DNA of 64,000 bases, from contig NW_002476089.1 of assembly GCF_000189635.1 (NCBI RefSeq), positions 62,001 to 126,000 on the forward strand. Reading direction: 5' to 3'. The notes below the pieces were generated by a model. The model saw only the letters and a list, made by a program, of their open reading frames with translations, did no database searches and had not been told where the DNA came from. The translations under genes were made by a program, and so were the position numbers. Position 1 is the stretch's first letter. The number at the start of each line of letters is the position of its first letter. Positions 1-64,000 of this stretch are shown in pieces. This stretch comes from Tetrahymena thermophila SB210 (lineage: Eukaryota > Ciliophora > Oligohymenophorea > Hymenostomatida > Tetrahymenidae).

Positions 1-68
1 TTTTTGTAATAATTTATAATATATACATACAATCTCCTCAATATTTTATAATAAGCAATTAAATAAAA

Positions 69-392
69 ATGAGTGCTATTTTAAGCGAAAGGGATATTAA
101 AATATTTAAAAGTAATGTAGTTTCAGGACTTTTTGATGGAGTTATATTTGGAATATGTTTTGGAGGTGTTTATGGACCTGTTGCTTTATACTAACCTGGA
201 ATATAAAACTTAGCATATAAGAGATCTATATATAAATACATAGGAAAATCAATAATTAAAGGTGCACCATTAGTAGCAATTACTAGATGCGTTGGAGATA
301 TTTGTGATAGTTAATAAATAGGACCAGTAGGGAAAGGGTTAATTACATTTTCAGTAGCTATTGCATATCTTAGCCTGACAAAATTCCCTTGA
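69..392 (+). CDS. Small glycine-rich membrane protein, unknown function
   Basis: Uninterrupted 107-codon frame from ATG to TGA when TAA/TAG are read as Gln (one TAA near residue 42 and a TAATAA pair near residue 78). It has two hydrophobic stretches. The first, about residues 17-42, contains SGLFDGVIFGICFGGVYGP with regularly spaced glycines. The second, about residues 88-104, is GKGLITFSVAIAYLSL. Between them lies a basic segment (YKRSIYKYIGKSIIKG) and two cysteines. Small glycine-zipper helices of this kind occur in mitochondrial inner-membrane proteins (Tim17/Tim22 or Romo1 type), but I do not see a diagnostic motif and make no assignment. The ATG follows an AAAA context usual for ciliate starts. 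Intronless. Confidence 0.6.
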
Positions 393-1146
393 ATAAGATA
401 AAAGAGATTAAATTTTTTTGCTTTTCAAAATTTAACATATAAAAATTTGATATTTAGAAAGTTCTTTTTAAAATAAAAGATGTAATTATATATAAAATAA
501 ATATTTTCATAAAAAAATTTATTATTATTAGTTTCATTAAATTATTTACTAAAATATTTAATTTTTAAATAATTTAGCAAACTATTTTATCTATTTGCCT
601 TGGGGCATTTTAAAATATAGATTTTTAAATCTAAGAGGTTTTTAAAAAAATGCAACTAATTTTTCATATAAATGACATTTATAATAGAACATAACTTTTA
701 AAAGTATTTTTTTTAAATTTAAACAATTATTTTAACTTTAATAATCTACAAAAATATTTTAAATTAGTTTAAATATTAAAACATCTAAAACATCTACACA
801 AATTTATAAAAAATAAAGGATTGATTTTAAATAAATTCGAAAAAACAATTAATATTAAATATGCAAACATATTATTTTTTATTCTTCTAAAAAATTTTTT
901 AAATGTTTTATTTTGATAAAATATTTTTAAATTTAATTTTTTAAAGCTCATAAAAACAAAAAATATTTTGCTTTACTTGTTATTGCTTTTAAAAAATATT
1001 TGTAAACAAAATACGAATGATTCATTATGCTTTATAATAGATTGATGTAATTGATAGTATTTGTAATTTTTAAAGAAAAAACAAAATTTTTAATAATTAA
1101 TTAAAGTTAAATTAATTGGCTTTAAACACAAATCAAATTAAATAAA
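393..1146. other. AT-rich intergenic spacer
   Basis: About 750 bases of A/T runs with no frame of coding character on either strand. It holds the 3' flank of the small membrane-protein gene and the promoter side of the AT-hook gene. No RNA gene or repeat recognised. Confidence 0.6.
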
Positions 1147-2265
1147 ATGTAATAAGAGATTATTTAATATTAAAAAGGAAATTACTAAAATGCTTAATTT
1201 ATTAACCCCGATCATTTTATTATCGATGATGAATTCAATTATGAACCATCGAATTTGAACCAAACAGAATAATATTAAGATAGCGATAATGAATGCTTTT
1301 AAACAAGCAATCTATCTAATAATAAATTGAAATAGATTAATAAAGCTAATAAAAAGCGTGGTAGAGGACGTCCTCGTAAAAATTTAAATAGCAACTAGTT
1401 TGAAAATATTGAAAGTATGGATTATACACAAATGTTTTCATAACCATTTCAACAGCTAGGTGCCAATGGAAAATATAACAGCTACAATAGGAAGTTTCCT
1501 AAAGACCATTTGAAGTAAAACATGATAAAACTAGAATCTAAAGTATTAAGGCTTTTTCATGAAATTCAAAGTATATATTCTAATACAAATTAATTTATTG
1601 ACCAAACGGATGATTAGGTAGATAAGTCTTTTTATGAATAGTATGAAATTTAAAAACGCTTAGATTGGAATATAGTTTCTTCTGAAACTGGTTATAATAA
1701 TAATAGTGTCCTATTTAAAATTTACTCATTTATTGGTGATTAAATTAATAATCCGTCTGACCCTTATGGTTAAGAGTTTATAAGTTTATCTATTGAAAAT
1801 TTTATAGTAACGTTCTTTCTCGACAAAGCTATTGAATAAAAGCAATATTAATTTTAAGATTTGATAGAAGACAACTTAAATCATAACCCTAATTTAAGAT
1901 TTTATTAGCTTGCGTTGGATGATCTTTGCTAAATACTGCTATCTGATATTTCCATTTCGATTTATTCAGATTAAGCTTTAGCATAAGTGTCATAATATAT
2001 AAAAATAATTAAATAATTATCCAACTATATCCCTCAGAACAATTATAATTAAAGTATTTTACCTTTAAAATCTTATTCATATAATGTTTCTGTAGAGAAT
2101 CTAAAATAGATTGACATAATTTTACCATTTCAGATGTAAAATTATAATTTTGAATTAATTGATCATTCATCACTTGACATAATAAGATATTTTAACTTGC
2201 AGTGGACGAGTCTTATTGAATAAAAATTTAGATATTACGGGATATACATTTAATATTATATTTGA
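1147..2265 (+). CDS. AT-hook DNA-binding protein
   Basis: Single-exon frame of 372 codons ending at TGA, with about 40 in-frame TAA/TAG codons read as Gln. Near residue 74 it carries KKRGRGRPRKN, a clear AT-hook (core GRP flanked by basic residues) that binds the minor groove of AT-rich DNA. The N-terminal 60 residues are rich in Gln, Asn and acidic residues; the remaining 290 residues are mixed polar/hydrophobic without a domain I recognise. The start was taken at the first ATG because the frame opens there; a nearby ATG at 1190 is in another frame and reaches TGA after 22 codons. Likely nuclear, acting in chromatin or transcription; that role is inferred only from the AT-hook. Confidence 0.75.
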
Positions 2266-3071
2266 AGCAATAAAATAAATTAGCTTTTTACTCTAAACAT
2301 AAAAATAATTAACTTATAAATATATAATATCAATTTAATTATTAAATTTAATTAAATTTCATACAAATTTTTATATAATTATTAAAGAAATTATTACTAC
2401 TTGTTAGCAAACAATCTTTTCTAATATTGCATCAATTTCTTTTCTAAGCAATTTTTAAAGTCATCAAACTATTTTTAATTTTTTGAGGAAAATTAAATAA
2501 TATTATTTAACAACTTAATAATATTAATTAAATTTAAATAATTTTTATTGCCCCTTTTAAAAAAAATTAAATCATATTTGCAATCTAAAATGATATTTTA
2601 TTGTAAATTTATATATTAATGTTTAGCATTTTTAAAGGATACATTTGCAAATATTATTATAATTTTTAAAGTTTAAGAGGTATAAAAAAAAATAAAGTTT
2701 TTAAGAGAATTTAATAGGAATTTTTAAGGCCCAGTAAGATTTTACCTTCTGAAACAAACAATTTATGATAATCATTTGATAAATATTGATATTTTGAGTC
2801 CAGCAATTTTAAGGGAAAGAAGGGTAAATTGATAAGTTAAAAGTGAAAAGATAACTCATTTTAATGATATTTGGATTATTTGTTTATTAATTAATTTTCA
2901 AAGATTAGAAAATAAATAAATTATGTATCATTTATTTTTTGTAAAAGTTTATTAAAACTCAATAAAAATAATAACAATTCTTAATTAATTTGATAGATTT
3001 TGCAAAAAAACAACATAAGTTCATACATTAGTTAAATTTAAATTAGGACTAGGACATCAAGCATATATTAG
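2266..3071. other. AT-rich intergenic spacer
   Basis: No coding frame, RNA gene or notable repeat seen. It holds the 3' end of the AT-hook gene and the upstream region of the cysteine-rich surface-protein gene. Confidence 0.55.
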
Positions 3072-6000
3072 ATGAAAAGGTTAAAGTAAGTAGCTGCATT
3101 TTTAGGTGTACTAACTATTTTCGAGTTTATTTGTTTAGTGAGAGCTTAAATTCCTACATTAACACATCCAGTAAACATTCCTAATTGTGTTGAAAGCATA
3201 CTGGATAACAATGGAGTTGAGAGATGTCAAATTTGCTAAGCAGGTTTCACTAAATCTTACGATATGAGTTAGTGCATACTTTCTACCTTAAAAGGCTGTA
3301 TTTGGTAATCTAAATGGGGATGCTTAGAGTGCCAATGTGGATTCGTTGCCACTTATGATCTTACTAAGTGTGTTTAACAATAAATAGAAGGTTGTCTTAG
3401 GTTAGATAAAACTGGAAAAGGGTGTATTTAACCGAAAATAGGATATACAGTGACCTATTCTTAAAATAATGGTGTCTTTTCCTATTAATCTATTTAGCCA
3501 GATTAAGGCTAGTATTGCGGATGGTAATTATCTGGAACAACTGGATGCACAATGTGCTAGGTAGGGTTTTATTTAGAAACTGGAGGTAATAGTTGCAAAA
3601 AACTTTCAAGAAGGCTACAAAATGAGCATTCTTTCTGGCTTGCATCTAACGATATGACTACTCCTACAACAGCTATATAAGTGATACCAGGATGGCAATC
3701 AATTATGTTAGGTCTCACTAATGCAGGTGCCTTTGAAGCTGCTATCAATGGATGTGTTTAATATGATGACTTTACCAACAGATATAACAATGTTGCTCTC
3801 TGTGTTTAGTGCAGTAAAGGATAAGTTAAGACTTAAAACTAGTTACAGTGTGTTAGTGGTGATAGTTTATGTGATTATGCAGATAACACTACATTTAAAT
3901 GTATTAAATGCAAAGATCCTCTTAATTATTATGCTGATCAAATTACAAATAAATGCCTCATGAGGAATCAAATGTTTGATAATTGTGCAATACGTTAACC
4001 TGCTGCAGATAAATGTGACACTTGTAACTCAAATGGTTACATTTTAGATGCAAGCAATAAATGTATTTATATAGATAATTGTTAAACAAGTAATGGAAAA
4101 ACATAATGCACGAACTGTAATCAACAATTTTATCTTGATTCTGGAAATACAGTTTGCTCACCTCTTCCTCCTAACTGCTCAGTTGGTACTACTGCTGCAT
4201 GCACAACATGCAGTAGTGGTTACTATAAGGGTAGTGATGGTAACTGCTATTAAATGACTCCTTATTGCACAGCAGTTGATCCAGCTACATATGTTTGCAA
4301 TAATTGCTAAAGTTAATATCATTTATTTAATAATTCTTGCTATTAAAATATACCTAACTGTGTAACCTATTTCACAACTGGAATTAATGGATGTTAAATT
4401 TGCTAAAGTATGTATACTCCATCCCCTGATTTTTCAGTATGTCTCCTCCACAATCTCCAGTTCTAAGAGTACTGTTAGAGTACAGATGGAAAAGGAAACT
4501 GTTTGTAATGTTAATCTCTAAAGTATATTCCTTAATGCTTGGACATTACAAATGCAAATCTTTGCTTAGTAAGTGATGGTAAAGCAAATAAATGCATATA
4601 GTGTTTACCAAACGCATTCCTAAATAGTAGTAATATATGCTATCCTGCATATTCTTAATGTCTTCGTACAGATGGGTAAAGTAAATGTATGTAGTGTTAA
4701 ATGGGATACTACATTGACCCTACTACATTTTAATGCGTAGCTATTGCCTCTTGCTCAATTTCAGATGGCTTAGCAAACATTTGCTTAGCATGTTAATAAG
4801 GCTATATATTAGTAAATAATTAATGTTAGTTATATATAGCAGGCTGTCTTATATAAACATCAAACGGGGGTACAACGACTTGTCTTTAGTGCTAATCAGG
4901 ATATGCTAAAAGCGGAAATACATGTACTTAAATCCAAAATTGCTTGATTTCTGATGGTATTTCAAATAAGTGTTATTAATGTGTACCAAATATGTAATTA
5001 GATACCACCTCAACCAGCACTACTTCTTAGTGTATTGTTTTTAATCCTAATCCTATTTACTAGCCTCCTTAATTTTGTAGTGTCTTTTACATGTTTATTC
5101 CTGGTACTACTTAATTAAAAGATGCAGTTTGCACAAATTTATATCTAAAACCAAAATATGGTTATTGTTTATAATGTTAAAGTCCACTTGTCCTTTAGTT
5201 AAGTATTGATGGTACCACTTGTGCTAATTCTTCAGCTGTAACATAATCCTGCGTTAATATTAATACTATAAGTATATTAATAGATAATTGTAGAGTCTAT
5301 GATTTTACTCCAGGAAAATGCAGAATATGTGAAAATAATTATGCACCTGATGTTAACGGAAATTGCGTAATCCAACCTGCTATAAGCAACTGTTAAAATA
5401 CAATAGATCCTTTAAATTTTAAGAATGCTGTTAACTGTCAAATATGTTTACCAGGAGTTTACTTAAATAGTAATACTTGTCTAATAGCTGTCTAAAATTG
5501 CTAAACATACAATGCTTCTGGGTGCAATGCTTGTTAAGCTAATTTTGTTTTAAGTTCAAATTTATGTGTTCCTTTTGCTGGGTAATTATGTACAGGTTAT
5601 ACAGATAGTTCAAATACTGTATGCACAACTTGTAAATCTGGATATGAATATAAGTTGCCTTCTAATCCTAATTTGTGTCTTTATAACCCATATCTTGGCC
5701 CATCTGCACCCTGCTCAAATATTGTAGTTAGAGATCCAATTAATAATCCATACTGCTTAAACCTCTCTACCTTGCCAGACCCTAACTGTTAAGAATATAA
5801 TTCAAGTGGTGTCTGCTCAAAATGCAAGTCTACTTATCTACTTTAAAAATCTACAAATAACTAAATATACCTTATATGTGTTCCAAAATCTGCCAACTGT
5901 TCAGCTGTAAATACTAATGGTTAAGTATGTTAGACTTGTAGTGCAAATTATTTACTAAATACATCTTTTAATGGAGCAGATTGTATACAAGTAAATCATT

Positions 6001-7928
6001 GTATAAACCCAACTGGTTAAGGTGATGGTACAGGCTGCCTAGAGTGTGATCATGGTGGATATTATGTTGATTCAAGCAGATTTTTATGTAATTAAATTCA
6101 AGATTGTGTAACTACAGATGGTATAAATCCATTCTGTTTAAAATGCATTTCATTAAAATACCCTTCAATTGGAGGAGTTTGTGTTGATTTAAACATGAAT
6201 GGTTGCATTTAAAGTTCTGGAATAAACTAAACTTGTAGTTAATGTGGAGATAAATATTATTTGAATAGTAATGGCATTTGCCAGCTCGGCACAGTTCTTA
6301 ATTGCTTAAAATATAGTCCACTTAATAATCCAACACAAACAAACGTCTGTGCTTAATGTTAACCTGGTTTTAAGCTTAATGCTTCATTTGCATGTGATTA
6401 AATTCCCAATTGTGCTCAATCAGATGGATCAGCTACTGCCGTATGCACGAAATGTTAAGATTACTTTTATTTCAAGACATCAACTAGCTAATGCCTTCCA
6501 CCTGACAACCCTATTAATTATTGTCGTATATACACTAATGATACTTAATAGTGCAGTGAATGTGATATACCATTTTATCTTGTAGGTTAAATATGCTATC
6601 CAAGATCTAATAAGAATGACTACTGTAAAGCTTATTCACTAACTGATACACCTTGTATCTTATGCTCAACTTAAGGAATAGGTGGTGTGATTGTTTAAGA
6701 TGATCACTCTCTAAAAAAAGGTTTTTGTAACCCTATTTCAATTAACAATTGTAACATTTATTAGTAAAATAGTCCCAAATGCCAATTTTGTAATTAAGTT
6801 AATGATGGACAGTAAGGATGGTTAGTTTAATCGAAGAATTACTGCAAGGACGTAAGCCAAATGAATTGTCTGACTGTAAGTTTTTAGATAATAATTTTAT
6901 TATATTAATTTTTATTTTTTAAAAAGCTTAACCCTTAAGGAACGAAATGTTCAAGTTGCTAACAAGGAGTGAATGCTTACTTAAAAAGTTATGGTTAATG
7001 CTTCCCTCTTTGTCCTAGTAATTAATACTTAGTACCTGATGCCAATATTACAAATCCTCCAACCTGCTAAAACTATACACCAGCTCGTATTACTAATTGT
7101 GATTAACCTGACCCAGTAAATGATGCTTGTCTTCTTTGTAGCTTAGGATATGTGTTTAACACAACAACTAAGACATGCTAGCAAATGCAAGTTTCTAACT
7201 GCATTAATAATGGAAGCGAAAGAGGGGAAACATGCTATTAATGTGCACCAAATTATTATTTAGTAAAAAATGCTTGCATATAATCTTCTCCAATTTAAAA
7301 TTGCTCTACGTATGTAATAACAACTGGTTTGTGCGGATTATGTGCTAACGGCTACTATTTAAGCACAGATTTTAAATCTTGTAAACAAATTACTGCCTAG
7401 AATTGTAAGTATAACTAAATCGATTCAGATACATGCTTGCTTTGTAAGGATAATACATATACAATATCTTAAGATGGTAAATAATGTTTCACAGGAAGGA
7501 GTACTTCTCATTGTATAGTATCTGCAACTACCTCTAATACTTCTGAATGTTCTTTATGTGAATCTGGGTATATTACAGAAACTGGTAAGTAAAATTGTAT
7601 ATTAGATATCTTCAACCTACCTGGATGCTCTGCTGTCTAAAAATTGGCTAGTAATTCATACTATACTTGCAGTGCATGTTAACCTAATTATAACCTTAGA
7701 AATAATATTTGCATACCTTCTTAAGGTTTAAGTACTTGCTATGTAGCAAATTGCTAGTTTTATTCTTCTTACTTATATGACTCTGCTACATGTTAGTCTT
7801 GCATCAGCATATAAGATGGTAAAGGGCAATATTAACTACAAAATAATTCATGTGTTTTTGTTCAAACTGGTACTAGATTAGCATTTATTATGATTCTATT
7901 AATAGGATTAACATTTTTATTACTATGA
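3072..7928 (+). CDS. Giant cysteine-rich secreted/GPI-anchored surface protein
   Basis: One long frame of about 1,600 codons, closed by TGA. It begins with a classic signal peptide (MKRLKQVAAFLGVLTIFEF, then ICLVRA). The body is almost entirely spaced CxxC modules such as CQICQAGF, CLECQCGF, CTMCQVGF and CTTCKSGY, recurring every 20-50 residues, as in furin-like/growth-factor-receptor cysteine-rich repeats and ciliate surface antigens. Genome annotations of this family are often mislabelled LSD1 zinc finger. The last about 18 residues are a hydrophobic tail (LAFIMILLIGLTFLLL) directly before TGA, as expected for GPI attachment or a single membrane anchor. A 51-nt GT..AG segment at 6876-6926 looks like the only intron. 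Probably a cell-surface or ciliary coat protein. The next gene downstream is also a cysteine-rich surface protein on the same strand. Confidence 0.85.
6876..6926 (+). other. Stop-free 3n intron in the cysteine-rich gene
   Basis: GTAAGT at the 5' end, a T-rich tract and AAAAAG at the 3' end. It lies exactly between codons (phase 0). It is 51 nt long and contains no TGA in frame, so retention would insert 17 residues without truncating the protein. The inserted residues would be hydrophobic (Ile/Leu/Phe-rich), unlike the cysteine-rich surroundings, which argues that it is removed. Confidence 0.6.
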
Positions 7929-8731
7929 AAATAAACTTCATTTAAAATGTATGTAATTAGCCTTAAAAATTATGTAACCTTACATTTTTTCATGTACACT
8001 TTTATTTTAGTGCTTTTTTTGATTTGTTAAACATCAATTCATACATACATACATACTATTTGTAAAATTCAAATTATCCTTTCTAAAAATTTAACTGGAC
8101 ACTTTAATAATAAATTTATAAAATGTGAGACAAATACTAAAATTAATTAACTCTTTGGTTAAATTTAAATTTAAAAATGTGTCCCTTCTTTTACAAAATC
8201 TTAAAAAAAATTTTAAGATTATAAATATGTTATTTTTAAAAATATTTTTATGCTTAATATTATTTTTAAAATAAATAATTAGCACTGTAATTTAAGCAAA
8301 TTAAATCAGTTGATAGAAGGTTTATGATGCCTTACAAATTATTACTAGAACTTAATTTTTATTTAATATGAAATAATTAGAACCTAATTTCATAAATAAA
8401 CATAAATATATTTGTCATTTATTTATTATTACATAATTTGAATTATCTTGAAAAACATATTTTATGAAAATTATAAAATATATTTATTATTCAAATTTGA
8501 AATAAGTTGATTTTTTATTAAAATCAAATTAACATTTATTACTTACTTTTCATTTAATTTGTTTTTAATTTAAAACTAAAATCAATGGTAATACCTATAA
8601 ATATAATTATCCTTAATAATAATTATACTTGATCTTAAATCTTGTGAATAAATAGTATTTAGCTGTCCTTTAATACAGAGTAAATTTTATTTTTATAGAA
8701 AAAAAGAAATTAATAAATTAAAAAGTAATTG
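7929..8731. other. Intergenic spacer with short ATAC microsatellite
   Basis: AT-rich spacer between the two surface-protein genes. It holds a short (ATAC)4 tract at 8041-8056. No gene recognised on either strand. Confidence 0.55.
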
Positions 8732-11700
8732 ATGAAGCTAAATCAGATTATAAAATATATTTTTTCAGTTTTAATAATAAGATAGATTTAAGCACAAATC
8801 ATTCAAGAATGTAAAAATCAAAAACGGTATTATGACTTATCTTTATAAAGCTGTGGAGATTGTTAATAATTTTGTAATTCTTGTACAGGTTCCAATAGTT
8901 GTTTTAGTTGTTAGGAGTCATATTATTAGGTAAATTATTTAAAAAGACAAAATAAAATTATTATTTTATTATAATTAGGACAATACTTCAAAATAATGTG
9001 TAAAATAATGTCAAAACAATTAATTTTAACAAGAATACTTTTAGAGGTGTATTGATTGTGGAATAGATAATTGCTAAAAATGCGAATTTAAAACTAAAAA
9101 ATGTTAGGAATGTAAAAAAGGATGGTAGTTATCATAAGACCAGCGCTTTTGTTAGAAAGAAGAATGTCTTGAAAATGAGTTTTACAGCTATAATAAAGAA
9201 TCAGGTTTTTGTACAACTAATTGTCCTGAGTCAACAGATGAAGATTTAAAACTTTGCGTTAGTCTAAAAAAATTTAGTAGAATTAAAATGGCTGCTCCTA
9301 CAATTAATTAAATTAACATAAACTTGTTATTTTATTATCAAAGATCAAATGGGGATTAACTTGTAAATAATTTTAAAGAGAGAAATTAATAAATTTACAT
9401 TCAATTCATTTTATTTATATAAAGGTAATAGCTCTTGATAAATAATATGCAGTGTTCTACTCATTTAAAGATTTGATTCCTATTTTTTAGATAAATTTAT
9501 TATCAGATTATTATCAAGCTTTTCAAAATAATGGCACTATTTTCTTAGTATCTCAAGCTGAGATATAAGAAATTGATTTAGAGGAAGGAAAAATTTAAAT
9601 TACTAAATAATTTCAAAAATAAGGTTTATGGGGTTTTTCTTAATATAATTTCTACTAATATTTAACTTATAATTTTTAAATTTATAACTTTCAAACATAA
9701 TCACTTAAAAATTATACTTTTTAGAATGCTGAAAATGTTTCCTTTAACTTCTATTACTTTTAATAAAATGAAAACTAAAATAAATAAGATTAAACTTAAA
9801 ATAATACTGATTATATAGATGAATAACAAAATTCCTCAAATAATAGTACAATAGATGAATTAGGATGCTCAATTCCTTTAGAAACTGAATAAAAGTTAGA
9901 AATAATAAAATCTAATTAAATTATATTTGATAGAGATATTTTAATTGAAAATAAGTAAGTATAAGAATAAAAAGTATTTTAATTTGAATAAAAGTTTATG
10001 GCTTACGAGTTGCAAAATTTAAACAAAGTAATTCTTGTTTCTTAATAATAAACATTACTATTTGACTTAAATAAGGGAATTATTTTTCTACGTTTAAATG
10101 AAATATTAGAAAACAATCTAATAGAGGTTTTTGAATGGGATGATAAAGTTAGATTTATAATTAGAAAAGTTGGCTACTTTAAAGGTCTTTATTAATCAGT
10201 TGTTATTTGTTCTAATCTAGTATATAATAAGACAACTGAAAAATATAATTTTTAATATGTAAATTGATTTTCAATTTATTTTTTTTGATTACTTTAATTT
10301 GTATTAATTATTTTTACTTTTTCAAATAAAATACTTGAAAAGGATACTCCATATTTTTCAGAGTCAACATCATAAATTATTGAACATATGATACTTGACA
10401 ATTATAAAACTCTTATTTTAGTGACTTAAATAGGTAATATTTTAATTTTTTTTTTTTTAATTCAATTATCACTATTTACTATAATAATCACATTTTAAAG
10501 GTTAAATAAATTACTTTTATCTGTTTCTTTATTTTAAGAAAAATGATAATTTATAATGGTATTAATTGACGGAAAAAAATACTTTAAAATAATTTTAAAT
10601 AAAAAATAAATTACTAAATATAAAAGGTTATGAAATCATAAATATTACTAGCGATGAAAAAGTAATGAATAGATTGAATTACTATTTTCCTTTCAAATAA
10701 TAAAAAACCTTAGAATACAGGCACTTAAAACTTCTATAAAATAATTAAGCCTTAGCCTATTTGATTGATATAGACAAGATACAAATTTAATAACTTAATT
10801 TTAATAGCACTTATGTTTAGTAAGATTAAGCTGAGCAAACAATAATATTGAATACAATTGACTTTTTAAATTTTGAAGTAGGTATTTATTAAGTGCTAAA
10901 AATTAATAAATAATTAGTGATAGCGTATAATAGCTAAGTTTAGAAAATAAGCTTTAGCAATGAATTATAAAGCATCACATATAGCAACCATGTTGGATAA
11001 AATATTTATTAATAAATGAACGGAATTCAGAATTTACTAACTGACGAAGAAAGAAGTCTTCTATTTATAATATTAAAGACTGGTTTCTAGATTATTTCAA
11101 TTCAAGAATAAAAATTAGTCTTTGAAAAAAATTTATATTAACTAGTAATTGAAGCAAAAATTAGTGATCAATATTTAGTAATAGTCTATTAAAGTTAGCT
11201 ATGGTATAATTTTATTATTTTCAATATAGATACACATTTAATATAATAATTTGATATTGTAAGTTCTTCTAATAGAATTAGAATAATTTAGTAAAAAAAT
11301 CCAAATATTTTATATATTGCAGTGTCTTATGATGATTTTGTCAAACTCTTTTGTATTTCTAATCTAACAATAGATATTTTTTAGATAAATGTAGCTACTA
11401 ACTAATCTGAAGATAAATATAGCAGTAGTCTATAAGCTTTGAATAATATCATTTATATAAATACAAAGAAAAATAATATTATTGTGTTAGAATATAATAT
11501 AAACACATCTTCTCTAAAATATTAGGATAATTTTTATACTTAAGATGGATATTTCAATATAGATAATAATTATATTTTAAGATTAAACATTTGTGATGAT
11601 TAAAGGTATCTAGTTGAATATAGTAGATAAAGTCTCTAAAATCTTATGAAAATATTAAGAATCCTTGAAGATTGGAAATATGATGGTTTTATAGAATATA

Positions 11701-14700
11701 TTAGTTTTTCTTAGTATAAACTCGCATATTCTAAATTTTTAGGATAAGGTATCATTTATTTTATAGATTTAAAAACATAAGAAAAGCAATCTCTTTATGG
11801 AGATTTAGTAGCCAAAAGTGAAGAAAATTTCATTATGCAAAAAGATAAATTATATAAATTGTATCAATCTGCTGATCTAACTTAAACAGATATTTCTTTA
11901 CCTCTATCTGTAATAGTATTATAATCATAAATTTATATAATCAACAAATAGAGACACATAATTATCCAAAATAAAGAGAAAGTAAATTACTTTATACATT
12001 AATTCTTCATAGTGAATTTTTTTTCTTAAATTGTTATTTTTATTTTGGCTTCATTACAAATTACTTTCTAATTAATTTCAATTCTTTAATTAAAAATTTA
12101 AAAAATCTAGTAAGTCTATTTGTATAATATCGAAAATTAATAGCTTGTTTAATACCTAAATCAGTTCTCATATACGAGTTATTTTTTAGTATAGAGCTAG
12201 GGTTAAATTATATTTTATGACTAAGAAAATGTTGGAGGAAGATTTTTATTGAGTTTGAGCTTTAAATAATTTGAATTAGATTTTCCTGATTATTTAGATC
12301 TTTATGGAATCTAAAATCTCAATGGGATTTATTAGTAAGCATCTGGCTTCGCTTATTACTTTGATTTTTTTACAAATCAATTTATTAATTTATGTAAATT
12401 AATTTATTATTTTTTATTATTATCTTATATAAATAATATTCATCAAAACTAGAAAATAAAGAACAAATTAGATGCAAAATTCAAAGAGAATCAATTTTTG
12501 TAAGTAATAAATAATTTTTGACTTAAGATTAAAATAAAAAATACATCATGTGCGATATTTACTCTAATTAGATTATAGAATTAGATAATCAAATAAGTAT
12601 GGATTACATAAAAGAGATAGATGCAGTTGTCTCCTTAAACAATCAAAACTAAATCATTTTATTTAAAAACAGAGACTTATAAACATAATAAATTATATTA
12701 TAATTCACAGAATAAATGATTTCTATCTCATATTAAGCATTTTTTGAATCATAAAACAGTATAGTTTTTACAATAAAAACTTATTGGAAGAAGTATTTGT
12801 ATTTATATGACTATTTCACTTAAAAGGGAAATTTTATGACTGTTGATGATGAAAGCTTATTTATTCTTTCCTTTAAAATAATTAAGAGTGATGATTTATT
12901 AATGTTGTTTTTATTGCGTTCAGCTACTTATTTCAAAATATATAAAAATGGCGAATATGAAATACTTTAACAGATATAGTATAAGAAAAATTTTAAAGAC
13001 TAATTTGAAGATGCAAACATTTTCTATAATAGATAAAGTAATTAAATAATTTTATTCTCTATCACAAGATGGTATTAAGCATAGATATAAATATTTGATT
13101 TCAACTTGAATTTAACATAATGCTAGCTTAATCCTGAAGTCAGCTTAGAATATGTACATTCAGAAGAAGAAGGAGTAATTTTTAATTTAAAATAATATCC
13201 ATGCTCAAAAAGAAGCATCGAATTTTTTATTCAATTAAATTGAAATAATTTTTATTTTTAAAATAATTAAAATTATTTACTTTTTTACTTTCATATTAAT
13301 TTCATCAATTGATTGATTGATGATTTTTTTAAAAAATATAATTTTAACAAAATGTTTTAAATTTAATTAAAATTTAGGTATTTTATAGTGTTAATTAACA
13401 AAATATTTATAGTATCAACTACTAAACTTGCAGTATTTAAAAAGCTCCTCTTTAGGGAATAATATTTTAGGAAAGTTCTTCGTACCCATGCCCTATCTTT
13501 ATTATTTTTGATTAATTTCTTAATCTAGTTACTGTTTTATCGTAAGATAGGTTAAACATTTTTTGTAAATCTACCCTTTAATTCTTAGGAAGTTTAGATT
13601 ATAAAAGTTATAGCCTTACTACAAAAGCTTATTATACTTAATCTACTAATACTATATCTATTTTTTCTGATAATTAAATAATATTGCTTGAATTGTGGAC
13701 ACCTTTTTTAAATAAGTTATATGAAAATTCTATAAGTTATCTACAAAATAACTTACTCTACTTTGCAGATTAAAATATTGTTCTTTATTATAACTATTTT
13801 ACAGGTGTTTTAAATACTCTTTTGGCTAATAACAAATATTAAATTAAATAATAGCTTAAGCTAAAAGACTCTTAAGTTTGCACAAGATTCTTTATTTAAA
13901 TTTATAAAATAAATTCTTAGACTATATTGGCCATTACTTCTCTATCATAATTCATTGTTTATGATTTTTTAAGAAACTAAATTATAAAGCAAGCATCAAG
14001 TTCTATAAACTGTAGATTTTTATCTAACTTTTAGCAAACCATTTTTTGTTTAGAGACTTAAAACATTTTAAAAATATTTAATATGATATCATTTGAATTC
14101 TCTACTGTTAATACTAATTTGAGCTAACAATTGTAAATAAATAAATTTTAGGCCTTAAGCGATTAAGTATTATCGCTTATTGATATAGATGGTAACTTGA
14201 TAATTTATAATGTATAAAAATAACAATCTATTAAAATTTAACAGTCTATGAAGAGCTAATATAAGGTATTAATTAATTAAATTTTATTCATTTTTTAAAA
14301 ATAAAAAAATTAAGCTATTGCAATTATTTAAAACTTGATTAGTAATTTTTAAAATTTAAATGTTAAATAAGCTAAAAAAAAAATATTAAAAAGTAAAAAA
14401 TTAATGCGTGTTCTTGGGCTTATTTAACAATAATTTTACAGTTATTATATTTTTCTAAAAGAAAAATTAATTCTGAACCAACATTTATAAATATATTAAT
14501 TAAAAAATTATTAATAATTATTTTTAACATTTATCATTTTTATTTTTTAATTATGATTATTTTTCTTATTATTTAATAGATCGAATAGGTTGAAGACTAT
14601 ATAATTGTTTTGAATGGGTAGTAATGCTTAACAGTCTTTTAATTTACTATAAATAATGATGGTACTTTATCTGCAAAACAAATTATGTAGTTTAATGATA

Positions 14701-17700
14701 GTAATAAATAAATTTTTGATTTTTTAGTTATTGTGTTTAAAAATTCTTACACATTGATTTTTTCATCTACTTTTTCTGTTGAGGTACACAATATACGTAC
14801 AAATTAATTGATAACCCATTTACCAACTCCTTGCTCTAAACAAACTTAGCTTAAATAAGATTTAAACTATTTATATGTATTTTGCAGCTTTCAAATTAAT
14901 GTGTTTATCAAAAAAACACTTTAATTTAGTAACTTTTTTAAAATAAATCAATTTATTTATTCTGGCTTAAAAGATGTTTAGAATTTGTACCAAGATATTT
15001 TTGCTCTCCTTTTATATAAAAACATTATTCTAGTTTAAATAAATGAAAATTAATCTTAGTTACTAGATTTTTTTTCAAACTTAGATAGTCCTATGATCTA
15101 TAATATCGATTTCATTTATTTAGACTAATAAAAATATAAAACACAGTCAATAAAAATATAGTGTTATAGCCATACAAACATATTTGATATCTATTACAAG
15201 ATATAAGATAATAATATAAAAACCAATAATGTACTTTTAACATATTCCTAACAAGAAAATAACTTCAATAACTAAGAAAATGTAATTTTGAATTATTTAA
15301 ATTTATTATTTTTTATAAAAAAATTTTAATTATTTTGTTAATTGATTTAAACTAATAAGTTAAATAACTTTACTCAAATTAAAAAATAGGTATTAGATAC
15401 TTAATATAAAGTTTATTTATAGGGTTTTAATTTAACTAAATATATAATTAAAATGAACTTATAGAACACAGACCTTGTGCCATTAAATTTATACTATGAA
15501 ATTTTCACTTCTAAATCTATTCTAGAATATTAATTCAAATTAGCTGAGAACAATGATTAAAAAAAAGGTTTTGCTAACTTAAATTCTAATTACTTTATCC
15601 TTTCTTAATTTTAAAACCTAAATTTTCAAACTATTTCACTTAAAATTAGTTCAACTTAAGAAGATTTAACTCTTAATCCATTTAAAAATATATAAAAAAT
15701 CATATTTAATGATATAGATTTTACATTTTACAATTAAACATCTTCCCTTGATATTAGCTATTTAAAAACAGTATTATTAGATGATATATAGATAAAAGAT
15801 GGGATACTATAAAGGTAATCTTGCGCAATAAGATTTAGTAATGTGTAAAATATTCTGATAAAAAATTTGACAATTTAAAGTATGAAAATTTATAATTCAA
15901 GTCTTTTCTTATTTGAAGATATAAATAATTTAGAAATCTTAAACTTAAATATAATTAACTCATCAATCGATTTTTCTCTTTTTATTTTTATAAACTGCTA
16001 ATTTATTAATATCTAAAACCTGAATGTTCGTTCAACAAATATTATTTCAGGGAGTCTTTTATCATTCTTGAAATGCTAATATATCTAATTTACAGACTTA
16101 ATATTTAGTAGTTTGTTTAAATAAAATATTCATGATAAAATAAGATTTGTTAAAACAGAAAAACACTTACAAAGTTAAAATCTCACTACTCAAATATTAA
16201 ATTTCTAAGGTTGTTAAAATGTTAGTTTAAATAATATTAGTTTTGAAAAAATTCAAGACCTAACTTTGACTTAAGTAAGTCATTATTCTTATTAAGATGA
16301 ACTATAATATTATAGCAGTCTGTTTTAAATAAAAAATTTAACTGCAAGCTAAATTAAAATATAAAATGATGGAATTACTGTTAATTAAATATTTAGTATA
16401 AATTCCATACAAGCATTATTATCAAATATAACTTTGAAAGATATTAGTAGTAATACAAATCTTATAAATTTTAATGCTCAAAAGCAAGGAATAATTGTAA
16501 ATTCATAATTTTAAAATATTAATTTATTTGGCGGAAGCATAATTAATGTGATAGATGGTTAAATTACTTTAATTTTGAGCAACTTTACTTTTGTGAATTC
16601 ATCTAATTCTCCTTGTGCTATTAATGTTTAGTAAGCAAACTAAGTGTTAATTATAGAAACAAGCTTCAAAAATTTAAGAAACTAAAAGTTTATTAATGAA
16701 GATTAAATAGATCCATAATTAAGTTACTAAGGTGGAGCTATTAAAATTAAAGATTACTAAAACTTTACAATGTAATTTTGCTTATTTTTCAACTGCTCTG
16801 CTCTCTATTCTGGAGGAGCAGTTCATGTTTCTCAAGCTTAGTAGCCATCATTCCTTAATATTTTAGACACTCATTTTTTAGAAAATACATCTCAAAAAGG
16901 TCAAGGTGGAGCAGTTTATTTATCTTTTGTAAAAGGGATAAATATAAAAAAATCTAATTTTGAGAGTAATTCAGCTATTGAATAAGAAGGAGGAGCAATA
17001 TATTTTGAGCATTGTGACTTAAAACAATTTTCAAACTCTATTTTTAAATCAAATTAAGCATATATAGGAGGATCTATATACTATACATAAACTAATTCGC
17101 CATTTTTGAAGTATTAAAACTTTATGAAAAACAATATTCTCTTTCAAAATAACACAGGTAACTAACTATTCAATATTAATTTTAAAGTGTTAGAAAATTT
17201 TTTTCAAAAATTAATTTTTATTTTGAAAATTTGAAAATAATTTAATATTTTTAAAAATAAAAGCTCAGTTTTACGGAAAAAACATAGGATCAATTCCTTT
17301 CTGGATAGGAATTTCGTAACATCCAGACAATAAATTTCTTAAAATAGTTGATTAATTTCATATAAATAGCATATCTAGTGGGAATTACTTACGTTCTTCT
17401 ATATACTTAAATTTTATTGATGAAGAGAATAATCCCTTAAATTTCACAGGTATGCAAGATATGGATACCAATAATGAAAAAAGCTCATTTTAACTCCAGC
17501 TTTATGCATAAAATAACAGCCAAATAATTATATAGTAAGGTTTTTATGCAATATTAAATTAAACATTAGGGATGTTTGAGTTAAATTTCTAATCAGTATA
17601 CAAAATCTCTCAGAATTAAAGCATATTTTTAATTTCAAATGCCTTAGATAATTAAGGAACATATCTTAAAGTCAAATTAAATTTGTAATTTAGAGACTGT

Positions 17701-20160
17701 GAAATAGGTGAAATTGTACAAGAGAGCAATCAATTCATTTAGTAATTTATTTATTGATTGAAAGAATTATTTATTTAAATATTTATTATTTGTAACATAG
17801 ATGTATTGAGTGTCCCTAAGGCAAATATTCTTTAAAATAACCAGATATGTAAAAGAAATAACAGCTTTAATGTAATTTATGCCCTTAACAAGCTTATTTT
17901 TGTTAAGGAAAAGAAATAAAAATAAAAGACGGATTTTGGAGAGAAAGCAATTTAACTGATAATATTCTTGCATGCAAATTATAAAGTTGCTCATTTGACA
18001 ATTCGTAAAACAAAAATGGCTGCTTATAGGGATATGTAGGTCCTATTTGTAATAGTTGTGATACCAAAGGAGAAATATGGGGTGAATAATATGGATTTAA
18101 AAATAATCAATGCTTCCCTTGCAGCTCAAGTAAGTTATAGATAATTTATTTTGTCATTTACTTACTATGCTATTTTGTGTATATATCATATACTTAGTAT
18201 AAAATTAGAAAAACTAAGATTCTGATTTACCAGCTTTAAGTTTTTAAAAAAATTGATCTTCTTGTAACAAGTAAGTTAAGCTCTTCTTCTAGTAGTGATC
18301 TTTCTATTTTGTTTAAGCTTTTTATAAATTACATATAAATTCTTTCTTGTACGACAGAATTAAATTTTAATATACCGCAGTTTTTTAACATAACTATCAA
18401 TATTTTTGGTGATCCAATTAAGACTTCTATAAAATCATTAGATTGTCTTACTAAAACTAGTGATAGGTATCCTATATGGGTTCATAGGATTCTAGTATAG
18501 CTATTCAACATGGTGATTTTATAGGTGTTGATAAACTTGAGCCTATATTTAATTTAAAGGAATAAATATAACAAAAAAGAGAAAGCAATAAAAGATTTGC
18601 CATAAATAATAAAGATGACATCAATACTTACCTACCTCTTCTTTCAACCTTCGTTTGTAAATTTTTTTTATTTTTCATTTTTCAAAACCTAATTTCAATT
18701 TTTTAATTTATTTTGAAACATAATAAATAATTCTTTAAAAAATTATCTTAACAAAATAAGACCAAAATATTGATTGAAGGTTTATTCTGCATAAAGATCA
18801 ATGATTAATATTATTTAATATCTGATTACACTTAAAGCTGCCATTAATATTACTATTTTCTTTATGAGCTAGCATTTGTAGGTCCTTTGATGCTAATTTG
18901 GTGCTTTTTGATACCTTTGAGATTATTTTTTAAGTTGAGACAATTTTAATTGAACTAAAAATCAAACATTGAAGAAAGCTAAAATATAAAAAATATTCTT
19001 GCATATGGAGTAATGTATCATGGATATAAAAATAAATATTTATATTGGGAAATAGTTAAAATATTCTTAAAATTTATTTTAATGGTGGTCATATATATAA
19101 ACTAATCTAATTAAATTAAGGCAGCTATAATCATAATCGTACTTATTGCTTACACATATTTACTTCAACTTGTTAAACCTCATAAGAATATAAAACTATA
19201 AAACACTGAAAAAATTTTTATGTTTAACTTAATGAGCATATTTGCTTTACTTCAAATAATAATAAACGATGATACTAATAATTAAACATTTGCTCTTGTG
19301 AGTAAAATATATATAATCCTTTTGAATCTTATAGTCATTAGAACTTTAATTTTAAATATTCTTGATTGGCATCAAATTTAAATAAATGAGATAGATTCCT
19401 TTTTAAACAAGTTCAAGAGATTAATATTTAAAATATAATAGAAATTTCCCAATTAGTTGAAATTCTTAAAGTTTAAATAAGTTAAAATTATTAGAATTCA
19501 CAAGTTATGGAAAAAAGTTATTTTAGTATTCAGGAATAAACATTTCATAAATGGCTAATAATTTACCAATTCAAATATTTTTCATAACTAATAAAATAAT
19601 ATAAGCATAGATAATAAAATAAACCATAATAATATATTTAAGCCTGACTAAAGAACAAAAGATCGTTAATCTAAATAGTAAGTAGAGCAAGTAAATCTAT
19701 TTATTAATATGCAATTATTTTATTTATTTAAATTAAAAATTTTAAACAAATTAGGAAATTTAATTGCAAAATGTCACTCAAAACTAAATAAAATTAAAAG
19801 ATCATGAAAAGATCATGACTACTTCTGTAATTTAATTTTTAGTAAATCTTTTAATAATTTTAAAATAAAAAATTAGTAATTAACTCTTTGCACTGAAAAT
19901 ATGCATGCTAACTAAAATTTATTCAAAGCTACTACGCCTCAAAATTTAACTTTTAGAGTAATTTAATTATTTCTTATTTTTTTTTCATAAAATTAAAATA
20001 ATAAAAATAGACAAAAGAAGAACTGGTATAAAGTTAAACAATCAGCTCAGAAGTAACAATATTAATTTAAATTTATTAATGGTAAACATTTTTTCATAAA
20101 AAAAGGCAAGTAGGCTAAATCTTCCATAATCTTTCTTTGAAACTTTATCTAAAAATATGA
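8732..20160 (+). CDS. Giant Pmp-like beta-helix transmembrane surface protein
   Basis: Multi-exon gene of roughly 3,300 codons. It opens with a signal peptide (MKLNQIIKYIFSVLIIRQIQ) and a furin-like cysteine segment (SCGDCQQFCNSC). Exons 1-3 join in phase: 8732-8929, 8979-9362, then from 9425. A very long middle region (about 9.4-15.4 kb) is beta-rich and repetitive, like a propeller. At 16.7-17.2 kb come repeats of the polymorphic-membrane-protein type: GGAIKI, GGAVHV, GGAVYL, GGAIYF and GGSIYY, each followed by an F..N motif. Next are a cysteine segment (YVGPICNSCDTKG) and several membrane helices. The conserved tail has C..K..D..YLISDYTQSC and YGVMYHGYKNKYLYWEIVK, the TRP-like C-terminal region found in such ciliate proteins. 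A large intron (about 13,163-13,377) is inferred because the frame breaks there. The end is uncertain: without splicing of 19691-19754 the frame stops at 19807; with it, it runs to 20160 or beyond. Confidence 0.7.
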
Positions 20161-21267
20161 ACAACAACCAGATAGAGAAAATTTCAAAAAAAAAAAGAGT
20201 ATCTTTAAGATTATTTAGCTAAAGTTGATAAACTTCATTTTTATTCAGTTTTATTTGAATAAATTTTAATGTTATGTTAAAATATCCAAAATTCTTAAAC
20301 AACTAAAAATAATTGTCCATCACTTTAAAAAATAATTGAAATTTATCAATTTTAATATCTCATAAAATTTAAAGAATTTAATTTTATTTGTTCTTTCACT
20401 TACAAATATCATCCAACCAACAACACGGATTAAATAAATAATATAGGGATATATTAGTGAACAAGTAAGTTAATATTTTAAATTATAAAACACTAAAGTT
20501 TCATCATATTATATAATAATTTTTTAAAGCAGTACTTACTTTATGAAAAAATAATAGATTATATTATAAATATTGAGTATGATTTGTTTTATTACATATT
20601 ATTTGATTAATTTTTATTTAAATATCATAGATTTTTGTATGCATCATTTACTTGAGTATGTATACCCTAAATACTCATTAATTCCTACTATTTCCTCCCC
20701 AAACTCTAATATACAATAATAGCGATAATTATAATTAATTTATTTATAACTTTTTAGGGTGTTTGATAAGATTTAATGTGGATTTTAGATACTTCTTTTT
20801 TTTACCATCATTATGAAAAGTTTGAGTAATTTCAAAAAATAATTGAGACAGTAAAAAAATAATTAAACATTCAGTAAATATAAGATAGATTGATGATTAG
20901 ATATTAACAATTTCATTTATTTTATTTTATTTATTATAAAAAATTAATAAACTAAATAGACAAATATTATAAATTTAAAAGCTCATCAATGAATTCTTTT
21001 TATCAAAAAGAATATGTTTGTATTTTATTTTTAATGAATATAAAAAATGTAAGAAAGCTGTAATTTTAGTATTATTAATAATTCCTTTAAGCAAATACAA
21101 TTGATTGAGTTTTATTATTATTTAACACATTTTCAAAGGAAATATAAATTATTTAAACTAAATCGTTAATTATAATTAATTAAACATTTAGATAAAGGAT
21201 TTAATTTATTAAAAGAAAAGTCAAACTAGTCTGATAAGCTTTTATAACAAGAAACTTGTTTCAGAAA
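20161..21267. other. Spacer, possibly with orphan 3' exons
   Basis: Mostly AT-rich noncoding sequence. Two islands look exon-like: about 20398-20462 (readable as IIQPTTRIKQIIQGYISEQ before a GTAAGT) and about 20640-20720 (MHHLLEYVYPKYSLIPTISS, after a CATAG). They could be last exons of the giant upstream gene or a small gene; I cannot connect them. Confidence 0.3.
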
Positions 21268-24200
21268 ATGAACAATTTATATGAGAATTGGGTTAAATCA
21301 ATAGAGAGATAGAGATTATTTTTTTTAAGCATTTTGTCTGCATGCTTTAGCGCTTTGATAATGATTTTTATAATCTAGGAATAATAAATTTAATCTATTC
21401 TAATAGTTTTAACACTTTAAGGATTTTCTTTCCTGATAGGAGTGTTTTCAAAATATCTTACTGCGATGAAACTTGTAGTGTTCCTAATTTTAGTATCAGT
21501 AAGTATTTAGCTAATTTTTTTTTAATGGGATTCATTTTATTAAAGAAAATTAGTAAATAATTTTTAGGATAGTAGTAAATAAACTGATTTTGGTATAATT
21601 TATTATTTTTTTGGTGCTTTTCACATTTAGATTGTAAAATCGGTTAGCAACATTTACTTAAAAATAATACTATTTGTTATCCTCTTTTAAACTTCAATTG
21701 CACTTATCAATAGATGGCAATTTGGCACAGATTGCTTTTTATTTGGGCAAATCACATTTATTATTTTGATGATTATATTTTTCTTAGAGCATTTGCAAAA
21801 AAATAAAATTGTAAACTATTTTTAAAAATTGGCTAAAGAATTTAGCGAAGTCTATAAAAAATCCTGTGATAGTATAATAATAAGCTCCCAAAAATCAAAT
21901 GAATATGATATTTAGCTAATAGAAAATCCTAATAGCAGCTATTATAAAAGTTATTTGTAAAACGAAGAAACTTCTACTAGAAATTATAAGAAAACAAAAA
22001 TGTAGATACTGAAATAAGTCTAAATTCAACAGTTGGAAATGAATCAAAAAAATAAATAAAAAGTTAATATTCTAAGCGATATATTACAAAAAATTTCTGA
22101 TAAAAATTGTACCTTAGACTATCTTGTTAGGATTCTTTATCAACATAAAGGTAATTAAAATCTTTTTTTGTTTCTTATATCAGTTAAATTTAATAATTAT
22201 CTAAATTTTTAATAGTAATTTTTTTAATTTGATTGTTTATCAAGGTGGATTTAAATAATAATTTTTAAATAAATAATTAAATAAAAGAAATATGGAGTCA
22301 ATAGCAAGTGAATAAAAGTTCTAAAATAAATCAATAAAATAGTAATTTAAAATATCAGTAATAACCTAGAAATTCTTTAACTTTGAAATTTAAATAAAAA
22401 TAAATATGCTCATTCTAAATTAAAATCCTCAACTAAGAAAATTAAAATGAAAATTAGGATTTAAAATTTTAACCCTTTTCTTATGAAGGTAAGATTTTTA
22501 ATGTGAAAAATCCTTTCACAGGTAATAGACATTTGGTCATATTTATTTTCAGACAGTAAAAATTCAAAATTTCAGAAAGTCCATAGTAGGTAGGAATAGC
22601 AAAAACGAGTGAATTTTATAATTCAATCAGTGTAAGCACAACTGCTATTAAGCAAATACTTAAGATTCCTTCGATTTAATCTGTAAATGAGATTTTAGCT
22701 AAAATTCAACTTATGAAAAACAATAAAATTAATGAAACTGCTAGTTATTTACCTCTGACACTGACACTTGATTCAGATTAAGAGATTTCTTCTTGTACTA
22801 ACTAAAATTTGCAATAAAGACCGATTCCAAAAAAAAAGATATCAAATTAAATGAGTTAAATAAAAATTAACAATAACCTAACAATTTTACAACAAAATAT
22901 TTTATACTTATAAAGTATTTTGCAATACGAGCATTAATTTATTTAATCTGAGTTATTAAAAGAATAAATTTAAATAAAAATATAAAAATTCTAACTTCAA
23001 GAATTCTTAGATGAAATAAAGGGCATTATATCTACTTAGTTTTTTTCATATTTGCAAAGTTTTACAATAAAAAGTTATGATAAAGAAATTTTTTAATAGC
23101 CATCTCTCAAAGTAAAACCTTTATCTATTGAATAATCTAAAAAATCAGCCACTTAAAACAGTGATCTAAAGCTTTATTTATACACTGATCTTTCTATTTT
23201 AAAATACATTTTAATAATAATTTGTGAGAAAATAATAAAGGCGAATAATTTTTAAAAAAATTAGTAATTGAACCTTGTTGTTAAAGACGAAGACTCTAAT
23301 AATATTTCTTTTATAATTCAGTTTTCTCAAATTAAAAGAAAAGTATTTATAGACAATCATCTTCAATAATCATTATCTTTACTTGGATCAAAAATAGGAT
23401 TTGAATAGTAATAGAAGCTTTAGGATTTAGATTCTATTTGCTTGCAAACAAATCACTTTTCATTTTCACCAAGAATGAAAAACAATTAAACTGAAATTAA
23501 TGATGAATTTAAGTAAGAATTAGAAAATTAAGACGAATTAAATGAATAAATTAATTTAATCAAATTTACTATTTCTAAGGATTTATCCCAATAAAAAAAA
23601 AATTTAGATGCATTTATCCTTAATAATTTGAGGGAAAATAAACAAGAAAAAACATTTTAGAAATGTGATAATAATAATATGCTCAGCCAATCATAGGAAA
23701 TAGAAGGAGAAATAAGACCAAGATAGCAAAGTAAGTATAGAGAACAAAAGTTAGAATATCTGGTGGAAAGTCTCAAATTTGATTAATTTGAAACACACTT
23801 TAGTGGAGCAAGTGAGCCTTTTGAAGTTCAAAATACTGAATAGTAGATAAGAGTAAAAAACCCAAGTATTTTTTATAAAATCTAAAAAAATAATAACAAT
23901 AGCTTAGACTATAAAATTACAAACATATAAACTTAAAATAGATTAAATAGCTAAGAAAAATCGTTTAAAGATGTCAATCAAACTAAGACCGTTTTTATTG
24001 TTTTAGAGTCTCTATAATCTAAGGATGAAATAGAAGCAAATGTATAATAAAAATTTAATTACTTTACAAATATCTACGAGTTTAAAACTCTCATATAATG
24101 CATTTAAAAATTAGAGTCTGAGAAAATATATCCTGATATATTTATTGTAGATTCTAAAATATTCATTAATAGTGAATATTCACTATTTGAAAAATTATTT

Positions 24201-24359
24201 AAGTTCATTCAAACAAATTGTAAAAACACATTAAAATTTTACATATTTAATAACGAACTAGAAGAGTAAGATGATTTACAATAAATATTTTATAAGCCTC
24301 AGTTTACAATTATCAAATATACATAAATTAATAGCTTTTTAAAGGAATATTAGAAATGA
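21268..24359 (+). CDS. Multi-TM protein resembling a degenerate hybrid histidine kinase
   Basis: Three exons (21268-21498, 21568-22150, 22288-24359) s total 2,886 nt and give 961 residues in frame, with TGA at 24357. The N-terminal about 190 residues hold four or five hydrophobic helices. A PAS-like stretch follows (FNVKNPFTGNRHLVIFIF). Then come helical segments laid out like a histidine-kinase dimerisation domain (LQQNILYLQSILQYEHQF) and an ATPase N-box position (YTDLSILKYILIIICEKII). The phospho-acceptor His of the SHELRTP box and the N-box Asn (normally NLLSNA) are both absent. The last about 130 residues resemble a receiver domain (VFIVLES, PDIFIVDSKIF). Tetrahymena-type ciliates carry many membrane hybrid kinases; this looks like a member that has lost catalysis. 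The assignment is by pattern of segments, so moderate to low certainty. Confidence 0.55.
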
Positions 24360-25007
24360 TTAAGTTTTAGTAAATAAATATTTTTTTAGTTTATGTTATG
24401 AAAAATCCTATTTTAAATTAAATGTTTATTTAGCTATTTTTTAAATTATTTAAATATTTATTGGTAAATTATTATTTGTAATTTAAAAAATTTTATTTCT
24501 CTGATTATATATAAAAAATACAAATTTTAGTCTACATAGATAATCATTTTAATTCAAATTTTCATAAATAAAATATGTAAAGAAGACATTTAAATATATT
24601 TATTTATATCTCTTCATCTAATTTTTAAAAAAAGCAAATTTTAGAAGAATATTTTTTAAATTTATATAAATTTACGATTACACAAGTAAATAAACACACA
24701 AATACTTGATTTTTTTAATGATTTTATTATTGAAAAAAAATTATTCTATCAATTATTTTTGTTTGTATCTTACAGTATTCTCATTTATTTTCTGAATAGT
24801 TTAAGATTAGAGTACTAAAATAATAATATTAATTGAAAATTTTGAGATCAGAGATTATATTAATAAGTCTTTACTTTTTATAATTTATACTTTTTAGAAT
24901 ATTTAACTCAATTTTTTTAAATTTAATGAAATTATTTAAAAGTAGATCAATATTTAATTATATTTAATAATAATTAATAATAAACAACTTTTCTCTAAGA
25001 AAAAAAA
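24360..25007. other. AT-rich intergenic spacer
   Basis: No coding frame, RNA gene or repeat recognised; 3' flank of the kinase-like gene and upstream region of the RING gene. Confidence 0.55.
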
Positions 25008-25796
25008 ATGAATAAAGAATAACTTGTAAATTAACTCTCTTAAAATAAATAATAATCATAAGTTTTAGCGCCTAAAAACCAATAGATCTAGGACTTATAA
25101 AATTAAAAAATGTAGTAATAACAATAATAATTATAGTAGTAATACTAACAGAATTCATAAAAAAAAGATTTAAAGCTTATATTACCTAATTATTAATAAG
25201 GGGAATAAAAAGAAGAATTAAAAAAAATGACTAGATCAATCTCTAATTTAACAAATATTTAATAATTTAATGAGAACTATAGTACATGCGCATCAACAAA
25301 CATGAGTTTTACAGCATTAACTGAGCGAGAGCAGAGATATTCATTAAGTAATGATTAAGATATTTTTAAAATAACACTTTAATAATAAAGGCTGTATTAA
25401 GAGGATATTAGAAGGGAAATTATGTGCAGAATATGCTACAAGATATATGATAAATTATATACTACAAATTGCTGCTATTCGTCTTTATGCTAAGACTGCA
25501 ATAAAAAATATTAATAATGTCCTAATTGTAAAAAAAGTTACGCTATTTTTAATAATATGACTGCTTAAAGACTAGTTGAATTACTTAAATAATGTGTATG
25601 TAGGCATAACGATTGTAAATTTGTAACTAATAACCTTATAAAATTGCTGGATCATGAAGGTTAGTGTGAACATAAAATGCTCTAATGCAAAGAATGCAAA
25701 TAGATGTTTAAAGATAGAGATTTTTTAGAGCATTTTTTCAAGGAACATTAAAAAACTATAAAAGAAACATATAGCCATTATTAGGAAACTATTTGA
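25008..25796 (+). CDS. RING/TRAF-type zinc-finger protein with polyglutamine tract
   Basis: Single exon of 262 codons ending at TGA. Residues about 25-65 are Gln-rich (runs of TAA/TAG such as MQQQQQQLQQQYQQ). Residues about 142-180 form a RING-like cluster: MCRICYKIYDKLYTTNCC, then LCQDC and QQCPNCKK. It is followed by a TRAF/SIAH-like zinc-binding segment (CVCRHNDCKF, then HEGQCEHKMLQCKECKQ and HFFKEH). This order, RING plus C2HC-type fingers, is that of TRAF-like E3 ubiquitin ligases, so the probable role is recognition of an E2 and substrate ubiquitination. The RING lacks an obvious central Cys-x-His pair in canonical spacing, so it may be a divergent RING or a structural finger only. Convergent with the channel gene on the other strand, 401 bases away. 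Confidence 0.7.
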
Positions 25797-26197
25797 TTAA
25801 ATAAAATCAAAATATCTAAATAATATTCTAATATCTCATTTCTAATCTTTAAATTTAACACATAAATTAGATTTCAATATGAGATTATCTAACTAATATT
25901 TTGCTATGAGGTAAAATTTACCTAATCAATCCTTTCTTCTTTCTTCCATCATTAAGATCAAGAATTACAACAATAAAAGCAAATAAATAAATAAAACACA
26001 ATAGTTTATGAAAAAAAGAATTTATTTATCTGTTTAATATATTTTTTTCTGTATAAATAAATCTATGAAATCAATAAGATTAATTTTTTACAAGTTCTTT
26101 TTTTTTTTTGAATTAACTTCAAAGCAAAAGGTAGAAAACGTTTCATGAATTATTAATAACAAAATGAATATAATTAAATAATATGAACTATACAAAA
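25797..26197. other. Convergent intergenic spacer
   Basis: Shared 3' flank between the plus-strand RING gene and the minus-strand channel gene. AT-rich; nothing else recognised. Confidence 0.5.
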
Positions 26198-29100
26198 TCA
26201 AACAAAAGATTTTTGTCTTGCAAAATTTTTAGCCTTTTGATCCTATTTTTCTTAATAGTCAGTGTATTTTTTAATTTATTGTGGGTAATTATTATTATAA
26301 AAGTAATATTAGAATATTTATATCTTGTCAAAATACCAATAAATTATTTTATCTTAATTTAAATGTTTACTATTTTAATGTCTGTGGTGTTTGTCTGATT
26401 CCATAAAATCTTAAAAATCTATTTCTGAATTTTAAATGTTTGTTTTTGTTGTTTTTTTAAGATCTTGCTCTACTTTATAAGGTATTGAGCCACTTTTTTA
26501 AGAAATTTTTGTCATCATTTTCGATAGTTATGAATGAATTTGTTCTTTTTTAGAATTACCATTTCTTAGATCCCTTACTGATATTGTAGGCTACAGTGAA
26601 GTGCTTTAGCAGTTAATACTAGATGAATTCTTCAATGAATTCTTTTTCTTTTAGAGATTAGAACTCAACGTGCTTTGTTTCTCAATCATTTTGTTAGAAC
26701 CAAAGTACTTTTACTTACTTGAAGGAGTATGATTCTAACTCTAGTTAATTTATCTCTTATTAGGGCCAGTATCTATTGTAGGTATTCTTTGAATGTTAAA
26801 TAAAGAATTTTATGAGGAAGTTTTTTCATGTTATTATTATTGTTATAATTATTATTATTACAGATGAATAACATCCTGAAAGTACACATCATAGCTTCTA
26901 TGCTGTATGTAGGAAGGCATTTATTGGATTGATTTTTTGGAAATATAATCATCTTCTATTTAATCAATAATAAACGTATCTTCATCTACAGCAGATAACT
27001 AAGACTTTACTCTCACTCTATTTGATAATTACTAATTATTCTAAATTTATTAGTTTATTGATATACTAATATCGTTTTATTTCAAATTATAGAGCGATTA
27101 AGCACTTTATCTTTATAATTCTGTAGTCAATTAATTCGTTTATTAAGTATACGTTTATTAAGCCTCATCTAATCTTAATTCGTTAAAGCTGCTTATTTTT
27201 AATGAATCATCATAGTTAATTTACTTACTAAATAAATTATCTTTAATTTATTATTTTAGTTTTTCTCTTTACGAAGTTCTTGATTAAAATTTTTTCATAT
27301 TTGATGATACGGTATTAGGATTATCAAGACTTATAGATTCATACTGTTTCTAATCAAGTTCATTATTTTCCTCAAAACTCTTTTCTAAAATTTTTAATTC
27401 TTCAAGACTTCCAAATAGCTCTTCATTTTATTCTAAATTTGACTAATCTTAACTGTTTTCTTATGATTCATCCATTATTTCTTATTGTGTAAATTCAATT
27501 CGATTGGTAGATTGCATTCCATAGTTACTTTTTAACTCAAATAGGTTATCTTCAATTTATCGTTGATCTAAAAGTGAATGGAAATACTTTTACTTCCTTT
27601 TTTAATTTAGATTTCCTCTAGCTTAGCTTTGAGAGAAGTTATTTTTAGAATGCAGAATTTAATTTGACCTATCAAAATGCAGTAGAATGCACTACTAATT
27701 GATGTGCTATCTACTATTACAAAACTAGCAATGAACTTAAAGCTAATTAAAATCCTTATTATATAAAATCCTATCTTTTAATTCCATAAACATTTCTCGG
27801 TCTTTTTAATTTAGCATAATAATTCTGTCTAACTCTTTCCTAGATAACCTTAAAATTGTAGTATATTCTAGGCTTTATGCCTTTTATATTAATTAAGTGT
27901 CAAGAATCAAACCCAAAAGCCCAAAATAATCTCCTTTCTAATATATTTCACCTTAAAAAGAATTGTCAACTTAGTTTGTCTTTTTTATTCTTTACAGCTC
28001 CATAAGCTTATCAAGCAATCTTTGTTGTGTAATAAAGTAATTTTATTAGTTTATGGGCTATGCTAATCTATCATAATTTTCACAAACTTTAACTATAATT
28101 TAAAAATTAAAAATTAACAAAGCTTAAATGGATTAAAAATTAATTTAAAAATATTAATAAAATTATCCATTATTATATTTTAATTCTTTATTTAGGCAAA
28201 AATTAAAGATTATTTAAATAATTTATTGGTTGATAGATAATACTATAAATAAGCCTCTAAATTTTAATTCAAATAAAAGTTTATTTCTTAAAATTTTTTT
28301 TACTTAAAATACCTTAATTTTATTTATTTTTATTATTATACTTTTTTTTATCTGCAATTCTCAAAATACAAAAATAAGCGAGGTTGTGAACGAAAAGTTC
28401 AAAATAAAAAAATCTTTATGAAGGGTGATGAGTTATAAAAAAAGTTGTAAAATATTTATTTTTGATTTCTAAATTTAAATTATCTGCTATAAAGTCAATA
28501 TCTTGCGATAAATTAATGGAGAAAATGATTTTGAATTTAAATTAATAAATAAATAAACGACAAATGTAATTACCCTTTCCATCTATGATAATATATAGAT
28601 AATGCTCAGATTACTTTAATTCACTGTCAACAATAGTTTCTTGAGGTGTATAATAAACTTCTTCAACACTCATACAAATCTGTTAAAGGGTACTTTCACT
28701 AAATAAATTAGTCAGAAAAGGACAGTATTTCAAAATTTTTTAGTTGGAAGATACAAGCAATTCTTTAAGCATTCTTGAATTTACTTTTTATAGAGTAGCT
28801 TTTTCTTCTACAATATTAGTTCTCAGCTGTTACTAATAATACTTTTTTAGATTAATATTTGCTCTTCTTTTTAAACTTCTACAATAAATTAAATAACTGT
28901 TAGTATAAATAAAAATATATAATAAATATTTAATTTAAGTTACATTTCTATTTTTTTCCTCTTCATATATTAATTTAGTATGTTAAGGTCTTTGTTGAAA
29001 TCCTCAGTATTTTTATTAAGTTTACTTAATATGCTAGCTATTGCAGATAAAATATACCCAAATGCGATACTAGAAAGTATCATACAAAATGTAGTAAAAA

Positions 29101-30878
29101 CTAATTCTAAGTTTGTAGATGGAGTTGGTTATTAAACATTAAGCATGACTGTAAAAGCCCAATACATGCATTACAAATAATTAGTTATCTAATCTTGAGA
29201 AGAGTACAATACTTCGCTTTAGCTCCATATTTTTTATTCTTGATAGTTTAATTCTAACTAAACAACAACATATTTTAAGCAGGCAAGTATATGACCAAAA
29301 AGAAGCATTTTCATTATTAGTTTAAAAAGTTAAAAAATAGAATGATTATCTAACATTTATAGAATGTAGAACTCTAAGTTATCTAGCATAATCATAATGC
29401 CTTTCATCTTAAGCAACAGAGGTAAATGAAAAAGGATACTAACATAAATATTTGACGAATGAAGGTTCTCAAATATGATAGGAAGTACCTCAAAGAAAAA
29501 ATACTCTTTTAAAAATGTCTTCATAATAATCCTTCTATCTTCAGTGAATTCGTTATCATGATACATAGCTGTATTCATCTAAATCAACATATCAGCTATC
29601 CAAACTACTTATGCGACTTAATGTATCATCGTAGATAATTAATTTATAGAATAGCTTCCAAAACATATTTTAAGTGAAATTACATAGAGATAAAAACAAT
29701 TAAAAATAACTATTATTGAATTAAATAAAATTCTCCACTTCTGTTCAGGATTAAATAGTGGTATTTTAACTTTGTCAATAATTTTTTTAATTTTAATACC
29801 AATCAAATCAATAATTTTGACATGCATAGATATCCTATGATCTTAGTCAACATAGTCAGATTTATCACCAATTTTCAATCTCACCTTTTCGGTTAACTAT
29901 TTAGTCTTTCCAGAGTAGGTTTTATTGTAAAAGAAGGCTTTAATTCTTTAATAAAACCTATCTATATCATCTTATTTAATTTTCTTTTTAAAAGTGCTCT
30001 TTGTATATTCTTATACGTTATTCTGTTTGTTATTTGCTTTATTCCTTTTTTTTTTAAATTAGTAAAATGAAAACATTTTTTATATTATTGATTTTATAAT
30101 AATTCATATAAAATTAATTTAAAAGTTGTATTCTTATACGTTATTCTGTTTGTTATTTGCTTTATTACTTTTTTTTTATAATTAGTAAAATGAAAACATT
30201 TTTTATATTATTGACTTTATAATAATTAAAATAAAATTAATTTAAAAATTAGAATTAAGTATTTTCTTCATGAAAAATTATTAAATTTAATAAAATGTAT
30301 TTTTATTTTTTTTACACATTGGTAGTAAGGTGCTTTTTATCTGCCCTCTAACCACTTTATTTTTTCTTCCTGCTCAATGTATCACTAACGTCACACTTTT
30401 AATTTGAAAGAACGCTTTATAATGTCAATCTATCTGAGGGTCGCTCCACTATTACTCCTTGATCTTTTTAATTAGTAGAGCGAAAATGTTCTTCTAATTA
30501 TCCTGATTCTTTCTTTGGTTAATCTGAAAAATAAGATTAATTTAAAATCAAATTCTAGTCATATTAAGATAGCTAATGCTTTTTTTTAGTAATGCTACCA
30601 TGATTACTATTTTGTTTAAGTGCTTCATTATCAGAATAATCCTCACTCTGCTTCTTTGAATTAATAAAATTGATAATGTAAGAGCTATCTCCATCTTGTT
30701 TGTTATCATCTACATTAGTTTCATAAAATCTTTTTGAATTGATTATTTTTTGATTATCATATTAACCTTATTTGGTCTTAAAATCAAGTGTACATTAATT
30801 TAGTTTAGCATCTTCGTATTCTAATTATTTAGAAACATCATTTGTATATTCGAAATCTGCTTAATTCTAGTTTTGCAT
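26198..30878 (-). CDS. Cyclic-nucleotide-gated/EAG-type cation channel, non-canonical pore
   Basis: Four exons read leftward (30878-30316, 30044-28944, 28878-28574, 28062-26198) sum to 3,834 nt, giving 1,277 residues with all splice phases matching. The N-terminus is polar. S1 lies in NPEQKWRILFNSIIVIFNCF. The S4-like helix (LPLLLKMKGIMIMLDNL) has few basic residues. The pore region reads YWAFTVMLNVQQPTPSTNLE, then S6 (TTFCMILSSIAFGYILSAI). The C-linker and cyclic-nucleotide-binding fold follow (PQETIVDSELKQSEHYLYII, IYQKGDYFGLLGL), and then the C..C...H...C motif typical of ciliate channels of this family. About 600 Gln/Ser-rich residues make the tail. The family normally has TVGYGD in the filter; here that is replaced by LNVQQP, so potassium selectivity is doubtful and it may be a regulatory subunit. 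A membrane location, probably ciliary or plasma membrane, is inferred. Divergent from the gene at 32515. Confidence 0.85.
30003..30250. repeat. Tandem duplication (~120 bp x2) over a splice acceptor
   Basis: Two adjacent near-identical copies, about 30003-30125 and 30128-30250. They share ttcttatacgttattctgtt and agtaaaatgaaaacattttt and differ by a few substitutions and short indels. In the minus-strand channel gene each copy carries a poly-A/AAG acceptor plus the first about 40 bases of exon 2. The left copy (acceptor at 30045-30046) gives the frame that continues into the channel; the right copy lies inside intron 1. Confidence 0.85.
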
Positions 30879-32514
30879 CTTTTAAATTGAAACTTTCTTT
30901 ACTAATGCTAATTATAAATTTAATTCTATAAAATGAATTTATTTATTTTTCTGACTTTGTTTATATTTTACTAAAGAATAAACTAGAAGTAGAAGTATGC
31001 TTTACTTTTTTAATAAAAAAATTATAAACTCTTAACTATTATATGTTATCAATAGATTGAGTTTATTTATTATAATTGATTTAACTCAAAAATTGTGAGT
31101 AATATGCATATATTTTTTCTAAATTTATTTATCCAATAGTTTAAAACAAACAAAGACTACACTAACTAACCTATCCTGCTCTTTACTAATTCATAACTCA
31201 TAAATAATCAGGATTATTTTCTTTTTATTTTTGCCTACAATTATATTTCAATATATTTAAATAAAAACTAACCACCATTTAAGTTTAATTGAAAAAAAAA
31301 TATTTTGGAATTCTATTTATCATAAATTTATTGTTTAATGTTAATAATACTTTGAATAATTCAAGAAAAAAATTCAATAAAATATTTAAAAATTTAAAAA
31401 AAAACAATTAAAAAGGCAATAGTTTAAAACTAAAATTTAACCTTTGCATAATAATAAACCCTTTCCACCAAGAAAATCTGAATAAAAATAAAATATGTTA
31501 AAATAAAATGGATGATTCTTAATTCAAAATTCATTAAAGCAGCTAAAGTGTTTTTTTAGTAAAAAACTCTGTTAAGAATAATAAAAGAATTAAAAATTAC
31601 CAAAGTTTAACTAAAGTTGATAATAAATACTTCAAAAATAAAATTTAATTATTTTATATAATAAATTAGGTTATTAAAATATTTTAGGTCTATTATTGCT
31701 TTTAACAAGCAAGAAAAATTATTAAGTTATAAAATAAATATTATACATAGTTAAATAATTCATAACCACTAAATATCATTTTATGGTTAATTTTATTTAA
31801 TTTTTATAATTAAAAACTTTTAAAAATTGCAAAAAATTATTATCAAATAAAAGTAAGTATGCATACCTTTTAGATTCATTATTAAGTATTAAACTATGTG
31901 TTATAATATCATTTTTTACATACATTTAATTTCTTATTTGACTTTTTAAATGTAATTATATTTAAAAATAAAATATCAAATTACATTGATTATATTAAAA
32001 AACAAATACTTGAAAATTTAAAAATTAATTTTTATAGAAGAGGCAAGCAAGCAAATAAATTAATTAATTTGATAGATATGTCACCCTTTAGTACTATATA
32101 AAAAAATAGATAGGATATTAATTTAAAGCTTAAATTTTAGTCAATTTACGTGTAATAAATTCATAATATCTGATTAAATTTCATTTAAATGGTATTTGAA
32201 TTTAAAAATTGTTTATTGATTAATATTTAAAGAGAAAATAAATAAATAATATCTATTATTTATAAATTATTTTTGTACTAATATAATTAAGTCTATGTAT
32301 GAGACCAAAACCATCAATTTATCATATTTTATTTAAATTTTTATCATCTACATAAATTTATTCTTTCACTTTACAATTAATTGTATATTTTTTAAGGATT
32401 ATTCAAGCAGTTTACAACAAAGCGTTAAACAAATTATTAAATTTAGATATTGTTCTGCTTTTAATAATTAATTAAATAAGTATACTATTATTTTGTTTAA
32501 AAAAATAAATAAAA
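30879..32514. other. Divergent intergenic region (shared upstream)
   Basis: About 1.6 kb of AT-rich DNA between the divergent channel and phosphotransferase genes, so both promoters should lie here. I see no coding frame, RNA gene or distinctive element. Confidence 0.5.
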
Positions 32515-35500
32515 ATGAAAGATAAGACATATAGTATTAGGTTAGTTATCATCCCCTTCTTACTTTTAATTGTATTAGCATTAGGGTCTTCGATTCTATT
32601 AGTGCTTTTTTACGATAGGTATTTTAGTGGGTTTATGTTGGAAAACAAAAATACATTTTGCTAAGATTATTATGATAGTTTCATAAAAGATAAAAAAGAA
32701 AATGAGGTTGACAAATAATCTTTAAACTATTTGATATGCCATCACTCTATGAAAAAGAAACACTTCATATGGTTTAATATGGATGGTTTTTCATATGATC
32801 AAATTAAATAGTTGAAAGCAGAAATATCAAATGACATTTTAATTTATAAAGTAATTTACTTTTTATTTTATCTAATTTTTTGAATACAACGAAAGAAAGA
32901 TGGAGTTAAAGTTAACACTTTCAAAAATTACTAGTAATTTTTCCTCATTTTTTAAATAGTCTGTTGGTCCTCATTATAGATAAACAGGAGCGATACATGA
33001 AACATATATGACAGGAAAGCCTTCACTAAATTTAATAGGAGGATAAGTTTCGGTAGATAACATAGCAATATAAATAGCCAAAGCTAAAGAATATGAAAAT
33101 TAATAAAAGGTTTGGCTTTTAGGTTCAAAATTTCCTATATTCACACTAATATCAAGTTATGTAGATTATAGTAAGGTGGACTCGGAGGATGGAATGCTTA
33201 AATTGATATGTAAAAACTAAACAGATAGCAGTCAAGCCTCATTTGTTTTCGATGGTAGGTTTGACATGGAAAAGTTTGATGTAAGAACTGGAGTTCGCTT
33301 CAATAGAACATATTTCGAAGAATATTTAGAAAAAGAAATTCCTACTTATTTACCTTAAGATGATTTTAATAAAAAAATACTTGATTGTTTAACTACAGGA
33401 CCTTTAGTAAATAAAGATTTAACTCCAAGTAAATATTTTATTCTATTATTCATAAAAATTAAGTTAAATTTAAAAAAGGATTTTAAAAGACAAAAAATTG
33501 CTTTCTTTTTTAGATAATTCAATCATAATTTATCATTTTGTGTATTTAAATAAATAGATCATTCAATAATTTATTACTCTTCTCAGACAGATTCGTTAAA
33601 TCATGCATATTCAAAATCTCACTCTTATAACTTCTTCCAATTCTTTTAGTTAAATAAGTTATTTATATAGCTAATTAAATACTTTTAGGCTAATTTAAAA
33701 GATACAGTAATTTTTATAAGCAGTGATCATGGAGGATAGTTTTTTAATGGTGAAGATAATTTTTGCAATCATGGATGCGTAAATGGATCTAATCATGGTA
33801 TTCTCTTAGTAGCTTCTAGCGATACAGTTGGAAAAGGTCATGAAGCTGAAATTAGCTATTTAGATCTAATGCCAACTATTGCTTAATACATGAAAGGTAT
33901 TAATTTAAATTTCAAAATACTAAGAATTTACAAAACAATTTTTTTATATTAGGTGTTAACCTTCCTCTTTTTAATAGAGGTGTCAGCCATCCATTTTAAA
34001 AAGGAGTATTTGAATATGAAATCCTAGCATTACATTCGAAATTTATTTAATTGAGGGAAGCTTTAAAAAAGATAGATCAAGTAAAATTAAAGGATGAATT
34101 AGATATGGAGTCAAAGTATAATGATATTATGAAGGAAAAGGACTTAAAAAATGAAAAATAAAGATAAATTTTAGAAGATTATCGCAACACTATAAAAATT
34201 TTATAAAAGCAAGCATTAGAATCAGAACTAAGTAAAAAAGATTTCAAGCTAGTTAATTTGATTATTTTGCTTTGCTTGATTGGATTAATCTATATAGTAG
34301 CAGTTAACTATAAAACCGCTTTAGAGTAGTGGAAATAGCTATAATTAATGTAAAAGGTTCTTATAGGCATAATATGCATCTTCTATTATAGTGAAAATAT
34401 TTTTGTTTTTAGCATTTCTAATATCGGGCTAGACTTTTATTCAAATGCTTTCTATGTAAATATAGCATGCATAGTACTGTTCATAATATTTTTTTCATTC
34501 TACGATTTCACATCAAAAACAATCCCATAAATGCAGCTGTCATTCCATAAATCAGATATTCGACATGAAGACGATTATGAGTCTTAACATCTTTAATAGA
34601 AATCAACTTTGCCTTAATATCAGCAAGTTCCAGGAGGTAAAAATGAAACTCTTGATATGTTTAGCCAAGAAAATGAAAATAGATTTAATATAAGGCAGAT
34701 TTTTAAAAAAATTAAGCATTTACCATTTTTGTTGAGTAATAAGATTTCACAGTTCTTAACACTTTAAAGATGTTTGGTTTTAATACTAATATATTACATA
34801 ATCTTTTTAGTATTAATTAAATATGATTCTTTTGTATACACTAAGCAGTTCTTTATGGAAACAACAACAAAATGGGACAGTTTTAACTTATTTAACTACA
34901 CAATCTTCATTCTTTTTTACTTTTATCCAAAGGTTAAATCTATGTAAATAAATTGGCTATTAACCGTCTACTATTTCTTCTTATTTGTGATAATGATTAA
35001 ATACGACTTAATTGACCTTAGATATCTAATTCATAAAACTACAGATTAAGTATTTTGGTGTAGATTTATAACTGGCTATACAATTGCAGGAATGATTTAT
35101 AATTTTGTCAGAGGATATAAATTATTGCGTAAAGACAGAGAGGAGTAATCAAATCAAAAATTGAGCATCTTCCAAAACTCAACAGTAAGAGACACTAATA
35201 GCCCAGCCTATAATGCAAAGAAAAAGTTTTTCCTGTTTCTTCATTTAGATCTAACTATATTCGTATTCTGGGTTTCTGATGAAGTAGAGAGACTTTACTT
35301 GATTATCTTTTACTTTACTCTAATTGTTATTATAAATAAAATGAATCTAATATTCAATATTGTTTAAGCCTAAAACAATAAAGGATTGCTTAATGATTTT
35401 ATAATAAACTTTTTCTTTATAGTCATAATATTTAAAAATGCATAAATTATCTATTCTGCATTTAAAGGTACTTTATCACTAGATATCAACCTCTACTCAG

Positions 35501-36011
35501 GCAACAAAACTATAGGAGAGTAACAAATTTAATTAATTACTTTATTTTAAAAATATTAATTCTTACAAAAATAAAAATAGATTTTAAGATCAAACTCCAA
35601 TATGCACTGCTATCCTATTTGGTATCGATAAATTGCTAATTATGATATTCTCTTACATGGATATTATCTAGAAATTCTTAAGAGTTTCGATTAAAGAATA
35701 TGCAATTAAATTTGGTAAAATCAATTTTTTAATATTAAATTAATGTAACTTTTTTTGCTAAATATATAGACAATTCTTCTAAAGGATTGCTTGCAATTAT
35801 GTTTATTAAAATTCTGATTTCTGGTATTTAGACTTGCTATAACTTTTTTGATGAAACTTCCTTTTTGAGTTTGTTCTTATGGTTTGCATCAATCTCAGCT
35901 GTGATTATTTTCTCAATCCTACCTTATGCAGTATTTAAATTAATTTTATCTATCATTAGCTTACCTCTAAAACTTAGCTTTTAAAAGCAATCTCACCATC
36001 TCTCAGTCTGA
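32515..36011 (+). CDS. GPI ethanolamine-phosphate-transferase-like membrane enzyme (PIG-O/PIG-G type)
   Basis: Six exons (32515-32850, 32900-33428, 33558-33896, 33953-35519, 35581-35714, 35770-36011) total 3,147 nt in phase, giving 1,048 residues, close to the roughly 1,000-1,100 of PIG-O/PIG-G. An N-terminal signal-anchor helix (VIIPFLLLIVLALGSSILLV) precedes a lumenal alkaline-phosphatase-superfamily domain. Metal-ligand candidates are FIWFNMDGFSYD near residue 95 and FISSDHGGQFFNGEDN near residue 370, with a candidate nucleophile in YRQTGAIHETYMTGK. The C-terminal half has about ten membrane helices. The known family adds ethanolamine phosphate to GPI-anchor mannoses in the ER, which links two proteins or membranes through the anchor. 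Which mannose, or whether it is truly PIG-O rather than PIG-G, cannot be decided by eye. It would serve the GPI-anchored surface proteins common in these cells. Confidence 0.75.
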
Positions 36012-36337
36012 ATTCTTATTTTCAAACAAATAAATAAATTCAATTTAGAATATTTTTAATAAATTTTAGAATACAGTAAGTTTGTTTTTTTATTTAAAAA
36101 TAAATGTTTGTATATTTTGTATTAAATATTAATTATTAAAATATTTTAACATTTATTTATTTATTAAATTATGTTAATAATAACTTGTGATATATTTATA
36201 ATCTAAAAGAAATATAATTTGCAAGATATTTACTACATTATTAAATTTTTAATTAAAACCAACAAATAATATTTAAATCATATAAATCACACACAAGTTT
36301 CTCTCTACCTATTATTTAAATTTATTAAATTTTAAAA
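36012..36337. other. AT-rich intergenic spacer
   Basis: Short spacer with the 3' flank of the transferase gene and the upstream region of the NAP gene. Nothing recognised. Confidence 0.5.
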
Positions 36338-37760
36338 ATGGATGAAGAATTAAAAGCAGTTATTACAATTAAAGATGAGTACTAATTAGTCAAATAAAAA
36401 ATGGAATAGTAAATTTAATAAAAACTATAAAATGAAGGATATTACTAATTGATTCACCTTTATTAACTGAAAGATGATCTCGAATAAGAAAATAAAATAT
36501 ATTAATCTAAAGTCAAGGAAATCTTGGAAAAATATAAAACTCTAGGATAATAAATATTCTAAAGTGTAAATTAAATTTTCTTAAAAAACAAAAATTATTT
36601 TAAATTCATAAATGCAATTTAGTAATAAGATATTATATCTGGCCGCAGAAAAGAATTCTAGTTTTCGAAAGAAGAAACAGCTGATTTAGATAGATACTTT
36701 AATATAACAAATCATAATGATTAAAGGGCTAAAAATGAAAGATTTGCTTCTCATGAAGTATTGCCAATCAGCAATTACTGGTTTATGGCCTTTAAGAACT
36801 TTGATTTGGTTAAGCCATATGTCAAAGAAAAAGACGATTAAATTTTAAAGCATCTTCATAATATATTTGTCAATATTGGCGATAAATCTTCAATAGAATT
36901 AAAATTTGAATTCAAAGTATACTTACACTTAATTAAAATTTTTACTTTTTTATGTATTCAAAGCTTATTTTTTGTAATTTTTTTTTTATACATTAGGAAA
37001 ATGAATTCTTTTAAAATTAATATCTTGTCAAAGTATTTTTTTTAAATGATAATATGGAACCAGAAAGAAGTAAAAATTAAAAAAAATATTTTAAATAAAA
37101 AATCTGTAAAATATTTAAAACTAAAAAGGTGAAGGTACACAAATCGAATGGTATGAAGGTAAAGATGTGTGCAGAAAAACTGTTAAAAAAGTAAATTTAA
37201 ATGTAAGGCAATCCATAAATTATAATTTATTTTCTAGAGTTAAAAAAATAGAAAAACAGGTGCAATAAGAGTAATTACTCATGAAGTTGAAGATGAGAGT
37301 TTCTTTAATTTTTTTAATTCTCTCAACTTAGAAGAAATTAAATTAATGGGTTAAAAAAAAGAAAATTCTTTAATTTAATAAAATAAATATATCGATAGAA
37401 TGAATATTGACTATGATATTGCAAGAGCTATTATTGATGAACTGCTCCCATATAGCTTAGAATATTATTTGGATGTTAGAAGGCTGAAATCAAAACAAGC
37501 TGAAGTATAAGATCTTAACTTTTTAAAAGAAATTAATGAAAGTGTAAGTGATTCAAGTGACAGCGATGGTGGTGATAATTAAAAAAATGATAATTCCCCT
37601 ACGAAACAAAGCCAAAATAACAAAGGAAAGAAAGATATTAAAGACACTTCAAAAGTATTTAAAAATTTTACTTTTTAAAATAATAAAATTTTTTTAAAAT
37701 TATTTTTAAAAGGATAAAAGTGGAGTTTAAGATAATACAAACGAATGCAAATAATATTGA
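36338..37760 (+). CDS. Nucleosome assembly protein (NAP) family histone chaperone
   Basis: Five exons (36338-36916, 36997-37069, 37129-37190, 37238-37654, 37713-37760) sum to 1,179 nt, giving 392 residues in phase. After an N-terminal coiled-coil rich in Lys, Glu and Gln comes the NAP fold: ISNYWFMAFKNFDLVKPYVK, then EGTQIEWYEGKDVCRKTVKK, KTGAIRVITHEVEDESFFNF and PYSLEYYLDVRR. The family usually has IPRAVLYFTGEA near the end, here replaced by LLPYSLEYYLDVRR, a modest divergence. The C-terminus has a Ser/Asp-rich segment (SDSSDSDGGDN) instead of the long acidic tail of NAP1. NAP/SET proteins bind H2A-H2B and shuttle histones between cytoplasm and nucleus. Which paralogue this is cannot be settled from sequence alone. 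Confidence 0.88.
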
Positions 37761-38128
37761 TAATACTGTTAAAATAAGCTTTAGTATTTATTGGTAGAAG
37801 ATTTTATTTTTGATTTATATTTTGGGTTTGTTTGTTTTCTTGTTTGTGATATTATTTAGTGTTAGATTGATAGAAAGTCTTAAAATTTTTCAAGAAATTA
37901 TAAATTTATTCAAATATCTAGTAAGCTTTTAGTTAAAACATTTACCTACATTTAATTTGTAAGGTTGAAATTATTTTGATATATTTATAGGATTGCAAGA
38001 AAACTAATCATCCTTCTACTATATTGTTTATATAGTTCTTCAGAAATCGAAGCAAGATATTTTTAATTATCAAAAAAATTAAAATTAAAAATAGTAAAGT
38101 TTTAGAAATTTAGAATCTTCACAATTAA
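37761..38128. other. Intergenic spacer
   Basis: 3' flank of the NAP gene and upstream of the ankyrin-TPR gene. AT-rich; no gene recognised. Confidence 0.5.
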
Positions 38129-39623
38129 ATGAACCCAATAGCTTCAGAAGGCCCATAATCAAAGCAATTTATAGAAAACAAAGAAATAGTTTAAAGCTTC
38201 CTTGAAAGCGTTGATAAAAAGTCTCTCGATGAAATCAAGCAATGCATTTCAAGAATTGAAAAAAAGATTAAAAAGAAGCAAAATGCATATTCATAATTTT
38301 CCAGTGTAAAAGATTTAATTAATTCAATTAAAGACGGAAACGGAAGAAGTTGCCTCCATTTTGCTGCCTCAAGAGGTGATATTCCTATTTTCGAATACCT
38401 TTTAAATCTTGGTGCAGATTACAACACTCTTGATAATGAAAAGAACAATCCTTTTTTCATAGCTGCTTAACATGGACACTTAGAAATAATTTAATACATG
38501 GTTGACAAGCTCAAACAAGACCCATTATCAAAGAGAGGAGGAGTAAATAAATTATAAAATTTTATTAAATTCAATTAGAAAAAATCATAAATAATTTATT
38601 TAAATTAATGAAAATTAAATTTAATCATATCAATAAGTAAAAATATTTATTCTATTAACTTAGGATGCATCTGCAATTCACTTAGCTAGTAGCAATGGAG
38701 ATATATCAACAATTGAGTATTTGATTTCTAAAGGAGCTAATATAGAAGAACCCAGCACTTTTGGTTTCCCTATCAATTGGGCTGCTGGCTATAACCATGT
38801 TAAAACAGTTGAATTCTTATTGTAAAAAGGTGCTTCCCCTAATGGTGATAAAAAGGGTGTGATACCTTCTCCTTTAATTTTAAGTGTAGATTATGGCAAA
38901 TCAGATTTGTTTGATTTACTTATTTCACATAATGCTGACGTTAATGTTCATGATCCTAATGGATGGAGCGTCTTACACTTATGTGCAGAAAAAGGAAACA
39001 TTCCTTTTATGAATGTTCTTTTAGAAAAAGGAGCAGACCCCAACTACTTACATGAATAGAAAACTCCTTTATAATTAGCTTTCGAGCATGGACACATGGA
39101 TCTTTATTAGATTTTAAAGAAGCACACAAAAAATGATATTAATTAGGAATTAGCAGAAGAGTTCAAAAATAAGTTAAATATGAAAAAGGAAGATGAAGAA
39201 TTTGTTCCTAAAACAATTGATAATGCAAAGGCTATAGCTTTAAAAGATGAAGGTAATGAATTATTTAGAACCTCTCATTATGAAGAAGCTCTCTAAAAGT
39301 ATTTAAGTGCTCTTGAATACGATTCTAATCTTGTTGCAATTCACACTAACGTAGCAGCTTGTTATATTTTCTTAAAACGTTTTGAAGAAGGTCTTCGCTA
39401 CACAAGCAGAGCTAAAAAAATAGACCCTGAATGGATTAAAACATATTTCAGAGAAGGAGAAATTTACAACGGAATTGAAAACTATGCTGAAGCTGCTGCT
39501 TCTTTCTGGGAATGCCTTAAGAGAGAACCAACTAATAAATTATACAAAGATCTTTTTAATACCGCTATGTCTAAAGGAAAGTCATAATACTAGCAATAAA
39601 ATAAAAAATAAGCTTCTAAATGA
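38129..39623 (+). CDS. Ankyrin-repeat plus TPR protein with HSP70/90-binding clamp
   Basis: Two exons (38129-38542 and 38664-39623) join in phase to give 457 residues. About five or six ankyrin repeats come first, for example NGRSCLHFAASRGDIPIFEY, SAIHLASSNGDISTIEYLIS and NGWSVLHLCAEKGNIPFMNV. Residues about 340-445 are three TPR motifs: KALKDEGNELFRTSHYEEAL, HTNVAACYIFLKRFEEGL and DPEWIKTYFREGEIYNGI. All five residues of the two-carboxylate clamp known from HOP and other cochaperones appear in the right spacing (K and N of LKDEGN, N of HTN, K and R of WIKTYFR). That predicts binding of the EEVD tail of HSP70 or HSP90. The tail is Gln-rich. The ankyrin part presumably selects the client or location; that is inference. 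The codon use is GC-richer than its neighbours, as in well-expressed ciliate genes. Confidence 0.88.
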
Positions 39624-40126
39624 TTTTATTTAAATGTGATTGCAAAAATATATTTATATGTCATATGTCTTTTAAAAATCAAATATTAATTCATTAAATG
39701 CTAAATATTTATCACTATTTGATATTAAGAGATTTTTTTTTATTCAGTGCTTTTAACTTAATTGCATGTTATTCATCTTAAATAAATATTCAAAATAAAA
39801 ATTCATTCAATAAATCAATAAATACCTAAGTAAAATAACAACTATTAATTAGATGGAAATAATAATTTTCACATACTCCTTCAAAAATTAACAATATAAA
39901 CGTTTTTAGAATAAAATAATAATAATCTTCTACGAAAACCAGCTATAGTAATATTAGAATCTTTATTAAAATATAAATAAAACAAAACTTAGATTTGTGC
40001 TTAGAAAATATTCTATTTAAATTATTTAAATTAATTTGAATTATGATGGTGGTTTAGCAAATATAAAATAAACAACACAAAATATTTACTAATATCCTTA
40101 TATTTTTAAATCTAAAATTCAGCGAA
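39624..40126. other. Intergenic spacer
   Basis: AT-rich spacer between the ankyrin-TPR gene and the tRNA. No gene recognised. Confidence 0.5.
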
Positions 40127-40206
40127 GATGAAGTGGCCGAGCGGTCTAAGGCGGTAGATTAAGGCTCTATTCCGAAAGGGCGCGAGTTCGAATCTCGCCT
40201 TCATCA
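40127..40206 (+). tRNA. tRNA-Leu (anticodon AAG)
   Basis: Perfect 7-bp acceptor stem (GATGAAG with CTTCATC) and discriminator A. The D arm has TGGCCGAGCGG, which also serves as the A box. The anticodon arm has loop TTAAGGC, placing AAG at 40161-40163; A34 would be modified to inosine to read CUU/CUC. A long class II variable arm (TTCCGAAAGG) is as expected for Leu. The T arm is GCGAG-TTCGAAT-CTCGC, containing the B box. No intron. CCA is not encoded. Stands alone between protein genes. Confidence 0.95.
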
Positions 40207-40208
40207 GA

Positions 40209-40217
40209 TTTTTTTTT
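40209..40217 (+). terminator. RNA polymerase III terminator
   Basis: Run of nine T residues two bases after the tRNA discriminator base, the standard Pol III stop. Confidence 0.8.
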
Positions 40218-40451
40218 AATTAATCTTAAAATTGTAAATTTTAATTTTTTTCTTTTAGTAATATAGCTAATACTTATATCAATTGTAAATTAAAAATATT
40301 TAAAAGATGTTTGTTTATGCTATAAAATAAACAATTTAAATAATTTGTAAACAAGAATCGTTATTAATTCTATTTGACATTTAATTAATTTAAAAATAGA
40401 AAAGATGGGTATGAATACAATTTGATAAAATATTTAAATTCAATTTTTTTT

Positions 40452-42766
40452 TCATTATTTCTTTTCAATTTTAACGGCGTTGCTAAGTGCAATACCAGCA
40501 GTTTTGTAATGAGAGTGTAATTTAGTTAAAGCATCAACATAGCAGGCATCACGTAAGGAAATACTAGGGTTCTTTTCAAGGATAGGAAGAAGCTCATCAA
40601 CTGATTCTTCAATAATAGCTTCTAAACCTGAGTTAACGATATCTCTTTCCTAAGCACCTTGAAGCTTTTCTTTGTTTTCTTCACTAACTTCCATTTTTAA
40701 GCCAGTTGCTTAAGAAATGAATTCCATTAAAGAGTAGTTACTTTTAGTATTATGAAAATATTTATTAAATTCGCAATTTAAAATATGGTTAGCTTATTTT
40801 ACCTTTATTCTTCCCACTTACGAGTTAATCTTCCCTTACGAATGTGTTCGAGATTCTTTAACCATTCCATGTAGCTAACTACGATAGGTCCAGATGAAAT
40901 TAAAACATCAGGGAATACTACGATTCCCTTGCTGTTCAAAATTTAATCAGCTTCATAGCTAACAACGGCATTGGTATTTTCTGCTAAATACTTGCAGTTA
41001 AGTTTATCAGCATTATCTAATTTTATAATTAATAAAATTTTGTTTAAATTGATTGCACTATCTAATTTTAATCTTAATTTTGTTAATTCAATCTATCTTG
41101 CTAATGTTAAAGAAAGTAGTTAAGAAAAATAAGTAAAAAATACCTTTATTAATAAGGTGATTAACATAGGTAGGAATAAGTAAATCACATTATTTATACA
41201 TAGCAGTTTCATCAGGATAGAATTCAGCACCAGGATATCCCTTAAAACTGTGGTTCTTATCAAAGTGAAGCTTAACAAGATTGACATCAATACCTAATAT
41301 AATATTATTTAAAGTTTTAAACTCATTTAAAGGTAGACTAAGCTAAAAATTTATTTACCTTCAGGATTGTAAATAGATCCGTCCTTTTCGATGACACCAA
41401 TAAGCTTGGCACCTAATTCTTGTAAATAGAAAGCAGTCCAGTAACCGATTTTACCAAAACTCTATTTATTAAATAAATTTTTACATATTTATCACAAAAA
41501 TTTATTATGTTTGTTTTATTTAGCACATTGAATGCTAAATAAATAAATAAATTAAATATAAACAAAGTAAATATGATAAGATATGATATTATTTTTGATA
41601 GGGCAGTCTCAAAATGATGAAACAAATAATTTTCAAATGAAATCAAAATCCTAATTTTTTTCACTAATTTGCATACTTTTCATTTTAATCACTTTACTAC
41701 TTAATACTTCTTAAAGAAATCTTTTATTTTATTCTTATCACTTCTATATTTCTATTTAAAATAAGTGCAAACTAAAAAATAACAAACAAATTTACATGAA
41801 TAATGAAGGTCTTTCCAGCAATACCTTATTCTAAGCCTAATCTTTAAGCAAGCTTTTTATGATTGAATAAATAATTCAAGTAGATAGAGGCACCAAGGCC
41901 ACCAGCTTGAACTCTTCCTCTAATACCACCTTAATTCTATTTTTAAATCAAATATTTTAATTTTTAATCTAGCAATTAACTAATTCAATCAGTTATTTTA
42001 AATCATTATGATTTCTAAAATCGCTGAATGTTCTTTGAAATGAAAAGAAAAATGAAAGGATTCATTACCAAAGATTTACCAGTGACACATCCTTAAGCAT
42101 TAATGTCGTTTTAACCATAGAAACTATTTTAATAAGACAAAAAATAAAATTTTGTGTTTAATTTTGATTCAATTTAGAAAGCAATAATATGTAGTATATG
42201 TGGTGGAGTTAATTTAATTATCCTCTAAAAATAAAGGTTAAATATGCATACGTTTGATAGGTGTCCTTTATCCAGTTCATTTCACGTTCTCCAGTGTGGT
42301 GATCAGGTCCTGGAACATCAATAGAAGCACCAATGAAACCTCTTTTGCAAAGTTCAGTGGTGTATTTTCTGGTGATGAGTTCAACTTCTCTCTAGGTCAT
42401 CAAGGCAGGGTCAATGGAGATAGCACCGAAAGAACCTCCAAAAGGAACTGCAGCAATAGCATTCTTAACAGTTGTCAAGGCTGAGAAGGCATGGACATCT
42501 TCAGTAGTAACTCCGACCATGAATCTCAAACCACCCTTGGTAGGAACTCTGTGTTACTTGTGTTAGGTACGATAGCAGTTAACATTGATGAATTCACCAT
42601 TTTCTCTCTTTAAGGGAATGTTAATCTAGCAACTCAATTCAGGTTCGAAGTAGAAGTTTACGTCTTCTTCAGGAATGTTAGCTATTTTACCAGCTTGCTT
42701 AAAGAATTATTCAGTACTCTTCAAAATAGAGGAAGAAAAGGAAAATTTGGAAATCTTGGATAGCAT
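40452..42766 (-). CDS. Glutamate-dehydrogenase homologue lacking the catalytic lysine
   Basis: Seven exons read leftward (42766-42252, 42123-42069, 41936-41796, 41461-41359, 41293-41144, 41016-40803, 40740-40452) sum to 1,467 nt, giving 488 residues with all phases matching. The N-terminus is Ser/Lys-rich and could be a mitochondrial presequence. GDH landmarks are [49 protein letters not shown], the nucleotide-binding [28 protein letters not shown] and [13 protein letters not shown]. The family deaminates glutamate to 2-oxoglutarate with NAD(P). The invariant GGAKxG that carries the catalytic Lys is here GGSFGA, with Phe at residue 113 (codon 42428-42430), and the usual ANGPTT loop reads NTNAVVS. 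The fold is probably kept but ordinary deamination should fail. It may be a regulatory subunit or a repurposed enzyme. High coding quality and clean splicing argue against a pseudogene. Confidence 0.88.
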
Positions 42767-44642
42767 CTTAAATATATATTATAGTTTAAGCTTGTTTTGC
42801 TTTGTTATCTTCTTTTTTCTGAAAGATAAATAATTTAGTTTAATTATTATGTAAATGTAAATTATGGTATTATCAGAAGGATTCTTCTTTATCTGCTCTA
42901 ATTAATTTTTTTATTTTTCTTAAATACAAGGGACTATTATTTTGTACTATACAATTAATTTATTATTAATTACGATACATTTGATGTATTTTATTGATTT
43001 AATACTCCATTTTTATCTATCACCAAAGTGCGTCACATTTCCAAATATCAATTTACTAAATGCTTTAATATATCCTATATCTAGCTTAAGCAAAGTAGTA
43101 TTTAGTTTTAAAGGTGTGATCGCATATCTTAAAGGGGGTCGATATCACTCTATTTTTTGATGCATGCATATATTCACTCAAACTCAACTTGTATCTTAAT
43201 TTTGCCAAATTCATTTCACTTTTATCCTTTTCTAATTTTTTTATTCTATCATGCTTATTTTTGTCATAATATATAAACTTTAAACGATACTTCCAACAAT
43301 CGCTTACAAAAAAACAGTTTATCTAGGTTTCATATAACGCATAATTAAGTTTGTACTTCATCTTTCTTAAGCATTTACACAGTTAAGTTTTGAATGATAT
43401 GTGCTAATTTTCTAATGATATTATTTCTTAATTCCATAGAAATATCTTTTAATAATATAATCAATCTTCTCCCCCACCAATCCTATAATTCAGAGACTCT
43501 TATAACGCACTTTCAATTAATTTATTGAAAGATTATCTATAAGAAATAACTAGAAAAAAATATCTGTTTACATAAAATAAACATATTTTTTTATTTAATA
43601 AAAAAAGTAAAAATTGAAGGATATTTAATAGCACTCCTTTTAAACAAGTATGCAAATATTAATTGAGAATTTTTTCATTTTTAGATAATAATTTTAAGTA
43701 AATTGAAGCATAAAAAAAAATTGAAAGATATCAATTTTGATCAAATATTGAAAAATCAATGTAGATAAATTAATTGAAAATTAAATTTTATTTTAACTTG
43801 TTATCATTTCAAAAAATTTTGATAACTAAAGTTTATTAAAAATATCTAAATTAGTTAAAAGTTAAATTGAATAATTTTAGAAAATAGTAACTAATATTTA
43901 ATTTTGATTTTATTAAAAATTTAAAATATTTTTTTTAACTTAAATAATAATGAAAAAATAGGTTCAAAAAAAATTTTTTTATTTAATATATGAAAATTTT
44001 TCAGTAAATCAAAAAAGAGCAAAATATTTTTTATAGAAATAAACGAAAATATATTAATTAAAATGCTTTCTTAAATTTTTATAAATAACTTCATTCAAAT
44101 ATATTTACTTTCTTTATTTATTTTTATAAATTAAAAAAAAATTATTTAAATAATAATAAAAATATTTTTAAATTTTATTTAAAAATTTAAATTTAACTTA
44201 AATTAAAAATTTTTCATTTTGTTCATTTTCGTTTGTTAAAATTTATTTTATTTTTTTTAGTTTAATTTTTCACTTAAAATATAAAAAGGAAAATTTAGCA
44301 AGAAATATTTCTCTGAATTGTATAAATTTAATAAAATATTAATTTAAGCAGAATTAAAATATTTTATTCACCTTATTTGAACTTATTTATATTACTTTTC
44401 ACTCTTTATTTTTGTTAAGAATTTATAATTTAACAATAAAATAGAAATTGTTTTATGTTTTTTTGATAAAAACTAGATTATTTAGCTAATCATTAGCTAA
44501 TATTTAGAATTTTAATAAAAGACATTCATTTGTGAAATTTTTGTGGCGGGATTTATAATTATAAATTAAGATATTATCTGATTAAATTAATTTTCAAATT
44601 TCAAAAAAAAAAAAAAATTATAGTTTATTAAAGTTATTAGAA
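42767..44642. other. Long divergent intergenic region
   Basis: Upstream of both the GDH-like and SMC genes. 43.5-44.6 kb is very AT-rich with no signal. 42.95-43.5 kb is clearly less AT-rich and holds an unassigned frame described separately. Confidence 0.5.
43020..43361 (-). CDS. Possible small gene, 113 codons, unknown
   Basis: Minus-strand frame from ATG to TGA in a segment of visibly higher G+C than its flanks. It reads as a basic protein with stretches such as YYDKNKHDRIKKLEKDKSEM and NRVISTPFKICDHTFKTKYY. No TGA occurs for about 150 codons counting upstream of the ATG. I recognise no family. A plus-strand frame (42942-43160) overlaps it, so even the strand is uncertain; it could also be a gene remnant or a noncoding RNA locus. 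Confidence 0.25.
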
Positions 44643-47600
44643 ATGAATATCTACTTTATAGAGGTTGAAAATTTTAAATCATTTAGAGGTAAGCATTAAA
44701 TTGGACCTTTTACTTAAATGACTGGTATAATAGGTCCTAATGGCTGTGGTAAAAGTAATATAGTTGATGCTTTGACTTTTGCTTTCAATATAGAAAATGC
44801 AAGAAATCATCATCCAATTAGTAGTATAACTTAGCAATCAAAACCTGATATGTGCTCAGTAGAGGTAGTATTATAAGATAAGCGTTAAAAAATATCCTTT
44901 AAAAAAACCTAAAACAGAAAAAAATAAATAACATTTTACATGAATAACAACATATTAAATCAAGATTAATATTTAGAATAGCTTAAAAAATATAATATTG
45001 GTAAATAATAGAATATTTATAGATTGGCAATTTATTTAATTATTTATATAGGTCCATAATCTTTTATGCTTTAAGGCGAAACTGATAAACTCATTAAGAA
45101 AAGTCCAGAAGAACTATCAGAAATCATTGAAAAAGCATGCGGAAGTCTTTAATATAAAAAGGAATATGATGAGTTAAATCAATAAATAAAATCAATCAAT
45201 GATGAGACCATTAAAATTATTTCAGAATAAAAGAATCTAAAAAAAGAGGATTAAAAATTAAGAAGCATAAGTGAATAGAATGAGAAATATGAATCCTTAA
45301 ATGAAGAAATAAAATAAATAGAAGTCAAAATCGAATAAGCTAACTTCTTTTAAATTGACAGCAGCATTTTATAAGAAATGAAAGCATTATCAACCACACA
45401 AAATAAATTAGATGAAAGAAAAACAGAAGAAGGAGCAATCAAATAGAAAATTTAGTAGAACAATATTGTAAAATTATTTTTTAAAAGCAAATAAATCTAA
45501 ATTTTAATTTAAAATATTAGAAAATTAAAAATTTGCAAAAAGAACAGTCTAAAAAAGAGAAAGAAAGAGAGTAAATTAAGCAATAAATTAGAGAACTTTA
45601 GGAGTAATTGGAATAAGAGGAGGATTAAGTTAAGAATGCTAAAAGTTTTTCAGAGAATGCTAAATTGCAAAAAAGTTTCTAAGATCAAATAAAAGATATT
45701 AATGATAGCTTGGCAAAATTAAATGGTCAATTGAGAAAAGAAGAGTCTATTTTGAATGATATGCAATCGAAAGAATCCTAAAAAAGCAAAATTGAGAATA
45801 AAAAATTGAAAGACAACTATGAAGAGTATCAAGAATTAGTAAGAGTGTGCAATTCATAAACTTTGAACTTAGAACTTGAGAGTAAAAAGCTTGCAAATGA
45901 TATGAATAATGCTCTTTCTCAATTAAAAGTGTCAATAGAGGCTTAGTCTAAATAAAATAATCACATTGAAGAGCTTGAAACAAAAATTAATGAGGCAAAG
46001 ACTAATTAAATTTCTAAATAAGGAGAACTTTAGTAAAAATAATAGGAAATCTCTTCAATTAAGTAAGAATTAATAGAATTAGAAAATCAAAGAAAAGATA
46101 ATGTTCTCAAGATGGAAAACATTTAAAAGGATTTATCAGTACTATTATCAAATAAGCTTTCCTTGTAATATTTTCAATTCATTTTTAGTTTTTAAATTTA
46201 TTTTATTTTTATAAAAGAGAGTATGAGTTAGAGTAAATGGAAGAAATTAGAAATTAAAATAAAGTGTATAGAGAACTTCATAAATTTAAAGGATTTTATG
46301 GATAATTTTCTGAATTAATTAGGAATAATTCAAATAAATCCTATGATTTGTCTATAAAAATAGCTTTAGGTTCATTCCTATCATGCTTGGTAATTATTTA
46401 TTTTAATTTAAGGATAAATTAAAATTTTTTAAAATAACAGGTTGTGGATAGTCCTTAAACAGCCTCTCTAGTAAATGTTACCTTAGCCTCATAAGGATTA
46501 GTAATTAAATAATTTTTAAGAGTAAGATTTGAAGATAATTTTTTATAAAATTTTTAAGGCAAGAGATGTTATGATTTTATAAAATTTACCGAACTCAGAT
46601 GATGATTTAGTAAAGGCCAGAATTGGTAATTTAGGTGAACTAGCTACATCTCTTGTTGATATTGATGAAAGATCATCTAAATATGAAGAAAATCCAGAAT
46701 TAAAGGCAAAAATAGCAGACACATTAAAATACTTATTAAGAGGCAAAGTTATTTGCGAAAACACAGAAAAAGCTTTTTAGTTGAGAAATCGTAAAATTAA
46801 AGAAGTTTATTAGATTATTACAAAAGATGGAGACATTGTGACCAGCGGAAGTATTTAAATTTCTAGTAGTGACAAAGAGAAATACTCTAAAAAGGATTTA
46901 GGAACAGAATAAAATATTTAGAACCTACAAAAAAAGATCTAAAATGAAGAAAAATAAATAGATAAGAAGATGGTAGAGCTAGAATCTATTAAAAATTCAG
47001 ACACTGAAAAAAAATACAATAAATTAATAGAATAGTTACAAGTTCGTGAATCTTCAATCGAAATAACAAATACAGTAAGTAGCTTTTATTTAATAAATTT
47101 TAAGTTTAATTAAATAATTTTTTTTAAAAGGAATTAACTTCTATTTAAGAGAAAATCAAAAAACTTGAAGAAAAAAAACAGCAAATAAAAAATGTAATTG
47201 CAAAAAGCTTAGAAATTATAAATCTTGAAAACACTGTGAAAGAAATTGAGAAAAGGTTGCAAGATACCTAAGAAAAGATTGACAAAAAGAGAAGCGAAGT
47301 TTATGATCCTTTTTGTAAAAAATATAAAATTGATATTAAAGAATTAATTTCTGTAAACGCCGATACAGTAGAAAGAATATTCAAAAATATTGAGAAATAA
47401 TAAACTAAAGTACAAGATATTAATAATTCTATTAAGTCTCATTAAGAAAAGCTTGATAATATTATTAAGGCATAAGAAAAATACAATGAAAATAAAAAAA
47501 ACTTCGAAGAGTTACTTGAACAATTTAAAAATGTTTCTACCAAAATTTAAAACACTAAAAACGAGTTAGACAACAAATACAAGAAAGCTATATCTGAAGT

Positions 47601-48855
47601 ATAATAGTTTGAAAAGGAAATTTAAGAAATAAATTAAGAAAATGAAAGCAGCTACTAGCTGTTAATTTAGTAACCAAATCAACTTAGAAAAGATATAATT
47701 CAAATAAAGCACTCAATAGGGTAATTAATAGATAAAAAAGAAACTCTTTGGCAAGAATGCTAATTGAAGTAAATAGAATTTAAAGACTCGTCTAAAATGA
47801 ATAATAAAGCCTAAAATGATTCTATGATGGAAGAGTTAGATAGTAAGAGTAAAAGTTAATCCTCATAGCAAGATGATATTGAGTCTTAAGATGAAAAAGA
47901 ATAAATACAAACTCTTTCAAAAGATTTTACTAAGTCTCTTAAACAATATACACAGGCTTTGTCATAAATAAATGATGTAAAGCTATAGGAATCTCTAAAT
48001 AAATTTAGTGAAATTGAAATGCTTAACTACTTTATGCTTTTTAAAGATAAAAGCTAATTTTAGAAGAAAAGGACTGTTCGCCAATAATAAATGGTAGATG
48101 AAACAAAAGAGAGTCTTCTAACTTAGTTATTGGAGACTGTAGATATAGGCTCTTTGTTAAATTATTAAAATCGTCTAGTTGACCGCTTAGAAGAATTACG
48201 TAAAAAAATTGAAGAATATGCTTCAAAAGACCTTGCTGAAGGACTAATGGGTGCAACTGTTACAAGTGAAGAAATGAAAGTAAAAAAAGAAAATTTAAAA
48301 AATCGCTAAGCAGAATTAGTGTCTGAAAAAAAGAAGGCAGAAGAAGATCTCAAAAATATCAAGAAATTACGTAAAGAAAAATTTGATGAATTCTTTAAAG
48401 AAGTTTAAAGTTAAGTAAAAATATATTATGGTGAATTAACTAAACTCAAAGGAAAACATTAAGGCTAAAAAGGAAATGCTGATTTAACAGTTAGTGATGA
48501 AGAAGAAAAGTATAAAGGTGGAATAAATTACTTTTGTTGCCCTCCTAAAAAAGCTTATGCTTTAAATCCAGAAAAAGAGTTAAGTGGAGGTGAGAAGACT
48601 TTGGCACAAATAGCTCTTTTCCTTGCTATTGCAAAAGATTCTCCTTTTTTGATATTAGATGAGTCAGAAGCTGCTCTTGATTCATCAAATACATAGAATG
48701 TGATTGAAACATTTAGAAACCTAATTACAAAACAATAAAAACTAATAGTTTCTCACAATTAAGAAGTCTATTCATAATGTGATAGCTTGATAGGAACAAC
48801 CTTTAATAGATACACTGATACATCATTCACCTTATCTTTAAATTTAAAAGCATGA
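44643..48855 (+). CDS. SMC1-like cohesin subunit (SMC ATPase)
   Basis: Multi-exon gene of roughly 1,300 residues. The N-terminal head has IEVENFKSFRGKHQIGPF and Walker A in IIGPNGCGKSNIVDAL. After a short intron (about 45001-45051) comes LQGETDKLIKKSPEELSEII, the SMC1-type segment before the first coiled coil. A hinge sits at about 46.2-46.8 kb (KFKGFYGQFSELI, AFQLRNRKIKEVYQI) between two long Lys/Glu/Gln-rich coiled coils. The C-terminal head has the signature LSGGEKTLAQIALFLAIA and Walker B PFLILDESEAALDSSNT, ending QCDSLIGTTF, which matches the DSLIGV(Y) of SMC1 rather than SMC2-4. Walker B usually reads DEVDAALD; here the Asp is Glu. Six short introns are seen. SMC1 with SMC3 and kleisin holds sister chromatids. 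SMC1 is the best match; SMC4 was considered and is weaker. Confidence 0.85.
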
Positions 48856-50449
48856 TTATTGATCAAAATGTAATATCTAAAACAAAATAATGTATTTATC
48901 AATAAAATATCATAAAATAAATATAAATATTGTACTTAAAATTTTTTGAAGTTTTCCATATGTAATTATATATATATAATATAATATTAACTTGTATCCC
49001 AACTTAAATAACTTTTTAAATCAAATTTTCAACTATTGGTTAATATTTAAATTTAGAAAATATTTCAATTTCTCATTATTTTATATTAAATAAATTTGCT
49101 CCTTTTTATAAGCTAAAAAGTCATAATCTATTTTATATTTATTAATATATTATTACCAAATTAATATATATTTTGTAAATAAATTTATTGTTGCATAAAT
49201 TATATAATAGATCACCTTGGAAAATATATTTTTAGATTGTTTTTATCGAAAATATTATTAATTTTTTTTGAATAAAAGTATTTAAGTTTGTGAAATAAAA
49301 TTTTATTTCTCAATGTCTTTAGAGCTACTCTTATTTATTCCTTTAATGTAATAAATACTTACAACTATTTTACACAAATTGTTAACTCTTTTACATTTTA
49401 TTTTTTAATTTCAATAAACAAAAAATAGAATAATCTTTTATTTATGGGTATATTTAGAATTATTTTGGCTTGTTTCATGTGAAATATTTATTAGCTGAAT
49501 TATTTTTAGGTCTTAAAAAGTTCTAAACATTAAAAATTATTTTTATTTCTTTTTAAGTTTCTATTAGTTTTTGTTTACTTTTTATGAAACATCATCTGAG
49601 TTAATTTTAAATCTTAATTTGGTAACTCTTGATCTTTACATTTAGAAATTTAAATAATTAAAATTATTCTGTTGCTCTAATTTCTTAATTTCAAAAAATT
49701 TTGAAATTTTTAAAAATAGAAAGTGCACTTTGGCAATTAATTTTTTTTTTCTTAGTTTTTAATATTTCTTATTATATTTAATTTCTTTTTTTATCTTTCT
49801 TTATTATTTAATTTTTAATTTGTTTGTTTGTTTATTTATTTATTTTTAAATTTATTTATTTATCTAATTTTATTTACTTATTTTAATTTATCTATTTAAT
49901 TTTATATGCTTTATTTTTATTTTATTTATAAAAAATATTTCAAGTCCTGCCAAAGTTCTAAATCTCAAGAGCACGTTGTATCTTAAACTATTTTAATTTA
50001 CTAATTTATTTTTATAGCTTTTTAAAGGGAGAAAAGTTGGATTTGTTTTTGATAATACATGTTCGAATATATTTTTCAAATGATTAAGAATATATTCTAT
50101 TGAAATATCTAAATACAGGTTGATTCATCTTAATCAAATATTGTTTTAAAAACTTAACGAGATTGGATGCGTGTTTAAAAAATGAATGCTGCTCCACTTT
50201 TAGCATTCTGATTAAGCAATCAAACTGTATTTAGAATTTCTTTTGTTCTTTTTCTTTTTACAATTTTTTGTTTTTGTAAATTAATTTGAAATTTATTTAT
50301 TATAAAAAATAAATAATTAATTAATTATTTAAATTTTTTTAAGAGGGAAAAAAAAAGTATTCATTAATAAATATAAAAATCAAATAACATTTATTTATTA
50401 ATTTAAGTTGACAATAAATATATGCATGTTTCACATACTTATAATTGAA
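48856..50449. other. AT-rich convergent spacer
   Basis: Shared 3' flank of the SMC gene and the LRR-patatin gene. It holds simple T-rich repeats around 49.8 kb (GTTTGTTTGTTTATTTATTT type). No gene seen on either strand. Confidence 0.5.
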
Positions 50450-51722
50450 TCATATGTAAACATCTTTTTTACGCTATGTATTTTCGGCAAACCAATCAAC
50501 AATTGGTCTATCATTGAAAGGACCATATTTACTTTGTTCACATAAATATAAGCGAGCTTCATTTTCTGCAGTTTATTAATAAATTTCAACTATTTTAGGG
50601 TCGATACTATCTAACTCAGCATCTGATTTGCTTATTGGGATTTAAGGTTATATTCTAAGATATTTGTCTCCATAATTTTGCTTAAGCTCAATATCAACAT
50701 AAGCAGAAGCTCCTTCTCCTAAACTATCAATTATATTAACAACATTTAACAGACCTGCATTTTTACTGAGCTATTAAGACTTTTTAGGCTCTCCTGTACC
50801 AAGACTGAGCAAAAAGAAATTGTTTTCATTACCACTATTTAAAGCCTCTTTCTTAATATCTTCTAAAACCAATTTTGAAGGATTGTTTTGTCCTACACCT
50901 CCATCTACTAGACTATAAGATTTTGTTTGATTTATGTTTTTGATTTCTGCAGAAGGGAAGAAAGTTGGGGCTGCACTTGTAGCTCTTGCTACGTCTCTCA
51001 TGTAAAAGTTTTTGTCATCATTAAAAATAGCTTCTCTACTTCTAAATACTTTAGCTATACTTTTACCTAAAAAAATTAGTTAGTAAAAATTATATGTTTT
51101 AAATTTATCAAACCTTGGTTCATTTCTCTTCTTACAGCTGTTACAATAACATTTGTTCCTTTAATAACATCTGAGAGCTTACAATTTTGGAAGTTTCTGA
51201 AAAGAACGCTTTCCAGACCAGCAGGATCATATTTGGCTTGGTCCATTAAATTATTGAGCATAGCCTTGAGCTTAGAAGTATTGAAAATATTTGCACCATC
51301 TAATTTAAATACGTTAACCATCTAATCCATATCTAAAATAGGATTAGCTCCATCAAGAGTTCCTGTACTTCCTAAAGCTAAATATATTAAAAAAATTTTT
51401 TTGATTCTTTTAAATTAGTGAAAAATAAAGAAATACCTAGCAATCCACCTATTGAAGTACCTCCAACAGTTTCAAAAATTTCATGTACCTTATACTTTGT
51501 TTCTTCACACAAAACCTTAATCATTGTAGCAGGAATGATACCTCTCATACCTCCTCCATCAATGCTAAGACCTAATCTACAGAAATCAACTGCTTCTTGC
51601 TTGTAATCAAGCATGTTGGAATTAGTAAACGATTTATTCTATATAAAAAAACATTTAAAAAAATGATAAGAATTAAAGCTGACTTAGTAATTATTAATAG
51701 ATAAAAAAAAGATAAATTATAA

Positions 51723-51753
<31 letters not shown>

Positions 51754-54700
51754 ATTACTCTAAATAAATCTTAAGGCCTAGATCTTAACATAGAGTAAAC
51801 ATTCGTATTTTTTTCTAGTTAGTGTAGAATTTGTTAGTAAATATCATCAAATTCGATAATATAAGGTCTTGGTGATAATTCTAATTGTTTCAATTATATG
51901 CTATTGTGCTTTATGAATTCTAAAAATGAATTTATTATTTCTAAGCTGAAGGAGTTGTCTTCAAGAATTTTAAGTTATCTTAAATAATTTTCTTCTTTAA
52001 GGAAATTAAAGATTATTATAAATCCTTCATCTTAAATCTTATTTTGACTTATATCTAACAATGTCAAATTATTATTTTACTTAAGACCTTCAACTAGATA
52101 ATTTAAACAAGCTTCTTAAGTGCCATCTTGTATAGTTTTACTTAAGCCTAGCTCCTTTAATGTTGTATTTCTTTTCAGTACTTCTGATAATATACTGAAT
52201 GCGTGAGGAGTTAATTTATTTTATGAGAGATTTAGATGAGTCAATTTGCATTCTTAATTTGAACATAGGTATTGTTAAAGATTGGTTATTTAATTTGAAC
52301 TGAGAAAACATGATCTGATTTGTAAAAATTTAATATATTTCCATTGTTAAATTTTTTCAAAATCGTCAGAACAAAGATTATTATCATCCAATATCAGAGT
52401 CTAAAATGATAGCTAAAAGGAATCAAAGCAAGGAGTTAAATACTCAAATGATTTTGGTGAAATATAATTCCCAGACAAATCCAAAACTCTTAAATACTTT
52501 AGTTATTTTAAGCCCTCACAAAGAGTAATTAAATGGGAATTGTCTAAGTTACAATGACTAATCTTTAATTGTTAAATTCTTCCATTAAAGTTAATAAACA
52601 TATTCTTCAGTATTTCAATCTACGATTTGCTAAGATCATTCTTTTCAAAAGCTATTTTTGTGTAAGTGATTTTGTTACTAGATATAGCTTCTAGTACTTC
52701 TTGCATACTTTTATCTTAATTCAATCTGTTAACATTTGTAAACTACAGACTGATTCCTTCTTTTTTAGTTTTCTAAATTATTTTTGCAACAACTTAGCAC
52801 TCTTCATCATCTAGATCAATATTGTTAAAAATATAAGAATCATATTGCTAACAAATTTTATCATTGCTATTTAGAGACTCATAGAATATATTCTATTTAA
52901 ATTAAAAAAAGTTGTATTTTATTTAATATAAAAAAAATATTAATTTACTAAAAAAGTTATTGGTTTTTTTTCTTAACAAATGCTCTTAAAATCGACATCT
53001 TTGATGTGTGGATTTTTTTAGAAAAATTTGAACATAAAGCGGAAGAATTCATCATTTATTTATTTGTTAGCTTTCTTTGAATTAAACAAATTGCCAATAA
53101 CATTAGTAACAAAATTTTTAGGGAAAACATGTTGAAGGTCTCTTTTAGTAAAGGCTTATGACAACACAATTAAATTATCTTTTATACTAACATTATCATT
53201 ATAGTGCTATTCATAGTATATTTCATTTATGGCAGCTTAGTAGGATTACATGAAATTCCCTTTGCTTCCTCTAATAACCTATATTGCTTTCTCAAACTTT
53301 CCATCAGAAGTTATTTCATCTAATTAAATACTTATACCCTCAAGTACATACATCACAATTAACTCATCTATCAAAAAAATAATTTGGATTAATTTAAAAA
53401 TTTTCTAAAATAAAATGATTTTACTCATTAGCTATTTGCATCCTTAAACTTATAACTTTTTAATTTGTGGACAATTAATGAAAAAGTAAGTAAGCTGTTT
53501 TTATCAAAAAAAAAAAATATATTTTTTAAAAGTAATTTTTAATTAAATTTTACTTTTAATGAATCGCTGACAGAAATATTCTAAATATGAGATCCCGAAA
53601 CATCTAAAATCCAAAGATTTTTCATGTTATTTGCTACAAGAGTCTTTAAAGAGGGAAAGACTATTTGGCTAGACATAAGATAAGTAAGTGGTTTTGCATA
53701 TCCAATATAATGTATATCATCACAATTGCTTATATCTAAGTAGACTAGACTTTTGTACGAATCTGCTATTGTCACAAGATCACTGTCTGCAATTTTTGTA
53801 TTCGATAAAATTAGAGTTTAAATTCTTTCTAGTTAAAATTATTTTAGCAATTTAGAATTTAATATAGTGCAGTTGCTCAAATTTAAATAATCTATGGGCT
53901 TTTCAAGCTTTTGTTCTTAAAGAAACTTAATTATTTGCTCTTCTTAAGCTGGTTATGATATATATTTAAACAGAATATTTCTATTGAAAAAGCTAAATTG
54001 TTTAATATTTTTGAGATTATACGCCTTATGATATTCAGATTCATTATCAGATGTGGTTATTATCTTAATGAATTTTTTAATCTTTTCCAATGCTTAAGTA
54101 GGACCTATTTATTTAAATTAAGATAGCAGTTAATCAATTGTTGTGATATCCCCTCTTCTTTTTTCGCTAAAAGCTTAAAACATACTAGCCATATTAACAG
54201 TATTAAATGTTTATAGATGAATATTTTTTTGTAATATCTAGCTATATCTTTTTTCAAGGAAAGTTTATTAATCGTTATTAATCTGCTCATATATGCTAGC
54301 CAGCTCCTTATCAACAATTTTAAAAAGTTCTTAATGGCTTATTGAAGTATTCTTTTTTTTACACCACTTCATCACTTTAACTATAGTCACCAGTCTTTCT
54401 AACAGATGTTTAATTGCTTCTTTCTAAATTGGTATACCAAAATAAAATTAAGGCTCGCAATTATTAAAATAGTTAATTGAAATTTTATCTTGCTATTCCT
54501 AAAAAATATTTTAACCTTGTTTGAATTTATATTATGAAATTTTAATTAAATCATCTTAATGCTTAGAAATATCTAATAACCACTCTTTCAACACATCAAA
54601 ACTGTTAATATTTGCATATTTATCTATAACACTCGTTGGTATTAATAAATTCATTTCAAACATGCAAAAGAGTATTGATTTAACATATAGCTAAAACTCA

Positions 54701-57700
54701 CCATTAATAACTCCGATATTTTGAACAAGAATTTCGCTCTACCCAATGTCAATTAATCTTTTAATTTTATTAAAATTATAAAATAACAATCAAAATAAAA
54801 TAAAAATTATACCCTAATTTTGAATTTAGCTGAGTTTCTGATAAGAAGCAAGATATAGGATTGCTCTCAGGGTATATAATCATTTCTAAAATAATTCTAT
54901 CTGAAAGTTATTCCCTATCTATATTTTCATATAGCTAAAATGGACCTTTTTCTGAGATCTACTAAAGAAAAATAATTTAAATTATTTAAATTTAATTTGC
55001 ATATTAAATAATGAATTACAGATGATAGACTATTTATAGTAGAGTTAAAGTGTGAAAAATAGTAGTATTAGTCTTAAATCTTAACAAATTCTTTTCTTAA
55101 TCTGGAAGAAGGAATAAACTTTTTCATTAGAGAGTCCTTCATGTAGTTTAAACCTGGGTACCTAGTAGCATGCTCAACTAATATCGTTCCAGAAGCCTCA
55201 GATCCTGTTTTTAGTAGGCAGTAGTAACCTACCAAATGAGAAGTTTACTGCTGCATATCTTTTCTTCTAAATATAAATTCTTATGTCTTTTCATTATACT
55301 AAAATGCTTATTCCCAAATATATTTTGGGATTTTTCTTTCTCCAAAATTTGTACAATAGACATGCATGTACTACTCTTCTTAATCTCTATTCTATGAAGT
55401 AGTTTCTTATTATTTTGGATCATCTTCTATGGAAGTAAATATATTATTCCAAATATGATTCCATTAATAATCTAGAACTAGCTATTTATTGCTAGACATT
55501 AATTAGCTAATAATTTCACTAATATCAGCAAAATACTGTTTATTTAAGTTAGCTTTAACTAAGTATTTAATCAAAGTATCATTATGTAACTTTTTCCCCT
55601 CTCCTTACTTTTAAAGATACATAGCCAATTTAAATTTTTTATATTTCAGCGATTTTTCAAATAATGTTTCTTTCTCAGGGTAAAATTTATCGCCTAGCAG
55701 CTTTTTATGAGCAAAATATTAATCTAAGAGTTAAAAATTTTCTTCTGTTTCTTCGAAATATTTAATTGATTCAAAGCACTTTTCATACTTTTTGATATTT
55801 ATTCCAAAGAAAATAGCAAGTAGCTCTATAAATATAGAAGGATTAAAGCTAACATTGTCAAAGTGCTCATCACTGTAAAGAATATTTAGCGCATTTTCCC
55901 ATGATTCTTCCTATTTCCATGATTAGTCTAAAATAGCTTGATCCGAAATAGAAGACTTAAAAAATAAGTAATGCGAAGAAGCAAAATAAATTAAGGTTAA
56001 CTTATACTTAGGTGAGCTTATATTTGAAAGATTTATTTACTAAAGCCATAACTTGAGCACATAATCTAAGGATTCCCCCTTTTAAGTTATAGCTATTTTA
56101 AGGTTTTCATCGAAGGATTTGCAAGCTTCTTTATACTTTTGCAATGATCTCTTTGAAGCTAATTTTTAAATATACTCCTCAATTGAAATTTTCTTCATAA
56201 ATTCTTTATATTCTTTTAAAGTTTTTTGTTTATTGTTAGATATGAATTCGTTTATTATAGGATAAACCTTGCTTATTATGTCCCTTATACAGAAAAAACC
56301 CTAAGTAGGGAGTATAACTTCTTTTACCCACATAAATGCCTTTAATAATTAATTTTTAAATATAGATATTAACAAGAGAAAAAAATTACTTAATTGATTC
56401 TCTATAACACAGAAAATATGTAGTGATATTGCTCATTATTTAAATACAAAGAATACTATCCGTTCTTGTCTTTCAAATGATAATCATTTTTTTATCCATC
56501 AATAATAAGTTTCAAACATTTAAAGAACTGCAGTAAATGCTCTTGCTTGAATAATTCTTAAAAGAAGCTCTCATTTAGCTATAAGGACATTACCTCTTTA
56601 TAGAAGAAAATAGGATTTCTCAAAGCTTTTCATAATAAATAATAATTTTTAATAAATTAACGTCATATGATTTATTTCGATTTATTTTATTGATATTACA
56701 TTTAGAATTGACTAAAATAAAATTTATGCAAAATATGAAGAAGAGTAAATTTTTTATTTAAGCCATAAATTAATTTAAAGAATATTCAATTGTGTGCGTA
56801 TTTGTATTTTATTCGGTATAAACATTAATTAATTAATTATTAGGTGTATCAGATTTTTACTGATACTCATTAATTTTCTTTAATACGTATTTATAAGGAT
56901 TTTGATATAGATAAACTTAACTTATTAGATAATTGACATCAAAAAGAAAATAAAAAATAAAAATTTTTACCTGAGTGTTAGATTTTACCGTCTTTTGACT
57001 GTATTTAATTGAATACTCTAAATAAGTCACCTTTTGTGTTGACAGCGTAATTTGGAAGGAAGCTCTCTAAAGGTAGAGTAAAGATGGAAGATAATATATG
57101 AGATATAAATTATTCTAGATTTATATTATTTTCAGCATCTCCATCTCTTATGAATAAATTATTTTCTGAATCAAAAGAATATTCTTCAATATTTATAAGT
57201 GAATCAGAAGTAGTATTAGGAGTAATTAAAAAATAAGTATAAGTCTTTTTATCTTTGAGCAACTCTTTTACCTTCACTACAATACTAGGTTTGATGTAAT
57301 TATTCAATAAAAATCGATTCATAAGATAAATTATTAGGTTTTTTTAACAAGGTTATATTAATTCTATTGCTATTCTTTAAATTTCGTATTGGCTATTTTA
57401 TGTCAAAAATTTCTAAAAGTTTTGGGAATTAACTAATGAACTTTCGATAAATGGAGCTGATATTTGTAAGAGCTCATTCTATAAAAGCTATTTGACAATT
57501 TATTCTATTTAGCTGTTATTTTATGGGTCTATTTCATCTTGATGTAGCATCTATTTAAACTAATCTTCAACTTAGAGTCTTTCGTCAGTATAATAGTTAT
57601 ATAACTCATCAAAAATATTGCTTAATTTTGTTGAACTATACTTATTTAATTCCATTTTATACATTAAAATCTAAGAAAGAATTTAATCGAAATTTAGTAA

Positions 57701-58171
57701 AACTGGATTGCTTTAACCTAGATAAACAGAGGGATCTCCATTATATCCTTTTATGGATTTTTAAACAAGAACTTCAGAAACATGTAGTTCTTTTATAAAC
57801 TTGAGGATCATTATTTGAAGATTTTCATTAATTGGGATTTCTTAAAAGCTCTCTCTAGGTATAGGTGTGTCTAACTCACTATAAGAATCTGTTTTTTTGT
57901 TCTCTACTATTGGCTAGCTCAAGTGCCTAACTTGACTTCTGTTTATTTACACTTAACTAGATGAAATATTTGCTAATTGCTATTAATCTAAAGTAGACCT
58001 CTTATCATTAATTTATTTTTTTGCTTACCCATTCTCTTGAAAATATTGTTTTATTTACTTTTTTATTCTAATTAGCCTATTAGGTTTGCTGGACATTTAT
58101 TTCTATATGTCATCACATAAAACAAATAAGTCTGGAACTGTTTTTTAGATTTCTTCTAATATGAAATCCAT
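50450..58171 (-). CDS. Large leucine-rich-repeat protein with C-terminal patatin phospholipase
   Basis: Many-exon gene of about 2,300 residues read leftward from ATG at 58171 to TGA at 50450. The N-terminal about 1,300 residues are helical and unassigned. A first LRR block lies at about 54.0-53.6 kb (LERIQTLILSNTKIADSDLV, KSLVYLDISNCDDI). A second, ribonuclease-inhibitor-like block lies at 52.7-51.9 kb (LKYLRVLDLSGNYIS, CKLTHLNLSQNKLTPHAF, NNLTLLDISQNKIQDEGF). It continues through a phase-0 intron (DLFR, then NKSFTNSN) into a complete patatin domain: oxyanion loop DGGGMRG (51540-51560), nucleophile elbow GGTSIGG with Ser at 51453-51455, and catalytic Asp in LVDGGVGQNNP (50903-50905). Patatins hydrolyse acyl lipids (PLA2-like). 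I saw no P-loop NTPase domain. It could be two adjacent genes if the 52.9 kb junction is wrong. Confidence 0.72.
51721..51759. repeat. (AAAT)n microsatellite inside an intron
   Basis: About ten uninterrupted copies of a 4-bp AAAT/TTTA unit. On the minus strand it directly follows the GTAATT donor of the intron between the LRR block and the patatin domain. Confidence 0.9.
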
Positions 58172-58692
58172 TTTTTTTGTTTCTTTCTTTTGTATATACT
58201 TGCTTATTTATTTATTCAAGTGTGCAAATTATAATTTATTCAAACTAATCTTTTGTTTATTTATTATATTGAAATATATTAAATCAGATATCTATCACAT
58301 AATTACAGTATATTCTTACAATAAATCATATTTAGATATAAAATACTATGAAATTCGATGAAGGACATAAGAAATTTTTTATCTAAAGTAAATAAAAATA
58401 TAAAAAGTAGAGATTTTTAAAAATATTATAAAATTATTTTCTTTTTACTTAAATTAATTTTCTAAAATTTTTTCAATTTTTCTTAGCAACTTAAAATTAT
58501 TTATTGACTTAATAAAAATAATAAACATTGAGAAACGAGAAAGATTGATAAATAATTTATTTTATTTTTATAGAATTTTTTTAATCTGTAATATTAATTA
58601 TAAATATCGTTTATAACTAAATCAAAAAGGTATTAGTTAAATTTGGCTTCTGATTTTACTAACCAATCAACTTAACAATATAATTTTTTATT
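58172..58692. other. AT-rich intergenic spacer
   Basis: Upstream of the LRR-patatin gene and 3' of GNA1. No gene recognised; a short plus-strand frame at 58161-58361 is low-complexity hydrophobic and overlaps the LRR-patatin start. Confidence 0.5.
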
Positions 58693-59175
58693 TCATTTTC
58701 TCATCATGCACTCATCGCCTTCAGCAACATATCCTAGCTTTTCATAAAAAGCGGTATTTGAAGGTTTGCAATATAAAGCTAATTTAATACATCCCAAATT
58801 TTCCAATCCTATTTTATTAAGAGCCTTCATTATCTTAGAGCCCCATCCTTTACCTTATTCACCTTTAGCTGCAACAATACCTTCTATGTGGCCAACATTT
58901 CCTACAATATTTCTTTCAATAATAACACTACCAGCAGCAACAATTTTCTTTTTTTCAACTTCCTCAATTACAATATGTACTGAATTAATAATTTCATTTT
59001 TAGATTGCAATTAAAACTCTTTCTAGAAATCCTCTCTAGATATCTAAGGAGAACTAGTTAAATTACTCAAGCATTCAAAGTACATTTTATCATAATCTCC
59101 TAATTCTAAGAGCCTGCAGGTATATTATTTAGTTGAAAGAGAGTCTAAAGAAGCTTTTAAATTTCCAGTTGACAT
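58693..59175 (-). CDS. GNA1: Glucosamine-6-phosphate N-acetyltransferase
   Basis: Intronless, 160 residues, the usual length for this GNAT enzyme. It transfers acetyl from acetyl-CoA to glucosamine 6-phosphate on the way to UDP-GlcNAc. Visible family features are the N-terminal CRLLELGDYDKMYFECLSNL, central AAGSVIIERN followed by VGHIEGIV, the acetyl-CoA loop as GEQGKGWGSKIMKAL (Q/R-x-x-G-x-G/A), and the C-terminal GCIKLALYCKPSNTAFYEKL ending LGYVAEGDECMMRK. The usual DCSEKN before FYEK appears as YCKPSN. UDP-GlcNAc feeds N-glycans and the first step of GPI-anchor synthesis, so it is functionally linked to the GPI transferase-like gene in this window. Start taken at the first ATG; the region upstream is AT-rich. 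Confidence 0.9.
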
Positions 59176-60201
59176 TTTTATTTATATTTTTTGAATACTC
59201 TATTAAATGTATATTTTTAAAGATTTATTATTATAAATTAATATTTTGATAAATCAATAAAGCTATTGCTATACTTTTAATTAACTAAATTGGTACAATA
59301 TTCAAACTACTTATTATTTTTTTATATATTCAGCTAATAATAAACAAGGATCTAACAAAAAGTTTGATTAGTTTATCAAAAATCCCTACGTCAGATTCAT
59401 ATTACAATACTTACATAACAAAATGATTAGTAATTTAGTATATTATTAAACCAGTTAAAATTAATGGACTTAAAATATAGTGTTGGAAGAGTATAAAAAA
59501 TAAATATTAAGTTTAGTATTTTCATAAAATTAATCTTTTTTAGAATATAATATTTATTTCAAATTTAATTAATATTAATTATTTTAAATATTTCCAATTT
59601 GTTATTAAGCTCATAATATTTTAAGCTTTTTTTGATAAATTAATATTTGTTTTATTACATTTATTGATAATATTATTTTTTAAGTAACATACAAATTTTT
59701 CCATTCCTTTCTTTAATTTTTTAATCAATACTAAAATATTAAGATTGTTTTAAAAATAAAAAGAATTACTGTAAGTAATCAGCGATTAAAATATAATAAC
59801 TTACTTAATTAAATAAATACTTTTTTATATAAAAAAATAAATGAGTTTTTTAACATTTTTAAATAAAGCAGATAATAAATTTAAATTATTTCATTGACTT
59901 AAATTTAAGTAAATATATTATTTTTAAGCATAAGCAATTATTAAGCTATTTTTTATTTAACAATTTCTTGTGAATAGTGTTTAAATTAACTTAAAATCAA
60001 AAATTTTACAAAATTTCATTCAAGATTGCTTAAATGAGTGTTTTTTTTAAATAGTGTTTAAAAGTTACTCTTAACTCTATTAGTTATCAAAGAAACAGAA
60101 ATATCATTTATATATATAAAATTGATTGATTTTCAGAAAGATACTGACATCAAAAATAAATTATTTAAAGCAAATGTCATAGATTAATTAGCAAAATTAA
60201 A
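59176..60201. other. Divergent intergenic region
   Basis: About 1 kb of very AT-rich sequence between the divergent GNA1 and cNMP-binding genes; promoters for both should lie here. Nothing else recognised. Confidence 0.5.
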
Positions 60202-63200
60202 ATGAAGTATCTTAGCAAGTACAAGATAAGTAAAAATTATTATTAATTTCTCTTTCATAGAAGTTGTTATTGATATAGTATCTCTTTTTACTCTTTAAAA
60301 AAGATAAGATAGCAGAAAATTGATATCTTTATTATCATCTCCTTAGCTATAACTCATCAAAAGCAATAACTCTAAAAGTAATAATACAACTCAAGACATG
60401 AATGAATAAATAACTTCTTTGCATGCTTCTCAAGTTTTTTAGATTAATTCATAGCAAAAATTAAATCTTGAATAAGAACCAGAGCTTATTCGAATAAAGA
60501 GTTCATAGGGACTTAATTCTTCTTAAGGAAGCTTATAATAAATAAATTTGAATCCCTCACAATCATAAAATCTGCATGAAGAGAATAGCTAACTTTAAAA
60601 TTAGAAATATCATCTGCAGCTTTAGGAAAATATCGAACCAAATTAATAGATTACTCCCTCTAATTAAAAAATGAGTCCCAATTTTATTGCTCATAGGTTA
60701 TAAATATTATAAAAGAAGTAAACAAATTGGTCACTAGAAATAGATCTAACAAAGTATAAGCCTCACTAAATACATTAAAAAATAGATAATATAGCATTGT
60801 TTGACTAAAATTTGGAAAACAAAGATGCTGTTGATGTAAAAAATTTTGTTTGAGTTTGATTATTTTTAAGTTTATTTTAGCAATAAAGGAATAAACAATT
60901 AGTTAACCAACATATCATTTAATCTCAATGTTTATTAAACAATACATGCGTTGGTTTTTTCAATTCATGAATGAAAATTAAATGACAATAATCTATTATG
61001 CCCAAAACTATAATTTAGCTTAATTTAATTAACTATAATCGTTTTTATAAAAAGATTCTTAAATGCATTTTAGTGAAGCAACCAAGTAAAAGAAACGCAA
61101 AAGAAATCTAATTTGTAAGAAAATGCCTTAGAAATGTTAAATTCTTTAATGAAATTGAGAAACAATTACCTGAAGAGTTAATCTTACGTTTATGCAAATT
61201 TATTACTTATGAAAAACACCCACAATTTCATAGATTATACAAAGCAGGTATTTTATTAAAGAATAATAAAATTATTATTTCAATCTTATTAAATTTTAAT
61301 TAATTGTATTTAGGTGATTATGGTAGAAAATTTTACATAATACTGGAAGGGGCTGTGTTCATTTTAACTCCTTCGATTTCCAAAACCTTTGATCAAAGTA
61401 TAACAGATAACAAAGAAGAAAAATAAATAAAATAAATGATTATGCATGAATTCGAAGAAACTCCTAGGTTCTTTCCTTTACCATAAAATTTAGATGAAAA
61501 TGCAGATGACTCTCAATTGATTTAATCAGTTGTCTAACTATAAAATGAAGGATTTAATATTAAAAAAACTCTTGAAAAGGGAGAAAGTTTTGGTGAAATA
61601 GCCTTGAGAACAGAAGGTATAAGAACAGCTTCTGTTGTTTGCAGAGAAGACACTCATTTTGTTTCAATTACAGCAACTACTTATAATGAAGTTATTGATG
61701 CATATCATGATTTACTTTATAAAGAAAAGATTGATTTTTTAAGAAATGTATCTATTTTTTAGAGATGGAGCCTTGCTTTTGTTCATGAAATAATGATGTA
61801 AGTAGAGATAAAGTAATTTAAAAGAGGTGATATTCTCTATGAAGAAGGAGAGAAAAGCAAAAATCTATATTTTGTAAGATCTGGTGAAGTTGAAGTAATA
61901 AAATACACTTAATTTAAGTAATCCTAAGCAATAAAATAATTTATAAATTTTTTAATAGCTTCAGTAAACAGTAGAAATTAAAGATAGTTTAGATAATTTC
62001 AAAAGTATTCCTGATAAATTAGTCAAAAGCAATCATGTTTGGAATGAAAAAATAAAGAATTCCAAATTAAAAAAATGTAGTTTAGTTATACTTGGTCCCT
62101 ACTAATATTTTGGTGATTATGAGATTTTTAAAAAATCTAAAAGAATTACTAGAGCTGTATGCTATTCTAATTCTGAGCTATTTGTTTTAGAAAAAAAGGT
62201 TTTATTATTTTAGTAATTTTGTTAAAAGATTTTACTGAAATTTATTTTTTTTAATAGGAATTTTTTGAAAATATGCAATTCATAAATATGGTAAAGGAGA
62301 TTCATAACTTATTTAAAGAAAGAGAGATTTGGTACTAGGGTATGATTCAAAAGAATTTGAATACTGAAGCATAAATTCATAAAATAATACAAAATTAAAA
62401 ACGTTAACAATCACTTATAGAAACCAATCCAGTAGAGGAAGAAAAATCAAGAAGAGTATCTTTTATTTAAGAATTATCTCAAAAGAATATAATTATGCCC
62501 ATAAGTTAAGAAGAAAGAAGCAAATACACTAAAGTTCAAATAGATTCTTTAAGAAACATAACTGAAGAAATTGATAAATATCAGTAAAACTCTTTCTTAG
62601 AAAAAATCAACATATATAAAGAGTTTAAATCTCCAAAAAATTAAGAACAAGAATTATTTAATGACCAAATAAAAATAAAATAAAAAAACTAAATTAAATA
62701 AATGAAATAAGAATAAGCAATTTAGAATGTAATTAGATTAAAGTAGTTTGTTGGAAAATCTATGAATTTAATCAATCAAATATAATCAATAAAAAAAAAT
62801 GATTTAGATTATCGACAAAGAAAAAGCGAGTAACTGTTATCCACCTAATAAGATTCGCTTATCTCCTTTTAAGAAGACTCCTTTTTTCATAAAAACTATG
62901 AACCCAGTTCTACATAATCAAAAAATTAATTACCTTAATCGTCTACTTTATAAATAAAAATAAAACACAATTAATCAAAATCTGCTTAAAGTTTAATAAA
63001 TTCAATTGATTTATTAGAACAAAATAATGGCTAACAAAATTAAAAAGCTTATTTATAATCTCGTAATTCTATAGTAGATTAAATTCTTCATAATAATTTA
63101 TCACCTAGGAATTTTCAAACTAACAAAAAATTTTATCAATTATAAAATTAATAAAAATAATAAGAAAATAATTCATAAATTCAAAAAAATTTATCTCCCT

Positions 63201-63968
63201 CTCCATACCAAATAAGAACAGTTTAAAACTAGCCAATATCATCTTTGTTTGATCATAACAAAATTTCAAGAGCCTCCCTACAGGATGTAAATTTAAAAAA
63301 AAAATTTTTAATTATTTGTAAAATTTATTAAAATTATAAATAAAGATTGATGGTTTAATGCAATCAGTAGAAAAGAATGTGATTTACAATAAGTATTAAG
63401 CTTTACATTCTGATGATAATCTTGGCTTTATTAAGAGTTAAATTGATGCAAATAAAAAAAATGTAATCAGATAAAAGATGTAATATAATTTTACTCATAA
63501 GTATTTAGATGAAAAAACTGGTAGATATAAATTACCGAGCAAACTTTAAATACCAGAATAAGAGCATTTAAATATACTAAATTTATAATCTTCTAAAGAT
63601 ATGAGTAATAAAATTTCTGTTAGCTCAACTAAGAATAATTAAAACTAATAAATAGCTTCTTTTAACTAAATTAATACACCTCATACAGTAATATCAAGTA
63701 ATAATATTGACAAAAATTCCTCTAAAGAAAGCTTAAGTAATTCAAGATAAGAATCTCCAGTTAAAAAAAGCCAGTAATATTTTATTTAATTTAATTTAAA
63801 TAAATTTATTAAAATATTATATATTCAAGGTTAAGTTTACCTACTATAATAGTATCTCCAAAATTAATAAATAAAGAAATTAATTTCTCTAAATCTTATA
63901 AGAAAGGAAAAATAAGAAGAGAATAGTTTGATGGTACTCAAAAGAAAAGAATCCTCAAATTAAGTTGA
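60202..63968 (+). CDS. Protein with two cyclic-nucleotide-binding domains and Gln/Asn-rich tail
   Basis: Multi-exon gene. The ATG at 60202 needs a 31-nt intron (60230-60260) to reach an open frame; ATG 60398 is the conservative alternative. After a polar N-terminus comes FVRKCLRNVKFFNEIEKQL and the first cNMP domain: GDYGRKFYIILEGAVFIL and FGEIALRTEGIRTASVVC, which retains the phosphate-binding Gly-Glu and Arg-x-Ala of PKA-R/PKG-type domains. An insert of about 50 residues splits it. The second domain has FKRGDILYEEGEKSKNLYFV and YFGDYEIFKKSKRITRAVCY. The remaining about 550 residues are Gln/Asn/Ser-rich with no kinase domain and no membrane helix, so it is a cAMP/cGMP-responsive regulator rather than a channel or a kinase. 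The stop is TGA at 63966, 32 bases before the window end. The junction at about 60950-61018 uses an unusual GTTGGT donor. Confidence 0.75.
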
Positions 63969-64000
63969 GCTATTGTACAAAAATATTTATTATTTCATGA

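Follow-up and report, generated by a model that had tools for sequence, protein, structure and literature searches.

A ciliate gene joining leucine-rich repeats to a patatin and its kinship with giant proteins of intracellular bacterial groups

Introduction

Pat1-type patatins have been described from Rickettsia, Odyssella and Amoebophilus, all intracellular bacteria, and lateral transfer was proposed for them (PMC3688537); neither "leucine" nor "ciliate" occurs in the main text of that article, and the passages covered mention no leucine-rich repeat (LRR) part. The polymorphic toxins and host-directed proteins of amoeba symbionts combine a shared N-terminal part with exchangeable C-termini, including Tox-ODYAM1 and ubiquitin-hydrolase domains, and effectors of resident bacteria were proposed as a source of eukaryotic toxin domains in a section that speaks of domains (Zhang et al. 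2012, PMC3482391); the word "patatin" is absent from 300,000 characters of its main text. For ciliates, a patatin-like phospholipase of Euplotes is merely cited (PMC8455672) and patatin transcripts of Cryptocaryon are mentioned (PMC5142281). No ciliate LRR-patatin was found in the literature searched, which mostly excludes subscription journals.

Here we analyze such a gene in a 64,000-nucleotide stretch of Tetrahymena thermophila DNA (the window), in which an earlier note had seen LRR blocks fused to a patatin, and compare its product with bacterial proteins that share its domain order.

Gene model and LRR-patatin fusion

The gene was modeled with predicted splice sites and comprises the following parts, given in positions of the window:

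50450..58171, minus strand: whole gene, 11 exons, 2271 aa, ciliate code 6, from ATG 58171 to TGA 50450
58171-56971, 56625-56390, 56339-55020, 54961-54813, 54757-53554, 53494-53425, minus strand: exons 1-6
53367-52949, 52892-51759, 51638-51437, 51377-51114, 51066-50450, minus strand: exons 7-11
51639..51758, minus strand: intron 8, 120 nt with ATTT repeats, between LRR block 2 and the patatin, in frame and open if retained
53432..53916, minus strand: LRR block 1, about aa 1250-1391; Pfam LRR models at E 4.5e-5 to 2.6e-4, below cut-offs
51849..52703, minus strand: LRR block 2, about aa 1597-1881, RNase-inhibitor/NLRP-type; PDB matches, best 2e-13
50450..51614, minus strand: patatin domain (Pfam span 51569-50879), PF01734 at E 1.1e-20

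In code 6, the reading frame contains 95 TAA and 40 TAG codons and a single TGA, the terminal one. All ten introns are of the GT-AG type and poor in GC (7-17% versus 24-35% in the exons), every phase is compatible, and the neighbors, including an ankyrin-TPR gene and one of the glutamate-dehydrogenase type, provide a ciliate context. The product (the window protein) runs from a long N-terminal half through LRR blocks 1 and 2 into an intact patatin. PF01734 scored 75.1 bits against a curated cut-off of 27.7, and the GGGxRG loop, GxSxG serine and DG[GA] aspartate, which we take to be the patatin catalytic motifs, are all intact (SIDGGGMRG, GGTSIGG and LVDGG), as the earlier note had reported. 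The loop and the serine are encoded by exon 9 and the aspartate by exon 11. The best PDB sequence match of this domain was plant patatin-17 (1oxw; E 3.2e-15, profile E 4.9e-24).

An AtMIF1-type LRR model of Pfam matched block 1 at about aa 1252-1384 (E 4.5e-5, below cut-off), and LRR_6 matched block 2 at about aa 1805, where 22.4 bits (E 1.1e-4) fell just short of the cut-off of 23.4. At E<=0.01, block 2 also matched 58 distinct PDB sequences, almost all of which were LRR proteins such as RNase inhibitor and NLRPs. In the HMM check that the note had suggested, the patatin therefore stood above its cut-off, the LRR models matched twice but always below theirs, and NACHT and NB-ARC gave nothing; the note's view that no nucleotide-binding module is present agrees with the Pfam matches up to E 5, obtained with the protein in two halves, among which neither domain appeared, though a strongly degenerate one might have escaped.

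A second copy of the gene, on contig C364, encodes 2832 aa and is collinear by search from aa 346 onward, the first part of the window protein aligning weakly with it (24% over aa 1-400). Identity between the two is 62% in the patatin versus 16-34% in the remaining regions, and the aspartate motif of this paralogue reads LIDGA. Because the paralogue is collinear, the LRR-patatin fusion goes beyond chance. Its coding sequence is uninterrupted at the places of introns 1-7 of the window gene, the closest paralogue intron lying 52-302 residues off, and intron 8 falls in an alignment gap within one unbroken paralogue exon (aa 2403-2517) that encodes the last LRR and the linker together with the GGGMRG loop. 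A paralogue intron of the same phase sits 5 residues away from intron 9, and intron 10 has the same position and phase in both genes. With intron 8 retained, the LRR2-patatin reading frame stays open as a 642-aa ORF, so that no stop separates the two parts even then. The in-phase splicing of two LRR blocks into a patatin that had been proposed is thus borne out by the compatible phases, the lack of a stop in between and the collinear paralogue, and at the level of predicted sequence we regard the fusion in a single ciliate gene as confirmed.

Related giant proteins of bacteria

From the 80 loci kept in a patatin search, 33 prokaryotic relatives were hand-picked for spread and inspected. Two of them were giant ORFs, one of 2177 aa in a Ca. 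Paracaedibacteraceae MAG (L044/L142) and one of 2604 aa in an uncultured Chlamydiae MAG (L046/L143), and stand-alone patatins ranked above these giants (best L041, 5e-41; L044, 5e-35; L046, 1e-33). Each giant protein is one uninterrupted ORF with the order module A, ankyrin-like stretch, module B, LRR1, LRR2 and patatin. Homology reaches beyond the patatin: aa 805-1391 of the window protein aligned with L142 over 510 columns (hhalign probability 98.0, E 2.4e-13). The counterparts upstream of the LRR blocks are:

56555..57631, minus strand: module A-like region, about aa 181-424, spanning intron 1; moderate evidence
55542..55748, minus strand: ankyrin-like stretch, about aa 677-745; second hhalign match, E 0.061, weak
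54229..55364, minus strand: module B, aa 805-1145; kinase-like, five invariant residues changed; bacteria-only profile E 2.3e-24

The N-terminal half, whose homology is absent from the earlier note, gave no Pfam match over aa 1-1147 and no PDB match for a profile of aa 402-1147; the idea of a hidden NTPase in this half was rejected on these results.

The module B profile (A5) was built from 19 bacterial rows, namely 17 of the 25 module ORFs introduced below plus L044 and L046. Besides the window protein, it found the paralogue (E 3.3e-29), versus E 0.0078 for the best unrelated ORF and 0.15 for the best of 400 shuffles, and hhalign of the window module against it gave a probability of 99.9 (E 1.1e-31, 299 columns). 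The module A-like region was collinear with the N-termini of 22 of the 27 bacterial proteins (L211, L212, L213, L223 and L216_1 being left out), at an hhalign probability of 79.0 and E 1.6e-5, with hmmsearch giving just E 0.037. The bacterial counterparts of the ankyrin-like stretch yielded weak Ank_2 matches below cut-off. Bacterial module B had no convincing match in Pfam or the PDB, and a predicted structure of the L044 module from a two-row alignment (mean pLDDT 33.3) was discarded.

Three surveys located the module in 23/232, 14/42 and 8/385 genomes, the first two figures referring to related genomes. There were 66 matching places in the 232-genome survey and 55 in the 42-genome survey, with up to 29 in one genome; 20 mostly high-scoring regions from eight genomes were examined and gave 25 module ORFs, three of them cut by region or contig ends. 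A patatin forms the C-terminus in 4 of the 27 bacterial proteins with the module. A Pfam scan of nine of the 25 ORFs revealed one UCH, one Tox-ODYAM1 and one patatin at the C-terminus and no recognized C-terminal enzyme in the other six. Within the bacterial proteins, and in these alone, the same N-terminal part is hence followed by differing C-termini (patatin, UCH, Tox-ODYAM1), as in polymorphic toxins. The window protein, with its LRR blocks after module B and then a patatin, matches the layout of this symbiont giant LRR family. In viral contigs, 273 pattern matches were obtained and none was confirmed (one of eight scans), and plasmids gave no match for the L142 module.

Within module B, K70, D162, N167, D184 and D186 are identical in 27/27 bacterial modules, a count repeated on all 27 after alignment to the 19-row profile, whereas both ciliate copies are changed at five of five positions (E, S, C, G, S in the window protein; E, H, D, S, S in the paralogue); in another alignment the first D of D-N-D is retained in the window module. 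We take the bacterial D-G-K-P-D-N and D-N-D to be kinase-like from their likeness to the kinase motifs HRDLKPEN and DFG. The window protein (start MDFILEEIQKTVPDLF) showed no hydrophobic stretch near its N-terminus and thus nothing resembling a secretion signal. As far as sequence can show it, the ciliate protein shares ancestry with the bacterial giant proteins of intracellular groups, and we place it in their family by descent, claiming no kinase-like activity for its module B.

Phylogenetic analysis

The patatin tree had 39 rows; L142 and L143 stood in for L044 and L046, and two sequences lacking the loop motif, L111 and L116, were excluded. Ciliate patatins grouped with L142 and L143 at 93/74 and the six LRR-linked patatins at 91/72, the supports that join ciliate and symbiont patatins being under the starred level. 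Path length to the window patatin was shortest for L143 (2.38), followed by the stand-alone L043 (2.54) and L041 (2.59) and by L142 (2.61). The LRR-free patatin C381, encoded by the same genome, attached to the group with 94/95 support through a very long branch, which makes an origin of the patatin in the ciliate possible. In the module tree (45 rows), 29 B rows including the ciliates were split from 16 A rows at 98/97; because the ciliates sit among the B rows, the A/B duplication would be older than the ciliate copies. This tree has an unresolved B-clade backbone, long branches and a flagged composition of the window sequence. Among eukaryotes, the genome searches covered this one ciliate.

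Discussion

Overall, the product of the window gene is probably a patatin phospholipase of the cytosol, regulated by its LRRs, that descended from, or shares a source with, giant proteins of intracellular bacteria. As to the direction of transfer and the function, we infer that a symbiont effector was domesticated in the ciliate: a Paracaedibacter- or Chlamydia-like symbiont would have passed on the gene, its giant proteins acting on the host, and the N-terminal half would have become a scaffold in the ciliate. Ligand binding by the LRRs might then release the patatin, which would cleave acyl chains from phospholipids. Our likeliest guess for the use of the protein is that it controls the membranes surrounding intracellular bacteria or vesicles, and a defensive role is possible. 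In a bolder version, the protist would have adopted a symbiont's effector complete with all its domains, switched off the kinase-like part and the export of this protein and made the lipid-cutting end its own LRR-controlled weapon or regulator at membranes around intracellular bacteria. Modules A and B would then be a new kinase-like family in intracellular bacteria, represented in ciliates by a pseudokinase branch; taken as a whole, this version is tentative and rather unlikely. The odds of the alternatives overlap, since ancestry and use are separate questions.

Somewhat unlikely, yet the strongest of these alternatives, is an ordinary enzyme of lipid metabolism, in which the LRRs merely position the patatin at a membrane or partner and the symbiont link is one of ancestry alone. 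Eukaryotic patatins are mostly lipid-turnover enzymes, and patatin-family matches occur at nine further loci of the same genome, with at most three consecutive LRR-like motifs (coding strand, 10 kb each) versus 7 and 5 in the window blocks; a diverging N-terminal part of 1900 aa would, however, be costly for mere placement, although this is an argument only.

With this ciliate as the one eukaryote genome covered, transfer in the reverse direction is judged unlikely. The gene would then have been assembled in protists and captured by intracellular bacteria, which are known acquirers of host genes, with the C-termini swapped afterwards; the eukaryotic-looking LRR, ankyrin, UCH, MYND and protein kinase matches in the bacterial proteins fit this course, as does C381 adjoining the group in the patatin tree. 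It is harder to reconcile with two bacterial phyla holding many diverse copies, with five residues kept in every bacterial module and missing from both ciliate copies, and with an A/B duplication ancestral to both of these copies.

We also doubt that the protein is an immune-type sensor-effector of ciliate origin, whose LRRs would sense a pathogen and whose patatin would kill either the invader or the cell itself, by analogy with NLR or CBASS systems. LRR block 2 is of the RNase-inhibitor/NLRP type, and a conserved patatin beside diverging LRRs is expected if sensors diversify while the effector is kept; the N-terminal half, however, changes at about the same rate, and the fast divergence of the LRRs is therefore not special. 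The earlier note drew its immune reading from the domain order; the homologues located with that order are giant proteins of intracellular-group bacteria. The module-LRR arrangement is also present in bacterial proteins that, in two cases, end in other recognized enzymes or toxins. Initial signals did point to CapV (PADLOC effector E 2.5e-49, NCBIfam E 8.6e-45). On NF041079, however, the window protein reached 153.3 bits, short of the 200-bit cut-off, and the aligned stretches of the controls scored 145.6 (potato patatin, 327 aa) and, for two CBASS lipases, 283.8 (CapV, 244 aa) and 292.4. As plant patatin scores about equal to the window protein, CapV kinship was rejected; a 100/99 branch separates CapV from the window patatin in the patatin tree, and one CD-NTase model, in a search ignoring introns, found no SMODS (CD-NTase family) in the genome. 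With no NACHT or NB-ARC and no closer tie to CapV than plant patatin has, the immune reading lacks support as it was stated.

That two or three neighboring genes were misjoined is very improbable: although the model was predicted from sequence, with a long intron 1 (345 nt) and a repeat-rich intron 8, paralogue exons bridge introns 1-8, no stop parts LRR2 from the patatin with intron 8 spliced or retained, and L142 and L143 are uninterrupted single ORFs.

Much of a 2200-residue protein is common, in order, to a ciliate chromosome and to bacteria of intracellular groups, whereas five residues and a start signal are seen in the bacteria and not in the ciliate; this shared order and this contrast therefore make whole-effector domestication testable in a culturable living cell. 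A bacterial family also emerges from the comparison: its giant proteins differ at their C-termini, and their core module is the one lacking convincing Pfam or PDB matches.

Among known systems, plant patatin-17 is a stand-alone enzyme and groups with stand-alone bacterial patatins at 91/86. CBASS CapV (NF041079; PDB 8zr9) has the patatin family and catalytic motifs in common with the window protein, which differs in its score below the model cut-off, its position across the 100/99 branch of the patatin tree and the lack of SMODS and of a nucleotide sensor arrangement. NLRP and RNase-inhibitor repeats resemble LRR block 2, but, unlike NLR and NACHT/NB-ARC proteins, the window protein has no detectable NTPase domain and its N-terminal half is related to other proteins. 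From the polymorphic toxins of amoeba symbionts, as described in PMC3482391, the ciliate copy differs in having no secretion signal. L142 and L143 carry a hydrophobic, signal-peptide-like start (judged by eye), the five kinase-like residues and, between their LRR blocks, hydrophobic stretches, all of which the ciliate copies lack; the ciliate genes are split by introns and use code 6. With these bacterial proteins (2177 and 2604 aa) the ciliate proteins (2271 and 2832 aa) share, at comparable length, the order of module B, LRR1, LRR2 and patatin, preceded by the less firmly supported module A-like and ankyrin-like parts.

A single gene encodes the LRR-patatin fusion

The source genome spans 101 Mb in 445 contigs, with the window on contig C361. 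The LRR-patatin gene and its neighbours lie at the following window positions:

38133-39623, plus strand: ankyrin and TPR protein
39881-43144, minus strand: glutamate/leucine dehydrogenase-type gene, in exons
58171 to 50450, minus strand: LRR-patatin gene (window gene), predicted 11-exon model, ciliate code 6, 2271 aa
about 58696-59180, minus strand: GNAT acetyltransferase-like ORF upstream of the window gene, recognized by eye

The model reads through 95 TAA and 40 TAG codons in frame, its sole TGA being terminal, and has a GC content of 7-17% in introns versus 24-35% in exons. The earlier note had proposed LRR blocks fused to an intact patatin, with no nucleotide-binding module. The spliced protein bears this out for the patatin, which exceeds its Pfam cut-off (75.1 versus 27.7 bits) and retains all three catalytic motifs, and for the nucleotide-binding module, as Pfam revealed neither NACHT nor NB-ARC in the window protein; the LRR models matched in two blocks, all below cut-off. 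At E ≤ 0.01 the second block (LRR2) hit 58 different PDB sequences, of which almost all were LRR proteins, including RNase inhibitor and NLRPs.

When four segments of the window protein were searched against the ciliate genome, the matches were the window gene and one collinear paralogue on contig C364, along with a patatin on contig C381 (34%, 9.7e-7) and two weak matches to LRR2 (about 7e-4). The paralogue model (2832 aa) is 62.2% identical to the window protein in the patatin and 16-34% in the remaining regions, and its first ~345 residues align weakly. Its exon 2 (C364:74324-69317) carries long low-complexity inserts rich in Q, N, S, K and E, which the window gene lacks.

From LRR2 into the patatin, the frame is open with the intron either retained or spliced (642-aa ORF), so the LRR frame meets no stop ahead of the patatin. 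The paralogue intron closest to each of window introns 1-7 is 52 to 302 residues away; paralogue coding sequence therefore spans those junctions. Intron 10 agrees with a paralogue intron in both position and phase, and intron 9 lies 5 residues from one of identical phase. Intron 8 coincides with a gap in the alignment, inside a single paralogue exon containing the LRR2 end, the linker and the GGGMRG loop. Because the frame is open, the paralogue bridges the junctions and two bacterial homologues (L142 and L143) are each one uninterrupted ORF, we infer a single gene, in line with the fusion described in the note.

The window protein is neither CBASS-like nor NLR-like

A CBASS phospholipase, first suggested by PADLOC and NCBIfam, was not borne out by a plant patatin control or by the patatin tree. 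On the NCBIfam CBASS model the window protein scored 153.3 bits, close to a potato patatin stretch (145.6) and far below true CBASS lipase stretches (283.8 and 292.4), so CBASS kinship was dropped. CapV lies beyond a 100/99 branch from the ciliate patatins in the 39-row tree, and SMODS was not found in the ciliate genome, the control matching in E. coli and Methanocaldococcus jannaschii. The immune sensor-effector reading and its CapV analogy are not supported as first proposed: judged by its predicted architecture, the ciliate protein is not an immune receptor. Elsewhere in the ciliate genome, NACHT matched at least 12 places among the best candidates scored. A defensive use of the protein is possible, at a low probability.

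Giant bacterial proteins share the module

Prokaryote genomes were searched with the two ciliate patatins, 80 of 131 confirmed loci being kept and 33 inspected. Frames of ~300-490 aa accounted for 31 of these; the other two lay in giant ORFs of a Ca. Paracaedibacteraceae MAG (L044; full-length ORF L142, 2177 aa) and an uncultured Chlamydiae MAG (L046; L143, 2604 aa). A stand-alone patatin (L041) ranked first at 5e-41; the giant-ORF loci L044 (5e-35) and L046 (1e-33) scored lower. With the patatin excluded, residues 805-1391 of the window protein aligned to L142 865-1418 in a profile-profile comparison (probability 98.0, E 2.4e-13).

A profile of module B, built from 19 bacterial rows, recovered both ciliate proteins, with E-values of 3.3e-29 for the paralogue and 2.3e-24 for the window protein. 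For comparison, the best unrelated ORF in a background of 889 reached 0.0078 and the best of 400 shuffles 0.15; background matches at 5.8e-17 and 0.0098 were the window gene's own frames (53428-54789 and 54752-55123). Bacterial and ciliate module B aligned by hhalign at 99.9 (E 1.1e-31). Module A, a related module nearer the N terminus, gave 79.0 (E 1.6e-5) and a weaker 0.037 by hmmsearch, and the ankyrin stretch matched weakly. Shared descent of the ciliate and bacterial proteins, as read from the module profiles, is solid.

The module tree separates 29 B rows from 16 A rows at 98/97. Inside B, where the branching order is poorly resolved, the two ciliate rows form a pair at 96/98; long branches and the composition of the window row drew warnings from the tree program. 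The patatin tree joins the ciliates with L142 and L143 at 93/74 and groups six LRR-linked patatins at 91/72, both below the starred level. The closest bacterial row to the window patatin by path length is L143 (2.38); L043 (2.54) and L041 (2.59) lie nearer to it than L142 (2.61). The C381 patatin (L121, G000:C381:77000-86999), at whose locus no LRR motif run was found, joins the LRR-patatins with 94/95 support, its own branch being very long. Descent of the ciliate protein from a symbiont protein is probable. By eye, ParA-like, resolvase-like and transposase-like ORFs lie near the L142 gene, a hint that it sits on a mobile element or plasmid.

Distribution and C-termini of the module family

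Counting the source genomes, the module occurs in 23 of 232 genomes of the Chlamydiae MAG's phylum and 14 of 42 of the Paracaedibacteraceae MAG's order. It was found in 8 of 385 genomes (1.1-2.6 Mb for the eight) drawn from the latter's class, including the already-known matches G001, G243 and G265. Strong expansion of the family in G265 (2.6 Mb; order of G001) is evident from its 29 matching places and several adjoining giant genes (L214-L218); the genes number fewer than the places because one ORF often carries the module twice.

From 20 fetched regions of eight genomes we obtained 25 module ORFs, three clipped by region or contig ends. A ciliate-built profile detected patatin in 4 of 27 module proteins (these plus L142 and L143). 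Nine ORFs scanned with Pfam yielded one UCH peptidase, one Tox-ODYAM1 and one patatin; the remaining six, chiefly repeats, had no recognized C-terminal enzyme. In L212:4078-11253 (Chlamydiota set), the module sits between an initial MYND finger and protein kinase and a terminal UCH deubiquitinase. L214 and L219 show, by eye, a C-terminal OTU-like GDGxCGYxAL stretch that Pfam did not match. The C-terminal patatins of L215:129-5993 and L216:5978-12481 have changed oxyanion loops (SLDGGGLCTY, SLDGAGIATY), with GTSMGG retained, and are possibly inactive lipases.

Five module B residues, K70, D162, N167, D184 and D186, are invariant across all 27 bacterial modules, and K164 is present in 24 of them. 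The five positions read E, S, C, G, S in the window protein and E, H, D, S, S in the paralogue; an alternative alignment retains the first D of D-N-D in the window protein. The D-G-K-P-D-N and D-N-D spacing resembles that of protein kinase loops, a reading of bacterial module B that gained no backing from Pfam or PDB matches; the one structure prediction was of too low confidence to use (pLDDT 33).

Discussion

The ciliate protein would most likely act as a cytosolic phospholipase kept in check or targeted by its LRR part, its disabled kinase-like half most likely serving as a scaffold. What looks like a whole effector common to a ciliate and intracellular bacteria, instead of an immune receptor, makes the gene of more interest than at first reading.

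No ciliate LRR-patatin was found in the literature searched, at the level of titles, abstract openings and passages. Patatins of Rickettsia, Odyssella and Amoebophilus form a single clade for which lateral transfer was argued (PMC3688537), and polymorphic toxin systems are described in a Paracaedibacter-like symbiont of Bodo saltans (PMC8163844). Zhang et al. 2012 (PMC3482391), in whose text as accessed the word patatin is absent, describe large amoeba-symbiont proteins with OTU-like and UBCH peptidases, and propose that eukaryotic toxin domains derive partly from effectors of resident bacteria, including those living in ciliates. The polymorphic toxins described there offer a likeness to the present family: Tox-ODYAM1, which they list, also stands C-terminally in one of our bacterial module ORFs.
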